A stretch of 64,000 bases of DNA, taken from NCBI RefSeq assembly GCF_003815975.1, contig NZ_CP033932.1, positions 4,073,501-4,137,500 of the forward strand. The letters run 5' to 3'. How positions within the stretch are numbered: the stretch's first letter is position 1; each line of letters starts with the position of its first letter. The DNA is from Chryseobacterium bernardetii (GTDB lineage: Bacteria > Bacteroidota > Bacteroidia > Flavobacteriales > Weeksellaceae). The notes beneath the pieces were generated by a model. The model saw only the letters and a program-made list of their open reading frames with translations, was not told where the DNA came from and made no database searches. The position numbers and the translations under genes were made by a program. Below, one piece after another: positions 1 to 64,000 of the stretch.

Positions 1-929
1 CAATCGAACAAGCTTTTTTGAGAAATAAAAACAATCTGCTTTACCCATCCAAAAATAAAGATCATCCACAGGTAATAATTTCTTTTTTCCCTTTGTCTGA
101 TGAGATAAATAAAGCAAAGCAACTCAAAAATAAGAATAATCACTGTAATGGGATTGAATGCTCCAGGAACCTTCAGCATTCCCCAGAAATTTCCAAAGCT
201 TACCATAAAATAATCAAAATGTTCCCCTAAAGTCAGCTGCTGTTCGTAAAGTAATTTTTTGGCAGTAATAGTGTTATTTACAACTTCTCCAAAGTAGAAC
301 CAGTTGAAAGCAACCGTTGATAAAACGCCTAAAATTCCGCCAAAAATATAGCTCCATCTGATTTTTTTGTTCCAGAAAAAGTCAACAAGAAATACAACTC
401 CAAGGAAAATGACGGTATCAATTCTGGTAAACATAATCAGGACCGGAAGAAGGGTTAATACCCATTTTTTTCCTTTATTGAAACCGTAATACAGCAGGGA
501 CATTTCCAGGAAAAACAGGATCCCATACTCCATTCCCAGAATTGAAATTTTAATAGCCGGGGGTAAAATTCCGAGTAAAAAAATAAAAATAGCTTTATGC
601 CAAGGGTTTTTAAGAAGCAGATGTGATAAAAACAGGGTTCCTATGGTAAACAGGACCGAATTAAAAATCAAAAGCGGTTCTATAAAGTTTTCTTTCCCAA
701 AAATAAGATTGAAAATATAGGACACAAAAACATACAAATGAGTGGTAGAAGCTGAAATCTTAGTATCACCATTGAAGCCGATCACTCCATAATCCAGTAG
801 ATTCTGAGCTACCCGCCAGGTGATGAAAGCATCTTCCTGAATATAATGCGTTAATAAAAAAAGTAGTTTAAAAATAACCGTAACCATTACGGCATAGATT
901 GGAAACCTGCTATTCTGTGTTTCAGCCAT
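1..929 (-). CDS. GT-C type membrane glycosyltransferase, C-terminus outside window
   Basis: An open minus-strand frame starts at the ATG at 927-929 and runs off the left edge without a stop, giving at least 309 residues. The product is very hydrophobic, with about eight membrane segments. It carries EDAFITWR at about residues 33-40, in the first extracytoplasmic loop. An acidic motif in that place (EDAFIT or DDA type) is the usual GT-C catalytic signature, as in polyprenyl-phosphate-sugar-dependent mannosyl- and arabinosyltransferases. I infer a lipid-linked sugar donor and an envelope glycan or glycoprotein acceptor; the acceptor is unknown. It lies downstream of the DUF2723 gene on the same strand, but a terminator at 986-1009 separates them. 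Confidence 0.7.
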   Translation of the reverse strand, partial: MAETQNSRFPIYAVMVTVIFKLLFLLTHYIQEDAFITWRVAQNLLDYGVIGFNGDTKISASTTHLYVFVSYIFNLIFGKENFIEPLLIFNSVLFTIGTLFLSHLLLKNPWHKAIFIFLLGILPPAIKISILGMEYGILFFLEMSLLYYGFNKGKKWVLTLLPVLIMFTRIDTVIFLGVVFLVDFFWNKKIRWSYIFGGILGVLSTVAFNWFYFGEVVNNTITAKKLLYEQQLTLGEHFDYFMVSFGNFWGMLKVPGAFNPITVIILIFELLCFIYLIRQREKRNYYLWMIFIFGWVKQIVFISQKSLFD

Positions 930-985
930 TATGTATTTTTAGTTCCACAAATATAATCTTAAAATTCAGGATTGCCAATAACAAA

Positions 986-1009
986 AAAACGGAACCGAAG
1001 TTCCGTTTT
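986..1009 (-). terminator. Rho-independent terminator after the DUF2723 gene
   Basis: A 10-bp perfect stem (AAAACGGAAC / GTTCCGTTTT, loop CGAA) sits just downstream of the minus-strand stop at 1017. On the minus strand it is followed by a run of T. Confidence 0.75.
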
Positions 1010-1016
1010 AAAAATT

Positions 1017-4000
1017 TTATTGTGTTACTTTAATAATTGCTGAAGTGATCTGATTTTCTTTTTCCTTGGAATAAGTAGAATCAAAAGGCTCCATTACATC
1101 AAATAAATATTGGTAGAATGGCGTGATTGTTTGAACATCTTCAGATTCTTTCATTGCTTTTTCTTTACCCATCTGCTGAAGCTCCTTCACAAAGGCATTG
1201 AATTTCTTATCAATCGGCTCAATGGATTTTACCAGATAAGCATATGCTTTTTCTTTCTGTCCCATCTTGGTATAAGCATCTGTAACCGCTGCTACTACAA
1301 GAGAATATTCCATTGGTTTTGTTCTCATCTGTCTTCTTACATAGCTTTGATCTGCTTTAGAGAGGCTTAAGTAATAATCATACTCATCAAAAATTCCTTT
1401 TTTAAGTACTTCTGCCAGCTGCAATCCTTTCTGCTCCTGTCCTGCGATGATATATCCGGTTACCATTGAGCTTAATGAGCGTGGATCATTGTACTTTTCA
1501 GCAGGAATTTCTTTGGCTGCAAGATCCAGGATTTCCAACGCTTTAGTTTTCTGTCCGCTTAGAGCCAATGCTGAAGCTGCTCTGCTTGCTGACATTCTGT
1601 AGCTGATGATATTGGAAGTTGCTGTTTCATCAAAGTGAGCATTCAGGTCTTTAAAGTTCCCCCATCTGAAGTTTTTCACTACATTATAAAGGTTATTTAC
1701 ATCTACTCTTCCCATGTCTCCGTCTGCTGATGGCAAAGTCTGGATTGGAATCAATCGGTAGCTGAACCCGTCAAACTGAAGATAATCATTAAGATAGAAA
1801 ATATTTTCACTGTCATAAATACCTCCTGAAGAGAAGTTAATCGGACGTTTCCAATCGAAGTTGGCTAAAAGATCCATTAGAATCAGGTTGTTTTTATACA
1901 ATGTATTTCCTTTGTAAGTAATCATAATCTGATTTGCTACATTAGGAAGATCTGCCTGATTGATAATTCCTGCTTTTAAGGCATTCTCTTTATTTACAGG
2001 AAGGATAAATTTGTTTACCGGCAGAATGTTATACTTTTCATATTTCTCTTCTCCAAAGTACATTTTCAGTAACTGATCTTTTTCAGGAGACTTGAATTTG
2101 ATAAACTTAATGGCATCTTTCAGTGTTAAAGAATCCTGTGTAAGATACTTTCTGAAATCCTTGAATTCCGTATCCGGAACTCCCTGTTCTTTCAGCATAG
2201 AGAAAACCCCTTCCCAGTCTTCTTTCTTCATCATATAGATCTGGTCATTTACACCATCTCTGTAATCCTCGTGAGTGAGTTCACTTGGGATTCCCATAGC
2301 ATTATAAGTTCTTCTCTTTATCTGATCAAGGTTCCATGGCGTTGAAGCAAGTGTGAAGTTCACCACTTTCACATCATCCCTGAATCTTTCCGTTTCCTGG
2401 ATTGCCCAAACCGGATAAGTATCGTTATCACCATACACGAATAAAATATCGTTTTTCGGTAATGATTTTAACACTGAATATGCATAGTCGTATGCTGTAT
2501 ATCTGTTGCTTCTGTCATGAACGTTATAGTTTTGGAAGCCCATCATGAAAGGCACTCCTAACAATACAACTCCCAGTGCAATATTAGCACCGTTGGATTT
2601 GATCTTAGACTGTAAGAACCATAAGATAGCACCTGCTCCCAATCCGATCCAGATCGCAAAGGCATAGAATGAACCTACCATTGCATAATCTCTTTCTCTC
2701 GGTTCAAAAGGCTTTACCCCCGTATAGAAAATAATACCAACACTTGTAATAATGAATAAAGACAATAAAGCATAGAATCTTCCGAAATCCCTGTTCAACT
2801 GGAAAAAGAATCCGATTAATCCCAGAATTAATGGCAGGAAGAAGAACTTCACCGTACTTTCATTCTTAAATTTAGCAGGCATCTTATCCTGATTTCCTAC
2901 GTTTACATTATCAATAAAAGGAATTCCGGAAATCCAGTTTCCTTTTGTGCTTTCCATGTTTCCTTCCAGGTCATTCTGTCTTCCTACAAAGTTCCACAGC
3001 AGGTATCTCACAAAGTAATACCCGTTCTGGAAAGAAATAAAATAATCCATATTCTGAAGGAAAGAAGGCTTCTGAACATTAATAAGGTTATAAGGTTTTA
3101 CCTTTAAATAATCTGAAGCAGTAATAGATTTATCATCATACTTAGCTCTCAGCTCATCAAAGATCTGCTTGGCCTGAGGGTTATCTGCCACATCTTCATT
3201 ACCATAATTAAATGTAAAATCAGGCGCGCCATACATTGAAATATAATTAGCCATTACATCCTTATCCTCATTAAACATTCTTGGCATTAAACTCACCTGA
3301 GATTTATTGAAAACATAGTTGAATCGGTCTCCGGTTTTTCTGTAAGTTCCGGTTTTTTCATCTTTTTCGTAGATTTCACCGGTCTTTTTTGTTTTAAAGC
3401 TTCCGTCTTCATTCTTTTCAATTCCGTTGGCATCAAGGAAAGCCGTATAGTTCTGTCCGTAAATTGTTGGCCAGTCACCATATTGTTCCCTGTTGTAGTA
3501 ATCCAGCATACCAATTGCTGTATCCGGGTCGTTAAGGTTCATTGGTGGATTGGCATTTGCTCTGATAGGAATTACCATCCAGCAAGAGAACCCGATAATC
3601 ATATATACTGCAGATAAAGCAATTGTCTGGTACAGATTCTTTTTCGTTTTTCTGGCATATTTGATTAAGAAATAGCTGATAACCACCATCAGTAGGAAGG
3701 CAGCAATGGTTCCTGAATGGAAAGGAAGCCCAAGACCGTTTACAAAGAAAATCTCCAATCTTCCGAACATCGTCATAATCAGCGGGAAGATAATTTTGAA
3801 GACCATACTCAGGATCAACAGGGTAATAAGGTTTGCCCAGATGAAGTTTTTCCAGGTAAACTTATAGTTTCTTGCATAGTATACAAGACATACCATAGGA
3901 GTTGCCAGCATACACATCATGTGTACCCCAACAGAAAGCCCTAAAACGAAGAAAATAAGGATAATCCATCTCTCACTGTCTGCTGCCTGATACTCATTTT

Positions 4001-4502
4001 CCCATTTCGTAATCAACCAGACCAAAAGCGCGATAAACATAGAAGCCATTGAGTAAACCTCACCTTCTACTGCTGAGAACCAGAACGTATCTGAGAAAGT
4101 GAAGCAAAGTGCCCCTACCGCTCCTGCAAATAAAATAGAGATTTCCTGATGTTTTGTAATTTCTTCAAAATCTTTGTTCAGTAATCTTCTCACAAAATGA
4201 GTGATCGTCCAGAACAAAAATAAAATAGTCAGCGCGCTGAACAATGCAGACATCGCGTTGATTACGATGGAGTAATTTTCGCCTTTCCCTAATGCAAAAA
4301 TGGCTGCTACGGCACCCACTATCTGGAATAAAGCCGCTCCCGGAGCATGCGTTACTTCAAGTTTTACTGCAGAAGAAATGTACTCACCACAATCCCAAAA
4401 ACTGAAATTGGGTTCTATTGTGGACAAGTACGTGAAAAACGCAATGACGAAAATCACCCATCCTAAAACGGTGTTCCATTGCCTAAAAGTCCAATTTTTC
4501 AT
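1017..4502 (-). CDS. DUF2723 family protein O-mannosyltransferase-like membrane protein
   Basis: A protein of 1161 residues with an N-terminal multi-spanning GT-C domain. The motif FWDCGE near residue 36, followed by a conserved APG segment, is the hallmark of DUF2723 (TMEM260-like, CAZy GT117). About a dozen membrane segments fill residues 1-360 and 580-720, with large extracytoplasmic loops. The C-terminal part (about 960-1160) is soluble and TPR-like, with helical pairs rich in Ala and Leu. Family knowledge suggests transfer of mannose or another hexose to secreted proteins in Bacteroidota, where general O-glycosylation is common. It appears monocistronic: a terminator follows at 986-1009 and the upstream gene is divergent. 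Confidence 0.85.
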   Translation of the reverse strand: MKNWTFRQWNTVLGWVIFVIAFFTYLSTIEPNFSFWDCGEYISSAVKLEVTHAPGAALFQIVGAVAAIFALGKGENYSIVINAMSALFSALTILFLFWTITHFVRRLLNKDFEEITKHQEISILFAGAVGALCFTFSDTFWFSAVEGEVYSMASMFIALLVWLITKWENEYQAADSERWIILIFFVLGLSVGVHMMCMLATPMVCLVYYARNYKFTWKNFIWANLITLLILSMVFKIIFPLIMTMFGRLEIFFVNGLGLPFHSGTIAAFLLMVVISYFLIKYARKTKKNLYQTIALSAVYMIIGFSCWMVIPIRANANPPMNLNDPDTAIGMLDYYNREQYGDWPTIYGQNYTAFLDANGIEKNEDGSFKTKKTGEIYEKDEKTGTYRKTGDRFNYVFNKSQVSLMPRMFNEDKDVMANYISMYGAPDFTFNYGNEDVADNPQAKQIFDELRAKYDDKSITASDYLKVKPYNLINVQKPSFLQNMDYFISFQNGYYFVRYLLWNFVGRQNDLEGNMESTKGNWISGIPFIDNVNVGNQDKMPAKFKNESTVKFFFLPLILGLIGFFFQLNRDFGRFYALLSLFIITSVGIIFYTGVKPFEPRERDYAMVGSFYAFAIWIGLGAGAILWFLQSKIKSNGANIALGVVLLGVPFMMGFQNYNVHDRSNRYTAYDYAYSVLKSLPKNDILFVYGDNDTYPVWAIQETERFRDDVKVVNFTLASTPWNLDQIKRRTYNAMGIPSELTHEDYRDGVNDQIYMMKKEDWEGVFSMLKEQGVPDTEFKDFRKYLTQDSLTLKDAIKFIKFKSPEKDQLLKMYFGEEKYEKYNILPVNKFILPVNKENALKAGIINQADLPNVANQIMITYKGNTLYKNNLILMDLLANFDWKRPINFSSGGIYDSENIFYLNDYLQFDGFSYRLIPIQTLPSADGDMGRVDVNNLYNVVKNFRWGNFKDLNAHFDETATSNIISYRMSASRAASALALSGQKTKALEILDLAAKEIPAEKYNDPRSLSSMVTGYIIAGQEQKGLQLAEVLKKGIFDEYDYYLSLSKADQSYVRRQMRTKPMEYSLVVAAVTDAYTKMGQKEKAYAYLVKSIEPIDKKFNAFVKELQQMGKEKAMKESEDVQTITPFYQYLFDVMEPFDSTYSKEKENQITSAIIKVTQ

Positions 4503-4686
4503 AGTATTAAATCAATTATGCGAAAATAAGGCTTTTATATTATTTTATATTGTTTTTAACAAAATTTAAAAATTTGGCGCAGAATTTGCGATTAAACTCG
4601 TGCTGATCCTGTAAACAGGAAAATATTTTTTTACAAAACGATGCCCTAGAAATCAAACAAAAGTTTAGTAATTATTTATTTTTTTG

Positions 4687-4694
4687 TATTTTTG
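4687..4694 (+). promoter_or_regulatory. Bacteroidota -7 promoter element of the cysteate-synthase-like gene
   Basis: TATTTTTG fits the TAnnTTTG -7 consensus and lies 30 bases before the ATG at 4725. No good TTG -33 box is visible, only TTTAG about 20 bases upstream. Confidence 0.6.
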
Positions 4695-4724
4695 CAGTCA
4701 GATTTTTATTGAAAATAACAAATA

Positions 4725-5762
4725 ATGAGTAATGTTTACGATAATATTCTTGGCCTAATAGGACATACTCCTATGGTGAAGCTAAATACTGTGACAAAAG
4801 ATATTCCAGCAACCGTTTATGCCAAGTTAGAATCATATAATCCTGGACATTCCACCAAAGACCGAATCGCACTTCATATTATAGAGAACGCAGAGAAAAA
4901 AGGCTTATTGAAAGAGGATTCCGTTGTTGTAGAAACAACATCAGGAAACACTGGGTTTTCTATTGCAATGGTATGTATCATTAAGGGTTATAAATGTATT
5001 CTCGCGGTAAGCGACAAAACAAAACCTGAAAAGATCGCTTATCTTAAGGCTTTAGGAGCTACTGTATATATATGTCCTGCCAATGTACCGGCGGATGATC
5101 CTAGATCTTATTATGAAGTAGCGAAAAGAATCGCTTTGGAAACTCCCAATTCTATTTACATCAATCAGTACTTTAATGAACTGAATATTGATGCCCATTA
5201 CCAGACTACAGGTCCTGAAATCTGGGAACAGACAGAAGGTAAAATCACTCACCTTTTTGCCTGTACCGGAACAGGAGGTACTTTATCTGGTTCAGCAAAG
5301 TTTTTGAAGGAGAAAAATCCGGATATTAAAATTATCGGGGTGGATGCAGATGGTTCTATATTAAAAAGCTATCACGAAACCGGTGAAATTCACAAAGAAG
5401 ATGTACATCCTTACCAGATTGAGGGAATGGGAAAAAATTTAATTCCTTCCGCACTTCTTTTTGACAAGGTAGATGAATTTGTAAGGGTAAATGATGAAAT
5501 GGCAGCCTACAGAACCCGTGAAATTGCTTTAAAGGAAGCCATCATGGGAGGATATACCACAGGAGCTGTAACTCAGGGACTGATGCAATATGCAAATTCT
5601 CACGAATTAACCGAAAATGATGTGGTTGTTTTAATCTATCCTGACCACGGTTCAAGATACATCACCAAAGTATACAGTGATAAGTGGATGGCCGAACAGG
5701 GGTTTGTTAACAACTGTGTCCACAATTATGACGAAGTCTTCAAGACAGAGTTTATTAAATAG
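4725..5762 (+). CDS. PLP-dependent beta-replacing enzyme, probable cysteate synthase of sulfonolipid synthesis
   Basis: A 345-residue fold-type II PLP enzyme of the cysteine synthase/cystathionine beta-synthase family. Visible motifs are the PLP lysine K45 in STKDRIA, the substrate loop TSGNTG (72-77) and the phosphate-binding GTGGT (182-186). It lacks the CBS regulatory domains. Homologues in Flavobacteriia sit beside a cysteate-specific acyltransferase and make L-cysteate from O-phosphoserine and sulfite, the head group of capnine sulfonolipids. The next gene here is such an alpha-oxoamine synthase, so this role is inferred from the pairing. The alternative is an ordinary O-acetylserine or cystathionine lyase-type enzyme. 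It has its own TAnnTTTG promoter and its own terminator at 5787-5822. Confidence 0.75.
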   Translation: MSNVYDNILGLIGHTPMVKLNTVTKDIPATVYAKLESYNPGHSTKDRIALHIIENAEKKGLLKEDSVVVETTSGNTGFSIAMVCIIKGYKCILAVSDKTKPEKIAYLKALGATVYICPANVPADDPRSYYEVAKRIALETPNSIYINQYFNELNIDAHYQTTGPEIWEQTEGKITHLFACTGTGGTLSGSAKFLKEKNPDIKIIGVDADGSILKSYHETGEIHKEDVHPYQIEGMGKNLIPSALLFDKVDEFVRVNDEMAAYRTREIALKEAIMGGYTTGAVTQGLMQYANSHELTENDVVVLIYPDHGSRYITKVYSDKWMAEQGFVNNCVHNYDEVFKTEFIK

Positions 5763-5786
5763 GAACAAATAAAATCACGATATAAT

Positions 5787-5822
5787 AAAGCCTTTTGCGT
5801 GTTCTACAAAAAAGGCTTTTTT
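5787..5822 (+). terminator. Terminator between the two sulfonolipid-type genes
   Basis: Stem AAAGCCTTTT / AAAAGGCTTT with a 13-base loop, followed by a T run. It should weaken co-transcription with the gene at 5842, which begins 20 bases later. Confidence 0.8.
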
Positions 5823-5841
5823 ACTTAAAAATTACGATACA

Positions 5842-7116
5842 ATGTTGGATATTTTTGAAAGAATAAAAGAAAATCCAGGACCACTTGGACAATTTGCAGA
5901 TTACGGAGAGGGATATTTTATTTTCCCGAGACTAGAGGGACCTATCGGCCCGAGGATGCAATTTCAGGGTAGAGAAGTAATTTTCTGGAGTGCCAATGAT
6001 TATTTAGGGCTGTGTAATCATCCTGAAGTAATAGAAGCAGATGCAAAGGCGGCTGCAGAATACGGAATGTTCTATCCAATGGGAGCAAGGGCAATGTCTG
6101 GAGAAACAGATCAGCACCTTCAGTTGGAAAGAGAATTGGCAGACTTTGTACAAAAAGAATCAGCATATTTATTGAATTTCGGTTACCAGGGAATGGTTTC
6201 TACCATTGATGCTTTGGTAAGCAGAAATGATGTAATCGTTTATGATATGGATTCTCATGCCTGCATCGTGGATGGGGTAAGACTTCATTCAGGTAAAAGA
6301 TTTACCTACAAACATAACGATATGGAGAGCCTTGAGAAAAACCTTCAGAGGGCTACAAAAGTGGCAGAAGAAACAGGAGGAGGAATTCTTGTGATTACTG
6401 AAGGTGTTTTCGGAATGAGAGGCCAGCAGGGAAAAATCAAAGAGATCTGCGAACTTAAATCAAAATATCAGTTCAGACTTTTAGTGGATGATGCTCACGG
6501 TTTCGGAACACTAGGTAAAACAGGTGCCGGAGTTGGTGAAGAGCAGGATTGCATCAATCAGATTGATGTATATTTCTCTACTTTTGCAAAATCTATGGCT
6601 GGTTTCGGAGCCTTCCTTGCGGGAGACAAAGAGATCATCAGATACCTGAAGTTTAACCTAAGATCACAGATCTTCGCAAAATCTCTTACAATGCCAATGG
6701 TAATAGGAGGACTGAAGAGACTGGAGCTATTGAGATCAAGACCCGAAATCAAAGCTAAGCTTTGGGAAAATGTAGCCAAACTACAGAACGGATTAAAAGA
6801 AAGAGGATTCAATATTGGTGATACCAATACTTGCGTAACTCCTGTAATGATGCAGGGAACTCCTGTAGAAGCTACTCTATTGGTAAAAGACCTTAGAGAA
6901 AATTACGGGATCTTTACTTCAGTCGTGGTATATCCGGTAATTCCGAAGGGAATGATTCTTTTAAGACTGATTCCTACCGCTTCTCATACGGATGCTGAAA
7001 TTAATGAAACTCTGGCAGCGTTTGAAGCAATTCACGATAAACTGGTAAGTGGTTACTATAAAGAGCAGGAACAAATATTACTGCAAGAGCAGGGATTAAG
7101 TTTTAAACCGATCTAA
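5842..7116 (+). CDS. Alpha-oxoamine synthase, probable cysteate-C-fatty acyltransferase (capnine synthesis)
   Basis: A 424-residue fold-type I PLP enzyme of the KBL / AONS / serine palmitoyltransferase family. Key elements are the glycine-rich ANDYLGL (51-57), DDAHGFG with D217 and H219 around the cofactor, and the Schiff-base lysine K250 in FSTFAKSMAGFG. It is longer at the N-terminus than KBL, with a GEGYFIFPRLEG segment as in the lipid-forming enzymes. In Flavobacteriia this subfamily condenses cysteate with a fatty acyl thioester to give 3-ketocapnine, the first committed step to sulfonolipids of the outer membrane. The neighbouring cysteate-synthase-like gene supports that over sphingolipid synthesis. 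The reductase for the next step is not in the window. Confidence 0.75.
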   Translation: MLDIFERIKENPGPLGQFADYGEGYFIFPRLEGPIGPRMQFQGREVIFWSANDYLGLCNHPEVIEADAKAAAEYGMFYPMGARAMSGETDQHLQLERELADFVQKESAYLLNFGYQGMVSTIDALVSRNDVIVYDMDSHACIVDGVRLHSGKRFTYKHNDMESLEKNLQRATKVAEETGGGILVITEGVFGMRGQQGKIKEICELKSKYQFRLLVDDAHGFGTLGKTGAGVGEEQDCINQIDVYFSTFAKSMAGFGAFLAGDKEIIRYLKFNLRSQIFAKSLTMPMVIGGLKRLELLRSRPEIKAKLWENVAKLQNGLKERGFNIGDTNTCVTPVMMQGTPVEATLLVKDLRENYGIFTSVVVYPVIPKGMILLRLIPTASHTDAEINETLAAFEAIHDKLVSGYYKEQEQILLQEQGLSFKPI

Positions 7117-7135
7117 TCTTTAACAAAATTAAAAA

Positions 7136-7166
7136 AAACCACTGATTGATTCAGTGGTTTTTTATT
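7136..7166 (+). terminator. Terminator after the acyltransferase gene
   Basis: Stem AAACCACTGA / TCAGTGGTTT with loop TTGAT, followed by T-rich sequence. A possible TTG start inside this hairpin (7146) is therefore unlikely to be used by the next gene. Confidence 0.85.
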
Positions 7167-7193
7167 TTAAAAACTATAAACTATAAAAAGCAA

Positions 7194-8072
7194 ATGAAAC
7201 TTAGGGGTTATTTATTGGGTATTTTGTCGGCAGTTTCATACGGATTGATTCCGATTTTTATTCTGCCGATCAAGCAGGCTCATTTTTCAATGGATATTGC
7301 ATTGTTTTACAGATTTTTCTTTTCGGCTCTCATGGTAGGAGTTTATCTCATCTATTCTAAACAAAATTTCAGAATCAATAAAAGGGAGGCCATGATTTTA
7401 GCCATTCTTGGAATCTGCTATGCTCTTTCCTCGGAATTTCTTTTTATAGGATATGATTTTCTCACTCCGGGAATTGCCTCTACCGTTCTATTTATTTATC
7501 CGGTAATTGTGGCATTAATTATGTTCTTCTTTTACAAAGAGAAACTCACTAAACTATCTGTTGTTTCCTTACTTCTTGCCTTTGCCGGAGTTATTGTCTT
7601 ATGCCTGAAGGGAAATGGTTTGGAAATTAATTTTGCAGGATTGGGAATTGTGATGCTCAGCTCATTGTTTTATGCATTATATATGGTAATTGTTAACAAA
7701 TCGAAACTAAAAGTGTCGGGGTTTAAGCTTACCTTCTACTCTATGCTTTTTACTTCTTTGTTTTTTATGGGTAAATCAGTTATCGGGCATCAGTCATTTG
7801 GGATTCCTTCAATGACTATTTTTATTAACTTTCTCATTTTTGCTTTCCTTACCACGGTTATTTCCAGTTTATGCCTAGTATATGCAATTAAAAGTATTGG
7901 CTCTACGCCTGTTGCCATTTTAGGAGCCCTTGAACCGGTAGTTGCCGTTATGGTAAGCGTATTTATGTTTAATGAAAAGTTCACTGTCAATTTATTGATC
8001 GGGATCACACTGATCCTGCTGGGAGTTATCCTGAATGTTATTTCTGATCGTAAAAATACAATTCATACTTAA
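7194..8072 (+). CDS. EamA/DMT family transporter
   Basis: A 292-residue inner-membrane protein with about ten membrane helices arranged as two EamA repeats, roughly residues 3-135 and 150-285. The second ends in the typical ALEPVVAVMVSVFMFNE segment. This family exports or exchanges small metabolites such as amino acids and their derivatives; the substrate cannot be told from sequence. I chose the ATG at 7194 because the open frame upstream runs through the preceding terminator. The next gene begins 11 bases after the stop, so the two are probably co-transcribed. A link with the sulfonolipid genes upstream is possible, but the intervening terminator argues against it. Confidence 0.8.
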   Translation: MKLRGYLLGILSAVSYGLIPIFILPIKQAHFSMDIALFYRFFFSALMVGVYLIYSKQNFRINKREAMILAILGICYALSSEFLFIGYDFLTPGIASTVLFIYPVIVALIMFFFYKEKLTKLSVVSLLLAFAGVIVLCLKGNGLEINFAGLGIVMLSSLFYALYMVIVNKSKLKVSGFKLTFYSMLFTSLFFMGKSVIGHQSFGIPSMTIFINFLIFAFLTTVISSLCLVYAIKSIGSTPVAILGALEPVVAVMVSVFMFNEKFTVNLLIGITLILLGVILNVISDRKNTIHT

Positions 8073-8083
8073 CACTTAAAATC

Positions 8084-8824
8084 ATGAAGGAATTACAGAA
8101 GCTATCAAAAGATCAGTTGTATGCTTACCTTAAACGAGAGTCAGGGATTTTTTATTCCAAAGTTATATCAACTTTAGATTTTACACTGTTTCAAGATCAG
8201 TCATTACATGAAAAAGATTTTTCGGAATTTCTTGAAATGCTGGATCAGGAAATGGCAGAGAAAATAAAAATGTCATCTTTACAACCTGATGAGGATGAAC
8301 AACCCACAATTGTCCTTGCAGAACATAAAGACTCTGGCTCTCTTGACTTGGTAACTGAAGATGGTGAAGGATATAAGGTAATTTTATTTGATAAAGATAT
8401 CAGCCTTTCAGGAAATCTTTTTGTTGAAGACTACGTTGTGCTTATTGTTATTGGAAATATACAAGCAAAAAATATAATTGTATACGGCTCACTGTACTGT
8501 ACCGGCAACCTTTCCTGTGATGTACTGTTTGGAGCGTCAGGCAACGACAATGAAACCTACTTTGGAGGAAATATATCCTCAGTTCTTATTGCTGAAAACG
8601 GACATCATACACTGGCAGAAGGCAATATATATTCCAGATATTTAATAAGTCTTCACAATGAAATAGAAGCAAAAGGGGGAAGAAATATTGAGAATATAAT
8701 TTTGGACGGATCCCAGGAAGCAGAAGTTTTAAGCCCTGAAATTTTAGATGAAAATGGCTATTTTGAAGAAGAGTCTTTTCTTAATTTCATCAGTAATCAT
8801 CCACCTGATTCAGTATTTAAATAA
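8084..8824 (+). CDS. Unknown protein with a central beta-helix-like region
   Basis: 246 residues, acidic, with no signal peptide or membrane segment. The N-terminal third is helical and charged. From about residue 105 to 205 there is a run of short alternating hydrophobic strands with turns (VLIVIGNIQAKNIIVYGSLY and following), like the right-handed beta-helix of bactofilins and other polymer-forming cytoskeletal proteins. I do not recognise a family. The gene follows the EamA transporter closely. Similar proteins in Bacteroidota can be immunity or leucine-repeat-like accessory proteins, but nothing here indicates a toxin partner. Confidence 0.6.
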   Translation: MKELQKLSKDQLYAYLKRESGIFYSKVISTLDFTLFQDQSLHEKDFSEFLEMLDQEMAEKIKMSSLQPDEDEQPTIVLAEHKDSGSLDLVTEDGEGYKVILFDKDISLSGNLFVEDYVVLIVIGNIQAKNIIVYGSLYCTGNLSCDVLFGASGNDNETYFGGNISSVLIAENGHHTLAEGNIYSRYLISLHNEIEAKGGRNIENIILDGSQEAEVLSPEILDENGYFEEESFLNFISNHPPDSVFK

Positions 8825-9051
8825 TTTTTCACAGAAGAAGCTCTATGTTTATGCTTTCGCTTAGAGAGAATTAGTGAAATTGATCCTACTTTGCTCCCTT
8901 AAAATAGGTAGCACCTTTCATAAACCTTCGTTAAAAAAATCTCCACTATCATACTTTTCAGCTATCTGAGATCTATGGGAGAATTTTTTCAACACGATTT
9001 AAACCTGTCTATAATCAGAGCAAAAAATTTTTTTCTGAAAAAACTTTAGAA

Positions 9052-9059
9052 TAACTTTG
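9052..9059 (+). promoter_or_regulatory. -7 promoter element close to the radical SAM start codon
   Basis: TAACTTTG matches TAnnTTTG exactly. The expected transcription start lies about 8 bases before the TTG at 9073, so the leader would be nearly absent. Confidence 0.6.
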
Positions 9060-9072
9060 CAAAAAATTTCTG

Positions 9073-11268
9073 TTGAAAGACCTGCTCCTTATTACCCCGC
9101 CTTTTACCCAGCTTAACACTCCTTATCCGGCAACAGCTTATATTAAAGGATTTTTAAATACTAAAAATATTTCCAGCTATCAGATTGATTTGGGAATAGA
9201 TGTTATTTTGGAGTTATTTTCAAAAGGTGGATTACAGAAGGTTTTCAGTAAAGGAATTGATCTTCAGAATGCTTCTGAAAATACACAGAGGATTTATGCA
9301 TTAAGAGAAGAGTATTTAAAGACGATAGATCAGGTGATTCCTTTTTTACAGGGAAAAAACCCTACACTGGCAAGACAGATCTGCAGCATGAACTTTTTAC
9401 CCGAAGCTTCCCGTTTCAACCAATTGGATGATATGGAATTTGCTTTCGGGAACATGGGTTTACAGGACAAAGCCAAACATTTGGCAACCCTGTATCTGGA
9501 AGATATTTCAGATTATATTGTTGAAAATATTGATGCTGATTTTGGCTTCAGCAGATATGCCGAACGTTTGGGGAAAAGTGCTAATTCTTTTGATGAACTG
9601 TATTCAAAATTATCTGCCCAACAAACATTTATAGATGATTTTACTTTAAAAATTCTTCACGAAAGATTAGAATCAGTACAACCCAAACTGGTTTGTTTTT
9701 CTATTCCTTTTCCTGGAAATTTATATTCAGCCTTCAGGTGTGCCCAGTTTATAAAGAAAAATTTTCCGAACATTAAAATTGCAATGGGCGGAGGTTTCCC
9801 GAATACTGAATTAAGAGAAGTTAAGGATCAGAGAGTTTTTGAATTTTTTGATTTTATCACCCTTGATGATGGTGAACTTCCTCTTGAACTCCTGTATGAA
9901 AGTATTTGTTCTTCTGAACAAAGCGAAGAACCTCAGTATAAAAGAACTTTTTTACTTGAAAATCAGAAAGTTGTCTATAAAAATAATTCAAAAAGGCACG
10001 ATTACAAACAGTCAGATATCGGAACTCCGGATTATACGGATTTAAAACTCGATCAATATATTTCAGTCATTGAAATTGCCAATCCAATGCATAGTTTGTG
10101 GAGCGATGGAAGGTGGAATAAACTAACCATGGCTCACGGATGTTATTGGGGGAAATGTACATTCTGTGACATCTCATTAGATTATATCAAGATCTACGAG
10201 CCTATTTCTGCCAAGATTCTGGTAGACAGAATGGAGGAGCTTATTAAAACAACAGGTGAAACCGGCTTCCATTTTGTAGATGAAGCTGCACCGCCAGCTT
10301 TAATGAGAGAAGTTGCCCTTGAAATCCTCCGGAGAAATCTTGTGGTTACCTGGTGGACCAATATCCGTTTTGAAAAAAGCTTCACCAGAGATTTATGTTA
10401 TTTATTAAAACTGTCCGGATGTGTTGCCGTTTCAGGAGGCCTTGAAGTGGCAAGTGACCGTTTATTGAAATTAATTGATAAAGGAATTTCTGTAGAACAG
10501 GTTGCAAAAGTGACAAGAAATTTTACAGAAGCCGGAATTATGATCCATGCTTATCTGATGTATGGTTACCCAACACAAACGATCCAGGAAACAATTGACT
10601 CTATGGAAATGGTTCGCCAGTTGTTTGAAATGGGAATTCTGCAAAGTGGCTTCTGGCATCAGTTTGCAATGACTGCCCACTCACCTGTTGGGCTGAATCC
10701 TGAAGAATTTGGAGTTACCCCAATCAAACAGGAAATTCTATTTGCTAATAATGATATTGATTTTACAGATAAAACAGGAATCAATCATGATAAATTTAGT
10801 TCGGGCTTAAAAAAATCTTTATTCAATTATATGCATGGAATTAATTTTGACCTTCCTCTTCAAGAATGGTTTGATTTTAAAATTCCAAGAACAACTATTC
10901 ACCCTGATTATATTCATGACAGCTTATTGGAAGATGAAGATTTTAAATTTAAGGGAAATTCAAAAGTTGTTTTTTTAACCAAAAATGTAATCGCTGAGAA
11001 TCGCGTAAAAAATAAAAAGAAATATTCCGGTACATATACGCTTCTTACATTCCACCTAAAAACCAATATTGTAAAGGTTGAGATGGAGCAGGATAAAGCA
11101 GAATGGCTGATGGATATTTTGAAAGAACATTCTATCGACAACCAAAAAAAGCCTACAATTCAACAACTTAAGAATCAGTTTGAAGAAAATTTTGATGATT
11201 TTGAGTTGTTCTGGTTTTCAAAACCTATGCAGCAATTGAAAGAAAATGGTGTGATTTTGAGTTTGTAA
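9073..11268 (+). CDS. B12-binding-type radical SAM protein
   Basis: 731 residues. The N-terminus starts LLITPPF as in cobalamin-binding radical SAM enzymes, with a Rossmann-like region to about residue 260. The cluster motif is C357, C362, C365 within HGCYWGKCTFCD, a CX4CX2C spacing instead of the common CX3CX2C, as seen in some B12-radical SAM subfamilies. A SAM-contacting GGLE follows about 90 residues later. The C-terminal 200 residues are outside the core and contain a segment resembling an HTH or peptide-binding domain. The start is TTG at 9073; no ATG lies near, and LLITPPF needs this start. The substrate is unknown and no RiPP or methyltransferase partner lies beside it. Confidence 0.8.
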   Translation: MKDLLLITPPFTQLNTPYPATAYIKGFLNTKNISSYQIDLGIDVILELFSKGGLQKVFSKGIDLQNASENTQRIYALREEYLKTIDQVIPFLQGKNPTLARQICSMNFLPEASRFNQLDDMEFAFGNMGLQDKAKHLATLYLEDISDYIVENIDADFGFSRYAERLGKSANSFDELYSKLSAQQTFIDDFTLKILHERLESVQPKLVCFSIPFPGNLYSAFRCAQFIKKNFPNIKIAMGGGFPNTELREVKDQRVFEFFDFITLDDGELPLELLYESICSSEQSEEPQYKRTFLLENQKVVYKNNSKRHDYKQSDIGTPDYTDLKLDQYISVIEIANPMHSLWSDGRWNKLTMAHGCYWGKCTFCDISLDYIKIYEPISAKILVDRMEELIKTTGETGFHFVDEAAPPALMREVALEILRRNLVVTWWTNIRFEKSFTRDLCYLLKLSGCVAVSGGLEVASDRLLKLIDKGISVEQVAKVTRNFTEAGIMIHAYLMYGYPTQTIQETIDSMEMVRQLFEMGILQSGFWHQFAMTAHSPVGLNPEEFGVTPIKQEILFANNDIDFTDKTGINHDKFSSGLKKSLFNYMHGINFDLPLQEWFDFKIPRTTIHPDYIHDSLLEDEDFKFKGNSKVVFLTKNVIAENRVKNKKKYSGTYTLLTFHLKTNIVKVEMEQDKAEWLMDILKEHSIDNQKKPTIQQLKNQFEENFDDFELFWFSKPMQQLKENGVILSL

Positions 11269-11269
11269 A

Positions 11270-11768
11270 AATGATCCCGATTTTTCTCAGGGGATTTCTA
11301 ATTAAGGACTTTTTATTTTTGTCTCGCAGATTCCGCTAATTATGCAGATTAATTTTGGGACAAGATTATATAAATAATCCTTATACTTATACGTTTTGGC
11401 TAAAGCTGTTGGAATTTTATATTTATTATAAAACGGGCTAAAGCCCGTTTCTATTGAATAGATTTTACTATATTTTCTAAGAATAAAATACCCATAATCT
11501 TTGTCATTCCTTAGGAATCCAGCCTCCTGTTTTAATATGTAATGTTTTTAGATTCTTTCATAATGACAAAATCCTCCAAAAAACTCCAACAGATTGCGCA
11601 AGATGATTATATTATATTTACATTGCATACAAAGAAAAATCCGTGCATTCGTGGCTTATTTTTTTAGCCACAAATTCACGAATATAATAAGTGAACATTT
11701 ATCAAATCAGACAGATAAAAATCCTCAGAAGCATTTCGGAGGATTTTGTTTTATATTTCTTAGCCAAT
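11270..11768. repeat. Gene-free stretch made of several small repeat families
   Basis: About 500 bases with no convincing gene. It contains TCTCGCAGATT...GCAGATTA at 11322-11353 (related to 51241-51272), a hairpin AAACGGGC-TAAA-GCCCGTTT at 11431-11450, a palindrome ATTCCTTAGGAAT at 11506-11518, and an inverted pair built on GTGGCT / AGCCAC at 11651-11680 with flanking ATTCGTG / CACGAAT. These look like interspersed intergenic elements of Chryseobacterium-type genomes. The end nearest 11769 holds the terminator of the minus-strand gene. Confidence 0.65.
11718..11747 (-). terminator. Terminator of the secreted-protein gene at 11769
   Basis: A 9-bp stem, AAAATCCTC / GAGGATTTT, with a 12-base loop. 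On the minus strand it is followed by TTTTTATCTG. Confidence 0.75.
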
Positions 11769-12587
11769 TTAATTCGGGGTATCTTTTGTAACAGGGCCTA
11801 CATTTACTTTTTCCTGAACTTTGATAAAATTCGGATCCATAATCGCCATACGTTCTGCCAGTGCTTTATAGGTTGGATATTTCAGAATAGAAGCTCTGCC
11901 TGACATTTCTTTGAAAAGAGTAAAAGATTTCCCACCGGCGGTTTTCAGCTGTTTGGTTGTGGTAATATACTTTCCAATATATTTACTCTTTGCATCATAG
12001 ATTTCAATATCTATAAAGCTTTTTTCCATGATTTTATCATCTGAACCAAAGCTTACCGGTAAATTGGTAAAATAACCCACAGGAACGCCATTGCTGAGGA
12101 TCTCTCCCACTTTATTTACTTCCAGGTTCATTTTATCAATCTTCCTTCTGATAGTATAGGCATCCTTTGTCTTACTGTCCAGCTTTCTTTTAGGGACATT
12201 TGAAAACAATTCATCCAGAGTCTTTACATTGATTCCTTTATTATCTATGATTTTAAAATCTTTCACAGAAGTATAGACTGCAGATTTTTCTTCACCGGAA
12301 AATGCAGAAGGTGATGAATAATCTACCTCAATGGTTTTATCCCTGTTATACACTCTATTGATCTGAATGTAGCTGTCCCTTACTGAGTCTACAATACTTT
12401 TATCAATAAATTTTATAGTATACAAAGGAGTTTCCTTCAAATCCATGAAAGTATACTCACTGCCTTTATTTGAAATTTTGGCTACCGGGATCCCGTCTAA
12501 GTTGATAATTCCTCTTTTGGTTTTGATATTCTGGGCATTGAGGAAAGCCCCCAGAATTGTAAAGAATATGATTATACTTTTCTTCAT
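11769..12587 (-). CDS. Secreted protein of unknown function
   Basis: 272 residues with a clear N-terminal signal peptide (MKKSIIIFFTILGAFLNAQ, cleavage probably after AQ), so it is periplasmic or surface-bound. The mature part is beta-rich with many Lys and Asp residues and contains no cysteine pairs. The composition and N-terminus are like many Flavobacteriia periplasmic proteins, but I do not recognise a domain. It is preceded by the atpDC terminator and followed by its own, so it is probably transcribed alone. Confidence 0.7.
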   Translation of the reverse strand: MKKSIIIFFTILGAFLNAQNIKTKRGIINLDGIPVAKISNKGSEYTFMDLKETPLYTIKFIDKSIVDSVRDSYIQINRVYNRDKTIEVDYSSPSAFSGEEKSAVYTSVKDFKIIDNKGINVKTLDELFSNVPKRKLDSKTKDAYTIRRKIDKMNLEVNKVGEILSNGVPVGYFTNLPVSFGSDDKIMEKSFIDIEIYDAKSKYIGKYITTTKQLKTAGGKSFTLFKEMSGRASILKYPTYKALAERMAIMDPNFIKVQEKVNVGPVTKDTPN

Positions 12588-12622
12588 AGAATCAGATTTT
12601 TACATGACTTGACATACAATAA

Positions 12623-12650
12623 AAAAAGTGTAACCAAAGTTACACTTTTT
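12623..12650 (-). terminator. Terminator of the atpDC operon
   Basis: Perfect 12-bp stem AAAAAGTGTAAC / GTTACACTTTTT with a 4-base loop, 27 bases past the atpC stop. Confidence 0.85.
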
Positions 12651-12677
12651 TGAAAATATATTTAGCTTTTCATTTAA

Positions 12678-12959
12678 TTATTCGCAAAGGATAATTCCTT
12701 TGTTATGATTAAATTCCACAACACCGCTTTTGATAGAATATGAAAAAACAGAGTCTTTATCATTTTCTTTGGTTAGATTTTTAGCGAAAGCTTCATCTAC
12801 AGAATTCGTAAAAAGCTTTACTTTTCCACCAACTAAAGAAGAAACAATTCCTGCGTGGTTTTTCATGATGTGGAATTCACCATTTTTTCCCGGCAGTAAT
12901 ACTGAGTTTACTTCTCCTTCAAAAACTACGTATTCTGGTGTTAAAATTTTTATATTCAT
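12678..12959 (-). CDS. atpC: F1Fo ATP synthase epsilon subunit
   Basis: A 93-residue protein starting MNIKILTPEYVVFEGEV, the standard N-terminal beta-sandwich of the epsilon subunit, with the conserved GEFHIM.NHA loop. It couples gamma-subunit rotation to F1 and may act as an inhibitor. It lacks the long C-terminal helical hairpin of E. coli epsilon (about 139 residues), as usual in Bacteroidota. The ATG at 12959 is preferred because the frame upstream of it reads through an AT-rich inverted repeat (12983-13021). It follows atpD on the same strand, 80 bases away. Confidence 0.92.
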   Translation of the reverse strand: MNIKILTPEYVVFEGEVNSVLLPGKNGEFHIMKNHAGIVSSLVGGKVKLFTNSVDEAFAKNLTKENDKDSVFSYSIKSGVVEFNHNKGIILCE

Positions 12960-12982
12960 AGAAACAAATTTGAAATTTGATG

Positions 12983-13021
12983 TTTGAAATTTGAAATTAC
13001 CATCGAACTTCAAATTTCAAA
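12983..13021 (-). repeat. Perfect inverted repeat between atpD and atpC
   Basis: TTTGAAATTTGAA and its exact complement TTCAAATTTCAAA are separated by 13 bases, and are flanked by further TTTGAAATTTG copies (12968-12980). The stem lies inside the operon transcript, between the atpD stop and the atpC start. Confidence 0.75.
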
Positions 13022-13039
13022 TCTCAAATTGTTAATAAT

Positions 13040-14668
<1,629 letters not shown>

Positions 14669-14704
14669 CTATTTATCTGAGAAAAATATTGATTCATTGT
14701 TATA

Positions 14705-14735
14705 TTGATAGATTGTTACATTATATCTATATTTG
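14705..14735 (+). promoter_or_regulatory. Promoter of ribF
   Basis: TTG at 14705-14707, a 20-base spacer and TATATTTG at 14728-14735 match the Bacteroidota -33/-7 pattern. Transcription should start near 14741, about 14 bases before the TTG start codon. Confidence 0.7.
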
Positions 14736-14754
14736 CAGTCAAATTTTTCCCGTT

Positions 14755-15675
14755 TTGAAAGTTTTCAAGAATTTTAAAGATTATTCCTCTCAAAAGCCTC
14801 TAGCATTGTCTTTAGGTATGTTTGACGGGGTACATCTCGGACATAAAAGTATTATCAATGAACTCATTAAGGTAGGAACAGCAAATAATCTGGAAACTGC
14901 CATTCTTACTTTCTGGCCACATCCAAGATTTGTTTTTAATCCTAATGAAGATTTAAAACTTCTGAATACGATAGAGGAAAAACAACAGCGCATTGAAAAA
15001 TATGGCGTTGAAACCCTGTTTATTAAAGAATTTGATGAAGAATTCAGAAATCTTACCGGTGAAGAATTTGTGCGTCAAATTCTCATTGATAAGCTGAATG
15101 TAAAATACCTTATTATAGGATACGATCATTCTTTCGGAAAAAATAAAAGCGGAAACTTTGAGCTTCTTCAAAAACTTTCAAAAGAACTTGATTTTGAGGT
15201 TGAGCAGATGGAAGCCATTAATATTCATGAGAATAACATCAGCTCTACAAAAGTTCGTAATGCTCTTTTAACAGGAAATATTAAAGAAGCCAATGAAATG
15301 CTGGGATACTCCTACCCTGTTTCCGGAACGGTAGTTCATGGAAAGAAAATAGGAAGAACTATTGGATATCCAACGGCTAATATTGATACGGAATCTATTA
15401 AACTCCTGCCTAAAAAAGGCGCTTATATTGTTGAAGTGGAAGTAAAAGGGCAGAAATATAAAGGAATGCTGAGCATTGGAACAAATCCTACAGTAAACGG
15501 AGAAAGATTAACAGTTGAAGTATATATCCTTAATTTTGACAATGATATTTATGATGAAAAGATCACAGTAAGATTCAGAGACTTCCTGCATGATGAAATT
15601 AAGTTTGAAGGTCTGGAAAAACTGATTGAAAGGCTTGACGAAGATAAGCGGTTAACAGAGGAATTTAATTTCTAA
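14755..15675 (+). CDS. ribF: Bifunctional riboflavin kinase / FAD synthetase
   Basis: 306 residues. The N-terminal nucleotidyltransferase domain has GMFDGVHLGHK (the HxGH motif). The C-terminal riboflavin kinase domain has GRTIGYPTANI and TVEVYILNFD. The enzyme phosphorylates riboflavin to FMN and adenylates it to FAD. I place the start at the TTG at 14755 (LKVFKNFKDY), where homologues begin. The longer open frame from 14689 runs through the -33 and -7 promoter elements and so cannot be translated. Terminator at 15681-15714. Confidence 0.93.
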   Translation: MKVFKNFKDYSSQKPLALSLGMFDGVHLGHKSIINELIKVGTANNLETAILTFWPHPRFVFNPNEDLKLLNTIEEKQQRIEKYGVETLFIKEFDEEFRNLTGEEFVRQILIDKLNVKYLIIGYDHSFGKNKSGNFELLQKLSKELDFEVEQMEAINIHENNISSTKVRNALLTGNIKEANEMLGYSYPVSGTVVHGKKIGRTIGYPTANIDTESIKLLPKKGAYIVEVEVKGQKYKGMLSIGTNPTVNGERLTVEVYILNFDNDIYDEKITVRFRDFLHDEIKFEGLEKLIERLDEDKRLTEEFNF

Positions 15676-15680
15676 GATAT

Positions 15681-15714
15681 AAAAAAGGTTATTCAGTGCT
15701 GAATAACCTTTTTT
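15681..15714. terminator. Bidirectional terminator between ribF and the lipoprotein gene
   Basis: AAAAAAGGTTATTCAG and its complement CTGAATAACCTTTTTT are almost contiguous. The long stem has A and T runs on both sides and serves the convergent genes ending at 15675 and 15722. Confidence 0.9.
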
Positions 15715-15721
15715 TGTTTTT

Positions 15722-16210
15722 TTATTTAAGTATCTTCAGGTTTATTTTCTGAACCTCATTATTCATTGTCACATTAGGAAACCCTTTATCATAATCTATC
15801 CCTATATCTCCTTTACTGTCAGCCTTTCCGTTTCCGTCAGAATCCCAGCTCAGACCAATATAATATTTAACAGGCCCCGCAGGCTTAGGATTGATCTTAC
15901 TTACAGCATCCTTAGATACCGGAAAATTAATGGTAAAAGGTATTGATTTCTGTTCATATTCTTTTTCTTCCAGTAATGTAGCGGGTGCATCTGCTAAATT
16001 TCCGTCCATTCCATACAAACGCACTATAAGTCTGGCACTTTTAATGGTAAAATTATCAGTTCCTACAAATTCTATCTTCAGATTATCAGAAAAATTTTCC
16101 GCCTTTTTTTCAGATAGAACAGTTTCAGGGGTTGTTTTATTCTTTGCTTTATTGCAGCCTGATAATGCTAACACACCCGCTGCGATGAATAATAAAAGGT
16201 GATTTTTCAT
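15722..16210 (-). CDS. Lipoprotein with a YbaY/pilotin-like beta-sandwich
   Basis: 162 residues. The signal peptide ends in LSGC, so Cys19 is expected to be lipidated. From about residue 55 the sequence IVRLYGMDGNLADAPATLLE, then PFTINFPV and YYIGLSWD, resembles the YbaY / YscW-type lipoprotein domain (PF09619-like) of secretin pilotins. That assignment is a tentative resemblance. A segment DSDGNGKADSKGD looks like a calcium-binding DxDxNG loop. It converges with ribF and appears to stand alone. Confidence 0.65.
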   Translation of the reverse strand: MKNHLLLFIAAGVLALSGCNKAKNKTTPETVLSEKKAENFSDNLKIEFVGTDNFTIKSARLIVRLYGMDGNLADAPATLLEEKEYEQKSIPFTINFPVSKDAVSKINPKPAGPVKYYIGLSWDSDGNGKADSKGDIGIDYDKGFPNVTMNNEVQKINLKILK

Positions 16211-16309
16211 TGGTTCTTATTTTAATTGATATCAGTTTAATATTTACAGATATCTGGTAACAAAATTTATACCTGAATGCATACGGCTTAAAGCTGTAAA
16301 TTGATGATA

Positions 16310-16663
16310 TTATGAATTATTGATGGTATTCTGAACTTTTTTAGTAAGTGATTTAAATACCAGATCATAAGAATGATCTATTAGTTTCAAAATCAGATCT
16401 CTTTTCAAACCATTCACCACTACTGAATTCCAATGGGTTTTATTCATATGATAAGCACCTGTAATCTGGGGATATTGCTCCCGAAGTTCAGCACTCCATT
16501 CCGGGTCTGTCTTTACATTGATGGACAAGGGTTGTCTTTCAAGTGCCATCAACAGGAACATTTTAGTATCAACTTTTAATACAAGGGTTTCGTTATCAAA
16601 AGGGAAACTTTCTGTAACGGCTTTTTTAGCAAGACAGTAGTCTAATATTTCGTTGGCATCCAT
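16310..16663 (-). CDS. MmcQ/YjbR family protein
   Basis: 117 residues of the MmcQ/YjbR (DUF419) family: the N-terminal LDYCLAKKAVTESFPF, a middle VKTDPE and the C-terminal HWNSVVV...LIDHSYDLVF are all family signatures. The fold is a CyaY-like double-wing domain thought to bind DNA, and the biological role is unknown. Its 5' flank contains ATGAGTAATGAG-type low-complexity sequence and then the heptamer array at 16726-16788, so it is divergent from the SDR gene. Confidence 0.85.
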   Translation of the reverse strand: MDANEILDYCLAKKAVTESFPFDNETLVLKVDTKMFLLMALERQPLSINVKTDPEWSAELREQYPQITGAYHMNKTHWNSVVVNGLKRDLILKLIDHSYDLVFKSLTKKVQNTINNS

Positions 16664-16725
16664 TGTTATGAGTAATGAGTGATAGGTAATATGATAATTG
16701 ATAGCAAAACCAGATGTTTAAAATA

Positions 16726-16788
16726 ATCTTTTATCTTTTATCTTTTATCTTTTATCTTTTATCTTTTATCTTTTATCTTTTATCTTTT
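16726..16788. repeat. Nine tandem copies of the heptamer ATCTTTT
   Basis: Uninterrupted array of 9 x 7 bp, ending 55 bases before the SDR gene start at 16844 and 62 bases from the start of the MmcQ gene. It lies in the shared 5' region of two divergent genes, so changes in copy number could alter promoter spacing. Not part of any coding frame. Confidence 0.9.
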
Positions 16789-16843
16789 AATCAAATTTAG
16801 TAAATTTAAGAAAGAAAATATTATCATATTAAACCTTATTATT

Positions 16844-17503
16844 ATGAAAGCTTTAGTAATTGGTGCTACAGGCGCTACAGGAAAAGACTTGGTTAATCAG
16901 TTGCTCAACGATAAAGCTTTTGAGGAAGTTGATATTTTTGTAAGAAAGCCTGTTGATATTGAGAACGACAAGCTTAAAGTTCACATTATAGATTTTGAAA
17001 AACCTCAAGAATGGAAAGGAATGATAAAAGGGGATGTTGCATTTTCATGCCTGGGAACTACTTTAAAGGATGCCGGAAGTAAAGAAGCCCAGAAAAAAGT
17101 GGATTTTGATTATCAGTATGAATTTGCAAAAGCAGCCAGAGAAAATGAGGTGGAAGATTACATTCTGGTTTCAGCGTATGGAGCTAATCCGAAGTCCAAG
17201 ATTTTCTATTCTAAAATGAAGGGTGAGCTGGAAGAAGCTGTAAAGCAGTTACATTTCAATAAAATAACTATCTTCAAACCCGGAATGCTGGAGCGGAAGA
17301 ATTCTGAAAGAACTGGTGAAGTCCTGGGCAGCAGGATTATAAAATTTGCCAATAAGCTAGGATTGCTGGAAAGTCAGAAGCCTTTACCAACTGATATTTT
17401 AGCCAAAGCAATGATTAATTCTTCAAAAATTAAAAGCAACGGCTACTCCAGTATTAAACTTGGAAATATTTTTTGCTTTGCAGAAAAAGTGATTGATAAG
17501 TGA
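16844..17503 (+). CDS. Atypical SDR, NAD(P)-binding protein
   Basis: 219 residues with a Rossmann fold. The dinucleotide-binding motif GATGATG is at residues 7-13, followed by a CLGTT loop near 67 and a YSKMKGELE active-site-like Tyr-x3-Lys near 121-125. This pattern belongs to the atypical SDR / HTATIP2-like group. These proteins bind NADPH, but for bacterial members the substrate is generally unknown. The gene is divergent from the MmcQ gene and has the heptamer array upstream. It does not look like the classical SDR expected for 3-ketocapnine reduction. Confidence 0.8.
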   Translation: MKALVIGATGATGKDLVNQLLNDKAFEEVDIFVRKPVDIENDKLKVHIIDFEKPQEWKGMIKGDVAFSCLGTTLKDAGSKEAQKKVDFDYQYEFAKAARENEVEDYILVSAYGANPKSKIFYSKMKGELEEAVKQLHFNKITIFKPGMLERKNSERTGEVLGSRIIKFANKLGLLESQKPLPTDILAKAMINSSKIKSNGYSSIKLGNIFCFAEKVIDK

Positions 17504-17510
17504 AAAAAAG

Positions 17511-17972
17511 CTATACTAGAAAAATCTGTGTACATCTATAATATCCTTCAGGATCACCGGGAAAATATTTAATGATTTCCTGATATTTCTCTCTTGCCTT
17601 TTTCACCTGCCCGAATCTCATGTATTGTACAGCAAGATTCTGTTTAAATATCGGAGCTTTATTCTGAGCCAGACTATCTGCTGTATAATACATTATCAAA
17701 GATTCTTTATGCAGGTTCTGCAATCGTAAATAATATCCTGCTAAAAAATAGGCATCACAATATTTAGGGTCGTCTTTAATGACTTTCATTAAAGCCAATG
17801 ATAATGCAGGATAATATTGGGGGAAATTAAGACCTTCAACAGCACCTTCAAACATTTCTTTTGACTCTTTTTTCTCGGGAATACAGTAATTTGTTTTCCC
17901 TAAAAAATAATTGTCTTGTGAAAATCCTTTCACAAAAAGGATCAGACTGCAAATAGTTAATAGTTTTTTCAT
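17511..17972 (-). CDS. Secreted TPR-repeat protein
   Basis: 153 residues from the ATG at 17972. The N-terminal signal peptide is MKKLLTICSLILFVKGFSQ. After it, helical repeats at about residues 50-145 read as TPR units (AYFLAGYYLRLQNLHKES, then NLAVQYMRFGQVKKAREKYQEI). It is probably a periplasmic protein-protein interaction scaffold. An upstream in-frame ATG at 18008 is rejected because it lies in the terminator of the glutathione peroxidase gene. It overlaps no neighbour and ends 8 bases from the convergent SDR gene. Confidence 0.75.
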   Translation of the reverse strand: MKKLLTICSLILFVKGFSQDNYFLGKTNYCIPEKKESKEMFEGAVEGLNFPQYYPALSLALMKVIKDDPKYCDAYFLAGYYLRLQNLHKESLIMYYTADSLAQNKAPIFKQNLAVQYMRFGQVKKAREKYQEIIKYFPGDPEGYYRCTQIFLV

Positions 17973-17987
17973 GGTATAAAAATAAAA

Positions 17988-18011
17988 AAAGTGGATGTAA
18001 TCATCCACTTT
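17988..18011 (-). terminator. Terminator of the glutathione peroxidase gene
   Basis: 10-bp stem AAAGTGGATG / CATCCACTTT with loop TAAT; the T run is on the minus strand. Confidence 0.8.
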
Positions 18012-18033
18012 ATCAAGATATATTTTCTCTGTC

Positions 18034-18609
18034 TTATTTCAAATATTTTGTAATTGAATCGCTTGTAGGTTTTGTAGTACTTACGAAGCTATCAATAAGT
18101 TTTCCGTTCTCATCAATCAGGAATTTAGTAAAGTTCCAAAGGATAGTGGTGTTTTTTACTCCGTTTAATTCCTGTTCTGTTAGGTATTTAAAGATGGGTG
18201 CGGTATCATCTCCTTTTACCGAAACTTTTGCTGCCATCGGGAATGTTACTCCGTAATTTTTCTGGCAGAATGTTCCTATTTCAGCGTTTGTTCCCGGTTC
18301 CTGTCCTCCAAAGTTGTTGGCAGGGAAACCTACTACTACCAATTTGTCTTTGTATTCTTCATATACTTTTTCCAGATCTGCATACTGAGGAGTAAACCCG
18401 CATTCAGAAGCGGTATTAACGATCAGTATCTTTTTCCCTTTGAAATCTGCAAAGTTGATTTCCTTTCCGTCAAGGCTTTCTACTTTAAAGTCATATATTG
18501 TTTTTCCCATAAGTTCTTTGGTTTTAGCTTGAGAAACTTCACTTTTTTGATTGGTGCAGCTTTGCAGAAACGCTGTAAATGAAAGCAGCATTAAAAAAAT
18601 ATTTTTCAT
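18034..18609 (-). CDS. Lipid-anchored glutathione peroxidase family protein
   Basis: 191 residues. A lipoprotein signal with FLQSC places the mature N-terminus at Cys18, so the enzyme is exported. The thioredoxin-fold peroxidase has peroxidatic Cys70 in NTASECGFTPQY, Gln103 in GGQEPG and Trp in WNFTKF, the catalytic triad of the GPx family in its cysteine (non-selenium) form. A second cysteine near 115 may resolve it with thioredoxin. It reduces hydroperoxides, probably lipid peroxides, outside the cytoplasm. It follows the LolA-like gene on the same strand with a gap of 37 bases and may be co-transcribed with it. Confidence 0.88.
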   Translation of the reverse strand: MKNIFLMLLSFTAFLQSCTNQKSEVSQAKTKELMGKTIYDFKVESLDGKEINFADFKGKKILIVNTASECGFTPQYADLEKVYEEYKDKLVVVGFPANNFGGQEPGTNAEIGTFCQKNYGVTFPMAAKVSVKGDDTAPIFKYLTEQELNGVKNTTILWNFTKFLIDENGKLIDSFVSTTKPTSDSITKYLK

Positions 18610-18646
18610 TTCTTATAAATTTTAAGCAGCCTGAACTGCGGATGAA

Positions 18647-19312
18647 TTAAAACTTAAAAATATTTGCAGGAAAAGCCTTGTTAACGTCTACCCTGTTAAG
18701 CAGCATCACATAATCGCCATCCTTTTTCGGGCTTGAAGATTCTATTCTGAAAGGCATCGTAAGGTTTCCTACTTTTTTATAATCGGAATATACCAAAGTT
18801 TCATCTTTTTTAATTTCCTTCAAAAGCATATAAGTTTTTGTATCAAAATAGTACATATTCTTATTTACATTCTTGGTTAATTCCACTTTATGGCAATAGA
18901 TATCACCTACTTTTTCTTTTCCGAGATATTTAGCATCAAATCCTTTACTTTCCCAGTCAATAAAATCATTATCAAAACTTTCCGGTACATATTCCGGATA
19001 TACCTGAAGCTTATTGGTTGCATAATTCATTGCATACCCTTTATTTCCGTCAAAACCTTCAATTGCGGTTTCTTTTCCACCTACCACAATGATTGTTTTG
19101 GTAAGATTGGGACGCTGCTGGTAAATTTTTATAGGATATTCATCTTTGATTCCCAATACTACCTTCCCCTGCAGCAATACGGAGTTCAACAATTTCCAGT
19201 TGGTTAAGCCTCCTGATAGTTCAATATTTTTATCTATAATCTCCTTTGCAGTTTGGCCATAAAATAATGAGCTTGTAACCGTAAAAAGGACTAAGTATAT
19301 TATTTTTTTCAT
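18647..19312 (-). CDS. Secreted outer-membrane lipoprotein-sorting-like protein
   Basis: 221 residues with a signal peptide ending near FYGQ. The mature sequence begins with TAKEIIDKNIELSGG and has the beta-sheet pattern TKTIIVVGGKETAIEGFDGNKGYAMN, like the LolA/LolB-like superfamily proteins that Bacteroidota annotate as lipoprotein-sorting proteins. Lipid or lipoprotein binding in the periplasm is inferred from the fold and is not proved. The gene has no upstream partner on its strand and may lead an operon with the glutathione peroxidase gene. Confidence 0.7.
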   Translation of the reverse strand: MKKIIYLVLFTVTSSLFYGQTAKEIIDKNIELSGGLTNWKLLNSVLLQGKVVLGIKDEYPIKIYQQRPNLTKTIIVVGGKETAIEGFDGNKGYAMNYATNKLQVYPEYVPESFDNDFIDWESKGFDAKYLGKEKVGDIYCHKVELTKNVNKNMYYFDTKTYMLLKEIKKDETLVYSDYKKVGNLTMPFRIESSSPKKDGDYVMLLNRVDVNKAFPANIFKF

Positions 19313-19624
19313 TTAATTTTATTAAAAATAGTTATTCAAAGAAGATCTAAAAGTTTAGCCTGTTTTTGGAACCAGGTTCTCATTCATATTTAAAAACCGT
19401 TCTCCTAATCTTCTCTAAAACCAACACTTTTTGTAAGATGTAATATTTTATTTTCAAAATTACAGATCTCTATACTTTCCTGTAAAAACAGGGCCATCAT
19501 AAGATCTTTACCAGATAAATTGTTTATCATTCAAATATAAGAGGAATTGGGATAAAAAGCAAAATACTGAGTAAGTCTGATTACCGAATTCCGTTTTTCA
19601 AAATTATCTTATTAAATTTCCCGA
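19313..19624. other. Intergenic stretch, nothing recognised
   Basis: 312 bases between the LolA-like gene and kdsB, both on the minus strand. I see no open frame with a plausible start, no RNA gene and no repeat. It should hold the LolA-like promoter. Confidence 0.5.
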
Positions 19625-20347
19625 TTACATCAACTTTCTTGCTTTTTCCAGATCTTCCGGTGTATCAATTCCTACCCCGACAAAATTGGTTTCTATCATT
19701 TTGATTTTCATTCCGTATTCAAGATAACGGATACATTCTATCTTCTCAGATATTTCCAGAGGTTTCATCTCCAGCTTTGAAAACTGTAATAATGCTTCTT
19801 TTCTGAACGCATACACTCCAATATGTTTAAAGTATTTCACATCATAAGATATTTCTCTGTGAAAAGGAATTACGGAGCGACTGAAATATAAGGCAAAGCC
19901 GTTATTATCCGTAATCACTTTTACATTATTCGGGTTTTCTATTTCTTCTTTTTCAGATAGTTTTATTTTTAGGGAAGCCAGGGAAATTTCCTGCTGTTCG
20001 TCCTGCTTAAAAACTTCGATCAGCTGTTTCAAAGGTTCAAGCTTAAGGAATGGCTCATCACCCTGAACATTAATAACGATATCACAGTCTATATTTTGTA
20101 CTGCTTCGGCAATACGGTCGCTTCCTGTCTCATGTTGTCCCGTCATTACAGCTTTTCCGCCATTCTTAGTAATCTCCTCCAGGATGATCTCGGAATCTGT
20201 TGCAACAAATACTTCATCAAACAGCCCGGTTTCCACTACGTTCTGATAGGTGGTGGTAATAACGGTTCTTTCTCCCAGTATCTGCATCAGTTTTCCCGGA
20301 AAACGGCTTGCTTCATAGCGCGCAGGGATGACAGCGATTATTTTCAT
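19625..20347 (-). CDS. kdsB: 3-deoxy-manno-octulosonate cytidylyltransferase
   Basis: 240 residues, the normal length for KdsB. It begins [19 protein letters not shown], the CTP-binding signature, with VFVATDS, GSDRIAE and NVQGDEPF at the expected places. It activates Kdo to CMP-Kdo in the cytoplasm, the donor for Kdo transfer to lipid A. No other Kdo gene lies beside it. It is probably transcribed alone. Confidence 0.95.
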
Positions 20348-20506
20348 TCAGTACAATATTAATTAAGTTTCAAGCTATATCATGAATGATCTTGCTTATT
20401 CAGACCAAAAATAGTGAAAACTATTTTAGTTTGCTCTATAAATTGTGGTATTATGTCCAATTTTTCCTTTAAATATTATGATTTTTATCCTTTCAGAAAA
20501 ACAAAA

Positions 20507-20535
20507 TTCCCACATTTTCAATGAAAATGTGAGAA
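20507..20535 (-). terminator. Terminator of the PAP2 gene
   Basis: Stem TTCCCACATTTTC / GAAAATGTGAGAA with a 3-base loop and one wobble pair, followed on the minus strand by TTTTGTTTTT. Confidence 0.75.
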
Positions 20536-20566
20536 TCGGGTATAGATTTTTAAATGAGTCAATACG

Positions 20567-21553
20567 TTAAAAAGATAGCTTCACTCCCACCATGTTATAC
20601 TCCCATTGGCGGGATGCCATAAGGTCAAATTTATATTTTGTTTTTCCAATGGTACCTTCAGAAGAAGTATATCTGCTTTTTGATATAGTTTTTCCAATGA
20701 AATACCCCATTAATAAAGCTAAAGGATAATCTGAAGCCCAGTGAACTTTGCTTTGCATCATCTGAAAACACAAAGCTCCGGCTAATGTATATCCTACAGG
20801 TTTTATCCATCTTGCATCCGGATAATTATCTGCAATGACAGTAATCCCAGCCATAAAAGTTGTTAAGTGCCCGGATGGCATGGCATCATAGTTTGAGGTG
20901 TATTTGCTGAATGCTGAAAAACTCGGAAACGGGTTCCATGCACCGCCTTTATGACCATTTTCTTCTGCTATAAACGGACTTTCTCTTCCGGTAATCCTTT
21001 TAATAGTTTGGGTAAAAACTCCGGAAAGAATTAAACTTTCCATTAGTCCACTGGCTGTTGCCTGTGCTCTGTAATCATTTTTAATTAAACCATAGGTTCC
21101 GAAACCAATTCCTAATAACACCAATGTAGAACCATTTCCAATAAGATACAGTGTAGATCCGATATCTTTTGGAATTTTGAAAACACCCCCAAGCTTGGTA
21201 TAATTGTTATCTTTATCCATTCCCCATCTTTCTCCCAACTCTCTTGAGTTATCAATTAATTTCTGATCAAATGGCAATAGAATGAGTGTTGAGGCAACAG
21301 CACCTCCTAAATAGTAGGCATGATCTTTTGCTACAAAGTCTTTATTGGTATCAATAAAATTTCGGGGAAGCTTGGTTACAAAATCCAGCAGTTTAGGTTT
21401 CGGATATGTTCGTACAGAACCATCTTTTAGAGTATAAGTCTGCACTTTAGTCAGATCTGAAACCGGTGGTAATTCTTTCACCTGCAATGTATCTGCTTCC
21501 TGCGAGTATACCAATATAGACATTGGCAACAGCAAAAATCTCAATTTTTTCAT
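20567..21553 (-). CDS. PAP2-family phosphatase, exported
   Basis: 328 residues from MKKLRFLLLPM (an alternative start lies 15 bases upstream). A signal peptide is followed by a soluble region and then a multi-helix PAP2 domain. The tripartite motif is present but partly degenerate: KRITGRESPF (KxxxxxxRP without the P), AMPSGHLTTF (PSGH) and KVHWASDYPLALLMG (the SRxxxxxHxxxD region with H and D). The family hydrolyses lipid phosphates such as undecaprenyl diphosphate or phosphatidate at the membrane. The substrate is not clear here. The C-terminus reads like a beta-strand tail ending in F, as in outer-membrane proteins. Confidence 0.8.
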   Translation of the reverse strand: MKKLRFLLLPMSILVYSQEADTLQVKELPPVSDLTKVQTYTLKDGSVRTYPKPKLLDFVTKLPRNFIDTNKDFVAKDHAYYLGGAVASTLILLPFDQKLIDNSRELGERWGMDKDNNYTKLGGVFKIPKDIGSTLYLIGNGSTLVLLGIGFGTYGLIKNDYRAQATASGLMESLILSGVFTQTIKRITGRESPFIAEENGHKGGAWNPFPSFSAFSKYTSNYDAMPSGHLTTFMAGITVIADNYPDARWIKPVGYTLAGALCFQMMQSKVHWASDYPLALLMGYFIGKTISKSRYTSSEGTIGKTKYKFDLMASRQWEYNMVGVKLSF

Positions 21554-21685
21554 CGTTGTTGTTTTCAACCCTGTTTATTCTTAGCTTATAAAAGTCCCAA
21601 AGGTAATTCCTTGTTGACGTTAGTACAAAGTGTTTACTTAATTTTTAATATTTATTTAATTTTTTTACAAAATAGTATTCAAGCT

Positions 21686-22276
21686 TTAGTTTATATAATT
21701 GATAAGAAAAATGATTCCATAAATCCAGAAAATGTACAGAAATGAGTACAGAAAACCCAATCCAAAGCTTTTCAATATATCTCCTTTACATCTGCCTGAA
21801 TTTTTAAAGACATAGCGTAATGCCCGAAAGAAGATCCAATATAACATAGCAGTCAGAAATAGTATGGCAGACCAAAAGAAAAGTCCAAAAAAATAAGAAA
21901 GGAATATCAGCAGAATAGAAAATAAAAACCATGCAATAGCAGAAAGTATAGCACTACCTATCCCATCTCCTATAATAGGCAGATCAAAATCAAAACTATC
22001 AATTTCAGGTATTTTATCGGTGTATTTTTTTAATCTTTCTTTATTTAAGATGCTTCCGATGTTATCTTTTAGTTTCAATCCATGATACAGGCCTAAGCTT
22101 ATAAACAAGAAGATTACTCCGGCTAAAATAGATGTTGATAAGATTGAGTTTTGAAATAAAGACCGGTGAGCATCTTTTCCGGAAAGCCAAACACTTAAAA
22201 TAACCACAATGATCACAAACAAGGCAGAATAACTCAGTAATTTTGTTTCAAGAAAGTATTTTTTGGTAAGTTTCAT
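21686..22276 (-). CDS. Membrane protein of unknown function
   Basis: 196 residues with five predicted membrane helices: two near the N-terminus (about 12-33 and 45-65), then three from about 108 onward after a soluble loop with KERLKKYTDKIPEIDSFDFD. It resembles no family I know. It is transcribed away from the aminotransferase region and is probably a single gene. Confidence 0.6.
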   Translation of the reverse strand: MKLTKKYFLETKLLSYSALFVIIVVILSVWLSGKDAHRSLFQNSILSTSILAGVIFLFISLGLYHGLKLKDNIGSILNKERLKKYTDKIPEIDSFDFDLPIIGDGIGSAILSAIAWFLFSILLIFLSYFFGLFFWSAILFLTAMLYWIFFRALRYVFKNSGRCKGDILKSFGLGFLYSFLYIFWIYGIIFLINYIN

Positions 22277-22293
22277 GGTTTATAGAATATTAA

Positions 22294-22398
22294 AAACGCT
22301 TCGATCCTGCTCAGCGTGACATTTTTATAATGTACCAATATAACAATACCAGTGTAACAATATTTACCAATAGAAAAATTGGCAAAATGTTACACTGG
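22294..22398. repeat. Composite repeat with a 50-base palindrome
   Basis: Starts with CTTCGATCCTGCTCAGCGTGAC (22296-22317), a type of element often repeated in Chryseobacterium. Then come iterated TACCAAT/TAACAAT units. CCAGTGTAACA (22349-22359) and its exact complement (22388-22398) enclose CCAAT...ATTGG, giving a 50-base hairpin. It lies between the membrane-protein gene and the end of the aminotransferase gene. Confidence 0.75.
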
Positions 22399-22424
22399 CA
22401 CATTTATAAATTAATTAAGATTAA

Positions 22425-23678
22425 TTATTTAAGATTATTCAAAGCCGTTTCCAGTTTCGGAAGCATTACTTTGATCTCATCTACGGCTAACCCTCCAACG
22501 GAAGCACGGAACCACGGTTCAGATTTATCTTCCCCGAATGCTGAGAATGGCACTAAAGCAACACCAGCTTCATTGATTAAATAGAATACAAGGTCTGAAG
22601 AGTTTTCAATAACCGTTCCATCCGGTTTTGTTTTTCCAATATAGTTTAATTTGATGGTAAGATAAAGAGCTCCCATTGGCTCAATGCTGTCTACTGCCAA
22701 ACCTTTTCCTTTCAGCTCCTGAACGCCACTGTGAAGAACTTTTAGGCTTTCCTCCAGCTTAGCTTTGAAATCTTCTACGAATACATTTACATTATCAGGG
22801 TTTTCAAAGAATTTAGCTGTTGCTTCCTGCTCAGGTTTTGGAGCCCACGCCCCTACGTGCGTAAGAAGTGCTTTCATCTTATCAATAATATGAGCGGGTC
22901 CGAATCCCCATCCCACACGTACACCTGTTGCAGCCAGGCATTTTGAAATACCATCAATATATACTGTATATTCTTTCATTTCAGGGAAAAGAGATACCGG
23001 ATCTACGTGCTGTGCTCCAAAAGTAAGGTTAGAATAGATTTGATCATACATTAAATATAATGGCTTTTCGTCTGCTCCTCTCTTTTTGTTTTCAGCAATC
23101 ACCAATTCACAGATTTCAGAAAGCTGTTCTTTGGTGAACATTGTTCCGGTTGGGTTTAATGGTGAACAAAGCGCTAATAAAACGGCACCATCCAAGTGGG
23201 GTCTTAAATCGTCTGCAGTTGGAAGGAAGTTCGTTTCAGGCTTTGTTTTTACTTCTACAGCATTGGCAGAAGTAAGGTAGGCATAGTGATTGTTATTCCA
23301 TGATGGTGTAGGATATACTACTTTATCTCCTTCGTCTACGATCGTTTTGTATACAGCATAGATTAATGGCCTTGATCCTGCTGTTATCAAAATATCGTTT
23401 GGAGAATAATCCAGATTCCATCTGTTTTTTAAATCTTTGGAAACTTCTTTTCTTAAAGATAAAAGTCCGTTGGCAGGGGGATAGTTTGTCAGGTTATTCT
23501 GATAGGCTTTCTGAATTTCTTCCTTCAGCAATGCCGGAATAGGATAGATATTAGAATTCAGGTCACCAATAGTAAGATTGGCAATTTCTGCACCCTTTGC
23601 TTTTAGATCATTTACTTCGTTACCAATTTTTACAATTTCAGAACCGATCAGGTTCGCTGCTAATTTTGAGACTTTCAC
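22425..23678 (-). CDS. Class I/II aminotransferase (aspartate aminotransferase-like)
   Basis: 417 residues, PLP fold type I. Landmarks are SPLNPTGTMF (Asn/Thr of the cofactor site), the Asp in YDQIY, the PLP lysine in DGISKCLAATGVRVGW and WFRASVG (substrate-carboxylate Arg) near the C-terminus. This matches the AspC/AlaA-like class I branch. The amino-donor specificity cannot be fixed from sequence, but aspartate or alanine is likely. It may be transcribed with the small lipoprotein gene upstream (27-base gap). Confidence 0.85.
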   Translation of the reverse strand: MKVSKLAANLIGSEIVKIGNEVNDLKAKGAEIANLTIGDLNSNIYPIPALLKEEIQKAYQNNLTNYPPANGLLSLRKEVSKDLKNRWNLDYSPNDILITAGSRPLIYAVYKTIVDEGDKVVYPTPSWNNNHYAYLTSANAVEVKTKPETNFLPTADDLRPHLDGAVLLALCSPLNPTGTMFTKEQLSEICELVIAENKKRGADEKPLYLMYDQIYSNLTFGAQHVDPVSLFPEMKEYTVYIDGISKCLAATGVRVGWGFGPAHIIDKMKALLTHVGAWAPKPEQEATAKFFENPDNVNVFVEDFKAKLEESLKVLHSGVQELKGKGLAVDSIEPMGALYLTIKLNYIGKTKPDGTVIENSSDLVFYLINEAGVALVPFSAFGEDKSEPWFRASVGGLAVDEIKVMLPKLETALNNLK

Positions 23679-23705
23679 TTTATTTTTATTTAAAATTTAC
23701 GAATA

Positions 23706-24602
23706 TTATCTTCTCAGATTAATTTTGTTTTCTATTTGATCCACAGGTATATGGGCATCATAGGCGGCTATTAGTTCTTTAGTTTTTTTTGCAGTAGCAG
23801 AGTTTGGATATTTTTTGATGAGTGCATTGTATGCTTCTCTTTTATCATTATAAATTTTCCCTTCTTCACTGTCATAAATACGATCGCTATCCATTCCCAA
23901 AAGATAATCCAGCAGGTAATTGTGATAATTATCTTTTGCTTTCTTTATTAATAGGCTTTTAGGAAATTTATTTATAAAATTCTCCCACTCGATCAATCGA
24001 TCTCCCAGCTCTTCCCAGGTTATTAAAAGTCCGCCGTTCACAGCATAATTCTCTTTATTATCTTTTGCCATCTGTGAGATGTAGGCAGCATAATCAGGGG
24101 TTACCTTATTTTTAAAAACAGACTCATAATATCCCGGCAAAGAATGAATTTCAGTAAGTCCTTCACCCATTTCGCGGAATTCAAGACCTGCTTTATTCAG
24201 TTCGGCAGCTATTTTCTTTATGTTATCCGGCAGATTATAGGTATCTGGTCCTGTATGATAATCAATATACTTATCAAGTATCTCAGCTTGAGAAGTATTC
24301 AAACAATCGGTGTATTTCTCTCTTATTTTCAAATAATCTTCGTATACTTTATTGTTCTTCTCCGGACTGTTTCCTGCAATCTCTCTGTCTATTTTAGTAC
24401 GGTGCCATTGTAAAGCTGTAATATAATCTTCTGTTTTATTTTCTGAAGAACAAGCTGTATCAATGGGTTTGTACTGATCCTCTTTGGTTTCGTTTTTAGC
24501 TATTGAGTCATTGGCAGACTTTACATCAGAAACCGCAGTTTCCTTTTTACAGGAAACTACAGCTACAGACAGTATGCAAACTGCTATAATTCTTTTAATC
24601 AT
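23706..24602 (-). CDS. Lipoprotein of unknown function
   Basis: 298 residues with lipobox VVSC at Cys18. The mature protein is rich in charged and helical residues, with CSSENKTEDYITALQWHRTK near the N-terminus and a TPR-like C-terminus (DYLLGMDSDRIY, then KREAYNALIKKYPNSATAKK). I see no known enzymatic motif. It lies between the phosphohexomutase gene and the aminotransferase gene on the same strand with short gaps (14 and 27 bases), so the three may be one transcript. Confidence 0.65.
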   Translation of the reverse strand: MIKRIIAVCILSVAVVSCKKETAVSDVKSANDSIAKNETKEDQYKPIDTACSSENKTEDYITALQWHRTKIDREIAGNSPEKNNKVYEDYLKIREKYTDCLNTSQAEILDKYIDYHTGPDTYNLPDNIKKIAAELNKAGLEFREMGEGLTEIHSLPGYYESVFKNKVTPDYAAYISQMAKDNKENYAVNGGLLITWEELGDRLIEWENFINKFPKSLLIKKAKDNYHNYLLDYLLGMDSDRIYDSEEGKIYNDKREAYNALIKKYPNSATAKKTKELIAAYDAHIPVDQIENKINLRR

Positions 24603-24616
24603 GGTTGCTAAGATGA

Positions 24617-26332
24617 TTAATCCAGATTTAAATCTGTTTTAACGGCCTGAATTTTAGCTTCCAATGATTTCAGTTTATCTTTAAAATCGGCTTCAGAAGA
24701 GATGGCATCTTTTACTGAAACATAAAATTTAATTTTTGGTTCTGTTCCTGAAGGTCTTACACAAACTTTAGTTCCGTCCTGTGTATAGTAAATTAATACG
24801 TTAGACTGTGGAATTTCGTTCATTACTTTTTTCTCTCCTGATGAAATGGTAAGACTTGTCTGTTCTTTGAAATCCTTTACCTCTTCCACTAACGAACCAG
24901 CCAGTTCTTTTGGAGGATTTTCACGGAAGTTTTTCATCATATCCTGAATTTCTTCAGCACCTTCTCTTCCTTTTCTAACAATGTTGATTAATCCTTCAAA
25001 ATACATCCCCAGATCTTCATAAATCTCGATCATATACTGGTACATGGTTTTACCGTTAGCTTTACACCATGCAGCAATTTCGCAAGCTAAAAGGATGCTT
25101 CCACAGGAGTCTTTATCACGAACGAAATCTCCGGTCATGAATCCGAAACTTTCTTCTCCACCACATACAAACTTCTGAGTTCCTTCTGCTTCACGGATCA
25201 TTTTTCCGATCCACTTGAATCCTGTAAGACCTACTTTGCATTCAACACCGAATTTCTGTGCTATATCATAGAAAATGTCTGAAGTAACGATGGTAGAACC
25301 AATGAATTCTTTTCCGGTAATTCTTCCCTGCTTTCTCCATTCATTCAGGATGTAATAAGTAAGAATAGTATTGGTTTGGTTCCCGTTCAGTAACTGCATT
25401 TCACCATCAAGATTTCTTACAGCAATTCCTAATCTGTCACCATCCGGGTCTGTTCCGATAACGATGTCTGCATTGGTAATTTTTGCAAGATCCATAGCCA
25501 TTTCCAACGCCGCCGGTTCTTCAGGGTTTGGAGATTCTACTGTAGGGAAATTTCCGCTTGGGATCATCTGCTCTTTAACCAAATCTACTTTTTTGAAACC
25601 TGCTTTTGCCAAAGCTTTAGGAATTGTAGTATAGGTAGTTCCGTGGATAGAAGTAAAAACAATATTTAAGTTTTCTTTTCCTTTATTCTGGTAAGTAGAG
25701 TTTTCAATACAAGCATCAATGTACACGTCATCCTGTTCCTCACCGATCCATTCTATCAAATCATCGTTTCCGTTGAAATTAATTTCTTCGAATTTTACAG
25801 AATATACTTCTTTGATGATGGCTTCATCATTTGGCGGCACAATCTGAGCCCCGTCATTCCAGTATACTTTATAACCGTTGTATTCAGGTGGGTTATGAGA
25901 TGCTGTTAATACAATCCCTCCGTTACATTTTTTATCACGGACCGTGAAAGAAAGCTCAGGAGTTGGTCTGTGATCCTTGAAAAGCAATACTTTAATTCCG
26001 TTTGCGGTTAAGACATCTGCTACCAGTTTCCCGAATTCTTTAGAGTTGTGGCGAACGTCATAGGCAATGGCAACCTTAATTTCCTCTCCTTTAAACTGCT
26101 GAAGCATATAGTTAGCCAATCCCTGAGTTGCCTGTCCTAATGTATATTTATTTAAGCGGTTGGTTCCTACTCCCATAATTCCACGCATTCCTCCTGTTCC
26201 GAATTCCAGTTCTCTGTAAAAAGAATCTTCAAGATCCGGGGAATTGCTGTCGATTAATGCCTGTACTGCCTTTCTCGTTTCTTCATCAAAGGTCTCACTT
26301 AACCAAAGTTTCGCTTTTTCTAATGTGTTCAT
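24617..26332 (-). CDS. Phospho-sugar mutase (phosphoglucomutase/phosphomannomutase)
   Basis: 571 residues, the usual length for the long PGM subfamily. The phosphoserine loop is LTASHNPPEYNGYKVYW. The metal-binding loop is GTDPDGDRLGIAV, the sugar-binding loop GGEESFGF, and the phosphate-binding loop RPSGTEPKIKFYV. It interconverts hexose-1- and -6-phosphates for envelope or glycogen metabolism. Sugar preference is not determined by these motifs. Promoter and start (MNTLEKAKLWL at 26332) look normal. Confidence 0.92.
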   Translation of the reverse strand: MNTLEKAKLWLSETFDEETRKAVQALIDSNSPDLEDSFYRELEFGTGGMRGIMGVGTNRLNKYTLGQATQGLANYMLQQFKGEEIKVAIAYDVRHNSKEFGKLVADVLTANGIKVLLFKDHRPTPELSFTVRDKKCNGGIVLTASHNPPEYNGYKVYWNDGAQIVPPNDEAIIKEVYSVKFEEINFNGNDDLIEWIGEEQDDVYIDACIENSTYQNKGKENLNIVFTSIHGTTYTTIPKALAKAGFKKVDLVKEQMIPSGNFPTVESPNPEEPAALEMAMDLAKITNADIVIGTDPDGDRLGIAVRNLDGEMQLLNGNQTNTILTYYILNEWRKQGRITGKEFIGSTIVTSDIFYDIAQKFGVECKVGLTGFKWIGKMIREAEGTQKFVCGGEESFGFMTGDFVRDKDSCGSILLACEIAAWCKANGKTMYQYMIEIYEDLGMYFEGLINIVRKGREGAEEIQDMMKNFRENPPKELAGSLVEEVKDFKEQTSLTISSGEKKVMNEIPQSNVLIYYTQDGTKVCVRPSGTEPKIKFYVSVKDAISSEADFKDKLKSLEAKIQAVKTDLNLD

Positions 26333-26392
26333 ATTTGTACGTTGTTCTTTTTATAAGTTTGTAAAGTTCCTAGTTTTAAAATGATATTGTTT

Positions 26393-27094
26393 CTAATCCA
26401 GTTTTTTATTTTCAACTTTCGTTGTCTTATCTACTTTAAATGCTCTGATCGGATCATTATAGTAGATCAGTTTTGCCGTGTTCTGAATATTCCCTTTTAA
26501 AGAATCTTTTACATTTACCTCAGCATAATTTCCGTTTTTGGAATCAATATTCAGGTTGGTGATTTTCCAGTAAGGAGCAATAAGACTTGCGGTATCAGAG
26601 ATCTTTATTACTGCATCTTTGGTTAATCCTAAAAAATTAGCACGGCTTCTGTTATGCATTTCCACTTCTGCTCTTCTGGTGTTTACAGATCCCATGAAAC
26701 TTGCATTATTTTTCATATTCAGTCTGAAATTATCGGTTTTAATTTCACTTGAAATGTTTACTTCTACCGAATCTGAAACGGCTACTTTTTCAAGATTATA
26801 TTTTGAATAGATGGTTACATTATAAAAATCTACCCCTTTTATTCCTCTTTTTTCTTTGATGAAAAGAGTTTTATCCTTTACATCTACGTCCAGATTATTG
26901 GCAACATTAGGATAAGTTTCTATTTCCACAAAGTTCTTAGGCCCTCTGGCGTAAAATACACGGAATTTTCCGTTAAGATCCAGATTTACAAATTCCGGAA
27001 CATCCACATCTTTCTTTTCAATATTTCCTTTTGGGGAAACTTTCCCGCAGGAAACTACCGCAACCAACATCAATGTGTAAAGTACTTTTTTCAT
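26393..27094 (-). CDS. DUF2807 (GIN domain) lipoprotein
   Basis: 233 residues with lipobox VVSC at Cys16. The rest is a right-handed beta-helix-like run of short strands typical of DUF2807/putative autotransporter-adhesin head domains: LDLNGKFRVFYARG, then NNASFMGSVNTRRAEVEMHN, then KISDTASLIAPYW. Many Bacteroidota genomes carry such lipoproteins near transcription-regulation or envelope genes; their function is unknown. It is 60 bases upstream of the mutase gene on the same strand. Confidence 0.8.
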   Translation of the reverse strand: MKKVLYTLMLVAVVSCGKVSPKGNIEKKDVDVPEFVNLDLNGKFRVFYARGPKNFVEIETYPNVANNLDVDVKDKTLFIKEKRGIKGVDFYNVTIYSKYNLEKVAVSDSVEVNISSEIKTDNFRLNMKNNASFMGSVNTRRAEVEMHNRSRANFLGLTKDAVIKISDTASLIAPYWKITNLNIDSKNGNYAEVNVKDSLKGNIQNTAKLIYYNDPIRAFKVDKTTKVENKKLD

Positions 27095-27445
27095 ATTTAA
27101 TTTTAAATATTCTACTGATGATCATTATGATCTGCTTCCTGAAAGTTTTCCGGGCTTTCAAGAATATCTTTTAACAAAAATAGGATTAAAATTTCTAAAA
27201 ATCTTTGTCTTTTGGCAATAAAATACCTGATAGTTTTCAATTTTTTACTTTTCAACAAGAAGGTATATTTTGTTTTTTATTCTTTTAAACCTACTATATT
27301 TTATACGAAGGTCAATAAAAAAACACCCAATGAATGGATGCCTTTCTTTTATAATATAGTTTTCCTCGTTTCTTCTAAAACTATATTGGTTTAAAATTCG
27401 TGCTATTACAATATAAATAGGATTTAATATTTTTTCCATATAATT
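27095..27445. other. Intergenic stretch downstream of the DUF4280 remnant
   Basis: 351 bases without a credible gene. A minus-strand intrinsic terminator is visible at 27314-27341 (ACACCCA / TGGATGC on the plus strand, with A runs that give U on the minus transcript). A 64-residue frame at 27245-27439 overlaps this terminator and is judged spurious. Confidence 0.5.
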
Positions 27446-27968
27446 CTAACCACCCCAGGCTCTTTTCACTTTAAATTTCTCTAAAGCTATCTTTTTATCT
27501 TTGCACTGTACCACCACTTTAAAATCATTATACATAAAACCGGGAACCAGTACAATATCTATGGGTTCATCAGGGAATGATTTTTTCAATGTGTTAAAAA
27601 CCTGCAGCATTTCTTCATCATTAAAAATAATTTCTGCATTATATTTGGTAAAATAAAAATTAACATCGTAAGGAATACCATCTTGTTATACTGGGAGCAT
27701 TGCTTACTGCACAGTTGGCTTGGGAATCTTCAAGAAGGGCTTTTCCATTGTTATCCTCTACAATAATCTGATCGTAGAATCCTTCCCATTTCGTTACAAC
27801 AGGAGCGCAGGGGCCATTGTTAAGTTTTTTGCAGCTTCCAAAAGAGTTTTTTTCGAAGGTGGCACCAATGTCAGCATGAGTAGCCATTAGCTTTTCCTTA
27901 CCGTCTTTATCGTTGATGTATCGTTTACTTTGGGTTTTCACCATAAGTTTATCTGTAATACTTTCCAT
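27446..27968 (-). pseudogene. Degraded PAAR-like DUF4280 gene
   Basis: The frame 27660-27968 (102 residues) keeps the DUF4280 core: DKLMVKTQSKRYINDKDG, DIGATFEKNSFGSCKK and ALLEDSQANCAVSNAPS. It lacks the Cys-rich N-terminus (a stop lies a few codons upstream of the Met) and goes out of frame after SNAPSIT. In the next frame translation continues from 27685 to a stop at 27446-27448 as a 79-residue tail (GIPYDVNFYFTKYNAEIIFN and so on), with no start of its own. A single base change near 27690-27700 would join the two. DUF4280 proteins are PAAR-like caps of the Bacteroidota type VI system. I read this as a frameshifted, N-truncated remnant. Confidence 0.65.
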
Positions 27969-28023
27969 TTGTGTTTTTTCATCTTACACTAAGATCGGAA
28001 AATAATTTGTTAATCAAAAAAAA

Positions 28024-28057
28024 ATCCCTTAAAAAAGCATATTGCTTTCCAAGGGAT
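28024..28057 (-). terminator. Terminator of the GT2 gene
   Basis: Stem ATCCCTT / AAGGGAT with an inner AAAGCA / TGCTTT stem, downstream of the minus-strand stop at 28103. Confidence 0.6.
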
Positions 28058-28102
28058 CATATTGATTTGTTATATTTTGATAAAATACAGTGTTTCCAAT
28101 TA

Positions 28103-29053
28103 CTATATCACGTCATCAATATTATAGTTCTTATGTTCACGGTTTGTTCTGATAATCATTTCTCCAAGGAATCCTGCTACAAACAGTAATGTTCCCATAA
28201 TCATCATGGTTAAAGCAATGTAGAACCAAGGATTATTGGTGATTAAATGACCATAGATTCCTCTTGCCACATCAATCAGTTTAGATACTCCCAGCCAAAG
28301 TGCTGAAAGAAAACCGAAGATAAACATTAACGTTCCTACTGCTCCAAAGAAATGCATGGGTCTTCCGCCAAAACGGCTTACAAACCAAAGCGTTACCAGA
28401 TCTAAAAATCCACGGATAAATCTTTCTGTTCCGAATTTTGAAGTTCCGTAAGGTCTTGCCTGATGCTGTACTTCTTTTTCCGTAATTCTTCTGAATCCTG
28501 CATTGGCTGCCAATACCGGAATGTAGCGGTGCATGTCTCCATAAACATCTACAGATTTTACAACCTGCTTTTTGTAAGCCTTCAAACCACAGTTGAAGTC
28601 GTGAAGATAAACTCCTGAAACTTTTCTGGCCGCTGCATTGAATAATTTTGACGGAATATTTTTAGTCATTACATTATCAAAACGCTTCTTTTTCCAACCG
28701 GAAACAATATCGTAATTATCCTGGATAACCATATTGTAAAGTTCCGGGATCTCTTCCGGAAAATCCTGTAAGTCGGCATCCATGGTAATTACCACATCTC
28801 CGTTTGTTCTTGCAAAAGCAGCATGAAGCGCCTGAGACTTCCCGTAATTTCGGGAAAATTTAATAGCGTGGATCTGAGGATGCTGTACTTTTAAGTTCTC
28901 AATAATGCTCCACGATAAATCCGTACTTCCATCATCCACAAACCAAATTTCGTAAGATAAATTACTGGTTTTGCAGACTTTATCAATTCTTGAAAAAAGC
29001 TCTTCCAGAGAGTCCTCTTCGTTCAGTAACGGAATAACTATAGATAAGTTCAT
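28103..29053 (-). CDS. DPM1/ArnC-like glycosyltransferase family 2 membrane protein
   Basis: 316 residues. A cytoplasmic GT2 domain (residues 1-230) has IVIPLLNEE, the DxD-like VDDGSTD, TMDADLQDFPEE and a QARPYGTSKFG loop. Two membrane helices follow (about 238-260 and 275-300). This is the DPM1/ArnC/GtrB-like type that makes polyprenyl-phosphate sugars. The GT-C enzymes at 1-4502 would use such donors, though they are unlinked. It follows the DUF4199 gene by 16 bases on the same strand. Confidence 0.88.
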   Translation of the reverse strand: MNLSIVIPLLNEEDSLEELFSRIDKVCKTSNLSYEIWFVDDGSTDLSWSIIENLKVQHPQIHAIKFSRNYGKSQALHAAFARTNGDVVITMDADLQDFPEEIPELYNMVIQDNYDIVSGWKKKRFDNVMTKNIPSKLFNAAARKVSGVYLHDFNCGLKAYKKQVVKSVDVYGDMHRYIPVLAANAGFRRITEKEVQHQARPYGTSKFGTERFIRGFLDLVTLWFVSRFGGRPMHFFGAVGTLMFIFGFLSALWLGVSKLIDVARGIYGHLITNNPWFYIALTMMIMGTLLFVAGFLGEMIIRTNREHKNYNIDDVI

Positions 29054-29069
29054 TTAATTTTAATAAAAA

Positions 29070-29672
29070 TTAGTCTTGATTTGTTTCTTCGGGCTGATAG
29101 ATACTTCTTGTTCTGAAAAATGCTCCGAAAAACACCGACAAAACTACGTAAAATATAAGAATTGCTGCAAAATATCCTGAAAAATGACTTGCGGTAAGCA
29201 TATCTTTTCCTTTTACAGCCTTCGGGCTGAAGCTCTGAAGCCTTTCTTTATACTTCTGATCCAGCTCGTCAATATCTTTCTGATGCTTTAAAATCTTTCT
29301 CGCTGAAGTATATTCTGTATCCAATTCCGACTTCTGTCTTTGAACATATTGGTAGTTCAAGAGCTTTTTAGCATCCGTATCTGCAAAGTTTAAAAAGGCA
29401 TAAATACTGAAAATTGAAAGAATTCCTCCAATGAACATCGGAACGAAAGCTCTTTTGAATGCTTCCTTAAAAGTTACTACTCTATGGTTGTTCCAATAGG
29501 TTTTCACAGACCAAAATGCTGTTCCCGCATAAAGAACAGGCAAAACGAAAGCATTGGCTTTCAAAGAGATATCAAAATAATTAATTCCCGAGAAAAAAGT
29601 ATATACTACAAAGAAAAAGATCATTGTAGCAATAAAAAGTATAATTCCTAGTGTTGATGGACTTTTCGTCAT
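29070..29672 (-). CDS. DUF4199 family membrane protein
   Basis: 200 residues with four membrane helices: two pairs around a central charged helical loop (residues about 105-160, LNYQVVQ-like, rich in Lys, Glu and Gln). The pattern matches DUF4199, common in Bacteroidota and often upstream of this GT2 gene. Its function is unknown. It is the first gene of a two-gene unit with the glycosyltransferase. Confidence 0.8.
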   Translation of the reverse strand: MTKSPSTLGIILFIATMIFFFVVYTFFSGINYFDISLKANAFVLPVLYAGTAFWSVKTYWNNHRVVTFKEAFKRAFVPMFIGGILSIFSIYAFLNFADTDAKKLLNYQYVQRQKSELDTEYTSARKILKHQKDIDELDQKYKERLQSFSPKAVKGKDMLTASHFSGYFAAILIFYVVLSVFFGAFFRTRSIYQPEETNQD

Positions 29673-29770
29673 GTTAAAATTTTTAGAAAAAGTTGAAAAA
29701 TTATTCCCCTAAATGTCAGCTATTTAGCTCTACGACTGCATTTTTTCAACAAATTTTCTTTAATAAAGTT

Positions 29771-29799
29771 TTGAAGTTTACAAATATTTCCTACCTTTG
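29771..29799 (+). promoter_or_regulatory. Promoter of the SRP RNA gene
   Basis: TTG at 29771-29773, 18-base spacer, TACCTTTG at 29792-29799. A textbook Bacteroidota promoter ending a few bases before the RNA. Confidence 0.8.
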
Positions 29800-29802
29800 C
29801 AA

Positions 29803-29898
29803 CGGCAAGTCCTAAACAACCAGCTCCTGAGAATCCTCCAGGGTGGGAACGCAGCAAAGGTAATCGGTCGTAGCGGTGTGATTTAGGTAGCTTGCCAT
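29803..29898 (+). ncRNA. ffs: Signal recognition particle RNA, small bacterial type
   Basis: A 96-base RNA gene between a consensus promoter and a T run. GGCAAG at 29804-29809 pairs with CTTGCC at 29891-29896. The apical part holds the SRP domain IV-like loop sequence GGTGGGAACGCAGCAAAGG, the Ffh binding site. With Ffh and FtsY it targets nascent membrane proteins. It lies in the gap between two minus-strand genes. Confidence 0.93.
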
Positions 29899-30016
29899 TT
29901 TTTTTTGGTTTAAAGTGAGAAGAGAGGTAATTTGATAATTATCTTTTTTTGTTTTTAATACCTTACGCATCATTTCCATTTTCTAATTTTCAGTTTCTCT
30001 CTTTTCTTATTATTGA

Positions 30017-30703
30017 TTAAAATTCGAACGTCTCTCCTAATTTTGGTAAAACAAGTTCTACATTTTTATCAGCGAAATGCTTTAATGCACTTTCATGATT
30101 GATTTCGATAGCAGGAAAAGTATCAAAGTGACATCCGATTACTTTCGGCGTTTTTAATAATTCTGCTGCTGCGAAAGATGCTTTTCTTGGGCACATTGTG
30201 TAGTGGCTCCCGATAGGAAGAATAGAAAGGTCAATATTCCCGTATAATCTTGGAAATAGCTCCATATCTGCCATTACTCCTGTATCTCCGGCCAAATATA
30301 TGTTTTTGCCTTCAGGAAGCCTGAAAATATACCCTACAGGAACGCCGCCGTAGCTTCCATCAGGGAAAGAACTGGTGTGGTGAGCCGGAACCATGGAAAT
30401 TTTAAGATCGTCTATTTTTGCCGATCCTCCTAAGTTGACATCGTCTTTATTTTTAGCCTGTGAAAAGTATCCGCATACTTCTGGTACTCCAATTACAGTA
30501 GCTTCCGGATAATGCTGCAGTACTTCAGCTACATCTGCAATATGATCTCCATGGGCATGGGTCAAAAGGATGTAATCAATTTTTTGAGCGGCAATATCAA
30601 ACCCTGATTCCGCTTTTTTGTAGTTGTAAAATGGGTCACTTAAAATTGTCTTGTCCTTGTATGTGAACAGGAAACAATTTTGTCCTAAGAATTGTATTTT
30701 CAT
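30017..30703 (-). CDS. UPF0173-type metal-dependent hydrolase (MBL fold)
   Basis: 228 residues from the ATG at 30703 (the upstream ATG at 30745 lies outside family alignments). The metallo-beta-lactamase motif THAHGDH is at about residues 61-67. Further metal ligands are H in VPAHHT, D in AGDTG and H in GCHFDTF. The family is the YtkL/UPF0173 group of zinc hydrolases with unknown natural substrate. It is the last gene of the menB-menA block on the minus strand. Confidence 0.88.
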   Translation of the reverse strand: MKIQFLGQNCFLFTYKDKTILSDPFYNYKKAESGFDIAAQKIDYILLTHAHGDHIADVAEVLQHYPEATVIGVPEVCGYFSQAKNKDDVNLGGSAKIDDLKISMVPAHHTSSFPDGSYGGVPVGYIFRLPEGKNIYLAGDTGVMADMELFPRLYGNIDLSILPIGSHYTMCPRKASFAAAELLKTPKVIGCHFDTFPAIEINHESALKHFADKNVELVLPKLGETFEF

Positions 30704-30719
30704 TTTAAATTTAATTTCA

Positions 30720-30822
30720 ATTATTATTAAACACAAATGACTCAAATAATTTCACAAACAGCACCATCATGGTAATAACATTCGTGAAAGCATTTGTGTC
30801 ATCCGTGTTTTTAAAACGCAAA
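30720..30822. repeat. Interspersed inverted element with CACAAATGA / CATTTGTG
   Basis: Between the SRPBCC and MBL genes. AAACACAAATGACTC at about 30729-30743 is partly complementary to CATTTGTGTCATCCGTGTTT at about 30791-30811, with TTCACAAA and TTCGTGAAAG as an inner pair. It shares the ATTCGTG and CCGTG words with the element at 11636-11690. Confidence 0.55.
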
Positions 30823-30842
30823 GCGTTGTTTATTTACTTTAT

Positions 30843-31289
30843 CTATTTCGACGGAAATTTATCTTCAATCAATCTCAGATTGATCCCATGCTCTAAATAG
30901 GCCTTACAACCGTCTAAAACTGTTGTAAAACCACCTGTATTATCATTAACCTGTCTCAGGAGCTCTTCACCCGTTTGGCTGAATCCATAGCTCTTGATAA
31001 CAACAAGAGTTCCGTTTTCCATGGTTTTAAACTCGTAGTCTACATACACTGAAGGTTCTCCCCATTCTGTTTTAATGAGTTGGTTAGGAATAATCTTATG
31101 AACATTTACCACATTTTTCACACCATACATTTCCCATTCCCATGTTACCGTTTTTCCTTCTTCCAATTTCCCGGTAGATTTTGTAAACCAGAAATGAGTG
31201 GTTACCTCAGGATTGATGAATGCTTCAAAAACATCTTGAACCGGTTTTCTGATAAGCATTTGCGCTTCAACATAGACATTGGAACTCAT
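30843..31289 (-). CDS. SRPBCC / AHSA1-like domain protein
   Basis: 148 residues of the START-like SRPBCC fold: the N-terminal LIRKPVQDVFEAFINPEVTTHFW, then VTWEWEMYGVKNVV and the C-terminal helix GGFTTVLDGCKAYLEHG. This is the Aha1-C/YndB-like ligand-binding group. Ligand and role are unknown. It lies 17 bases downstream of menA and may be part of the same transcript. Confidence 0.82.
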   Translation of the reverse strand: MSSNVYVEAQMLIRKPVQDVFEAFINPEVTTHFWFTKSTGKLEEGKTVTWEWEMYGVKNVVNVHKIIPNQLIKTEWGEPSVYVDYEFKTMENGTLVVIKSYGFSQTGEELLRQVNDNTGGFTTVLDGCKAYLEHGINLRLIEDKFPSK

Positions 31290-31306
31290 GATATACTATT
31301 TTAGAT

Positions 31307-32236
31307 TTAGTTAAACAAATTAAGTCCGGCAGCCGTAAGAATAGCCATTACAAACGTCATTATTCCCACTTGCTTTAAATACTGATCCAGTTCTTTCGGC
31401 TCTTTTACTGACATGATATTTCTTCTCAGTTTCATTAAAGGAAACATAAGAATCATTACAATAAAAACATAATAGTTCTGCTCCTGCAGAAATCCGTTGA
31501 TTCCCAGGAAAGCAAAGATCAATATCAATGGAAGCTGTAACAGGATCATTTCATAGATCATTGCATTTTTGAATCCGATTCTTAATGCAAAGCTGTTTTT
31601 TCCTGACAGTTTATCACTTTCAATATCTCTCATATTGTTCAGGTTCAGAACGGCCATACTCATCATCCCTACTGCAGTTCCCGGCAGCAGTATATCCCAG
31701 CTGAATGTTTTGGTAAACAGGAAATAACTTCCACATACGGAAACCAATCCAAAGAAGATAAACACAAAGACATCTCCCAAGCCCATATACCCATAAGGCT
31801 TCTTCCCTACTGTATATCCTATTGCAGCCAAGATACTTGCTACTCCCAGCCCGATGAAGATGTAAAATTCATTCATATACTCCGGTATGAAAGCAACGTA
31901 TAACAATGCGATGGTAGCAATGAAAGACAGTGCTGAGAAAAGAATGACCGCATTCTTCATTTGTTTGGCTGTAATTTTCCCTGAGGCTACTGCTCTTGCT
32001 TCCGCTTCGTTAATTCTTTTGGCGTCTGTTCCTTTTACTCCGTCGCCATAATCATTAGCATAGTTTGATAAAATCTGGTACAGCAGTGTTACTAAAAGTG
32101 CCAATGCAAAAATTTTCCAATCCCAGATTCCTCCTTCTCTGTACAACCTCCATTTTGCGATGAAGGCTCCCATAATAATTCCGCTTAATGACAGCGGCAA
32201 AGTTCTGAGCCTTGCGGCTTTTATCCAATCAGTCAT
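31307..32236 (-). CDS. menA: 1,4-dihydroxy-2-naphthoate polyprenyltransferase
   Basis: 309 residues from MTDWIKAARLRTLPLSLSG, the conserved MenA start. The upstream in-frame Met at 32257 is not conserved. A UbiA-type membrane prenyltransferase with the two aspartate-rich motifs NYANDYGDGVKGTDAKR and NMRDIESDKLSG. It attaches the polyprenyl chain to DHNA to give demethylmenaquinone. MenB, the enzyme making its naphthoate precursor, is encoded directly upstream, across a repeat at 32245-32303. Confidence 0.93.
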   Translation of the reverse strand: MTDWIKAARLRTLPLSLSGIIMGAFIAKWRLYREGGIWDWKIFALALLVTLLYQILSNYANDYGDGVKGTDAKRINEAEARAVASGKITAKQMKNAVILFSALSFIATIALLYVAFIPEYMNEFYIFIGLGVASILAAIGYTVGKKPYGYMGLGDVFVFIFFGLVSVCGSYFLFTKTFSWDILLPGTAVGMMSMAVLNLNNMRDIESDKLSGKNSFALRIGFKNAMIYEMILLQLPLILIFAFLGINGFLQEQNYYVFIVMILMFPLMKLRRNIMSVKEPKELDQYLKQVGIMTFVMAILTAAGLNLFN

Positions 32237-32244
32237 AAATTTAT

Positions 32245-32303
32245 AAGTAATGAGCAATGGGTAATAAGTAATGAAATTTTCCCATTACTTATTACTCATT
32301 ACT
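32245..32303 (-). repeat. TAATGAG-type palindrome between menB and menA
   Basis: GTAATAAGTAATG (32261-32273) is perfectly complementary to CATTACTTATTAC (32283-32295). An outer AGTAATGAG pairs with CTCATTACT. Related low-complexity TAATGAG sequence occurs at 16667-16690 and 33205-33240. It sits between two co-directional genes that would form one transcript. Confidence 0.75.
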
Positions 32304-32307
32304 AATG

Positions 32308-33144
32308 TTATGATATCCACTTATCGTCTCCGAAGTTTGGTTTTCTTTTTTCAAGGAATGCATTTCTTCCTTCTTTAGCTTCATCTGTCATGTAAGCTAA
32401 ACGTGTTGCTTCTCCGGCAAATACCTGCTGACCCACCATCCCGTCATCTGTAAGATTCATGGCAAACTTTAGCATTCTGATAGACATCGGAGATTTTCCT
32501 AATATTTCCTGAGCCCATTCGTAAGCGGTATCTTCCAATTCTGCGTGAGGGACTACTTTATTTACCATTCCCATTTCAAAAGCTTCCTGAGCGGAATAGT
32601 TTCTTCCTAAAAAGAAAATTTCACGGGCTTTTTTCTGTCCTACCATTTTCGCAAGGTAAGCAGATCCGTAACCACCATCAAAACTTGTTACATCGGCATC
32701 TGTTTGTTTAAAAATAGCATGCTCTTCACTGGCTAAAGTAAGATCACACACCACATGAAGAGAGTGTCCGCCACCTACTGCCCATCCCGGAACTACTGCA
32801 ATTACAACCTTCGGCATGAAACGGATCAGACGCTGAACTTCCAGGATATTTAGACGGTGTCTTCCGTCTTCTCCTACATATCCCTGATGGCCTCTTGCTT
32901 TTTGATCTCCACCACTGCAGAAAGCCCAACCTCCATCTTTAGGACTTGGTCCTTCTCCTGAAAGTAAAACAACCCCTATTGAAGGGTCTTCGGAAGCATC
33001 ATAAAAAGCATCATATAATTCTGAAGTTGTTTTCGGCCTGAAAGCATTACGTACTTCCGGTCTGTTGAAAGCGATTCTTGCTACACCATTACATTTTTTA
33101 TAGGTAATATCTTCGTATTCCTTAACGGTTTTCCACTCGATCAT
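32308..33144 (-). CDS. menB: 1,4-dihydroxy-2-naphthoyl-CoA synthase
   Basis: 278 residues of the crotonase fold, typical MenB length. Family features are GGWAFCSGGDQKARG (oxyanion hole and active-site loop), GWAVGGGHSLHVVCDL and TDADVTSFDGGYGSAYLA (catalytic Asp/Ser). It cyclises o-succinylbenzoyl-CoA in menaquinone synthesis, the respiratory quinone of Bacteroidota. It is upstream of menA on the same strand. Confidence 0.96.
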   Translation of the reverse strand: MIEWKTVKEYEDITYKKCNGVARIAFNRPEVRNAFRPKTTSELYDAFYDASEDPSIGVVLLSGEGPSPKDGGWAFCSGGDQKARGHQGYVGEDGRHRLNILEVQRLIRFMPKVVIAVVPGWAVGGGHSLHVVCDLTLASEEHAIFKQTDADVTSFDGGYGSAYLAKMVGQKKAREIFFLGRNYSAQEAFEMGMVNKVVPHAELEDTAYEWAQEILGKSPMSIRMLKFAMNLTDDGMVGQQVFAGEATRLAYMTDEAKEGRNAFLEKRKPNFGDDKWIS

Positions 33145-33267
33145 TTTGGTAAAATTTTTCTCAAAGATACGGAATTACAGAGAATTTTCAGGGATGAAAT
33201 TTAGACAGTAAATGATAAATAATGAGCAATGAATAACGAAGTAATACATGATATTTTCACTGCAAAC

Positions 33268-33297
33268 AAAAGCCGGAACATTCCTGTTCCGGCTTTT
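33268..33297 (-). terminator. Terminator after the gyrA-TPR unit
   Basis: 13-bp stem AAAAGCCGGAACA / TGTTCCGGCTTTT with loop TTCC, 24 bases past the TPR stop. Confidence 0.9.
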
Positions 33298-33320
33298 TAT
33301 TATTGTAAGGTATAAAATGA

Positions 33321-34352
33321 TTATTTTGCTGGTGCAGCTGCACTTAGCTCAGCTTCTTTAGCTTTCATTTCTTTCACTTTATCCAGATTTTTAGTTACAA
33401 CGTAAATCTCTTTCAATGTGCTTACAGCATCAATATTCTTAGGATCTACTTTATACCAGCTTTCTGCAAACGGTAAAGCTTTTGCAAATCTTTCTCTTCT
33501 GGCATCAATTAGTTTAGAAGCTTCATCCGGCTTATCTTTTCTTAATGCATTGATATCAGCTACAATTTTAGAGTCGTCTCCAATGGTAGTGTATACAAGG
33601 TTCTGGTAAGCATTAGCGAAATCTGGCTTAAGTTCAATAGCTTTTTTGAATGATTCTAAAGCGTCATTAACTGTAGCCGGAGTTTTTGCCTGCATTACCC
33701 CAAGGTTATACCAATTGGTGGCATCATTAGGGTTCTTCGCTAACTGCTCTTTTAAGTTGGTAACGAATTTATCCATATTTCCAGACTGCAGATAGGCAGT
33801 GGTCTGATTTTCCTTCAATTTAGCATTGTTTGGGAATTTAGCCAATCCTTTCTCAATGATTACAAGAGCTTCGTTTGGCTTTTTAGCGTTAAGAAGCAAT
33901 AAAGACAAGGTTTCATATAGATCTACTTCTACTCCTGCAGACTGCTCTGTTTTGAAATCTGAATAGTCAGAATTCTTTTTCATAAGTTCCCAGGTAGCTT
34001 TATCTAAATTAACAACCTGACCGCTCTTCTTTTCTTTAGCAGTGTAAGTAGTTTCTACTCCTGTAAATCCTGAATTTACAAGATCTGTATATATTTTGAT
34101 AGCCGGATCACTGTTGTTGGCTAATGCATGGCTAAGCCCTGCATAATACATATATATCTTGTTATCCTGGCCATTCGCTTTCAATAAGTCGTAAATTTCT
34201 ACAAACTTAGGTGCTGCAGCCGCATAATTTTTTGCATTATACGCGTCCATAGCTTCTTTGTTGGTAGCCTGAAGCTTAGCATTTACATCTCCCTTCTGTC
34301 CAAAGGCAAAAGCAGATGCTACGATAGCCATTCCTAAAATTAGTTTCTTCAT
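33321..34352 (-). CDS. Exported TPR-repeat protein, gyrA-linked
   Basis: 343 residues with a signal peptide (MKKLILGMAIVASAFAFGQ). The mature protein has at least six TPR-like helix pairs: AMDAYNAKNYAAAAPKFVEIY, then NWYNLGVMQAKTPATVNDALESFKKAIELKP, and others. It lies 27 bases downstream of gyrA on the same strand. This gyrA-TPR neighbourhood is conserved in related genomes, though the meaning is unknown. It is probably a periplasmic scaffold. A long acidic-Ala linker ends in AELSAAAPAK. Confidence 0.8.
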   Translation of the reverse strand: MKKLILGMAIVASAFAFGQKGDVNAKLQATNKEAMDAYNAKNYAAAAPKFVEIYDLLKANGQDNKIYMYYAGLSHALANNSDPAIKIYTDLVNSGFTGVETTYTAKEKKSGQVVNLDKATWELMKKNSDYSDFKTEQSAGVEVDLYETLSLLLLNAKKPNEALVIIEKGLAKFPNNAKLKENQTTAYLQSGNMDKFVTNLKEQLAKNPNDATNWYNLGVMQAKTPATVNDALESFKKAIELKPDFANAYQNLVYTTIGDDSKIVADINALRKDKPDEASKLIDARRERFAKALPFAESWYKVDPKNIDAVSTLKEIYVVTKNLDKVKEMKAKEAELSAAAPAK

Positions 34353-34379
34353 AATAACTATTTTATATTAATTGTACAT

Positions 34380-36980
34380 TTATTCTTCAGAATCAGAATT
34401 CTCATTTTCCTCATTCTGAGGGGCTTCATTATCGTCTTCAAGGTTATCAAATAAGGATCCCATTCCTTCCTGAACTTCTCCTTCAATTTCTTCCACATCT
34501 TCAATCTCCTCAGAATCTTCTTCTACATCTTTATCCATTTCTACTTTTGCAATGGCTGCAATTTCGTCATTTTTCTTAAGATTGATAAGCTTCACTCCCT
34601 GTGTATTTCTACCCATCACTCTCATTTCATCCATTCCCATTCTGATGGCAACACCAGATTTATTGATGATCATCAATCCATCTTCGTCTGTTACGTTTTG
34701 AATAGCAATCAGATTTCCTGTTTTTTCGGTAATATTCAGGGTGATAACTCCTTTTCCTCCTCTGTTTGTAATTCTGTAATCTTCTACTGCAGTTCTCTTA
34801 CCATATCCTTTTTCAGATACTACAAGAACTGTTTCATTCTCAACATCATTCACAACAATCATACCAATAGCTTCATCATCATCTTCCATCGCAATACCAC
34901 GAACCCCGATAGAGCCTCTACCAACTTCTCTTACTTTTTCTTCAGGGAAACGGATACATTTACCATTTTTAGTGGCAATCATAATCTGAGAGGTACCATT
35001 GGTAAGGTAAGCTCCTAATAACTGGTCATTATCCCTGATCTCAATAGCATTTACCCCGTTTACCCTTGGTCTTGAATAGGCTTCCAATGATGTTTTCTTG
35101 ATAGTACCGTTTTTAGTAACCATCACTACGCTCATCTGGTTTACATATTCAGAGTCTTTAAGGTTGTTTGTTCTGATATATGCTTTGATCTTATCGTCCG
35201 GTTCAATGTTGATAAGGTTCTGTACTGCTCTACCTTTTGCTGTTTTTGACCCTTCAGGAATTTCAAATACTCTTAACCAGTAACATCTTCCTTTTTCTGT
35301 AAAGAACAGCATATATTGGTGGTTAGTTGCTGATACAATATATTCAAGGAAATCTGAGTCTCTTGTTGTAGCCGCTTTGTTTCCTACACCACCTCTACTT
35401 TGAATTTTGTATTCGGAAAGTGAGGTTCTCTTAATATATCCTGCGTGAGAGATGGTAAGAACTACAGATTCGTTAGGAATAATATCTTCAATAGACATTT
35501 CGCCTCCTGAATAATCAATTTCAGTTCTTCTTTCGTCTCCGTATTTTTCTTTGATTTCGATTAATTCGTCTTTGATAATCTGGAATCTTCTCGGCTCATT
35601 GGCTAAGATATCTTCCAAATTAGCGATCTCTTTCATAATAGCATCGTACTCATCACGGATCTTATCAAGCTCCATTCCTGTTAAACGAGCCAGTCTCAGA
35701 TCCAGAATCGCCTGAGCCTGAATATCTGACAGCTCAAATGCTTCAATCAGGCCTTCTTTCGCTGCCTGAGGGTTAGCACTGTGACGGATAATTGAGATTG
35801 CTTTATCTAAAGAATCCTGAGTTCCGATTACCTTCATGAAACCTTCCAGGATATGTGCTCTTTCTTTTGCTTTTTTAAGCTCAAACTGAGTTCTTCTTAC
35901 GATTACTTCATGTCTGTGCTCTACAAAATGATGAATGATATCCTTAAGATTCAGCTGCTCCGGTCTTCCGTGTACCAACGCGATATTATTTACGCTGAAA
36001 GAAGTCTGAAGTGCTGTATATTTATATAACAGGTTCAGAACAACATTCGGGATCGCATCGTTTTTCAATTCATAAACAACACGAAGTCCTTTTCTATCTG
36101 ATTCGTCTCTGATCTCGTGGATACCAGGGATTTTCTCTTCTTTAATAAGCTCCGCAGTTCTGGCGATCATTTCCGCTTTATTTACCTGGTAAGGAACTTC
36201 TGTTACGATGATAGCATTTCTGTTTCCGATTTCTTCGAAATTAACTTTCGCTCTCAGAACTACTCTACCTCTACCGGTATGGAAGGCGTCTCTTACTCCG
36301 TCATATCCATAAATGATACCTCCTGTGGGGAAATCCGGAGCAATGATATGCTGCATCAGCTCATCAATGGTAATTTCTTTATTATCGATATAAGCACAGA
36401 TAGCATCTACAGACTCAGAAAGGTTATGTGGCGCCATGTTTGTTGCCATCCCTACTGCAATACCTGAAGCTCCGTTTACCAAAAGATTAGGGATCTTGGT
36501 AGGCATTACCGTTGGCTCCTGTAAACTGTCATCGAAGTTATTCTGGAAGTCAACAGTTTCTTTGTCAAGGTCAGAAAGAACCTCATCAGAGATTTTTTTC
36601 AGTCTTGCTTCTGTGTAACGCATTGCCGCTGGTGGGTCACCATCCATAGAACCGAAGTTACCCTGCCCGTCTACCTGAGGATAACGTAAACTCCATTCCT
36701 GAGCCATTCTCACCATCGCGTCATATACAGAGGAGTCTCCGTGCGGGTGGTATTTACCTAAAACGTCCCCAACAATTCTCGCAGATTTTAAATATTTTCT
36801 ATTCGAAAAAACCCCTAATCCATACATACCATAAAGTACTCTTCTATGAACGGGTTTCAAGCCGTCTCTTACATCCGGTAGCGCTCTTGAAACGATAACC
36901 GACATCGAATAATCGATATAAGACGACTTCATTTCATCAACAATGTTGATAGGAATCAGTCTTTCTCCTTCTTTTTGCAT
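34380..36980 (-). CDS. gyrA: DNA gyrase subunit A
   Basis: 866 residues. Starting at [17 protein letters not shown] puts the numbering level with E. coli: active-site Tyr122 in MRYTEA, and the quinolone-resistance region GDSSVYD with Ser83 and Asp87 both unmutated, so there is no classical fluoroquinolone-resistance change there. The GyrA-box-like [10 protein letters not shown] is followed by the C-terminal beta-pinwheel. The last 50 residues form a strongly acidic Asp/Glu tail, a regulatory feature of gyrases. The enzyme introduces negative supercoils with GyrB. A G-U-tolerant hairpin lies in the leader (37005-37028). Confidence 0.97.
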
Positions 36981-37004
36981 AAACAAATTTTATTATAATG
37001 ATAG

Positions 37005-37028
37005 TCAGACCTTTAGCTGAAAGTCTGA
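37005..37028 (-). promoter_or_regulatory. Hairpin in the gyrA leader
   Basis: A 24-base imperfect palindrome, TCAGAC at one end and GTCTGA at the other, 25 bases upstream of the gyrA start. In RNA the mismatches become mostly wobble pairs. A role in gyrA expression is only a guess. Confidence 0.45.
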
Positions 37029-37128
37029 AAATTATTTATTTCCAATTTTTATTAACGGGCTAATTTACGAAAAAAATGCCGATTTTTGCCCTAGAATTTA
37101 TCCACAAAATCTTAAAAATTCTTAAAAT

Positions 37129-37443
37129 ATGAGCGTATTAAGTATAACTTTCCACTGCACGAAAAATAATCTGGAAGAATGGGAAAATTATATTGATGAA
37201 ACCCTGATTTTAATGACAGAAAATCTGATGGATGTCAACAAATATATCTTATCTGAAGTTCATAGTGATTATATTGATGAAGGAAAAAATTATAACCTTC
37301 TGTTGGTCTTTGATAATGATGAACTGAGGAATGATTTTCTTGAAAGTGAACTGAAAAATATATCAGAGCGGATTGAAAATCAATTCGGACAGGAAGTACT
37401 GATCTTCGATACTCTCCTGAATCCTAAAAAATCAAAACTGTAA
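37129..37443 (+). CDS. DUF4286 family protein
   Basis: 104 residues, cytoplasmic, with a ferredoxin-like alpha/beta pattern: VLSITFHCTKNNLEEWENYI, then NLLLVFDNDELRNDFL and GQEVLIFDTLLNP. It matches DUF4286, a small conserved protein of Bacteroidota of unknown function. It is divergent from gyrA. The 142-base gap between them contains one perfect DnaA-box-like TTATCCACA at 37098-37106. Confidence 0.8.
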   Translation: MSVLSITFHCTKNNLEEWENYIDETLILMTENLMDVNKYILSEVHSDYIDEGKNYNLLLVFDNDELRNDFLESELKNISERIENQFGQEVLIFDTLLNPKKSKL

Positions 37444-37507
37444 TGATATTGAGTCCTCAAATAGTTTGACAGTTAATCAATTTATTTCAGGACGGGACAT
37501 ACAAAAC

Positions 37508-37539
37508 AAAAAAGCACTGAAGTTTTTCAGTGCTTTTTT
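37508..37539. terminator. Bidirectional terminator
   Basis: 14-bp stem AAAAAAGCACTGAA / TTCAGTGCTTTTTT with a short loop, between the convergent DUF4286 gene and the His-rich lipoprotein gene. Confidence 0.88.
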
Positions 37540-37541
37540 AT

Positions 37542-37754
37542 TTATCTGTGATGTCTGTGACCATGGCCCCTGTGATGATGCCCACGATCGTCATAGATAT
37601 ATACTTTTTTAACATGCCCGGGTGCATAATATCTTGCACTTCCTCCATACACTCTTTTTGCATGCCCAGGCGGCATTCTTCTTTCATGAACAACACAGGA
37701 TGATAGTGCTATAGCAATTACCCCTGCTGCTACAATTTTCAACATACTTTTCAT
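37542..37754 (-). CDS. Small His-rich lipoprotein, paralogue 1
   Basis: 70 residues. The signal peptide ends in ALSSC, so Cys20 is lipidated. The mature sequence has a PPGHAKRVYGGSARYYAPG core and a strongly basic C-terminus of His and Arg (the last 12 residues are almost only H, R and G). Such a tail could bind metal ions. The core repeats in the adjacent gene at 37839 (about 17 of 23 positions identical), indicating tandem duplication. Its function is unknown. Confidence 0.7.
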   Translation of the reverse strand: MKSMLKIVAAGVIAIALSSCVVHERRMPPGHAKRVYGGSARYYAPGHVKKVYIYDDRGHHHRGHGHRHHR

Positions 37755-37838
37755 TATTTCACTTTTTCAAACTTAGTAGCGAAATATATCAAGGTTAATG
37801 CCAAAAATACTTATCTAATTTCTATTTTACCATCTTTT

Positions 37839-38024
37839 TTAGTATCCTCTTCTCTTCTTCACCTGGCCCGGGGCATAATCTTTGGCACTTCCGCCATATA
37901 TTTTTTTAGCCTGGCCCGGCGGAATTTTTTTGGTCTGGTAATACCCGCCATTATCGTAGGCTACGCAGGATGTAAACATAGACATTACGATCAAAGCACC
38001 TGTAATCTTAAATATAGTTCTCAT
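37839..38024 (-). CDS. Small lipoprotein, paralogue 2
   Basis: 61 residues from MRTIFKITGALIV; upstream Met codons are less likely. The lipobox is FTSC. The core PPGQAKKIYGGSAKDYAPG is homologous to that of the gene at 37542, but the His-rich tail is absent and the protein ends KKRRGY. The pair are separated by 84 bases on the same strand and look like a tandem duplicate with one copy extended. Confidence 0.7.
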   Translation of the reverse strand: MRTIFKITGALIVMSMFTSCVAYDNGGYYQTKKIPPGQAKKIYGGSAKDYAPGQVKKRRGY

Positions 38025-38148
38025 TATTTCTACTTTTTCCAACTTAATGAATGACCTATAACAATGTTCAGGCCAAATTGTTTAAAGCTGAATGTTTGAG
38101 GTTTAAAATTGGTCTTTACAATGAATTAATTTTCAGTTTCATTACCCA

Positions 38149-38640
38149 TCAGATGATCTCACTTCTCTTTTCCATCAGCACAAGATCTTTCCATTCCCCG
38201 TTAAGCTTCCCTAACTTTTTGCTAACCCCTACCATTCTGAAGCCGTTTTTCTGATGGGACTTGATGGCTATTTCATTTTCGGAAAAAATATTGGTCTGCA
38301 ATGTCCAGAACCCATGGTCTTCACTATCCAGAATTATCTTCTTAAGCAATATGGATCCCAATCCCTTTCCCTGATATTCATTATCGAAATAAATACTTAC
38401 TTCTGCCACTCCTTTGAAGCTCTCTCTTTTGCTTACCGGTTTAATGGCACACCATCCTACCACTTCATTATTTTCGTTCTCCAACACCCAGCGGCAGTCA
38501 TTGAAATATTCCATACTCCATGCTTCTGCAGTAGGAACTTCTGTTTCCAGAGTAGCAATGCCACTTTCTACACCTTGTCTGAAAATTTCCAATACTCTTG
38601 CTTCATCACTGGGAAGCATTTCTCGTAGTTCGTAATTCAT
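38149..38640 (-). CDS. GNAT acetyltransferase, phosphinothricin acetyltransferase-like
   Basis: 163 residues of the GNAT fold. The N-terminus LREMLPSDEARVLEIFRQGVESGIATLE and the pyrophosphate-binding NEYQGKGLGSILL (Q/RxxGxG/A) motif match the Pat/YncA group, which acetylates phosphinothricin-like or methionine sulfone/sulfoximine substrates. It ends with the LEKRS-like C-terminus. It is directly downstream of the DUF421 gene on the same strand, with only 4 bases between them. Confidence 0.88.
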   Translation of the reverse strand: MNYELREMLPSDEARVLEIFRQGVESGIATLETEVPTAEAWSMEYFNDCRWVLENENNEVVGWCAIKPVSKRESFKGVAEVSIYFDNEYQGKGLGSILLKKIILDSEDHGFWTLQTNIFSENEIAIKSHQKNGFRMVGVSKKLGKLNGEWKDLVLMEKRSEII

Positions 38641-38644
38641 AGGA

Positions 38645-39160
38645 TTAATGGTATTTTCTTTTGTATTTTCTTTTTATTCTTGCATAATGGGTTTGCTTGC
38701 TTTTCTCATCCTGAGAGATCACACTGATATTGCCATCTACTTCCAATACGGACAGTTTAACATTCCTGATGTCTTCAATACCATGTTCTCTTATAGCTTC
38801 CTCAAGTTCATTTTCAGTAATTTTCACCCGATTTAAAGCAGTCTGATCAGCAATACCGTCCCGTATTAAAATTACGGGTTCATCCTGCATAAAAGCTTCA
38901 AAGGAACGATTGGAAAACATCAGTCTCTTCAAAATGAAATTGGCAGCAAATAAAACCAAAGCGGCTACAATACCGCCTTGCAGTGAAGTGTCCGGCCCTA
39001 CCATTGCATTCTGAACGGCATTCGAAATCAGCAGTAGCAAAACAACATCTCCGGCATTGAGCTGGGAAAGCTGGTTTTTACCAAATAAACGGATAGCGAT
39101 TACCATAAAAAGGTACACGCAAAGGGAACGCAACGCAACATTGAGAATAGAATCCATCAT
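38645..39160 (-). CDS. DUF421/YetF-like membrane protein
   Basis: 171 residues. Three N-terminal membrane helices (about 5-75) contain the conserved RLFGKNQLSQLNAGDVV, then a cytoplasmic part with EPVILIRDG and LEEAIREHGIEDIRNVKLSVLEVDGNISV. This is the DUF421/YetF family, which may form oligomeric membrane assemblies. Its function is not established. Together with the GNAT gene it forms a two-gene unit. Confidence 0.85.
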   Translation of the reverse strand: MMDSILNVALRSLCVYLFMVIAIRLFGKNQLSQLNAGDVVLLLLISNAVQNAMVGPDTSLQGGIVAALVLFAANFILKRLMFSNRSFEAFMQDEPVILIRDGIADQTALNRVKITENELEEAIREHGIEDIRNVKLSVLEVDGNISVISQDEKSKQTHYARIKRKYKRKYH

Positions 39161-39361
39161 TTTTTTATCTATTCAAATGTATTGATTTTTTGGTATTACT
39201 GAAACTAATGACTTGGTACATCTTTTGAATTTCAAAAAAATATTCTTTACTAGTATGATACGACCACTTTTTCTTTACGCAAGCTTTATCTTCTGCTGTA
39301 TTGCCTGTGATAAAACAACACCATCAGCTGAAAAACAACAGATTACTGAAAAAATAAATCA

Positions 39362-39369
39362 GCTTTACA
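39362..39369 (+). repeat. Left target-site duplication
   Basis: GCTTTACA, identical to 40756-40763. Confidence 0.9.
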
Positions 39370-39420
39370 GGCTCAGTCTCAAAAGTTGGGGGGAATGTTA
39401 AGTAGTTTTATCTTTGCATC

Positions 39421-39774
39421 ATGTTAAGCGATCACGACCTTCTTAAATTATTACTTCCGGAATTTTTAGTAGAGCACTTTGATATCCTCAAAGCAGAAAC
39501 TCATGATGCAGAACTTCATATTTATTTTGAAGAAAGAAACAGTATTCCCCATGAATTTAAAGAAAGGAGACTTGAATCCAAGGGCTTTTTACCTGAAATC
39601 ATTGTAGATGATTATCCATTACGGGGTAAAATCGTAAAGCTCCATGTTAAAAGAAGGAGATGGACAGATAAATCCTCCGGTGAGATCCTTCAGAGAGACT
39701 GGCAGCTTGTAGCGAAAGGCACACGGATGACAAAGGATTTGGCAGTCTTCTTAAAAAAAATTAGCAGACACTAA
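39421..39774 (+). CDS. ISAon1-like transposase, N-terminal part
   Basis: 117 residues (MLSDHDLLKLLLPEF start) encoding the DNA-binding N-terminal region of an ISL3-type transposase, basic towards the end (LHVKRRRWTDKSSG). The frame ends at a TAA 14 bases past an uninterrupted A8 run at 39753-39760. The transposase frame opens immediately beside this run in the +1 frame, so a slip on the homopolymer would make the full fusion. Confidence 0.8.
   Translation: MLSDHDLLKLLLPEFLVEHFDILKAETHDAELHIYFEERNSIPHEFKERRLESKGFLPEIIVDDYPLRGKIVKLHVKRRRWTDKSSGEILQRDWQLVAKGTRMTKDLAVFLKKISRH
39753..39760 (+). promoter_or_regulatory. A8 slippery run joining the two transposase frames
   Basis: Eight A residues. 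Loss of one A (or a +1 ribosomal slip, or transcriptional slippage) fuses FLKK of the first frame to LADTKALPL of the second, giving one transposase of about 437 residues. The second frame has no start codon before 40022, well inside the catalytic domain. Confidence 0.65.
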
Positions 39775-40732
39775 AGCTCTTCCCCTAAAAGTTATAGCAG
39801 AATTTTTCGGGATCAAAGGCAAGACCTTCCAGAGGCAATACAAGAATAATCTCAGCGAATATCATAGCTGGGAACAAAAACCGCACGCAGAGGACTGGAT
39901 CATTTACCCTGAAAATGTCTCAGCCTCCTTATCTTTAGACGAAGTAGCATTATCTGATGGAGAACTTTATACCGTTCTTACCTCCAAAAAAGCAAAAGGG
40001 AGAAAAGGAAGTATTGTTGCTATGATAAAAGGTACCCAGAGTGATTTTGTCATCACACATCTTTTGAAGATCAGCAGAAAACTTCGGATGAAGGTAAACG
40101 AAATTACATTGGATATGGCGGGTTCCATGAAGCGTATTGCCCAACGCTGCTTTCCTGATGCAGTACAGGTTATTGATCGTTTTCATGTTCAGAAGCTGTC
40201 CATAGAGGCCCTTCAGGAGATCAGGATCAGGCATCGCTGGGAAGCCATTGAAATGGAAAACAATCCTTTTAACAGTCACTCAGCTGAAACAGAAGTTTTT
40301 GCAAATGGAGATACCCGGAAACAGCTCTTGGTAAGAAGCAGGTATTTACTATATAAAAGCCGTGAGAAATGGACTCTGTCCCAGAAACAAAGAGCTTCGA
40401 TCCTTTTTACCCAGTATCCTGATCTGGAACAGGCATATGAATTGACTGATGGACTTAGAAAAATTTATAACCAGAATATTTCGAAATCTGTAGCCATGAC
40501 TAAACTGGCCCATTGGTTTAGAAATGTGGAAGAAGCAGAGTTTAAATCTTTTTCTACCTTAAGAAAAACAATAATGAATCATTATAGAAATATTCTCAAC
40601 TACTTTGATCAAAGAAGCACCAATGCTGCTGCTGAATCTTTCAATGCGAAAATAAAAAACTTCAGAATGCAGCTCAGAGGAGTAAAAGACAGAACCTTTT
40701 TTATCTTCAGATTAGCTAAACTTTTTGCCTAG
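39755..40732 (+). CDS. ISAon1-like transposase, catalytic part
   Basis: Open frame from 39755 (after an in-frame TAA at 39752-39754) to the stop at 40730-40732, 325 residues. The first ATG is only at 40022. It has the DDE_Tnp_ISL3 signature: LDEVALSDGELYTVL (first Asp), VIDRFHVQK (second Asp) and AAAESFNAKIKNFR (Glu). No internal stop is seen, so the enzyme is probably functional when expressed through the A8 run. It catalyses cut-and-paste transposition of the element. Confidence 0.8.
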   Translation, partial: KKLADTKALPLKVIAEFFGIKGKTFQRQYKNNLSEYHSWEQKPHAEDWIIYPENVSASLSLDEVALSDGELYTVLTSKKAKGRKGSIVAMIKGTQSDFVITHLLKISRKLRMKVNEITLDMAGSMKRIAQRCFPDAVQVIDRFHVQKLSIEALQEIRIRHRWEAIEMENNPFNSHSAETEVFANGDTRKQLLVRSRYLLYKSREKWTLSQKQRASILFTQYPDLEQAYELTDGLRKIYNQNISKSVAMTKLAHWFRNVEEAEFKSFSTLRKTIMNHYRNILNYFDQRSTNAAAESFNAKIKNFRMQLRGVKDRTFFIFRLAKLFA

Positions 40733-40755
40733 TCCCCAACTTTTGCGCTTGATCC

Positions 40756-40763
40756 GCTTTACA
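40756..40763 (+). repeat. Right target-site duplication
   Basis: GCTTTACA, identical to 39362-39369. Confidence 0.9.
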
Positions 40764-41190
40764 GCCAATATGGGAAACCTAATGAAGCAGTTTACAACCA
40801 ACCTGTATCTGATGAAGTATTTTCTCCGAAACTGAAAAAAACATTGGAAGATGCAATCAATGCTTCAAAAGCTGATATTGAAAAAGTGAAAAACAGTGAC
40901 CATCCGGATGAGAAGCCTTTGATCTTTGAAGGAGCTATGTTTTCAGGTTTATATGAAGGGTATACCGGTTACAACATTAAAAACATTACTATACATGATA
41001 AAACAGCAGAAGCCCTTATTCAGTTTGAATACAATCTGACGTCTCCAAAAGTGTCATGGACTGACAGAATACAGCTGATTGAAGCAGATAAAGGCTGGAA
41101 AATCAATAATATTATCTTTGATAAGAATGTTAACCATTCTAAAGATCTTACATCAAACCTGAAAGATTTTATACAATATACAAAGGAATA

Positions 41191-41220
41191 AAAAAAGCCG
41201 CTTAAAAGCGGCTTGATTTT
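41191..41220. terminator. Shared terminator of the lipoprotein and peptide genes
   Basis: GC-rich stem AAGCCGCTT / AAGCGGCTT with A and T runs on either side, between the convergent lipoprotein pseudogene and the double-glycine peptide gene. Confidence 0.85.
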
Positions 41221-41355
41221 TTATGGGCACTGAACGATTGGAATTTCGCTGCAAATTACTTTGTTTGCCCATTCGCAATACGTACAATATTGTTTTGGTT
41301 CTCCTCCGTACACTGACTTTAAATCTCCTTTAGTCAGTTTCTTTAAATTTTTCAT
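41221..41355 (-). CDS. Double-glycine leader peptide (bacteriocin-like prepeptide)
   Basis: 44 residues. The leader MKNLKKLTKGDLKSVYGG is amphipathic, lysine-rich and ends in GG, the cleavage site of peptidase-containing ABC transporters. The following core EPKQYCTYCEWANKVICSEI plus PIVQCP has four cysteines and is small and polar. This is the pattern of Bacteroidota bacteriocin-like prepeptides that share a MKNLKKL..ELK leader. I see no maturation or transport gene next to it, so export would depend on genes elsewhere. It is too short for ordinary gene-calling cut-offs. Confidence 0.8.
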   Translation of the reverse strand: MKNLKKLTKGDLKSVYGGEPKQYCTYCEWANKVICSEIPIVQCP

Positions 41356-41572
41356 ATAGCTTTAATTTTATGGTTTTGTAAAAGTAAAACGAATATTGTT
41401 ATACATTATTATAATTTCATGCTCAAATTTTTCATTATTCACACTTTTTAACTAAAATAAAAGATCTATAAATATTATATTGTACAGATTTTAAAAGATA
41501 AGACTATTGACATTCAAAGTTTTACCATTTTTTTACATAAAATACTACTAAAAGTTAAAAAAAGTCCCATTC

Positions 41573-42397
41573 TTAAAGACATGGTAATCCAAGAAGGTCC
41601 ATTTCGGAACTCCAAAGCAAATTTATTTTTCCTTTGGAGTCTGATTCAAAAACTGCTCTTTCGGGAAACTGACAATTAGAACCAGATTTCTTATCATACC
41701 ATTTGAAATCATCATAGTAAGTAAAATACAGATTTTTATAATTTCCGTAAACGATTGGGTTATAATTTCCGAACCCGTAGTTGTTTTCCGTACTTTCTTT
41801 TGCTGCTGATTTTTTGATAGATTTATTGACCTCTGTATAATTATTCCCGTATTTCAGAGGAATCTCTTTTTCTGAAGCAATAAGTGGGTTTCCAACAATA
41901 TCCTTATCAACATTCAGGATGTAAGCGATATAATCGTTTCCGCACTCTGTAGATTGGAAAACCACCCGTTTTATTTTACATTCCTGAGAGGATTTGGTTC
42001 CATAAACGAAATACGAGGCTTTCATTTCTTTTTTAAAGCTATCTTCAAACCTCTTATTGTAGTACAATGGTCCTGCAGATAGTGTATCATAGTATTTATA
42101 ATCCTTCATATCTCTTCCATATATCCAGGGAATGGAATCTTTTACAAGGAAGTTTTCATATTTTCCGGATAACGGATCCTCAGAATCACCAAACTGAACA
42201 GGAATACAGATTGCTATATCTTTATTGGTAAGCTGATATACTCCGAAAACAGTATTTTTATCGAATTTAAAGTCTGGTTCAACTGCTACAGCAATATCCT
42301 TCTTTTGAACTGCTGTTCCTTTAGTTGCAGGTATTTCTTTCTCTTTTTTGCATGATAAAAGAATGGGAAACAATGCCGATACAATATATTTTTTCAT
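41573..42397 (-). CDS. Lipoprotein of unknown function
   Basis: 274 residues with lipobox LLSC at Cys16. The mature region is beta-rich with a high content of Tyr, Asp and Asn. It ends in NLLWSSEMDLLGLPCL, with a few more Cys residues (SSQECKIKRVVFQSTECGND and SGSNCQFPE). I do not recognise a domain. It lies between uvrA and the peptide gene on the minus strand; a terminator after uvrA at 42433-42460 separates it from that gene. Confidence 0.65.
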   Translation of the reverse strand: MKKYIVSALFPILLSCKKEKEIPATKGTAVQKKDIAVAVEPDFKFDKNTVFGVYQLTNKDIAICIPVQFGDSEDPLSGKYENFLVKDSIPWIYGRDMKDYKYYDTLSAGPLYYNKRFEDSFKKEMKASYFVYGTKSSQECKIKRVVFQSTECGNDYIAYILNVDKDIVGNPLIASEKEIPLKYGNNYTEVNKSIKKSAAKESTENNYGFGNYNPIVYGNYKNLYFTYYDDFKWYDKKSGSNCQFPERAVFESDSKGKINLLWSSEMDLLGLPCL

Positions 42398-42432
42398 GAT
42401 TAACTAGCTTGGATTTGATGGATAAAAATAAA

Positions 42433-42460
42433 AAAAGAATCTGCTTTCGCAAATTCTTTT
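42433..42460 (-). terminator. Terminator of uvrA
   Basis: Stem AAAAGAATCTGC / GCAAATTCTTTT (one wobble) with loop TTTC, 22 bases beyond the uvrA stop. Confidence 0.8.
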
Positions 42461-42482
42461 GTATACTCAGACTACTATATTC

Positions 42483-45314
42483 TTATTCTAATTCCCTCTT
42501 CAAAAACTTCCCGGTTAAACTCTTCTTAGACTTTACAATTTCCTCAGGAGTTCCCTGTGCTACAATCTGACCTCCATGTTTTCCGCCTTCCGGACCTACA
42601 TCAATGATATGGTCTGCCAGTTTAATCACATCCATATTATGTTCAATAATAATGAATGAATTTCCTAGCTCAACCAATTGATTGATAGCATCCATCAGAA
42701 TTTTTACATCCTCGAAATGCAATCCTGTTGTAGGTTCATCAAGGATATAAAGGGTGTTTCCGGTTTGTCTTTTTGCCAGTTCTGTGGCCAGTTTGATACG
42801 CTGAGCTTCTCCCCCTGAAAGAGTTGTAGATTGCTGCCCCAGTGTAATATACCCTAAACCTACGTCCTGCAATGTTTTTACTTTAGCAAAGATCTTAGGA
42901 ATCGGCTGGAAGAATTCTACTGCTTCATCAATCGTCATATCCAGTACATCGGAAATAGACTTTCCTTTGTAACGAACTTCAAGGGTTTCCCTGTTGAAAC
43001 GTTTTCCGTTGCAGGTCTCGCAGTGAACGTATACATCCGGAAGGAAGTTCATTTCAATCACTTTTAATCCACCACCCTGGCAGGTTTCGCATCTACCGCC
43101 TTTTACGTTGAAAGAGAATCTTCCCGGTTTGTATCCACGGATTTTACTTTCCGGTAATTCTGCAAAAAGGTTTCGGATGTCTGTAAACATTCCTGTATAC
43201 GTTGCCGGATTTGAACGCGGTGTTCTTCCGATCGGAGTTTGGTCTACATCTACAATTTTATCAATATTATCTAGTCCTTCGATCTTTTTGTATGGTAAAG
43301 GCTCCTGAACGGCTCTGTAAAAATGTTTGTTAAGAATCGGATATAATGTTCCGTTAATCAGCGAAGACTTTCCACTTCCTGAAATTCCTGTTACTACCAC
43401 CAGCTTTCCAAGAGGAATATCCAGCGTTACATTTTTAAGATTGTTTCCTGTTGCTCCTTTCAGAACAATATTTTTTCCGCTCCCCGGTCTTCTTTCAGCC
43501 GGAATTTCAATTTTCCTTTTTCCGTTGATATATTGAGCAGTGATAGTATCTGCTTTTAAAAGATCTTTTGGTTTTCCCTGCCAGAGAATTTCTCCACCGA
43601 ATTTTCCGGCTCTCGGCCCAATGTCCAATACCTCATCGGCCTCAAGGATCATGTCTTTATCATGCTCTACTACTAAAACAGAGTTCCCGATATCTCTAAG
43701 GTTCTTCAAAGAATGGATCAGCCTTTCATTATCTCTCTGATGAAGCCCGATACTTGGTTCATCCAGGATATACAAAACGTTCACAAGCTGAGAACCAATC
43801 TGTGTTGCCAAACGAATTCTCTGTGATTCTCCTCCTGAAAGGGTTTTTGAACTTCTGCTCAAGCTTAGATAATCCAAACCAACATCCAACAGGAACTGAA
43901 GTCTGGTTTCAATTTCCTTTAATATTTCGTGGGCGATGATTTTATTTTTCTCAGAAAATTTATCTTTCACATCTGCAAGCCATTCTTTTAAATCTGCTAA
44001 GCTTAGTCCATTAACCTCAGCAATATTCTTTCCGTCAATTTTAAAGCTTAAGCTTGATGGCTGAAGACGGGTTCCGTTACATTCCGGGCATGTTTCTTCT
44101 GTGGTGAAATGTCTTTCCAGTAAAATTGCTTCGTAAGATTCTCTTTCATCAATAATTTCTTCCATGAAGGCAATCAAACCATCGAAGCTAATCTTGATCT
44201 TCTTGGTGATTCCTGCATATTTCAGATCTTTATTGAATTCCTTGTGACATCCGTTATAAATATAGTCCAAAGCTTCTTCCGGAATATCCTGTAATGGCGT
44301 TGTCATTCCCAATCCGAAGATTTCAAGAATGTTCTTGATCTGTGCCAGAATCCATTTATTGGATTTGATATCTTCCAATGGTAATAAACCTCCCTGGTTG
44401 ATTGACAGTTTCGGATTATCAATAAAATAATCTGTATTGATCTTTTTAATCGTTCCCAGTCCTTTACAGTTCGGGCAGCTTCCTTTTGGGGAGTTGAACG
44501 AAAATGTATTCGGCTCCGGTAATGCTAAGGAATGTCCTGTTTCAGCATCCATCAGGTTTTTTGAGAAATATTCAATATCCGTACTTCCCAGCTTCTGGAT
44601 TCCGATGATTCCCTCTCCCATTTCCATTGCAGTGCGGAGGGATTTTTCCATTCTGCTTTCTGAAGCGTTTTCCCCAATGATCCAACGGTCGATCACAATA
44701 TCAATATCGTGGGTTTTATAACGGTCAAGCTTTAAATCGTATTCAATATCCTGTAATTCACCGTCAATTCTGGCCTGTCCGTAGCCTTTTTTAGCCATCT
44801 GCACGAAAAGTTCATGGTAATGTCCTTTTCTTGAGCGTACAACAGGTGCCAGTAACATGATCTTTTCACCTTTATAGTTTTCCTTAATGGTATCAAGGAT
44901 CTGATCTTCGGTATAACTTACCAGTTTCTGTCCTGTAGACAATGAATAAGCATCTGAAACCCTTGCATACAAAAGACGTAGGAAATCATACAGCTCTGTA
45001 ACAGTTCCTACAGTAGAACGGGGGTTTTTATTGGTTGTTTTCTGCTCGATGGCAATAACGGGTGACAGTCCTTCAATTTTATCTACATCCGGACGCTCCA
45101 ATCCACCCAGAAACTGACGGGCGTAAGCAGAGAATGTTTCTATATAACGACGCTGACCTTCTGCAAAAATTGTATCAAAAGCCAGTGAAGATTTTCCGCT
45201 CCCGGAAAGCCCGGTAATTACTACCAGTTCGTTGCGCGGGATCTTAACATTAATATTCTTTAGATTGTGTTCACGTGCTCCGTAAACTTCTATATATTCT
45301 GTTGATTTGCTCAT
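42483..45314 (-). CDS. uvrA: Excinuclease ABC subunit A
   Basis: 943 residues, the full UvrA length. Two ABC ATPase modules: Walker [10 protein letters not shown] near residue 34 and GISGSGKSS near residue 640, the signature [14 protein letters not shown] and [14 protein letters not shown], and two C4 zinc motifs (CPNCKGLG... and CETCQGGG...CETCNGKR). It scans DNA for bulky lesions in nucleotide excision repair with UvrB. It is a single gene. Confidence 0.97.
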
Positions 45315-45674
45315 AATTTGGAGTGATTTTGCCTGAAAATCACGACGTGCAAAAATACGGAATTTTTATGAATTTTTTTTTATTCTAACCGGGTTAAAAT
45401 TTTCATAATGGAAGTTTATTTCTGCCTGATGTTATTGCCATTTATAAATACCATTTACAGGTTTTGTCTAAGCCAATGGATGGATTTAAAATTATAAAGC
45501 AGATACGATAGTATTGATTTGACTTCTCAAATCCTGCATGGTCTGGCTGTTAGCTGAAAATTAATAAGACAAATTGATATGATAGTTTGGTTTGGATGTT
45601 GAATATAAAAAATGCCGTAGTAAATACGGCATTTGATATTTTAAAACTGATTGATATTGTAACGAATCAAAAAA
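45315..45674. other. Intergenic stretch upstream of uvrA
   Basis: About 360 bases between two minus-strand genes. Apart from the terminator at 45610-45634 I see no gene or clear repeat. Confidence 0.5.
45610..45634 (-). terminator. Terminator of the type VI module
   Basis: 10-bp stem AAATGCCGTA / TACGGCATTT, loop GTAAA, 41 bases after the DUF3829-like lipoprotein gene. Confidence 0.75.
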
Positions 45675-46604
45675 TTATTTCACAAAGCTATTGTATGCAC
45701 TCAGAACACTTTCATAAGAAGAATCAATCTGTTGGATATCATTATCCTGAATCTTTCCTTTTTCTTTAGCATCTCTGATCAGTTTTCTGTAAAGGTCTAA
45801 AAAGTTAGACGCATTTTTATTAAAAATTTCAAATTGAGATTTTTTATAAGAATACTGCCGGTCTTTCACGTCAAAGTTTAGTTTAGCATTAGCTTCTACG
45901 GCTTTGGCGTATTCGTCATACTTTTTCTGGGCTTCCGCTTCGTTAAATTGTCCGGAATACTGCTTTCCTAAAACATCAATGACTGAATCCAATGAATTCA
46001 TTACGTTCTTGGAAGAAATAATATATTCTTTCATCGGATGGTCCTTCAATATGATCTCCTCTGCGGCATCTGTAGCCGGCTTAATTCTGGTTATAATGTT
46101 TTCTCCGGCAGTATAGAAAGCGTTCGCATCGGCTTCAATTTCTTTTCTGATGGCTTCTGCTTTTGCTCCTTTATCATCTTTATAGTCTTCCGAAGTCATG
46201 TAAGACTTAAGCTCTTCAATTTTTTTATCTATATTTTCCTTTTTAGCCTTATAAATACTGAATTCTTTTTCAATAGCAGCCTTCTCTTTATCAAATCCGG
46301 ACGGCACTTCCTTAATCTTTGAAAAGGAATAATCCATTGAAGACAGCACAATCGGCATAATCAGTACATTTTCTCCTTTTGACTTAGCTACGGCTTCGTC
46401 TGCATATTTTAAGATCCTTTCAATATGCTTGGATGTACTTTTATAGGAATCAATAAAATTATTATTAAAATCAATAATAGCATTGGCATCTGTCTCGCTT
46501 CCCATATTCAAAACTGTGCTCCCGAATTTTCCGGCGCCTTTTTTACAACTAACTACAGTAGCAGTTAAAGAAAGGGCCATTGCGAGTACAATAATCTTCT
46601 TCAT
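45675..46604 (-). CDS. DUF3829-like lipoprotein of the type VI module
   Basis: 309 residues. The lipobox VVSC puts the lipid anchor on Cys20. The mature protein is an all-helical, charged rod-like domain (NFIDSYKSTSKHIERILKYA, then repeated KxxxE heptads and QKKYDEYAKAVEANAKLNF), like DUF3829. It lies 24 bases downstream of tssF, so it is the third gene of a tssE-tssF operon. Bacteroidota type VI systems contain lineage-specific lipoprotein components. Whether this is one of them is an inference from position. Confidence 0.7.
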   Translation of the reverse strand: MKKIIVLAMALSLTATVVSCKKGAGKFGSTVLNMGSETDANAIIDFNNNFIDSYKSTSKHIERILKYADEAVAKSKGENVLIMPIVLSSMDYSFSKIKEVPSGFDKEKAAIEKEFSIYKAKKENIDKKIEELKSYMTSEDYKDDKGAKAEAIRKEIEADANAFYTAGENIITRIKPATDAAEEIILKDHPMKEYIISSKNVMNSLDSVIDVLGKQYSGQFNEAEAQKKYDEYAKAVEANAKLNFDVKDRQYSYKKSQFEIFNKNASNFLDLYRKLIRDAKEKGKIQDNDIQQIDSSYESVLSAYNSFVK

Positions 46605-46628
46605 ATTTTTTATTTTAACTGTTGATTT

Positions 46629-48512
46629 TTACATATCCTGGAACTCTACGTCTTCATTCGTTACTTTCACCAGATATTCAATCCCATCTATTGCTTTGGC
46701 AATGATCTGGTTTCTGGTAATATTGGCCATATTTTCCCAATATGCTCTTCCATAGAAAGAATAATTCTGCGGAACAATTTCTACCTCAACGGTTCTTACA
46801 AAACCTTCTTTAGGTTTGTTGCTGATCATTGTTCCTCTTTTTACCCTTACTTCTCTCAATTCGTCTTTCAGGATCATCCGGCAATAGTTTTTAACGTCTT
46901 CAAGGGAGATAATTTTATCTCTTGTGGTCAAAGCATATTTATAAGCCTGGATGCTGTCTGTGCCTTTTTGTTCTTCTGCCCCGCCCAATGTTTCTGTAAG
47001 CAAAACAACGGTCTGAGACTTTAGCTGGTTGGAAAGTTCTGTTCCCGGACGCATGTGGTTGGCCAATGTACAGTGGGTGATCCAGAAAGAAGCATAGGTA
47101 TGATCTGTTTTTTCTACAGGTTCCATAATAACGTAATTCAGTTCCTGCCTTATGTTCCTCTTGGCATTATTCACTTTCTGAACCATAGATTTCATCTTGT
47201 CTGACATTTCGCTGAGAACTCCTTTTACATTATCTCTGTTTAAAAGGGAAAATGCTGCAATTTCATCCCTTGTCAGCTCCAGAACATTTGCAATCATATC
47301 TACAGCATTTCTGCTGGTAAAACGTTCCATTCCTCCTTTTCTTACGGTGTATAATCCTTTTTTGAGATCATCTGCGGGAGTAAATGGTATTTCGGTATAT
47401 TTTCTTCCGTCTCCATCCTGTACCTCATCTACATATAGGAAATGTTCTCCTTCGTCTGTTACCAGAGGGATATTGTTTCCCATAATATCAAGACTGTACT
47501 CTGTCTTTTTCCAGCCTCTGTTATAGATTGGGAAAGCATTTAATACAAATGAGAAATTATCCAGGATTTCTGCTGAGAATTGTGGCGGAAACTCAAAAGT
47601 AAGCCATAGATAGCGTTTGTTATCCAGATATTTTACAATTTCTTCTTTTCCGGCAAGGAAATCAAGGTTTTGTGGAAGCTGTCCCGGCTCTGAAAACAGG
47701 CTGCTGGAAAGTCCGGTGATCTCAATAAACTTATGACGGTAAATACTTTTAATATCTTCTATCACCTTGCTTCGGATTGACTGTTCTTTAAACATCTGCT
47801 CATAACCATCCTGAGTACTTTCTGTAAGATAACTTAATCCTTCTCTTACAAACAGAGGATTTCCATTACTTGAAACGGTAATATAAGGTAATAGTTTGTA
47901 TACAAAATCCAGATGTTCGAAAGCCGGATTGGAGCAGAATATGCTCATGTATTTTGGGAAATATTCGCTGACATATTTGCTGACATCAACTCCTACTGTA
48001 ATTTTTCTGTAATCTTCAGGCCTGCCATTAAATCTTGCAATCGGAATTTTATTAAATCTGTCATCAATACTATAACAGGTATTTCCTACAAACATTACTG
48101 AAGTGTGTACTTTATTGATTCTTACATTCCCAACCGGTGTAAAAGGAATATTCACTTGTTTATCTGATTCCGATTTTACCGTAGAAGTCATTTGCTTACG
48201 GAAGAAAAACTCCGTATGTTCCAATAGAACTTCAGTTGAATCATAAGGCTGTGTAAAAGCAACCGCATGAGCCGGAATAGGATGGGTATAAATAGATGGA
48301 GTTAAAAGTTTTGCCAGTTTTTCAAGAATCCGGGCATTTACTGTCTGTATTTCATTATTCGCTTTAAAAACTTCTGTACTGAATGCATCAATCAATAGTT
48401 TTACAAACGGATCCAAAGACTGCGGGCTTTTCAATCCCCATACTTTAGTGGCATTCTGAAGCATTCTTGCTTTTACAGATTCTTTGGAATAAATATTTTG
48501 ATCTAGGTTCAT
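46629..48512 (-). CDS. tssF: Type VI secretion baseplate protein TssF
   Basis: 627 residues of the Bacteroidota-type TssF. It has NIYSKESVKARMLQNATKVWG near the N-terminus, GLKSPQSLDPFVKLLIDAFSTEVF and then LTPSIYTHPIPAHAVAFTQP, a conserved TssF N-terminal block, and a gp6-like C-terminus. TssF forms part of the baseplate wedge with TssG and TssK. No TssG or TssK lies beside it. The gene follows tssE by 23 bases. Confidence 0.88.
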   Translation of the reverse strand: MNLDQNIYSKESVKARMLQNATKVWGLKSPQSLDPFVKLLIDAFSTEVFKANNEIQTVNARILEKLAKLLTPSIYTHPIPAHAVAFTQPYDSTEVLLEHTEFFFRKQMTSTVKSESDKQVNIPFTPVGNVRINKVHTSVMFVGNTCYSIDDRFNKIPIARFNGRPEDYRKITVGVDVSKYVSEYFPKYMSIFCSNPAFEHLDFVYKLLPYITVSSNGNPLFVREGLSYLTESTQDGYEQMFKEQSIRSKVIEDIKSIYRHKFIEITGLSSSLFSEPGQLPQNLDFLAGKEEIVKYLDNKRYLWLTFEFPPQFSAEILDNFSFVLNAFPIYNRGWKKTEYSLDIMGNNIPLVTDEGEHFLYVDEVQDGDGRKYTEIPFTPADDLKKGLYTVRKGGMERFTSRNAVDMIANVLELTRDEIAAFSLLNRDNVKGVLSEMSDKMKSMVQKVNNAKRNIRQELNYVIMEPVEKTDHTYASFWITHCTLANHMRPGTELSNQLKSQTVVLLTETLGGAEEQKGTDSIQAYKYALTTRDKIISLEDVKNYCRMILKDELREVRVKRGTMISNKPKEGFVRTVEVEIVPQNYSFYGRAYWENMANITRNQIIAKAIDGIEYLVKVTNEDVEFQDM

Positions 48513-48535
48513 AATTTTTTTCGCTGTTAAAAATA

Positions 48536-48976
48536 TTAATCAATAGACATTGGGCTCAGGAACAGTTCTGTTGAAAAGCTGAAACGTTCTCCTGTTTCCT
48601 CCATTTTGGCATTGATGGCAATTCTTACTTTCTTTTTGATTTCAGTGTGTTCTTTGGTATCGTAACTGTGTTCTACAAATTGGATATGGGCGTCGATCTG
48701 TGGCTGTACAATTCTTGGTTCATATTCCTGGATCTGTCTTCTGAGGCTTTTAATAAAAACATTTTCCCAGATAGCACTGGTCACCCCATTATCGAATTCC
48801 AGGTTCCAAACATCATTTCCGTAGTTTTCATCGTATCTGTTCTCTCCTTTTTTAGTAGTGATCAGGAGCATGATATTGTGTGCAATACTTTCTCCCATAT
48901 CACAGGTATCGATACTTCCCCCTTCTGTCATTAGTGTAGACGGTACAAAGGGCATTCTGTAATTTGGTGTATCCAT
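48536..48976 (-). CDS. tssE: Type VI secretion baseplate gp25-like protein TssE
   Basis: 146 residues of the GPW/gp25 fold: DMGESIAHNIMLLITTKKGENRYDENYG with the conserved GENR..YG, then VTSAIWENVFIKSLRRQIQEYEPRI. It is the sheath-initiating baseplate subunit. A phage gp25 protein would look similar, but the adjacent TssF identifies it as T6SS. It is the first gene of the three-gene unit ending at 45675. Confidence 0.9.
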   Translation of the reverse strand: MDTPNYRMPFVPSTLMTEGGSIDTCDMGESIAHNIMLLITTKKGENRYDENYGNDVWNLEFDNGVTSAIWENVFIKSLRRQIQEYEPRIVQPQIDAHIQFVEHSYDTKEHTEIKKKVRIAINAKMEETGERFSFSTELFLSPMSID

Positions 48977-49138
48977 AACTTCTTGTTTTTTACTTCATGG
49001 TTCCGTTTTCATAAAAACGAAATACCAAAATACACATTTTCGTTAAATAATAACCACAATAAATTAAAATTTTATTTAAAATAAAGGGCCTTCAAATTGA
49101 ATTGAGAGCCCTAAAACCATTATCTGCATTATATTACT

Positions 49139-50551
49139 TTATTGATCTTCTTTTCTCCTGTTGATGAAATAGTAGACCGGAAGTCCCAATAATACCAGTA
49201 AAAATCCCGGCCATGTATATTGCTGCTTATATATTAATAAAAGGATACAGAAAACAGTTCCTATCACCAGGTAAATAATTGGAGTTACCGGATACAGCCA
49301 TGTTTTGTAAGGTCTTTCCAAACCAGGCTGCTTAATTCTCAGATAGATAACCCCGAAAACAGTGATCATATAGAACAGAACGATCACAAACGAGATCATA
49401 TCCAAAAGGTTTCCGTACTGACCGCTCAGACATAATAAAGAGGCCCAGATTCCCTGCATCCACAATGCATTTTCAGGGACTTCATTTTTGTTGTTTTTTT
49501 CTGCGGATTTAAAGAACATTCTGTCTTTTGCCATGGTTTGGAAAACTCTTGCTCCTGCTAAGATCAGCCCGTTATCACATCCGAAGGTTGAAATCATCAC
49601 CAGTAAAGCAATAATAATAGTTCCTGCACTACCAAAAATATTTTGCGAGGCTGCTACAGCTACTCTATCGTTGGCAGCAAAGGCAATACTGTCTCTGTCC
49701 AATGCATTTAAATACACGAAATTAACCGCTATATATAAGATCATTACGGCAGACGTTCCATAAATCATTGATTTTACAACATTTTTCTTTGGATTCTCAA
49801 TTTCACCTGAGACAAACGTTACACTTTCCCAGGCTACGGAACTGAAGACCGACCCTACCATTGCAGCAGCAATACCGCCCATTAATGTCATTCCGCTAAT
49901 TGGTTCCCAGCCTTCTTTCAGGAAGTTTCCGCTCAGATCTTTTTTCAGATTACTAAAAGAATCCATTCCCAGGCTGAAATTTTCAGAGAGATGGGAGAAA
50001 TCAACCAAAATAAATCCTGCAGCAATAAGCCCTAATAATGCTATGATTTTAGATCCTGTAAAAATATTCTGCAAAAACTTTCCACTTTCAACGCCTCTTG
50101 TATTGATATAGGTAAGCAGGAGAATAATTGCAATAGCTAAAATTTGTATCCATGTAATTTTAAACTCCCCACTCTGGAAAATGGGTGCAGCATCATTAAG
50201 TGAAGGTATAAGATAAGCTGTAAATTTACCGAAAGCCATTGCTACAGCAGCAATTGTTCCGGTTTGTATCACAGTAAAGAGCCCCCAGCCGTAAAGAAAC
50301 CCCATTTTCCTGCCAAAGATCTCCTTAAGATATGTGTATTGCCCACCAGCCTTTGGAAATAAAGCGGAAAGCTCACCATAACTTATTGCGGCGGCAACCG
50401 TCATGATTCCCGTTATGATCCAGACCACAATAAGCCAGTAACCAGAGCCCAGATTTCGCATCATATCAGCGCTTACAATAAAGATTCCGCTTCCAATCAT
50501 TGATCCCATTACAAGCATAATGGCATCCCATAGTTTCAGTTTTTTATGCAT
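49139..50551 (-). CDS. APC-family amino-acid permease
   Basis: 470 residues from MHKKLKLWDAIMLVMGSMIGSGIF, the first helix of the APC superfamily. About twelve membrane helices are present, with the conserved GSMIGSGIF and SYGELSALFPKAGGQYTYL near the N-terminus. It resembles the LAT/YfnA-like subfamily for neutral or cationic amino acids. It has no partner gene in its direction. Substrate cannot be called from sequence. Confidence 0.88.
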   Translation of the reverse strand: MHKKLKLWDAIMLVMGSMIGSGIFIVSADMMRNLGSGYWLIVVWIITGIMTVAAAISYGELSALFPKAGGQYTYLKEIFGRKMGFLYGWGLFTVIQTGTIAAVAMAFGKFTAYLIPSLNDAAPIFQSGEFKITWIQILAIAIILLLTYINTRGVESGKFLQNIFTGSKIIALLGLIAAGFILVDFSHLSENFSLGMDSFSNLKKDLSGNFLKEGWEPISGMTLMGGIAAAMVGSVFSSVAWESVTFVSGEIENPKKNVVKSMIYGTSAVMILYIAVNFVYLNALDRDSIAFAANDRVAVAASQNIFGSAGTIIIALLVMISTFGCDNGLILAGARVFQTMAKDRMFFKSAEKNNKNEVPENALWMQGIWASLLCLSGQYGNLLDMISFVIVLFYMITVFGVIYLRIKQPGLERPYKTWLYPVTPIIYLVIGTVFCILLLIYKQQYTWPGFLLVLLGLPVYYFINRRKEDQ

Positions 50552-50670
50552 AGTCAAGTATAGGGGTCAAATATAAACAAATCTATCTTTCATTTCGAAT
50601 TTTATTAAGATTTTACATAAGTATCCGGTTATTATCAATTTTTATCAATTTATGATTCAATATTAATTAG

Positions 50671-50678
50671 TATTTTTG
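50671..50678 (+). promoter_or_regulatory. -7 element of the DUF4920 gene
   Basis: TATTTTTG fits TAnnTTTG, 15 bases before the ATG at 50694. Confidence 0.6.
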
Positions 50679-50693
50679 GAAAAAATATTAAAC

Positions 50694-51209
50694 ATGAAAT
50701 TTAAAGCTATTCTATTTGCAGTGGCTATAAGTGCTTCTACACTGGCATTTGCTCAAGAAACATCACAAAAGAAATTTTCACCACCGGCAGGAAATGCTTT
50801 GGTAGGCGACATTTATGGGGCGGGAGTTACTGCCAATACAGAATCGAAAGCTATTACAGTAGACAAACTGGGGAAAAAGCTGAAAAAAGAAAATAAAAAG
50901 CTGGAAAATGTAGCCATCAAAGGAAAGGTAGCTGATGTTTGTGAGAAAAAGGGATGCTGGCTGACTATTCAGACTGATGACAACTCACAGTTTTTTGTAA
51001 AAATGAAAGACTATGCCTTCTTTGTTCCAACCGCTTTAAAAGGTAAAAATGTAGTTCTGGAAGGAAATGCTGAAAGAAAAGTAATCTCCGTAGATGAACA
51101 GAAGCATTATGCTGAAGATGCTAAAAAACCTCAATCTGAGATTGATGCTATTACACAGCCTAAGGAAGAAATCAGATTCCTGGCAAGTGGAATCAAAGTA
51201 GTAAACTAA
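50694..51209 (+). CDS. DUF4920 exported protein
   Basis: 171 residues with a signal peptide cleaved around AFAQ. The mature protein contains an OB-like beta-barrel: GKVADVCEKKGCWLTIQ with a Cys pair (CEKKGC) and then FFVKMKDYAFFVP. This is DUF4920, found throughout Bacteroidota and often linked to thiol or copper handling. Its function is unknown. The more upstream ATG at 50676 overlaps the -7 element and is not used. Confidence 0.82.
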   Translation: MKFKAILFAVAISASTLAFAQETSQKKFSPPAGNALVGDIYGAGVTANTESKAITVDKLGKKLKKENKKLENVAIKGKVADVCEKKGCWLTIQTDDNSQFFVKMKDYAFFVPTALKGKNVVLEGNAERKVISVDEQKHYAEDAKKPQSEIDAITQPKEEIRFLASGIKVVN

Positions 51210-51240
51210 GATTTTTCAAGCTTCAATAAAATTTTAAAAT

Positions 51241-51272
51241 CTCTCGCAGATTTTGCAGATTACGCAAATTTT
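51241..51272 (+). repeat. Intergenic repeat CTCTCGCAGATTTTGCAGAT
   Basis: Downstream of the DUF4920 gene, with continuation TACGCAAATTTT. Same family as 11322-11353. Confidence 0.6.
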
Positions 51273-51378
51273 AAAAATTAAGGAAAAGACAATTTACCAT
51301 TTATCATTTCCTAGTTTCTAAAACTAAAATTTTCTACTTTTATTACTCGTTTGATTTTTCTTGTGGAAATACATAAAT

Positions 51379-51415
51379 AACAATTTCGGCAACCCGTTGG
51401 GTTGCCGAAATTGTT
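51379..51415 (-). terminator. Perfect terminator overlapping the carboxypeptidase stop codon
   Basis: 17-bp perfect stem AACAATTTCGGCAACCC / GGGTTGCCGAAATTGTT with a 3-base loop. Its outer bases include part of the TAA of the minus-strand gene at 51414. Confidence 0.85.
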
Positions 51416-52523
51416 AATCTTCTATTGTAAAATCCACTACTGAGTCCAGCTTCGGATATTTATTAACAGAAATAAATTTCTTTCCTGTACAATCTACTTC
51501 CAGCCATCCTTTTCTTTTTTTCACATCCCCTGCTTCCATCACAAAAGGAATGAAAGAAATCTCATCTTTTCCATCCTCTTTCATTTCTCTATACTGAACA
51601 GCAATGTCCAAGATACATTCATGGTTTGTATTCAATCTTACATTTCTATAGATAATATCGTAATGGGTTTCCTTGTTTTCCGGAATCTGCAGATAAGTTT
51701 CCCATCCTGTAATATCTGAGTTCAATTCACTGATTGCTTTCAATGCATAATATAAAGCAATTGTATAATATTTTCTGGTTCCTTTTCTTGTGTAGTCATC
51801 TACAAAATGTCCACCTTCAAATAATATTGTAGGCATTCCTGCTTTTATAAAATTGTCACCGGTAGAAGTCGGATAAAATTCATCAGAATATCTACCAATC
51901 TGGTTAGGGATCATTTCTTTTAAATGAGTATAAACACTTCCGATTACAGCCATACATTTTTTCCTGTTTTCCGTAATGGTACGTTCTACATTTTCAGAAG
52001 GCGCCAGAAAAGAAAGAGTAGCCGGATGAATACCATCTGTAGTAAAAATGGTTCTCTGCTCATGAAGATTTAATGCATAATCATATTTCTTAGAAGCTGC
52101 TGCTTTTTTCAGAAACTTAATCTCTTTACTTGCTTCATTATGAAAATCACGGTTAAGGTCAATATCTGATGCATTCAGCCTTGTCCATCTTTCAGATCCG
52201 TCAGGGTTAAGCATAAAGATAAAGTCCAGTCTGATTTTACTGAATAAATCTTCCTTCATCCCGGGAGCTTTATCAAGACTTGTCAAAAGATCAAGCATGG
52301 CATGTGTGGCATTGGATTCATTTCCGTGCATTTGTGACCAGGCCAATACCTGGATGTTTCCGGTTCCGATGCTTAACTGGTAAATAGGCTTCTCTAAATA
52401 GGATGTACCGATCTCCTGAATATAATCGCTGAGATTCGTCTGTAGGTAAGAAAATAATTTTTCAGGGGAAATATAGCGATTTGAGAAATCGGGAGTTGGA
52501 GAATAGATATGTTCAAAATTCAT
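51414..52523 (-). CDS. M14-family zinc carboxypeptidase
   Basis: 369 residues from MNFEHIYSPTPDF. The open frame extends 17 residues upstream of it, but that part is not family-like. M14 signatures: the HGNE zinc motif in WSQMHGNESNATHAML, RWTRLNASDIDLNRDF, the second zinc His in ALNLHEQR and the catalytic Glu in ILFEGGHF. No signal peptide is visible, so it is probably cytoplasmic and hydrolyses small peptides or N-acyl amino acids. A TAACATTTGTAA site (52582-52593) lies about 60 bases upstream of the start. Confidence 0.88.
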   Translation of the reverse strand: MNFEHIYSPTPDFSNRYISPEKLFSYLQTNLSDYIQEIGTSYLEKPIYQLSIGTGNIQVLAWSQMHGNESNATHAMLDLLTSLDKAPGMKEDLFSKIRLDFIFMLNPDGSERWTRLNASDIDLNRDFHNEASKEIKFLKKAAASKKYDYALNLHEQRTIFTTDGIHPATLSFLAPSENVERTITENRKKCMAVIGSVYTHLKEMIPNQIGRYSDEFYPTSTGDNFIKAGMPTILFEGGHFVDDYTRKGTRKYYTIALYYALKAISELNSDITGWETYLQIPENKETHYDIIYRNVRLNTNHECILDIAVQYREMKEDGKDEISFIPFVMEAGDVKKRKGWLEVDCTGKKFISVNKYPKLDSVVDFTIED

Positions 52524-52581
52524 TGCTGGAAAATAATTTACTGGAATCAAATTTAGCCATTTTAAAGCATACAATAAGCAA

Positions 52582-52593
52582 TAACATTTGTAA
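52582..52593 (+). promoter_or_regulatory. Operator-like dyad near the carboxypeptidase start
   Basis: TAACATTTGTAA, identical to the copy at 53341-53352. It is about 60 bases upstream of the M14 start at 52523, which reads the other way. Confidence 0.6.
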
Positions 52594-53393
52594 ACAGCAT
52601 GAAAACAGGAAAATTTAAAGGAATTTTTGTAAACAGAACGTGGTTTACAAAAGTTAAATGATGCATTTTACTTCCCTTTAATGCATTAACATAAGTAACA
52701 TTGTTAAACAGGCACTATTGACAAAATGTCTGTTGATAAAATTGTGGATTGCGAATAATTTAATAGTTAATAATTAATATGTTTAATTTCAAACAGTTAT
52801 GAAATTTATCTAAATACTATTTTTAAGAATACTTGAAGTAGATAAATGATTATTTTAGGCCAAATGGGTATGTATTTTTTAAACAAATAAAATGTGGAGA
52901 ACATAGTAATAAACATCATTATACAAATGTAAAATACAAAAAATTAGTCCAACCCATCAAAAATTGCAATAAACTTAGCGCTTAAAAGGATACCGAAAGT
53001 TAGCTAGAACTAATTTTATTTATTTAGGAAAGTTTACTCTTAAAATCTATCTAAAAAACTAAAAATAAAGCACGTTTACAGAAGTAATTTACAGTTATAA
53101 ATTAGTGTTGATGTCTATTATATAGTATTATAAGCTATATTATGGCATTTTACTCGCGAATGGTATAAATATTATTGATTAACATTGTAAATAGAATAAA
53201 ATAGAGAATAAGTCATCTAAAATAGCCTTTAAAAGAGTTAAAATTTACATTATTAACCCATTTTTGAAGTTCATTTAACAGAAAAACATTCCTAAGACTA
53301 GATCTTATTCTTGATATAATATATTGGTCACAATAATAACTAACATTTGTAATTTAACCGTAAAATACTATAAAACAACTAATTGAAATTTAT

Positions 53394-53473
53394 TTACATT
53401 TGTATATTCATATTTTTTAAGTTTATTTACATTTGTATTTTGCTTTTGTAAATTATAAAGATTACATTTGTAA
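53394..53473 (+). promoter_or_regulatory. Three helically phased operators before the XRE gene
   Basis: TTACATTTGTA copies begin at 53394, 53427 and 53462 (the last as full TTACATTTGTAA). Spacings of 33 and 35 bases are about three helical turns, so the sites face the same side of DNA. The fourth, at 53341, is 53 bases farther (five turns). Confidence 0.7.
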
Positions 53474-53494
53474 CATAATTAAAGGCTTATTTTT

Positions 53495-54031
53495 ATGAGT
53501 TTAAATGAAAGAATTTCAAAAGTTATAGAGTACTCCCGACTTACCCCATCTGAATTTGCAGATGAGATTGATGTGCAGCGCTCCTCAATTTCGCATATTA
53601 CATCCGGAAGAAATAAACCATCATTAGAGTTTATCATAAAAATAAAATCCCGTTTCCCTGAGCTTCTTTGGGATTGGCTGGTTACGGGTGAAGGCGAAAT
53701 GCTGAAGCCGGAGTTACCGGAAACAAAAGTACAGGAAGAACAGCCTGAAGAAGATCAGGTTAGAACCACACCTCTACCCGACCTTTTTACTATGATAAAT
53801 GAAGATGATGAATTCGGGGCCGATGAAGCAGAACCTGAGCTTCCTGTGGCATCTCCTGGAGAATCGGTTATACCGGCCCAAGATAAGGCTTCAGAAAAAA
53901 TATCGGATTCTCAGCGATTAGGAAATTCACCTGAAGAAATTTTAAGCCAAGTTATTGGAAATCAAACCAATAAAATAAAACGTATTGTTCTGTTCTACGA
54001 AAACGGAAAATTTGAAAGTTTTGAACCGTAA
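53495..54031 (+). CDS. XRE/CI-like HTH transcription regulator
   Basis: 178 residues. Residues 3-65 form an XRE/phage-CI-type helix-turn-helix (RISKVIEYSRLTPSEFADEI and SSISHITSGRNKPSLEFI), ending in LLWDWLVTGEGEML, a signature of this Bacteroidota family. A long acidic, Pro/Glu-rich linker (70-150) connects to a conserved C-terminal strand NKIKRIVLFYENGKFESF. The dyad array upstream suggests it binds these sites and controls itself. A terminator-like hairpin follows at 54176-54196. Confidence 0.85.
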   Translation: MSLNERISKVIEYSRLTPSEFADEIDVQRSSISHITSGRNKPSLEFIIKIKSRFPELLWDWLVTGEGEMLKPELPETKVQEEQPEEDQVRTTPLPDLFTMINEDDEFGADEAEPELPVASPGESVIPAQDKASEKISDSQRLGNSPEEILSQVIGNQTNKIKRIVLFYENGKFESFEP

Positions 54032-54175
54032 ATCTTATCAGTTATATCAATAACAAAAAATTTACTCAGAAATATATTCAGAAGTAAAAACAAAAACTCT
54101 TATAAGTAATCTTAATTTGATACAAAGTTATTAGCAATGGCAAAGGTCAAATACTAAAAGTAAAATTATTAAAAA

Positions 54176-54196
54176 CCTGACCAAGAAAAGGTCAGG
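54176..54196 (+). terminator. Terminator-like hairpin of the XRE gene
   Basis: 7-bp stem CCTGACC / GGTCAGG with loop AAGAAAA, followed by CTAAAAAAT instead of a T run, so the assignment is moderate. Confidence 0.5.
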
Positions 54197-54581
54197 CTAA
54201 AAAATATTTGAAGAAGAAAACTAAAGCTATTTGCTTTATTTATTTTTTAAAATTTGACATTTCCTGAGATACATTTTAATCTCTTTTACTTATTGAATTA
54301 CTGTATCCGGGAATTTTGAAGAATCGGTCTTTGAAGGCTCTTTCAGACAAAAGAATCTGTCACATAATAATGGAGCCGTACCAGTTTTTTTCATGCATTA
54401 GTTTTTTAATCACTTTATCAAATATAAAAATTAAAAATCAAATCTGCAATAAAAATTAGATTATTTTAACGTATAATTAATATTAAACACCAATATGTTT
54501 TTATTTACTAATTCCAGAAATTCTAATCAACTTATAAAATATTTAATAAATAAGGTGTTTTATTAAAATAACTCAAATAAA

Positions 54582-54608
54582 AAGGCCTGCATATTCTGCG
54601 CAGGCCTT
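54582..54608 (-). terminator. Terminator of the proline dehydrogenase gene
   Basis: 9-bp stem AAGGCCTGC / GCAGGCCTT with a 9-base loop, 22 bases from the stop at 54630. Confidence 0.85.
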
Positions 54609-54629
54609 CCTTTGTTTTAGCAACAATTA

Positions 54630-55799
54630 TTATTGTTTTTTTCTTCTTTCCAGCTCTTTTTTGATCAGTCCAAGTTCTCTTCCGGTCTGGCCGGCAACAG
54701 AGGTGTTTTCCTGGGCTCTTCTTGTAAGATAGGGCACAACATCCTTTACAGGCCCATATGGAAGATATTTAGCCACGTTATAGCCTTTATCAGACAAGTA
54801 GAAGGTGATATTATCACTCATTCCGTAAAGTTGTCCGAAATAAACGTGTGGGTTTCCGTTTTCTAAAGATTTGGACTTCATTTTATCCATAATCAGTTCG
54901 GAAGAAATCTCATTGTGTGTCCCAAAGAATGCAGACACTTTATCCAGGTGATTCATTACAAAGTCAATTCCCGCATTATAGTTCTTATCAGAAGCTTCTT
55001 TGGTAGGCTGAATCGGGTCTGCATATCCTTTTTCTGCCGCTCTGGCTCTCTCCTTCTCCATATAAGCTCCACGAACGATCTTATACCCGATAAAATAATT
55101 CTTTTCTCTTGCTCTCTGAAGGTGTGCTTCCATATATTCCAGCCTTCCTGTTCTGTACATCTGGATTGTGTTCCAAACAATAGGTTTCTCCTGGTTATAT
55201 TTCTCCATCATTTCTTCACAAAGCTGGTCTGCAGAATCCTGCATCCAGGTTTCCTCTGCATCTACCATCACTTTTTTATCATTTTCATGACAAAGTGCAC
55301 ATACTTCATCAAATCTTCTTACCACTCTTTCCCATTCTTCTTTTTGGCTGGTAGTAAGCTCTGCTCCTTTTCCAACGGCTTCATAAAGATCAATTCTTCC
55401 GAATGCGGTAGGTTTAAATACAATAAAAGGAATCGCCGGGTTTCCTACTGAAAATCTTACGATATCTTTGATTTCCTTGCATACTGCATCAAAAGTTTCT
55501 TCATCTTCTTTCCCCTCAATGGAATAATCGAAAATACTTCCAACTCCTCTCCTGAAAAGCTGTTTTACTACCTTCATACTTTCCTCGCGGGTTTCTCCGC
55601 CACAGAACTGCTCAAACAAAGTGTTTTTTACAATTCCGGTAACAAACGGAAAGTTGTTGTGTACTGTAAAATTCAGAACGGATGTTCCAAGGCTGGTAAG
55701 AGCGGGCTGTTCAATCATTTTAAACATCCAGTAAGCCTTTCTCAACTGTGCATCTGTCTTGTCTGCAAATGCAACTTTAGTATCATTAAAAATGGGCAT
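54630..55799 (-). CDS. Proline dehydrogenase
   Basis: 389 residues, a monofunctional PRODH of the PutA N-terminal domain type. Typical segments are VMVDAEETWMQDSADQL, NTIQMYRTGRLEYM, YKIVRGAYMEKERARA (FAD and substrate contacts), FFGTHNEISSEL and a C-terminal PYGPVKDVVPYLTRRAQEN. It oxidises proline to pyrroline-5-carboxylate and passes electrons to the quinone pool; the following dehydrogenase is not in the window. It is a single gene. Confidence 0.92.
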   Translation of the reverse strand: MPIFNDTKVAFADKTDAQLRKAYWMFKMIEQPALTSLGTSVLNFTVHNNFPFVTGIVKNTLFEQFCGGETREESMKVVKQLFRRGVGSIFDYSIEGKEDEETFDAVCKEIKDIVRFSVGNPAIPFIVFKPTAFGRIDLYEAVGKGAELTTSQKEEWERVVRRFDEVCALCHENDKKVMVDAEETWMQDSADQLCEEMMEKYNQEKPIVWNTIQMYRTGRLEYMEAHLQRAREKNYFIGYKIVRGAYMEKERARAAEKGYADPIQPTKEASDKNYNAGIDFVMNHLDKVSAFFGTHNEISSELIMDKMKSKSLENGNPHVYFGQLYGMSDNITFYLSDKGYNVAKYLPYGPVKDVVPYLTRRAQENTSVAGQTGRELGLIKKELERRKKQ

Positions 55800-55863
55800 T
55801 CCTATTTATTAAATTTAGTTACGCAAAGGTAATAATAACCTGAGTTTATTTAAAGAATTTTTA

Positions 55864-56799
55864 TTATAATTTGTGTTCAATTCCGTTTAAAAGCATTGCT
55901 ATAATTCCTACAAAAACCCATAATCGTAATATATTAAGTGTAAGGAAGTTGCTTTTTCGGGTGGAATTTAAAAAGAGGTAAATACAAAGAATCATCACAA
56001 AAAGACCTCCTGCAAAATAATAAGCCATAAATCCTGTAACCCCGGTTTTCATAATAATTTTCATAGAAACTGCCATCGTTATGAGCAGTAAAGAGATAAG
56101 GATAATCTTCGTATTTCTGCTTTTAAAATAATTGGGAATGGTAGTGTAACCAAATGCTTTATCTACACTTCTGGTAAGGGTATCTTTTACAATATCTATG
56201 CATAAAAGAATCAGGAAAAGAAAAACAGCCATCAGAAAAACCTTCTTAGAAAAGGTCTCATAATAAACCATCATCCCAAAGAAAGGATATAAAGTGAGGC
56301 TTACAAAAGTGAGATTATTCAGAATTAAAATCCTGCTTAGCTTATGACTGTACAGCCACATAAAAAACTGATACACTACAAAAAAGATGAAAACATTGTG
56401 TGAGATCATCCAGGCTACTCCTAACGAAATTGCACTAAGCCCCAAATAGGCATATAGGAAATACTTCTGCTTAATGAAGCTTTGAATTCTGGTTCTGAAG
56501 GGTTTTACAATATGGTCTTTCTCCAGATCATAGAACTGATTGATGATTCCACCTGCTAAAATCGTAAGGACGGTACAGAAAATAATACCGTGTACTTTGA
56601 AATCAAAGACAAAATTTCTGAAGGATTCTTCCTGATTAAAAAGAAAAAATGTAGAAACGTAAAGGGCAAATGTAAGAAGGGCAGCTACAAAAAAACGTGC
56701 TCCAAGCAAAAAGCCCACGAATTGTGAAAATCTGTAATATAGAGATTTTGAGATATATTTTTTGGATTGGAAAGTTTCTTTTTCAGAATTCATTTCCAA
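55864..56799 (-). CDS. UbiA-superfamily prenyltransferase
   Basis: 311 residues with about eight membrane helices. Both UbiA motifs are visible: NQFYDLEKDHIVKPFRTR and DIVKDTLTRSVDKAFG. The relatives in Flavobacteriia are described as geranylgeranylglycerol-phosphate geranylgeranyltransferase-like, but the acceptor is not known. It overlaps no neighbour, and its start follows the mevalonate kinase stop by only 5 bases, so the two are translated from one transcript. Confidence 0.85.
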   Translation of the reverse strand: MEMNSEKETFQSKKYISKSLYYRFSQFVGFLLGARFFVAALLTFALYVSTFFLFNQEESFRNFVFDFKVHGIIFCTVLTILAGGIINQFYDLEKDHIVKPFRTRIQSFIKQKYFLYAYLGLSAISLGVAWMISHNVFIFFVVYQFFMWLYSHKLSRILILNNLTFVSLTLYPFFGMMVYYETFSKKVFLMAVFLFLILLCIDIVKDTLTRSVDKAFGYTTIPNYFKSRNTKIILISLLLITMAVSMKIIMKTGVTGFMAYYFAGGLFVMILCIYLFLNSTRKSNFLTLNILRLWVFVGIIAMLLNGIEHKL

Positions 56800-56804
56800 C
56801 CTGT

Positions 56805-57731
56805 TTAAAATCTGTAAATCACTTCTTTTTGGAAGCCATCAAGCATTTTTTCTGCTTTTTCATAGTCCTGGGTAAAGCCTAAAATATAGCCTCCACCACC
56901 GCTTCCGCAGAGTTTCAGGTAATAAGCATTGGAATCCAGTCCTTTTTTCCAGATATTAAAAATACTTTCAGGAATCATGGGACGGAAATGTTCATATGCC
57001 CAGTGAGAAAGCTTTTTCAGGTTTCTGAAGAAAGGATTCATATCTTTTTTAAGGAATGCTTCTATACAGGCGTTGTTGTAGCGGATAAATTCTTCTTTCA
57101 GCGTTTTACGGAACCCTTCTGCCTTCATTTTTTCAAAGAAAATCTGAATCATAGGCCCTGTTTCTCCTGTAATTCCGGAATCAATAAGGAAAATAGCTCC
57201 TTTTCCTTCCTGTCCTTCAGGGATTGATACTCTGTCTAAATTTTCTTTATTTTCAATAAGGATAGGCAGGTTCATATAGCAAATCAATGGATCCATTCCT
57301 GAACTTTTTCCGTGGAAATAGCTCTCCATTTCACCAAAAACAGCCTTTAATTTTTTAAGATTTTCCTTAGATATGTTGTCCGGATTCAGTTTGCTGATTG
57401 AATATTTTTCAAAAATAGCAGCTACCAAAGCGCCTGAGCTTCCTACTCCATATCCCTGTGGAATATTAGAATCGAAGAAAAGCCCGTTGGCGATATCTTT
57501 TTTGAAACTTTCAATATCCAATGTAAAGTCATCTGAAAGATCAAGCGTTGTAAGAAATTCTGAATATTTCTGCAGATGCCTGTTTGAATTAAGCTCAAAT
57601 TCTGAAGCCAGGTCTGAAAATTTTAAGGTTCCTTTGTAGAAGCTGTAAGGTACAACAAGCCCCTGGGAATCTTCAATCATTCCATATTCTCCAAACAGGA
57701 TTATTTTTGCATAAAATAAAGGGTTGGTCAT
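56805..57731 (-). CDS. Mevalonate kinase-like GHMP kinase
   Basis: 308 residues from MTNPLFYAKIILFGEYG. The longer frame to 57785 is not family-like. GHMP kinase motifs are the N-terminal YAKIILFGEYG, the ATP-loop PQGYGVGSSGALVAA and the C-terminal GSGGGGYILGF. This matches the mevalonate kinase clade of Flavobacteriia, consistent with use of the mevalonate route for isoprenoids. It precedes the prenyltransferase gene in the same transcript, linking precursor supply to prenyl transfer. Confidence 0.85.
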   Translation of the reverse strand: MTNPLFYAKIILFGEYGMIEDSQGLVVPYSFYKGTLKFSDLASEFELNSNRHLQKYSEFLTTLDLSDDFTLDIESFKKDIANGLFFDSNIPQGYGVGSSGALVAAIFEKYSISKLNPDNISKENLKKLKAVFGEMESYFHGKSSGMDPLICYMNLPILIENKENLDRVSIPEGQEGKGAIFLIDSGITGETGPMIQIFFEKMKAEGFRKTLKEEFIRYNNACIEAFLKKDMNPFFRNLKKLSHWAYEHFRPMIPESIFNIWKKGLDSNAYYLKLCGSGGGGYILGFTQDYEKAEKMLDGFQKEVIYRF

Positions 57732-57934
57732 ATTGACAATAAATCTTTTTGCAAAGTTAAAAATTATTCCGCTGAATATAAGCAAAACCCGGACCGAATT
57801 ATCATTTTTCTGGTTCTGCTTTACTTAAACTCTATATAAATATACAAAAAATCCACCAAATTCAGGAAGTTTCTGTATTAATTTATAGTTTAGCCATTGT
57901 GTGGACAGAAATTAATATTAAGTTAAAAAATAAA

Positions 57935-57958
57935 AAAAGACGTTAAAATAACGTCTTT
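57935..57958 (-). terminator. Terminator of the MFS gene
   Basis: Stem AAAAGACGTTA / TAACGTCTTTT with a short AAA loop, immediately downstream of the stop at 57965. Confidence 0.8.
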
Positions 57959-57964
57959 TAATTT

Positions 57965-59455
57965 TTATAGTGTTTCTCTGTCTTTTCTCATTTTAACCTT
58001 CAGGAACCGGATCAATATCAATCCTGCGCCAAAGAATAATGTCATAGACAAGGCTGCAATCCGCATATTATTAAAGTGCTCAATTAATGTTGCAAAGATA
58101 AATGTACCAATAATGATCGCTATCTTTTCCAATACATCATAAAAACTGAAATAGGTGGTGTTTTCCATAGAGTTTTCAGGAAGTAGTTTTGAATAAGTGG
58201 ATCTTGACATGGCCTGAAGACCTCCCATTACCAATCCCACTACTGCTGCTACTCCATAGAACTGATATTCTACTGTCGGATTTTCCTTGTTCAGGAAATA
58301 GGCCCAAATACAGGCAACGATCCATAAGAAGATAGCAATAGAAATAACGTTTCTGTTTCCAATCCTTTTGGATAACCTTGAGAAGATCACGGCTCCTATA
58401 ATGGCCTCAATCTGGATTACTAAAAGCGTTCCGATCAGTTTATCCTGTGCGAGGTTAATTTCACTTTTTCCAAATAAGGTGGCCATAAGGAAAATAGTCT
58501 GCATTCCCACACTGTAAAAGAAGAAACTGGATAAGAAGAATTTCAGGTTTCTGTCCTTGAAAAGTTCACCGCCTACTTTATACAGTTCGTGGAAGCTTTC
58601 TTTGGCAATATCCTTGTAAAAACTCATGTTATCCTTTAATACTTCAAAGAACCCACCCTGCTCTTCATGTTTTTTGAAGATATTCTTATAGTTTAATAAT
58701 ACAAGATCTTTAGGAAGCTTGTCTTTCACATCTCCAAACTGAGGAAGGTGCTTGAAGGTATATTGGGAGAACCCAAACCACCACGCTCCTGTCAGCAGGA
58801 AGCTTATTCTTGTAAATAGTAATTGCTGTGCTGCTCCTTTAGCAAAAACCTGAATCAGTACTAAACAGATTACCACCAATACAACGGAACCAATGTATCC
58901 ATAAACATATCCTCTTGCAGAAAGTGCATCCTGCCTGTCCGGTGTTGCAATATCCGGAAGGAAGGAATTATAAAACACCAAACTTCCCCAGAAACCTACA
59001 CTCGCTGTAATACTGAATAAGAGTCCCAAAAATACATTATGCATTCCTGTAAACATCGCTAATCCCATACAGGATGTTGCCCCAAGATAACAGAAAAACT
59101 GCAGGAATGATTTTTTATTTCCGATGGTATCCGCCAGCGAGGATAAAAACGGAGACAATAATACTACAATAAAGAAAGAGATGGTTAATGAATATCCGTA
59201 CACTGCATCCGGCTGGTATTCGTTCCCGAAAATTTTGATGGCATGTCTTACCGGGACATCAATCCATTTTTTGGTTTCCGTCACATATTCTTTTTTCTCG
59301 TACGCAGTGGTAAGAATAGAGTAATAAATGGGAAAAATAGTGGAAGTAATAACCAGGGAATACACAGAGTTGGCCCAGTCATATACCGCCCAGGCTTTCA
59401 TAATCTTCGGATTATTCTTTATGTTGTTGGGCTGTCGATTCTCAGTTTCAGACAT
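57965..59455 (-). CDS. UMF1/Atg22-like MFS transporter
   Basis: 496 residues with about twelve membrane helices. The WAVYDWANSVYSLVI motif in the first helix is diagnostic of the UMF1 (Atg22-like) MFS family. Other landmarks are LADTIGNKKSF (MFS loop), and the central loop between helices 6 and 7 is long and charged. The family moves amino acids or similar compounds in fungi; in bacteria the substrate is unknown. It is transcribed alone. Confidence 0.85.
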   Translation of the reverse strand: MSETENRQPNNIKNNPKIMKAWAVYDWANSVYSLVITSTIFPIYYSILTTAYEKKEYVTETKKWIDVPVRHAIKIFGNEYQPDAVYGYSLTISFFIVVLLSPFLSSLADTIGNKKSFLQFFCYLGATSCMGLAMFTGMHNVFLGLLFSITASVGFWGSLVFYNSFLPDIATPDRQDALSARGYVYGYIGSVVLVVICLVLIQVFAKGAAQQLLFTRISFLLTGAWWFGFSQYTFKHLPQFGDVKDKLPKDLVLLNYKNIFKKHEEQGGFFEVLKDNMSFYKDIAKESFHELYKVGGELFKDRNLKFFLSSFFFYSVGMQTIFLMATLFGKSEINLAQDKLIGTLLVIQIEAIIGAVIFSRLSKRIGNRNVISIAIFLWIVACIWAYFLNKENPTVEYQFYGVAAVVGLVMGGLQAMSRSTYSKLLPENSMENTTYFSFYDVLEKIAIIIGTFIFATLIEHFNNMRIAALSMTLFFGAGLILIRFLKVKMRKDRETL

Positions 59456-59490
59456 TTCAAATAAATATTAGTAGCACAAAAATAAAAAAA

Positions 59491-59539
59491 CCATTAAGAA
59501 ATGGATAAGATTTTAAAAAAATTATCAATTCCTTAATGG
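59491..59539 (-). terminator. Long imperfect hairpin after the thiolase gene
   Basis: CCATTAAG at 59491-59498 pairs with CTTAATGG at 59532-59539, with inner partial pairing. It is terminator-like for the minus-strand thiolase at 59562. Confidence 0.55.
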
Positions 59540-59561
59540 CAATATACTCTGAAACAGAATA

Positions 59562-60740
59562 TTAGATATTTTCAATCACAATTGCAGAAGCTCCGCCACC
59601 ACCGTTGCAGATAGCTGCTGCGCCGTATTTTGCATTATTTTGCTTCAATACGTTAATTAATGTGACAATAATTCTTGATCCTGAACTTCCAAGTGGATGC
59701 CCTAATGCTACTGCACCTCCGTTTACGTTTACTTTAGATGCATCTAATCCTAAGATTTTGTTATTAGCAAGACCTACTACCGAGAAAGCTTCATTAAACT
59801 CGAAGAAATCGATATCAGATATTTCCAGTCCTGCTTTTTTAAGAGCAATAGGTAAAGCTTTAGCCGGAGCTGTTGTAAAGTTTTCAGGCTCCTGAGCTGC
59901 ATCAGCATAAGAAACGATCTTTGCTAATGGTTTTAATCCTAATTCTTCCATTTTTTCTTTAGAAACGAGGATTAATGCAGATGCCCCATCATTCAATGTG
60001 GAAGCATTGGCAGCTGTTACTGTTCCTTCTTCTTTTTTGAAAACGGTAGGAAGAGTTGTAATTCTGTCGAAGTTTACAGCTTTGTACTCTTCATCTTCAG
60101 CAAAGATAACAGGCTCTCCTTTTCTTTGAGGGATGGAAACCGGTACGATTTCGTCATTGAATTTCCCTTCGCTCCAGGCTTTTGCAGATCTCTTATAAGA
60201 TTCTATAGCAAAATTATCCTGATCTTCTCTTGAAATGTTATAATCAACAGCGCATTTTTCTGCACATACTCCCATATGTACTTTGTTGTATACGTCTGTA
60301 AGCCCATCCAACACCATTCCGTCCTGCATTTTGATATCGCCCAGCTTTGTGGCTACTCTTGCATTATAATAGTGAGGAACCAAAGACATATTTTCCATAC
60401 CTCCTGCAACAATTACTTCTGCATCTCCAGCTTTAATTGCCTGTGCTGCCATTGTTACAGCCTTCATCCCTGAAGCACATACTTTATTTACTGTAGTGGA
60501 AGGGGTATTCACAGAAAGACCTGCTCCTAATGCTACCTGACGAGCCGGCGCCTGGCCTTCTCCTGCCTGCAGCACATTTCCCATATAAATCTCCTGAACG
60601 TTAGCAGGATCTAAACCAATTTTATCTAATGCTCCTTTTACAGCAGTAGCTCCCAGTTTAGTAGCCGGAACTGTTGACAAACTTCCCATAAAACTCCCCA
60701 TAGGTGTTCTTACTGCGGAAACAATGAATACTTCTTTCAT
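59562..60740 (-). CDS. Acetyl-CoA acetyltransferase / thiolase
   Basis: 392 residues. Thiolase active-site Cys88 in NKVCASGMK, the His of NGGAVALGHPLGSSG and the second Cys of CNGGGGAS near 378 are all present. This is the biosynthetic or degradative thiolase family: it condenses two acetyl-CoA or cleaves acyl-CoA. It could feed the mevalonate route that the kinase at 56805 serves, though the genes are not linked. It is a single transcription unit. Confidence 0.93.
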   Translation of the reverse strand: MKEVFIVSAVRTPMGSFMGSLSTVPATKLGATAVKGALDKIGLDPANVQEIYMGNVLQAGEGQAPARQVALGAGLSVNTPSTTVNKVCASGMKAVTMAAQAIKAGDAEVIVAGGMENMSLVPHYYNARVATKLGDIKMQDGMVLDGLTDVYNKVHMGVCAEKCAVDYNISREDQDNFAIESYKRSAKAWSEGKFNDEIVPVSIPQRKGEPVIFAEDEEYKAVNFDRITTLPTVFKKEEGTVTAANASTLNDGASALILVSKEKMEELGLKPLAKIVSYADAAQEPENFTTAPAKALPIALKKAGLEISDIDFFEFNEAFSVVGLANNKILGLDASKVNVNGGAVALGHPLGSSGSRIIVTLINVLKQNNAKYGAAAICNGGGGASAIVIENI

Positions 60741-60797
60741 GTATATAATTTTTATTTTAGCGAAAACGAAGCCTAAACTTCATCTTTATCATTAAAC

Positions 60798-61208
60798 TTA
60801 TTTAACTTTTATGTATACCACATCAAATTGAGAGCCTTCAATCTTTATATTGATCTTTAAAAGATTATCCTGAGTGGCTATCACTTTATTATTGAAAACA
60901 TCTCCAATCTGTGCAGGATCATTTTTATCTGACTTTTCCATAACAATTGACTTATAGTTACAGTCATCAATAAAAACCAGGGTAGATTTTATATAATCTT
61001 TTCCATTATTAAAATATTCAGTCTGAATATTACCTTTAATAGTCATATGCCAGATGGATTCAGGATAATTAGCCCTTAGAAATTTACCTTCTTTTATATT
61101 GGCGCATTTTACAGGATTATCCGGTTTTTTCTGCTCTGTTTTCTGGGATTTGACCTGAACAGCCATCAACAATAATACCCCAGCTAAAGATACTTTTAAA
61201 AGGTTCAT
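60798..61208 (-). CDS. Secreted protein of unknown function
   Basis: 136 residues with a signal peptide (MNLLKVSLAGVLLLMAVQVKSQ). The mature protein has a Cys pair (VKCANIKEG and DDCNYKS) and beta-strand-rich sequence such as HMTIKGNIQTEYFN. I see no known domain. It lies directly after the membrane-protein gene at 61210 and could be co-transcribed with it. Confidence 0.65.
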   Translation of the reverse strand: MNLLKVSLAGVLLLMAVQVKSQKTEQKKPDNPVKCANIKEGKFLRANYPESIWHMTIKGNIQTEYFNNGKDYIKSTLVFIDDCNYKSIVMEKSDKNDPAQIGDVFNNKVIATQDNLLKINIKIEGSQFDVVYIKVK

Positions 61209-61209
61209 A

Positions 61210-61614
61210 TTATATTTGAGTTCGTTGATTTACTTTTTTACTATTTCCTGCAAAAACCATTAAAAAGGCTCCTAGAAATTCTACAATCCAACCCCACTTT
61301 AACTTCACAATTCCTGCAAAAGCTTCCCTCCATGATTTAAAGGGCAAAAAGCTGAAGTAATCTAAAGACTGTAGTTTAACAGCCACCAGAGTGAATGCAA
61401 ATAACAGAATAAGCAGGATTCCAAAAAACCTAACGATTTTTGCACTGTTATTGACAATTCCAAAAACGGCACATGCAGCAAAAATCCAGCATGCTATAGC
61501 CAAATAGTGGTCTAGTTTCCAATAATTCCAGTTTCCTATGATGGGTACATGTACCAAAGGCAGAAAACTTCCTACAACCACTAATAACAATCCTAATAAC
61601 TGTATATTTTTCAT
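61210..61614 (-). CDS. Small membrane protein of unknown function
   Basis: 134 residues from the ATG at 61614 (MKNIQLLGLLLVVVGSF); the upstream in-frame start at 61695 adds no conserved sequence. Four membrane helices: 3-20, 36-58, 65-85 and 105-125. It has no known family. Its stop is one base from the next gene's start, so the pair likely form an operon. Confidence 0.65.
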   Translation of the reverse strand: MKNIQLLGLLLVVVGSFLPLVHVPIIGNWNYWKLDHYLAIACWIFAACAVFGIVNNSAKIVRFFGILLILLFAFTLVAVKLQSLDYFSFLPFKSWREAFAGIVKLKWGWIVEFLGAFLMVFAGNSKKVNQRTQI

Positions 61615-61854
61615 ATTTACTAAAGTGCCAAAATACAAAAAAAAACACATTTTCAAATCATCTGTTACCAAACGGGCATTTCCACTCCCTAACAATCATT
61701 AGTCACAATAAAAAACTTCCAGTATTGAATATTAATCAATAGAATAGCGATTATATTGATTAATTACAAAAACCAAATTACCGTTATGATAATTTTTGAA
61801 TCCCATTTTATGCTTATGAGTAGTTTAGCTTGACGATCAAATGGTTAAAAATAA

Positions 61855-61889
61855 AAAATTGCACTCTCTGTAAGAAGGTGCAATTTTTT
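61855..61889 (-). terminator. Terminator of the nucleoside permease gene
   Basis: 11-bp stem AAAAATTGCAC / GTGCAATTTTT, 21 bases past the stop at 61910. Confidence 0.8.
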
Positions 61890-61909
61890 ATTGTTTAATG
61901 ATTTTATGA

Positions 61910-63292
61910 TTAATGCTTCACTGAAGAAACATCTTCAGGTTTATGTTTATGTTTAAATAAAACAGCAAAAAATATTGCCAGCACTAATGAATACATCGCA
62001 AATGAAAGCCAGATCTGGTGCCAGTCTTTTACCATTACTGCAGAAGAAAGTGTTCCATCTTTATTGACAACTGCATTAAAGCTATTCTTTAAAATTTCCA
62101 GGAATGTAGGATTATCCGGCGTTGTTTCCAGATATGTTGACAATTCTGTAGCTGTTGTAAACTTGTGGGTAAAGAATTTATCAATGGCCCAACCTGCAAT
62201 ATAACTGCCAAAAACAGCTCCAAAGCCGTTGGTCATCATCATGAATAAACCTTGTGCTGATGAACGGATTTTTTTATCTGTAGTTGTCTCTACGAAAAGC
62301 GAGCCTGAAATATTGAAGAAATCGAAAGCCATTCCGTATACGATACATGAAAGTATAATTAAAGACAGACCAAAACCATCCGGTACGCCATATGCAAAGA
62401 AACCAAATCTTAATACCCATGCAAGCATAGACATTAACATTACTTTTTTAATACCGAATTTCTTAAGGAAAAAAGGAATTGCCAGGATAAAAAGGGTTTC
62501 AGAAACCTGGGAAATAGACATGATGATAGTAGATCTCTGTACTACGAATGAATCAGCATATTTTGGAAAATGAGCAAATTCACTTAAGAATACATCTCCA
62601 TAAGCATTTGTTAACTGAAGTGCTGCTCCTAAAAGCATAGAAAACAGGAAGAACAATGCCATTTTATAATTTCCAAAAAGCTTAAAGGCATTTAATCCTA
62701 ATTGTTCTGACAAAGGAGAGTTTTTATCAATTAGTTTCTGCGGTGGGCATTTTGGTAAAGTAAGGGCATAGATCCCTAAGAATATGGCTACTGCTCCACC
62801 AATATAAAACTGTCCTTCTGTTGCTTTATTACCGCTAAGGTTAGTGATCCACATGGCTACAATAAAACCGATAGTTCCCCATACACGGATTGGCGGGAAA
62901 TCTTTCACTACATCCATATTATTATTCTTTAAAATAGTGTAGGAAATTGAATTGGCCAAAGCAATAGTAGGCATATAAAAACACATTGCAACAAGCATCA
63001 CCGAAAAGAAGGAATTAGGATCTGCAGAGTGTGGCAAAATGAAAAGAATAGCCCCGTAAAGAATGTGTAATACTGAAAAAATTCGCTCAGCGTTTACCCA
63101 ACGGTCTGCAATAATTCCAGTTATGGTTGGCATAAAAATAGAAGCAATTCCCATTGTTCCGAAAACAGCTCCAAACTGTGTTCCTTCCCAATGTTTAGTA
63201 CCAAACCAGAAGTTTGCCATCGTAATCAGCCATGCTCCCCACACAAAAAACTGGAGAAAACTGAGGATGGTCAGTCGTAATTTTAAATTCAT
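61910..63292 (-). CDS. NupG-like nucleoside:H+ symporter (MFS)
   Basis: 460 residues with twelve membrane helices. The N-terminus LTILSFLQFFVWGAWLITMANFW is the start of the bacterial nucleoside symporter (NHS/NupG) family, followed by GIIADRWVNAERIF and GALQLTNAYGDVFL. It would import nucleosides with protons. It follows the bifunctional nuclease gene by 20 bases on the same strand, a possible two-gene operon. Confidence 0.9.
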   Translation of the reverse strand: MNLKLRLTILSFLQFFVWGAWLITMANFWFGTKHWEGTQFGAVFGTMGIASIFMPTITGIIADRWVNAERIFSVLHILYGAILFILPHSADPNSFFSVMLVAMCFYMPTIALANSISYTILKNNNMDVVKDFPPIRVWGTIGFIVAMWITNLSGNKATEGQFYIGGAVAIFLGIYALTLPKCPPQKLIDKNSPLSEQLGLNAFKLFGNYKMALFFLFSMLLGAALQLTNAYGDVFLSEFAHFPKYADSFVVQRSTIIMSISQVSETLFILAIPFFLKKFGIKKVMLMSMLAWVLRFGFFAYGVPDGFGLSLIILSCIVYGMAFDFFNISGSLFVETTTDKKIRSSAQGLFMMMTNGFGAVFGSYIAGWAIDKFFTHKFTTATELSTYLETTPDNPTFLEILKNSFNAVVNKDGTLSSAVMVKDWHQIWLSFAMYSLVLAIFFAVLFKHKHKPEDVSSVKH

Positions 63293-63312
63293 TTTTATAT
63301 AAAGTATCTCTT

Positions 63313-63912
63313 TTAGTCAATTTTCTTTTTCCTCCTCTTGATTTCTTCCTGAATTTCAAGGGCGGTGTCATAGTCTTCTTCTTTAACGGCATCATCCAGT
63401 AGTTTCTGAAGTTCCTCCATAGAAAGGGATTTTAAGTTGTCTTCAGTTTGTACCGTTTCTGAAAACGTCTGCTCTTCTCTTGATACATCTTCCAGTTCCA
63501 ATAGGATTCCGGCTTCATTCAGAACCTGTTGAGTGGTAAAGATGGGTGCATCGAATCTTACGGCCATGGCAACGGCATCAGAAGTTCTTGCATCAAGGAT
63601 CAGTTCTTCATCAGTAACTTTATTTTTAAAGTTAATATTTGAAAAGAATACCCCATCTACAATCTGGTAAATGATTACAGAAACCAACTCATAATTGGCC
63701 GATACGATAAATTTTGAGAATAAGTCGTGGGTAAGAGGGCGCGGTGGATGGATATCTTTTTCCAGTCCGAGAGAGATAGATTGAGCTTCGAAATTTCCTA
63801 TAACAACAGGTAATTTTATGTGTGTTTCCTCATGCTCCAGTAACAATGCGTACGCCCCCGATTGAGTCTGGCTGTACGATATTCCGCGAATAATTAGCTG
63901 CTTATAATCCAT
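63313..63912 (-). CDS. Bifunctional nuclease family protein with UVR motif
   Basis: 199 residues. The N-terminal 135 residues are the bifunctional nuclease (DUF151) domain: RGISYSQTQSGAYALLLEHEE, then LPVVIGNFEAQSI and LDARTSDAVAMAVRF. The C-terminus (about 165-195) is a UVR-like helical motif, EELQKLLDDAVKEEDYDTAL. The family has DNase/RNase activity in plants and Mycobacterium; the bacterial role is uncertain. A TATATTTG at 63918-63925 ends only 5 bases from the ATG, so the message may be leaderless. Confidence 0.87.
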   Translation of the reverse strand: MDYKQLIIRGISYSQTQSGAYALLLEHEETHIKLPVVIGNFEAQSISLGLEKDIHPPRPLTHDLFSKFIVSANYELVSVIIYQIVDGVFFSNINFKNKVTDEELILDARTSDAVAMAVRFDAPIFTTQQVLNEAGILLELEDVSREEQTFSETVQTEDNLKSLSMEELQKLLDDAVKEEDYDTALEIQEEIKRRKKKID

Positions 63913-63917
63913 AGCTA

Positions 63918-63925
63918 CAAATATA
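63918..63925 (-). promoter_or_regulatory. -7 element next to the bifunctional nuclease start
   Basis: Minus-strand TATATTTG ending 5 bases before the ATG. No clear TTG -33 box upstream. Confidence 0.5.
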
Positions 63926-63962
63926 GATTAATTTTTTGTTGTGATTTCACTTTTTTGCACAA

Positions 63963-63994
63963 AAATAAAAGCCCGGAAAGCCGAGCTTTTATTT
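63963..63994. terminator. Terminator at the right edge
   Basis: AAATAAAAGC / GCTTTTATTT stem with an inner CGG / CCG, probably the terminator of a gene beyond the window. Confidence 0.7.
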
Positions 63995-64000
63995 GTATGG

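Follow-up and report, generated by a model that had tools for sequence, protein, structure and literature searches.

The window, that is the whole stretch of 64,000 nucleotides analysed here, contains two divergent genes separated by 920 bp of gene-free DNA: a gene of the M14 carboxypeptidase family and the gene of a regulator of the XRE type. When relatives are aligned, the gene-free DNA shows two conserved parts, at about 52640-52935 and at 53390-53494, separated by about 450 bp of drifting sequence. A dyad of the form TTACA-NN-TGTAA recurs in it, and we treat its copies as candidate operators. The features are the following (operators and promoters are predicted, and a strand is given only where the feature has one):

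51414-52523, minus strand: M14 zinc carboxypeptidase-family gene (Pfam PF00246), divergent from the XRE gene, ATG at 52523
52548-52555, minus strand: M14 promoter -7 box TAAATTTG, which fits TAnnTTTG (PMC9723704), with a predicted transcription start at about 52543
52582-52593: M14 promoter operator TAACATTTGTAA, its centre about 32 bp before the -7 box and at about -44 from the predicted start
52640-52935: conserved non-coding block, delimited by conservation and cross-genus comparison
52687-52698: older M14-side operator TAACATAAGTAA (score 8.0), TTAACATTTGTAA in many relatives, its centre 234 bp from that of the site at 52921
52727-52751: TGTCTGTTGATAAAATTGTGGATTG, the motif with the best conservation inside the block, conserved in other genera too
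52921-52932: distal (terC-side) operator ATACAAATGTAA, with ACA..TGT in 79 of the 79 loci read at full length (of 81) and a centre that is mostly AA (80-86%)
53341-53352: XRE operator at -152, TAACATTTGTAA, poorly conserved and kept in near relatives only
53394-53405: XRE operator at -99, half-sites 99-100% conserved and the two central bases A or T about equally (81 loci)
53427-53438: XRE operator at -66, from conservation and weight matrix
53440-53451: weaker operator TTGCTTTTGTAA (about -47), whose left half holds the -33 TTG (53440-53442) and whose right half GTAA is 99-100% conserved (81 loci)
53462-53473, plus strand: proximal operator TTACATTTGTAA (-31), which holds the -7 box TACATTTG (53463-53470) and has the same 12 bases in 81 of 81 loci; the predicted transcription start is at about 53475
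53495-54031, plus strand: XRE/HTH_3 regulator of 178 aa (Pfam PF01381)

The exact core ACATTTGTA occurs six times when the whole window is searched, and all six copies fall within 889 bp (52584-53472), five on the plus strand and one on the minus strand at 52922. The shuffled expectation is 0.81, and none of 100 shuffles reached six. In the whole genome (5,318,634 bases) we counted 82 copies, six of them in the array, against 110 for the reversed control pattern: this means that the cluster is local. The first-pass annotation, which had reported six exact cores between the M14 and XRE genes, is thus borne out, and the motif is indeed commoner here than elsewhere. Two TTACNNNNGTA dyads lying 8-38 bases apart were found 9 times genome-wide against 5 for the control; only two of these pairs have an ATTT centre in both dyads, and both are in this array. 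The same search revealed no second array in the genome. With a symmetric weight matrix, seven sites score at least 10 in the 920 bp where about 0.03 are expected from 1.2 Mb of the same genome, a comparison which is partly circular, as the matrix was built from these loci; the counts of exact cores are independent of its training.

From -152 towards the XRE start, neighbouring sites are spaced by 53, 33, 13 and 22 bases. The last three exact cores had been described as lying 33 and 35 bases apart, and so they do, but between the second and the third there is a weaker conserved dyad (53440-53451), whose score in the window itself is below 6. The TTTTGTAAAC/GTTTACAAAA pair which had been noticed nearer the M14 gene is present (52625-52652), but relatives conserve only its right arm.

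From 146 related loci we took the best 80, of which 79 bear the title Chryseobacterium and one Weeksellaceae, and compared them with the window, which makes 81 loci. Before the XRE start, sites occupy the same positions (-31, about -47, -66 and -99, joined by -152 among near relatives): dyads lie over the regulator's own promoter and are conserved in its relatives. The -31 dyad overlaps TTG-N20-TACATTTG, the textbook form of a Bacteroidetes promoter. TTG precedes TACATTTG by 20 nt in 65 loci and by 19 nt in 14 (79 of 81 in all), and it sits inside the weaker dyad TTGC-N4-GTAA. The Bacteroidetes -7 box is given as TAnnTTTG in PMC9723704, and PMC2483708 places a TTTG motif at -33. At -99, TTAC and TGTA are 99-100% conserved and the centre is free, TTTG changing to AAAT or AATT; unlike it, the centre at -31 is the same in 81 of 81 loci, because the dyad there contains the -7 box TACATTTG, which matches TAnnTTTG. 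Half-sites kept around a free centre at -99, together with a centre fixed over the promoter at -31, would mean that the motif is an operator whose proximal copy is also a -7 box. Judged from the alignment, the predicted promoter and operator share bases at -31 and the copy which has no promoter duty has a free centre, which makes this a clean example of one set of bases serving as operator and -7 box.

It could be objected that the repeated TACATTTG is simply a row of sigma-A -7 boxes, that is, several promoters without any dedicated operator. The element fits the -7 consensus (PMC9723704), the -31 copy is promoter-like, and among 13 loci elsewhere in the genome which carry a single strong dyad, there are five where it ends 2-27 bp ahead of an ATG, at the distance expected of a -7 box. 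However, both half-sites at -99 are kept even when TTTG flips to AAAT or AATT, the sites at 52582 and 53341 do not have the T of TA, and the dyad of the M14 promoter is an element separate from, and about 32 bp upstream of, another -7 box. We consider a mere row of promoters quite improbable.

The dyad, read as an operator, also belongs to the predicted M14 promoter, which carries it at one fixed place; this was absent from the first-pass annotation, as were the double duty of the proximal site as a sigma-A -7 box, the operators on either side of a block of constant length and the linkage of the locus to dif. In each of the 80 related loci compared, an M14 match adjoins XRE; two of these matches are partial. 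A TAnnTTTG box lies 15-40 bp before the M14 start in all 80 loci with a full start (one of the 81 being partial), and the M14-side dyad is centred 28-35 bp upstream of this box in 78 of 80 loci, at about 32 bp in 75 of them. Of 18 loci from other Weeksellaceae, 17 have the M14 -7 box and 15 have the dyad. In the clade of the window, the conserved block and the M14 gene are separated by about 105 additional bp: there, the dyad at 52582 holds the usual place relative to the M14 promoter and the older dyad is still present at 52687.

Of 148 Weeksellaceae genomes, 134 have a match to the XRE protein, and these represent 32 of 33 genera; a second match, weak in most cases, was counted in 11 of the 134. 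In 20 loci taken from other Weeksellaceae genera, M14 adjoins XRE in 19, and at least two dyads lie within 300 bp before XRE in 19 (L244 has one site there); none of 3000 AT-rich control slices had two. Adjacent spacings in these loci cluster at 12-13, 20-24, 33-35 and 52-54 bp. For the 41 spacings of up to 60 bp, the best period is 10.5 bp with R 0.88, and none of 2000 null draws was as high, although this figure, like the other null-draw figure below, is optimistic because the species are related. Across Flavobacteriales, an alignment search of 196 genomes gave an XRE relative in 121, which belong to 53 of 72 genera; outside Weeksellaceae it is mostly the N-terminal domain that matches. Of 37 loci taken from there, 33 have M14 upstream in divergent orientation, and 30 have a dyad with a score of 11 or more no further than 70 bp from the XRE start, the seven others having none at that distance. 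TTAC-N4-GTAA would be a concrete regulator-operator code holding through a bacterial order.

The block at 52640-52935 reads as an old divergent control region of M14 and terC, kept though the window has no terC; a TerC-like gene lies between M14 and XRE in 15 of the 20 other-genus Weeksellaceae loci (tested with Pfam in two of the 15). The distance between the operators on either side of the block is 233-236 bp in 16 of the 17 Weeksellaceae loci measured (234 in the window, 224 in L235), a set in which both operators score at least 7, several block operators only 7-8, and which includes the window and leaves out L238, L242, L243, L244 and other related Chryseobacterium loci. Outside Weeksellaceae, the modal distances of eight genera are 233, 213, 222, 212, 223, 149, 222 and 192 bp. 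Their phase coherence is R 0.946, which none of 5000 null draws equalled, under a distance rule set after the data had been seen and usable in 22 of 37 loci (of the 15 others, eight have no site on one side, three have M14 further off and four have no M14). L325, with 219 bp, does not share the phase of its own genus. Since the distance changes between genera by about whole helical turns, looping is suggested.

We rejected a structured RNA in 52575-52935: the minus-strand fold, the only strand folded, has z = 0.09. In Rfam, 52400-54700 gave five matches up to E 1, none at its family's gathering score. We also rejected an oriC with a DnaA cluster at 52727-52760, which is ruled out by the GC skew: the switch from negative to positive lies at about 1.06-1.35 Mb and the locus at 4.13 Mb; moreover, TTGTGGATT becomes TTGTTAATT in several other genera. 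The motif TGTCTGTTGATAAAATTGTGGATTG (52727-52751) resembles DnaA boxes in some species and not in others. The block interior also has two TTAAACA copies and the palindrome ACTTGAAGT (52704-52710, 52831-52839 and 52879-52885), conserved across genera.

The XRE protein has a DNA-binding domain of the HTH_3 type (PF01381, 27.9 bits for a cut-off of 23) and has one match in its own genome; its closest named relatives, in C. jejuense and C. contaminans, are 93% identical. The whole-protein model is weak (pLDDT 69, pTM 0.37), so that we used the N-terminal match alone: Foldseek gives this domain a probability of 1.00 to the 434 Cro, P22 c2 and SinR domains, with no E-value under 0.001. Block means are 80-88 pLDDT over residues 1-65, residues 75-91 are under 50, and a C-terminal hairpin (164-176) is confident. 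The helix-turn-helix residues F21, A22, V27, R29, S30, S33, H34, G38, R39 and N40 are invariant in 30 sequences, and so are G171 and F173 of the hairpin, which may serve dimer-dimer contacts. An acidic linker and a conserved C-terminus had been pointed out earlier; the linker turns out to be variable and modelled with low confidence, but the short C-terminal hairpin is conserved, as is the N-terminal helix-turn-helix.

The motif is linked to this protein by neighbourhood and co-conservation, which point to XRE as its probable reader. An XRE dimer, with its 434 Cro/SinR-like N-terminal domain, would read TTAC-N4-GTAA. Two operators of the XRE promoter, lying over its -7 and -33 elements, would block RNA polymerase and lead to autorepression; at -66, -99 and -152, where the spacings upstream are helically phased, cooperative binding can be expected. 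XRE would also co-regulate M14, up or down, by binding the operator centred about 44 bp before the transcription start predicted for M14, and in other genera it would bind the operator upstream of terC. Considering the sequence evidence together, we find it likely that XRE dimers bind cooperatively, repress their own gene and co-regulate M14 through a phased complex. That dimers on the two block-flanking operators are bridged through a DNA loop has, in our opinion, slightly less than an even chance; the fixed, helically phased distance between these operators makes looping directly testable. Cooperative autoregulation by XRE had already been put forward in the first-pass annotation: sites which follow the gene through the order, free-centre dyads at -99, the helical phase and the covering of -33 and -7 speak for it, but the binding is something we infer.

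A factor other than XRE might bind the dyads, XRE being merely one of its targets, and the match of motif to XRE by neighbourhood only would allow this. But in 19 of 20 loci from other genera the array stands ahead of the XRE gene, the genome has no second array, and the helix-turn-helix residues are invariant where the sites are: another factor seems unlikely to us. With XRE as the presumed binder, a wide regulon was rejected on counts of ACATTTGTA (82 against 110 for the reversed control), TTTACNNNNGTAAA (24 against 18) and WTACAWWTGTAW (20 against 14, four of the 20 in the array); a genome-wide motif search had been proposed earlier as a way to find a regulon, and it showed no enrichment of the dyad elsewhere.

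The locus is also linked to the replication terminus. We predicted dif sites by pattern only, combining the E. coli dif with one copy seen in the data; where a genome had several matches, that with the fewest mismatches was taken, which in three genomes meant two mismatches. The dif sites of Bacteroidetes and Flavobacterium are treated in PMC3025954 and PMC9719478. A dif-like site was found in 39 of the 40 genomes searched (27 of 27 complete Weeksellaceae genomes, 12 of 13 others). In these 39, XRE lies 2.5-287 kb from the predicted dif, that is 0.06-10.6% of the genome with a median of 2.4%, some of the genome sizes used being rounded to 0.1 Mb; it lies within 0.5% in eight. The distance is 83 kb (1.6%) in the window's own genome, and 2.5-4.3 kb in three genomes of one genus, where dif is 67-226 bp past the end of M14. 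As a control, dnaA in the 27 Weeksellaceae genomes is at a median of 14.6% from dif, farther than XRE in 23 and closer in four. A second control, the proline dehydrogenase gene which adjoins XRE in the own genome, is in other genera at a median of 13.9% against 3.8% for XRE, which is the closer in 18 of 21.

Both controls are also nearer dif than the 25% expected at random, so that the linkage is partly a general conservation of distance to the terminus. Orientation relative to dif was dropped as a diagnostic, as it is as constant for proline dehydrogenase (26 of 26) as for XRE (38 of 39); symmetric inversions therefore explain part of the linkage. Locating the terminus by skew alone was given up, the skew pointing to the same conclusion in G008, G039 and G062 but being too noisy in G053, and so was dnaA as an origin marker, not being at the GC-skew switch; in the own genome dnaA (G000:C1:3118662-3120011) lies away from the GC-skew origin. 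Near the predicted dif of this genome (L169, G000:C1:4044080-4045696) there are two more TTATGTTAAAT copies within 1.6 kb, as if integration had taken place at dif. Elsewhere, L137 (G000:C1:261550-262479) carries TTATCCACA eight times in exact form, always on one strand and at distances of 106-232 bp.

The nearness to dif, closer than that of proline dehydrogenase, would fit XRE and its operators being an autoregulated terminus complex, either a fork barrier or an organiser of the dif region, compatible with the autoregulation proposed above. Tus itself autoregulates through TerB in its own promoter (PMC8707476). But the dyad is symmetric and not scattered around the terminus, the GC skew fades over about 200 kb near dif (3.86-4.06 Mb) without any sharp switch at the array, and the controls just given, as well as the pattern-based prediction of dif, speak against it. 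A complex of this kind appears unlikely. There is likewise only a slim chance that a dif-linked XRE would, throughout Flavobacteriales, build a complex of fixed geometry on the M14/terC/XRE region, mark or organise the terminus and tie its own expression and that of M14 to it, as a terminus factor with a new fold. That XRE is constantly near dif raises the question of its role, if any, in the terminus biology of Flavobacteriales. In the literature searched, which has most subscription journals outside it, we found no description of such a dif-linked regulator system, going by titles and the opening lines of abstracts.

Finally, the locus can be compared with known systems. The RTP terminator gene reportedly has its own sites in its own promoter and is linked to the terminus (Ahn 1993, cited in PMC10331603). 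XRE likewise is a terminus-linked gene with its own candidate sites in its promoter, as in Tus-TerB (PMC8707476), gene and sites being no more than 10.6% of the genome away from dif in all 39 genomes where a dif was predicted. Unlike those of both systems, its sites are symmetric and confined to one locus: instead of opposed polar sites flanking the terminus, the strong dyads of the own genome cluster at one locus. Nor are they dispersed through the terminus region as matS sites of MatP are: of 20 strong dyads, four are here and 16 are spread over the chromosome. LacI, GalR and lambda CI are DNA-looping repressors. As with them, operators appear at both ends of a stretch whose length seems to vary in steps of about a whole helical turn, judged from 22 of 37 loci of the order, among which L325 is out of phase; unlike them, the DNA between the operators is itself conserved, and the loop is one that we infer. 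Regulators of the phage-repressor type have several operators, as for 434 and at lambda OR, and SinR-type XRE autoregulators are alike. The XRE locus differs from phage repressors in being conserved through an order beside a peptidase gene, outside phage, and from both types in its operator block of fixed length and in the variable linker and short C-terminal hairpin of its protein, which has no known oligomerisation domain. It resembles both in the modelled 434 Cro/P22 c2/SinR-like DNA-binding domain of XRE and in the several dyads over the regulator's own promoter, within a divergent control region.
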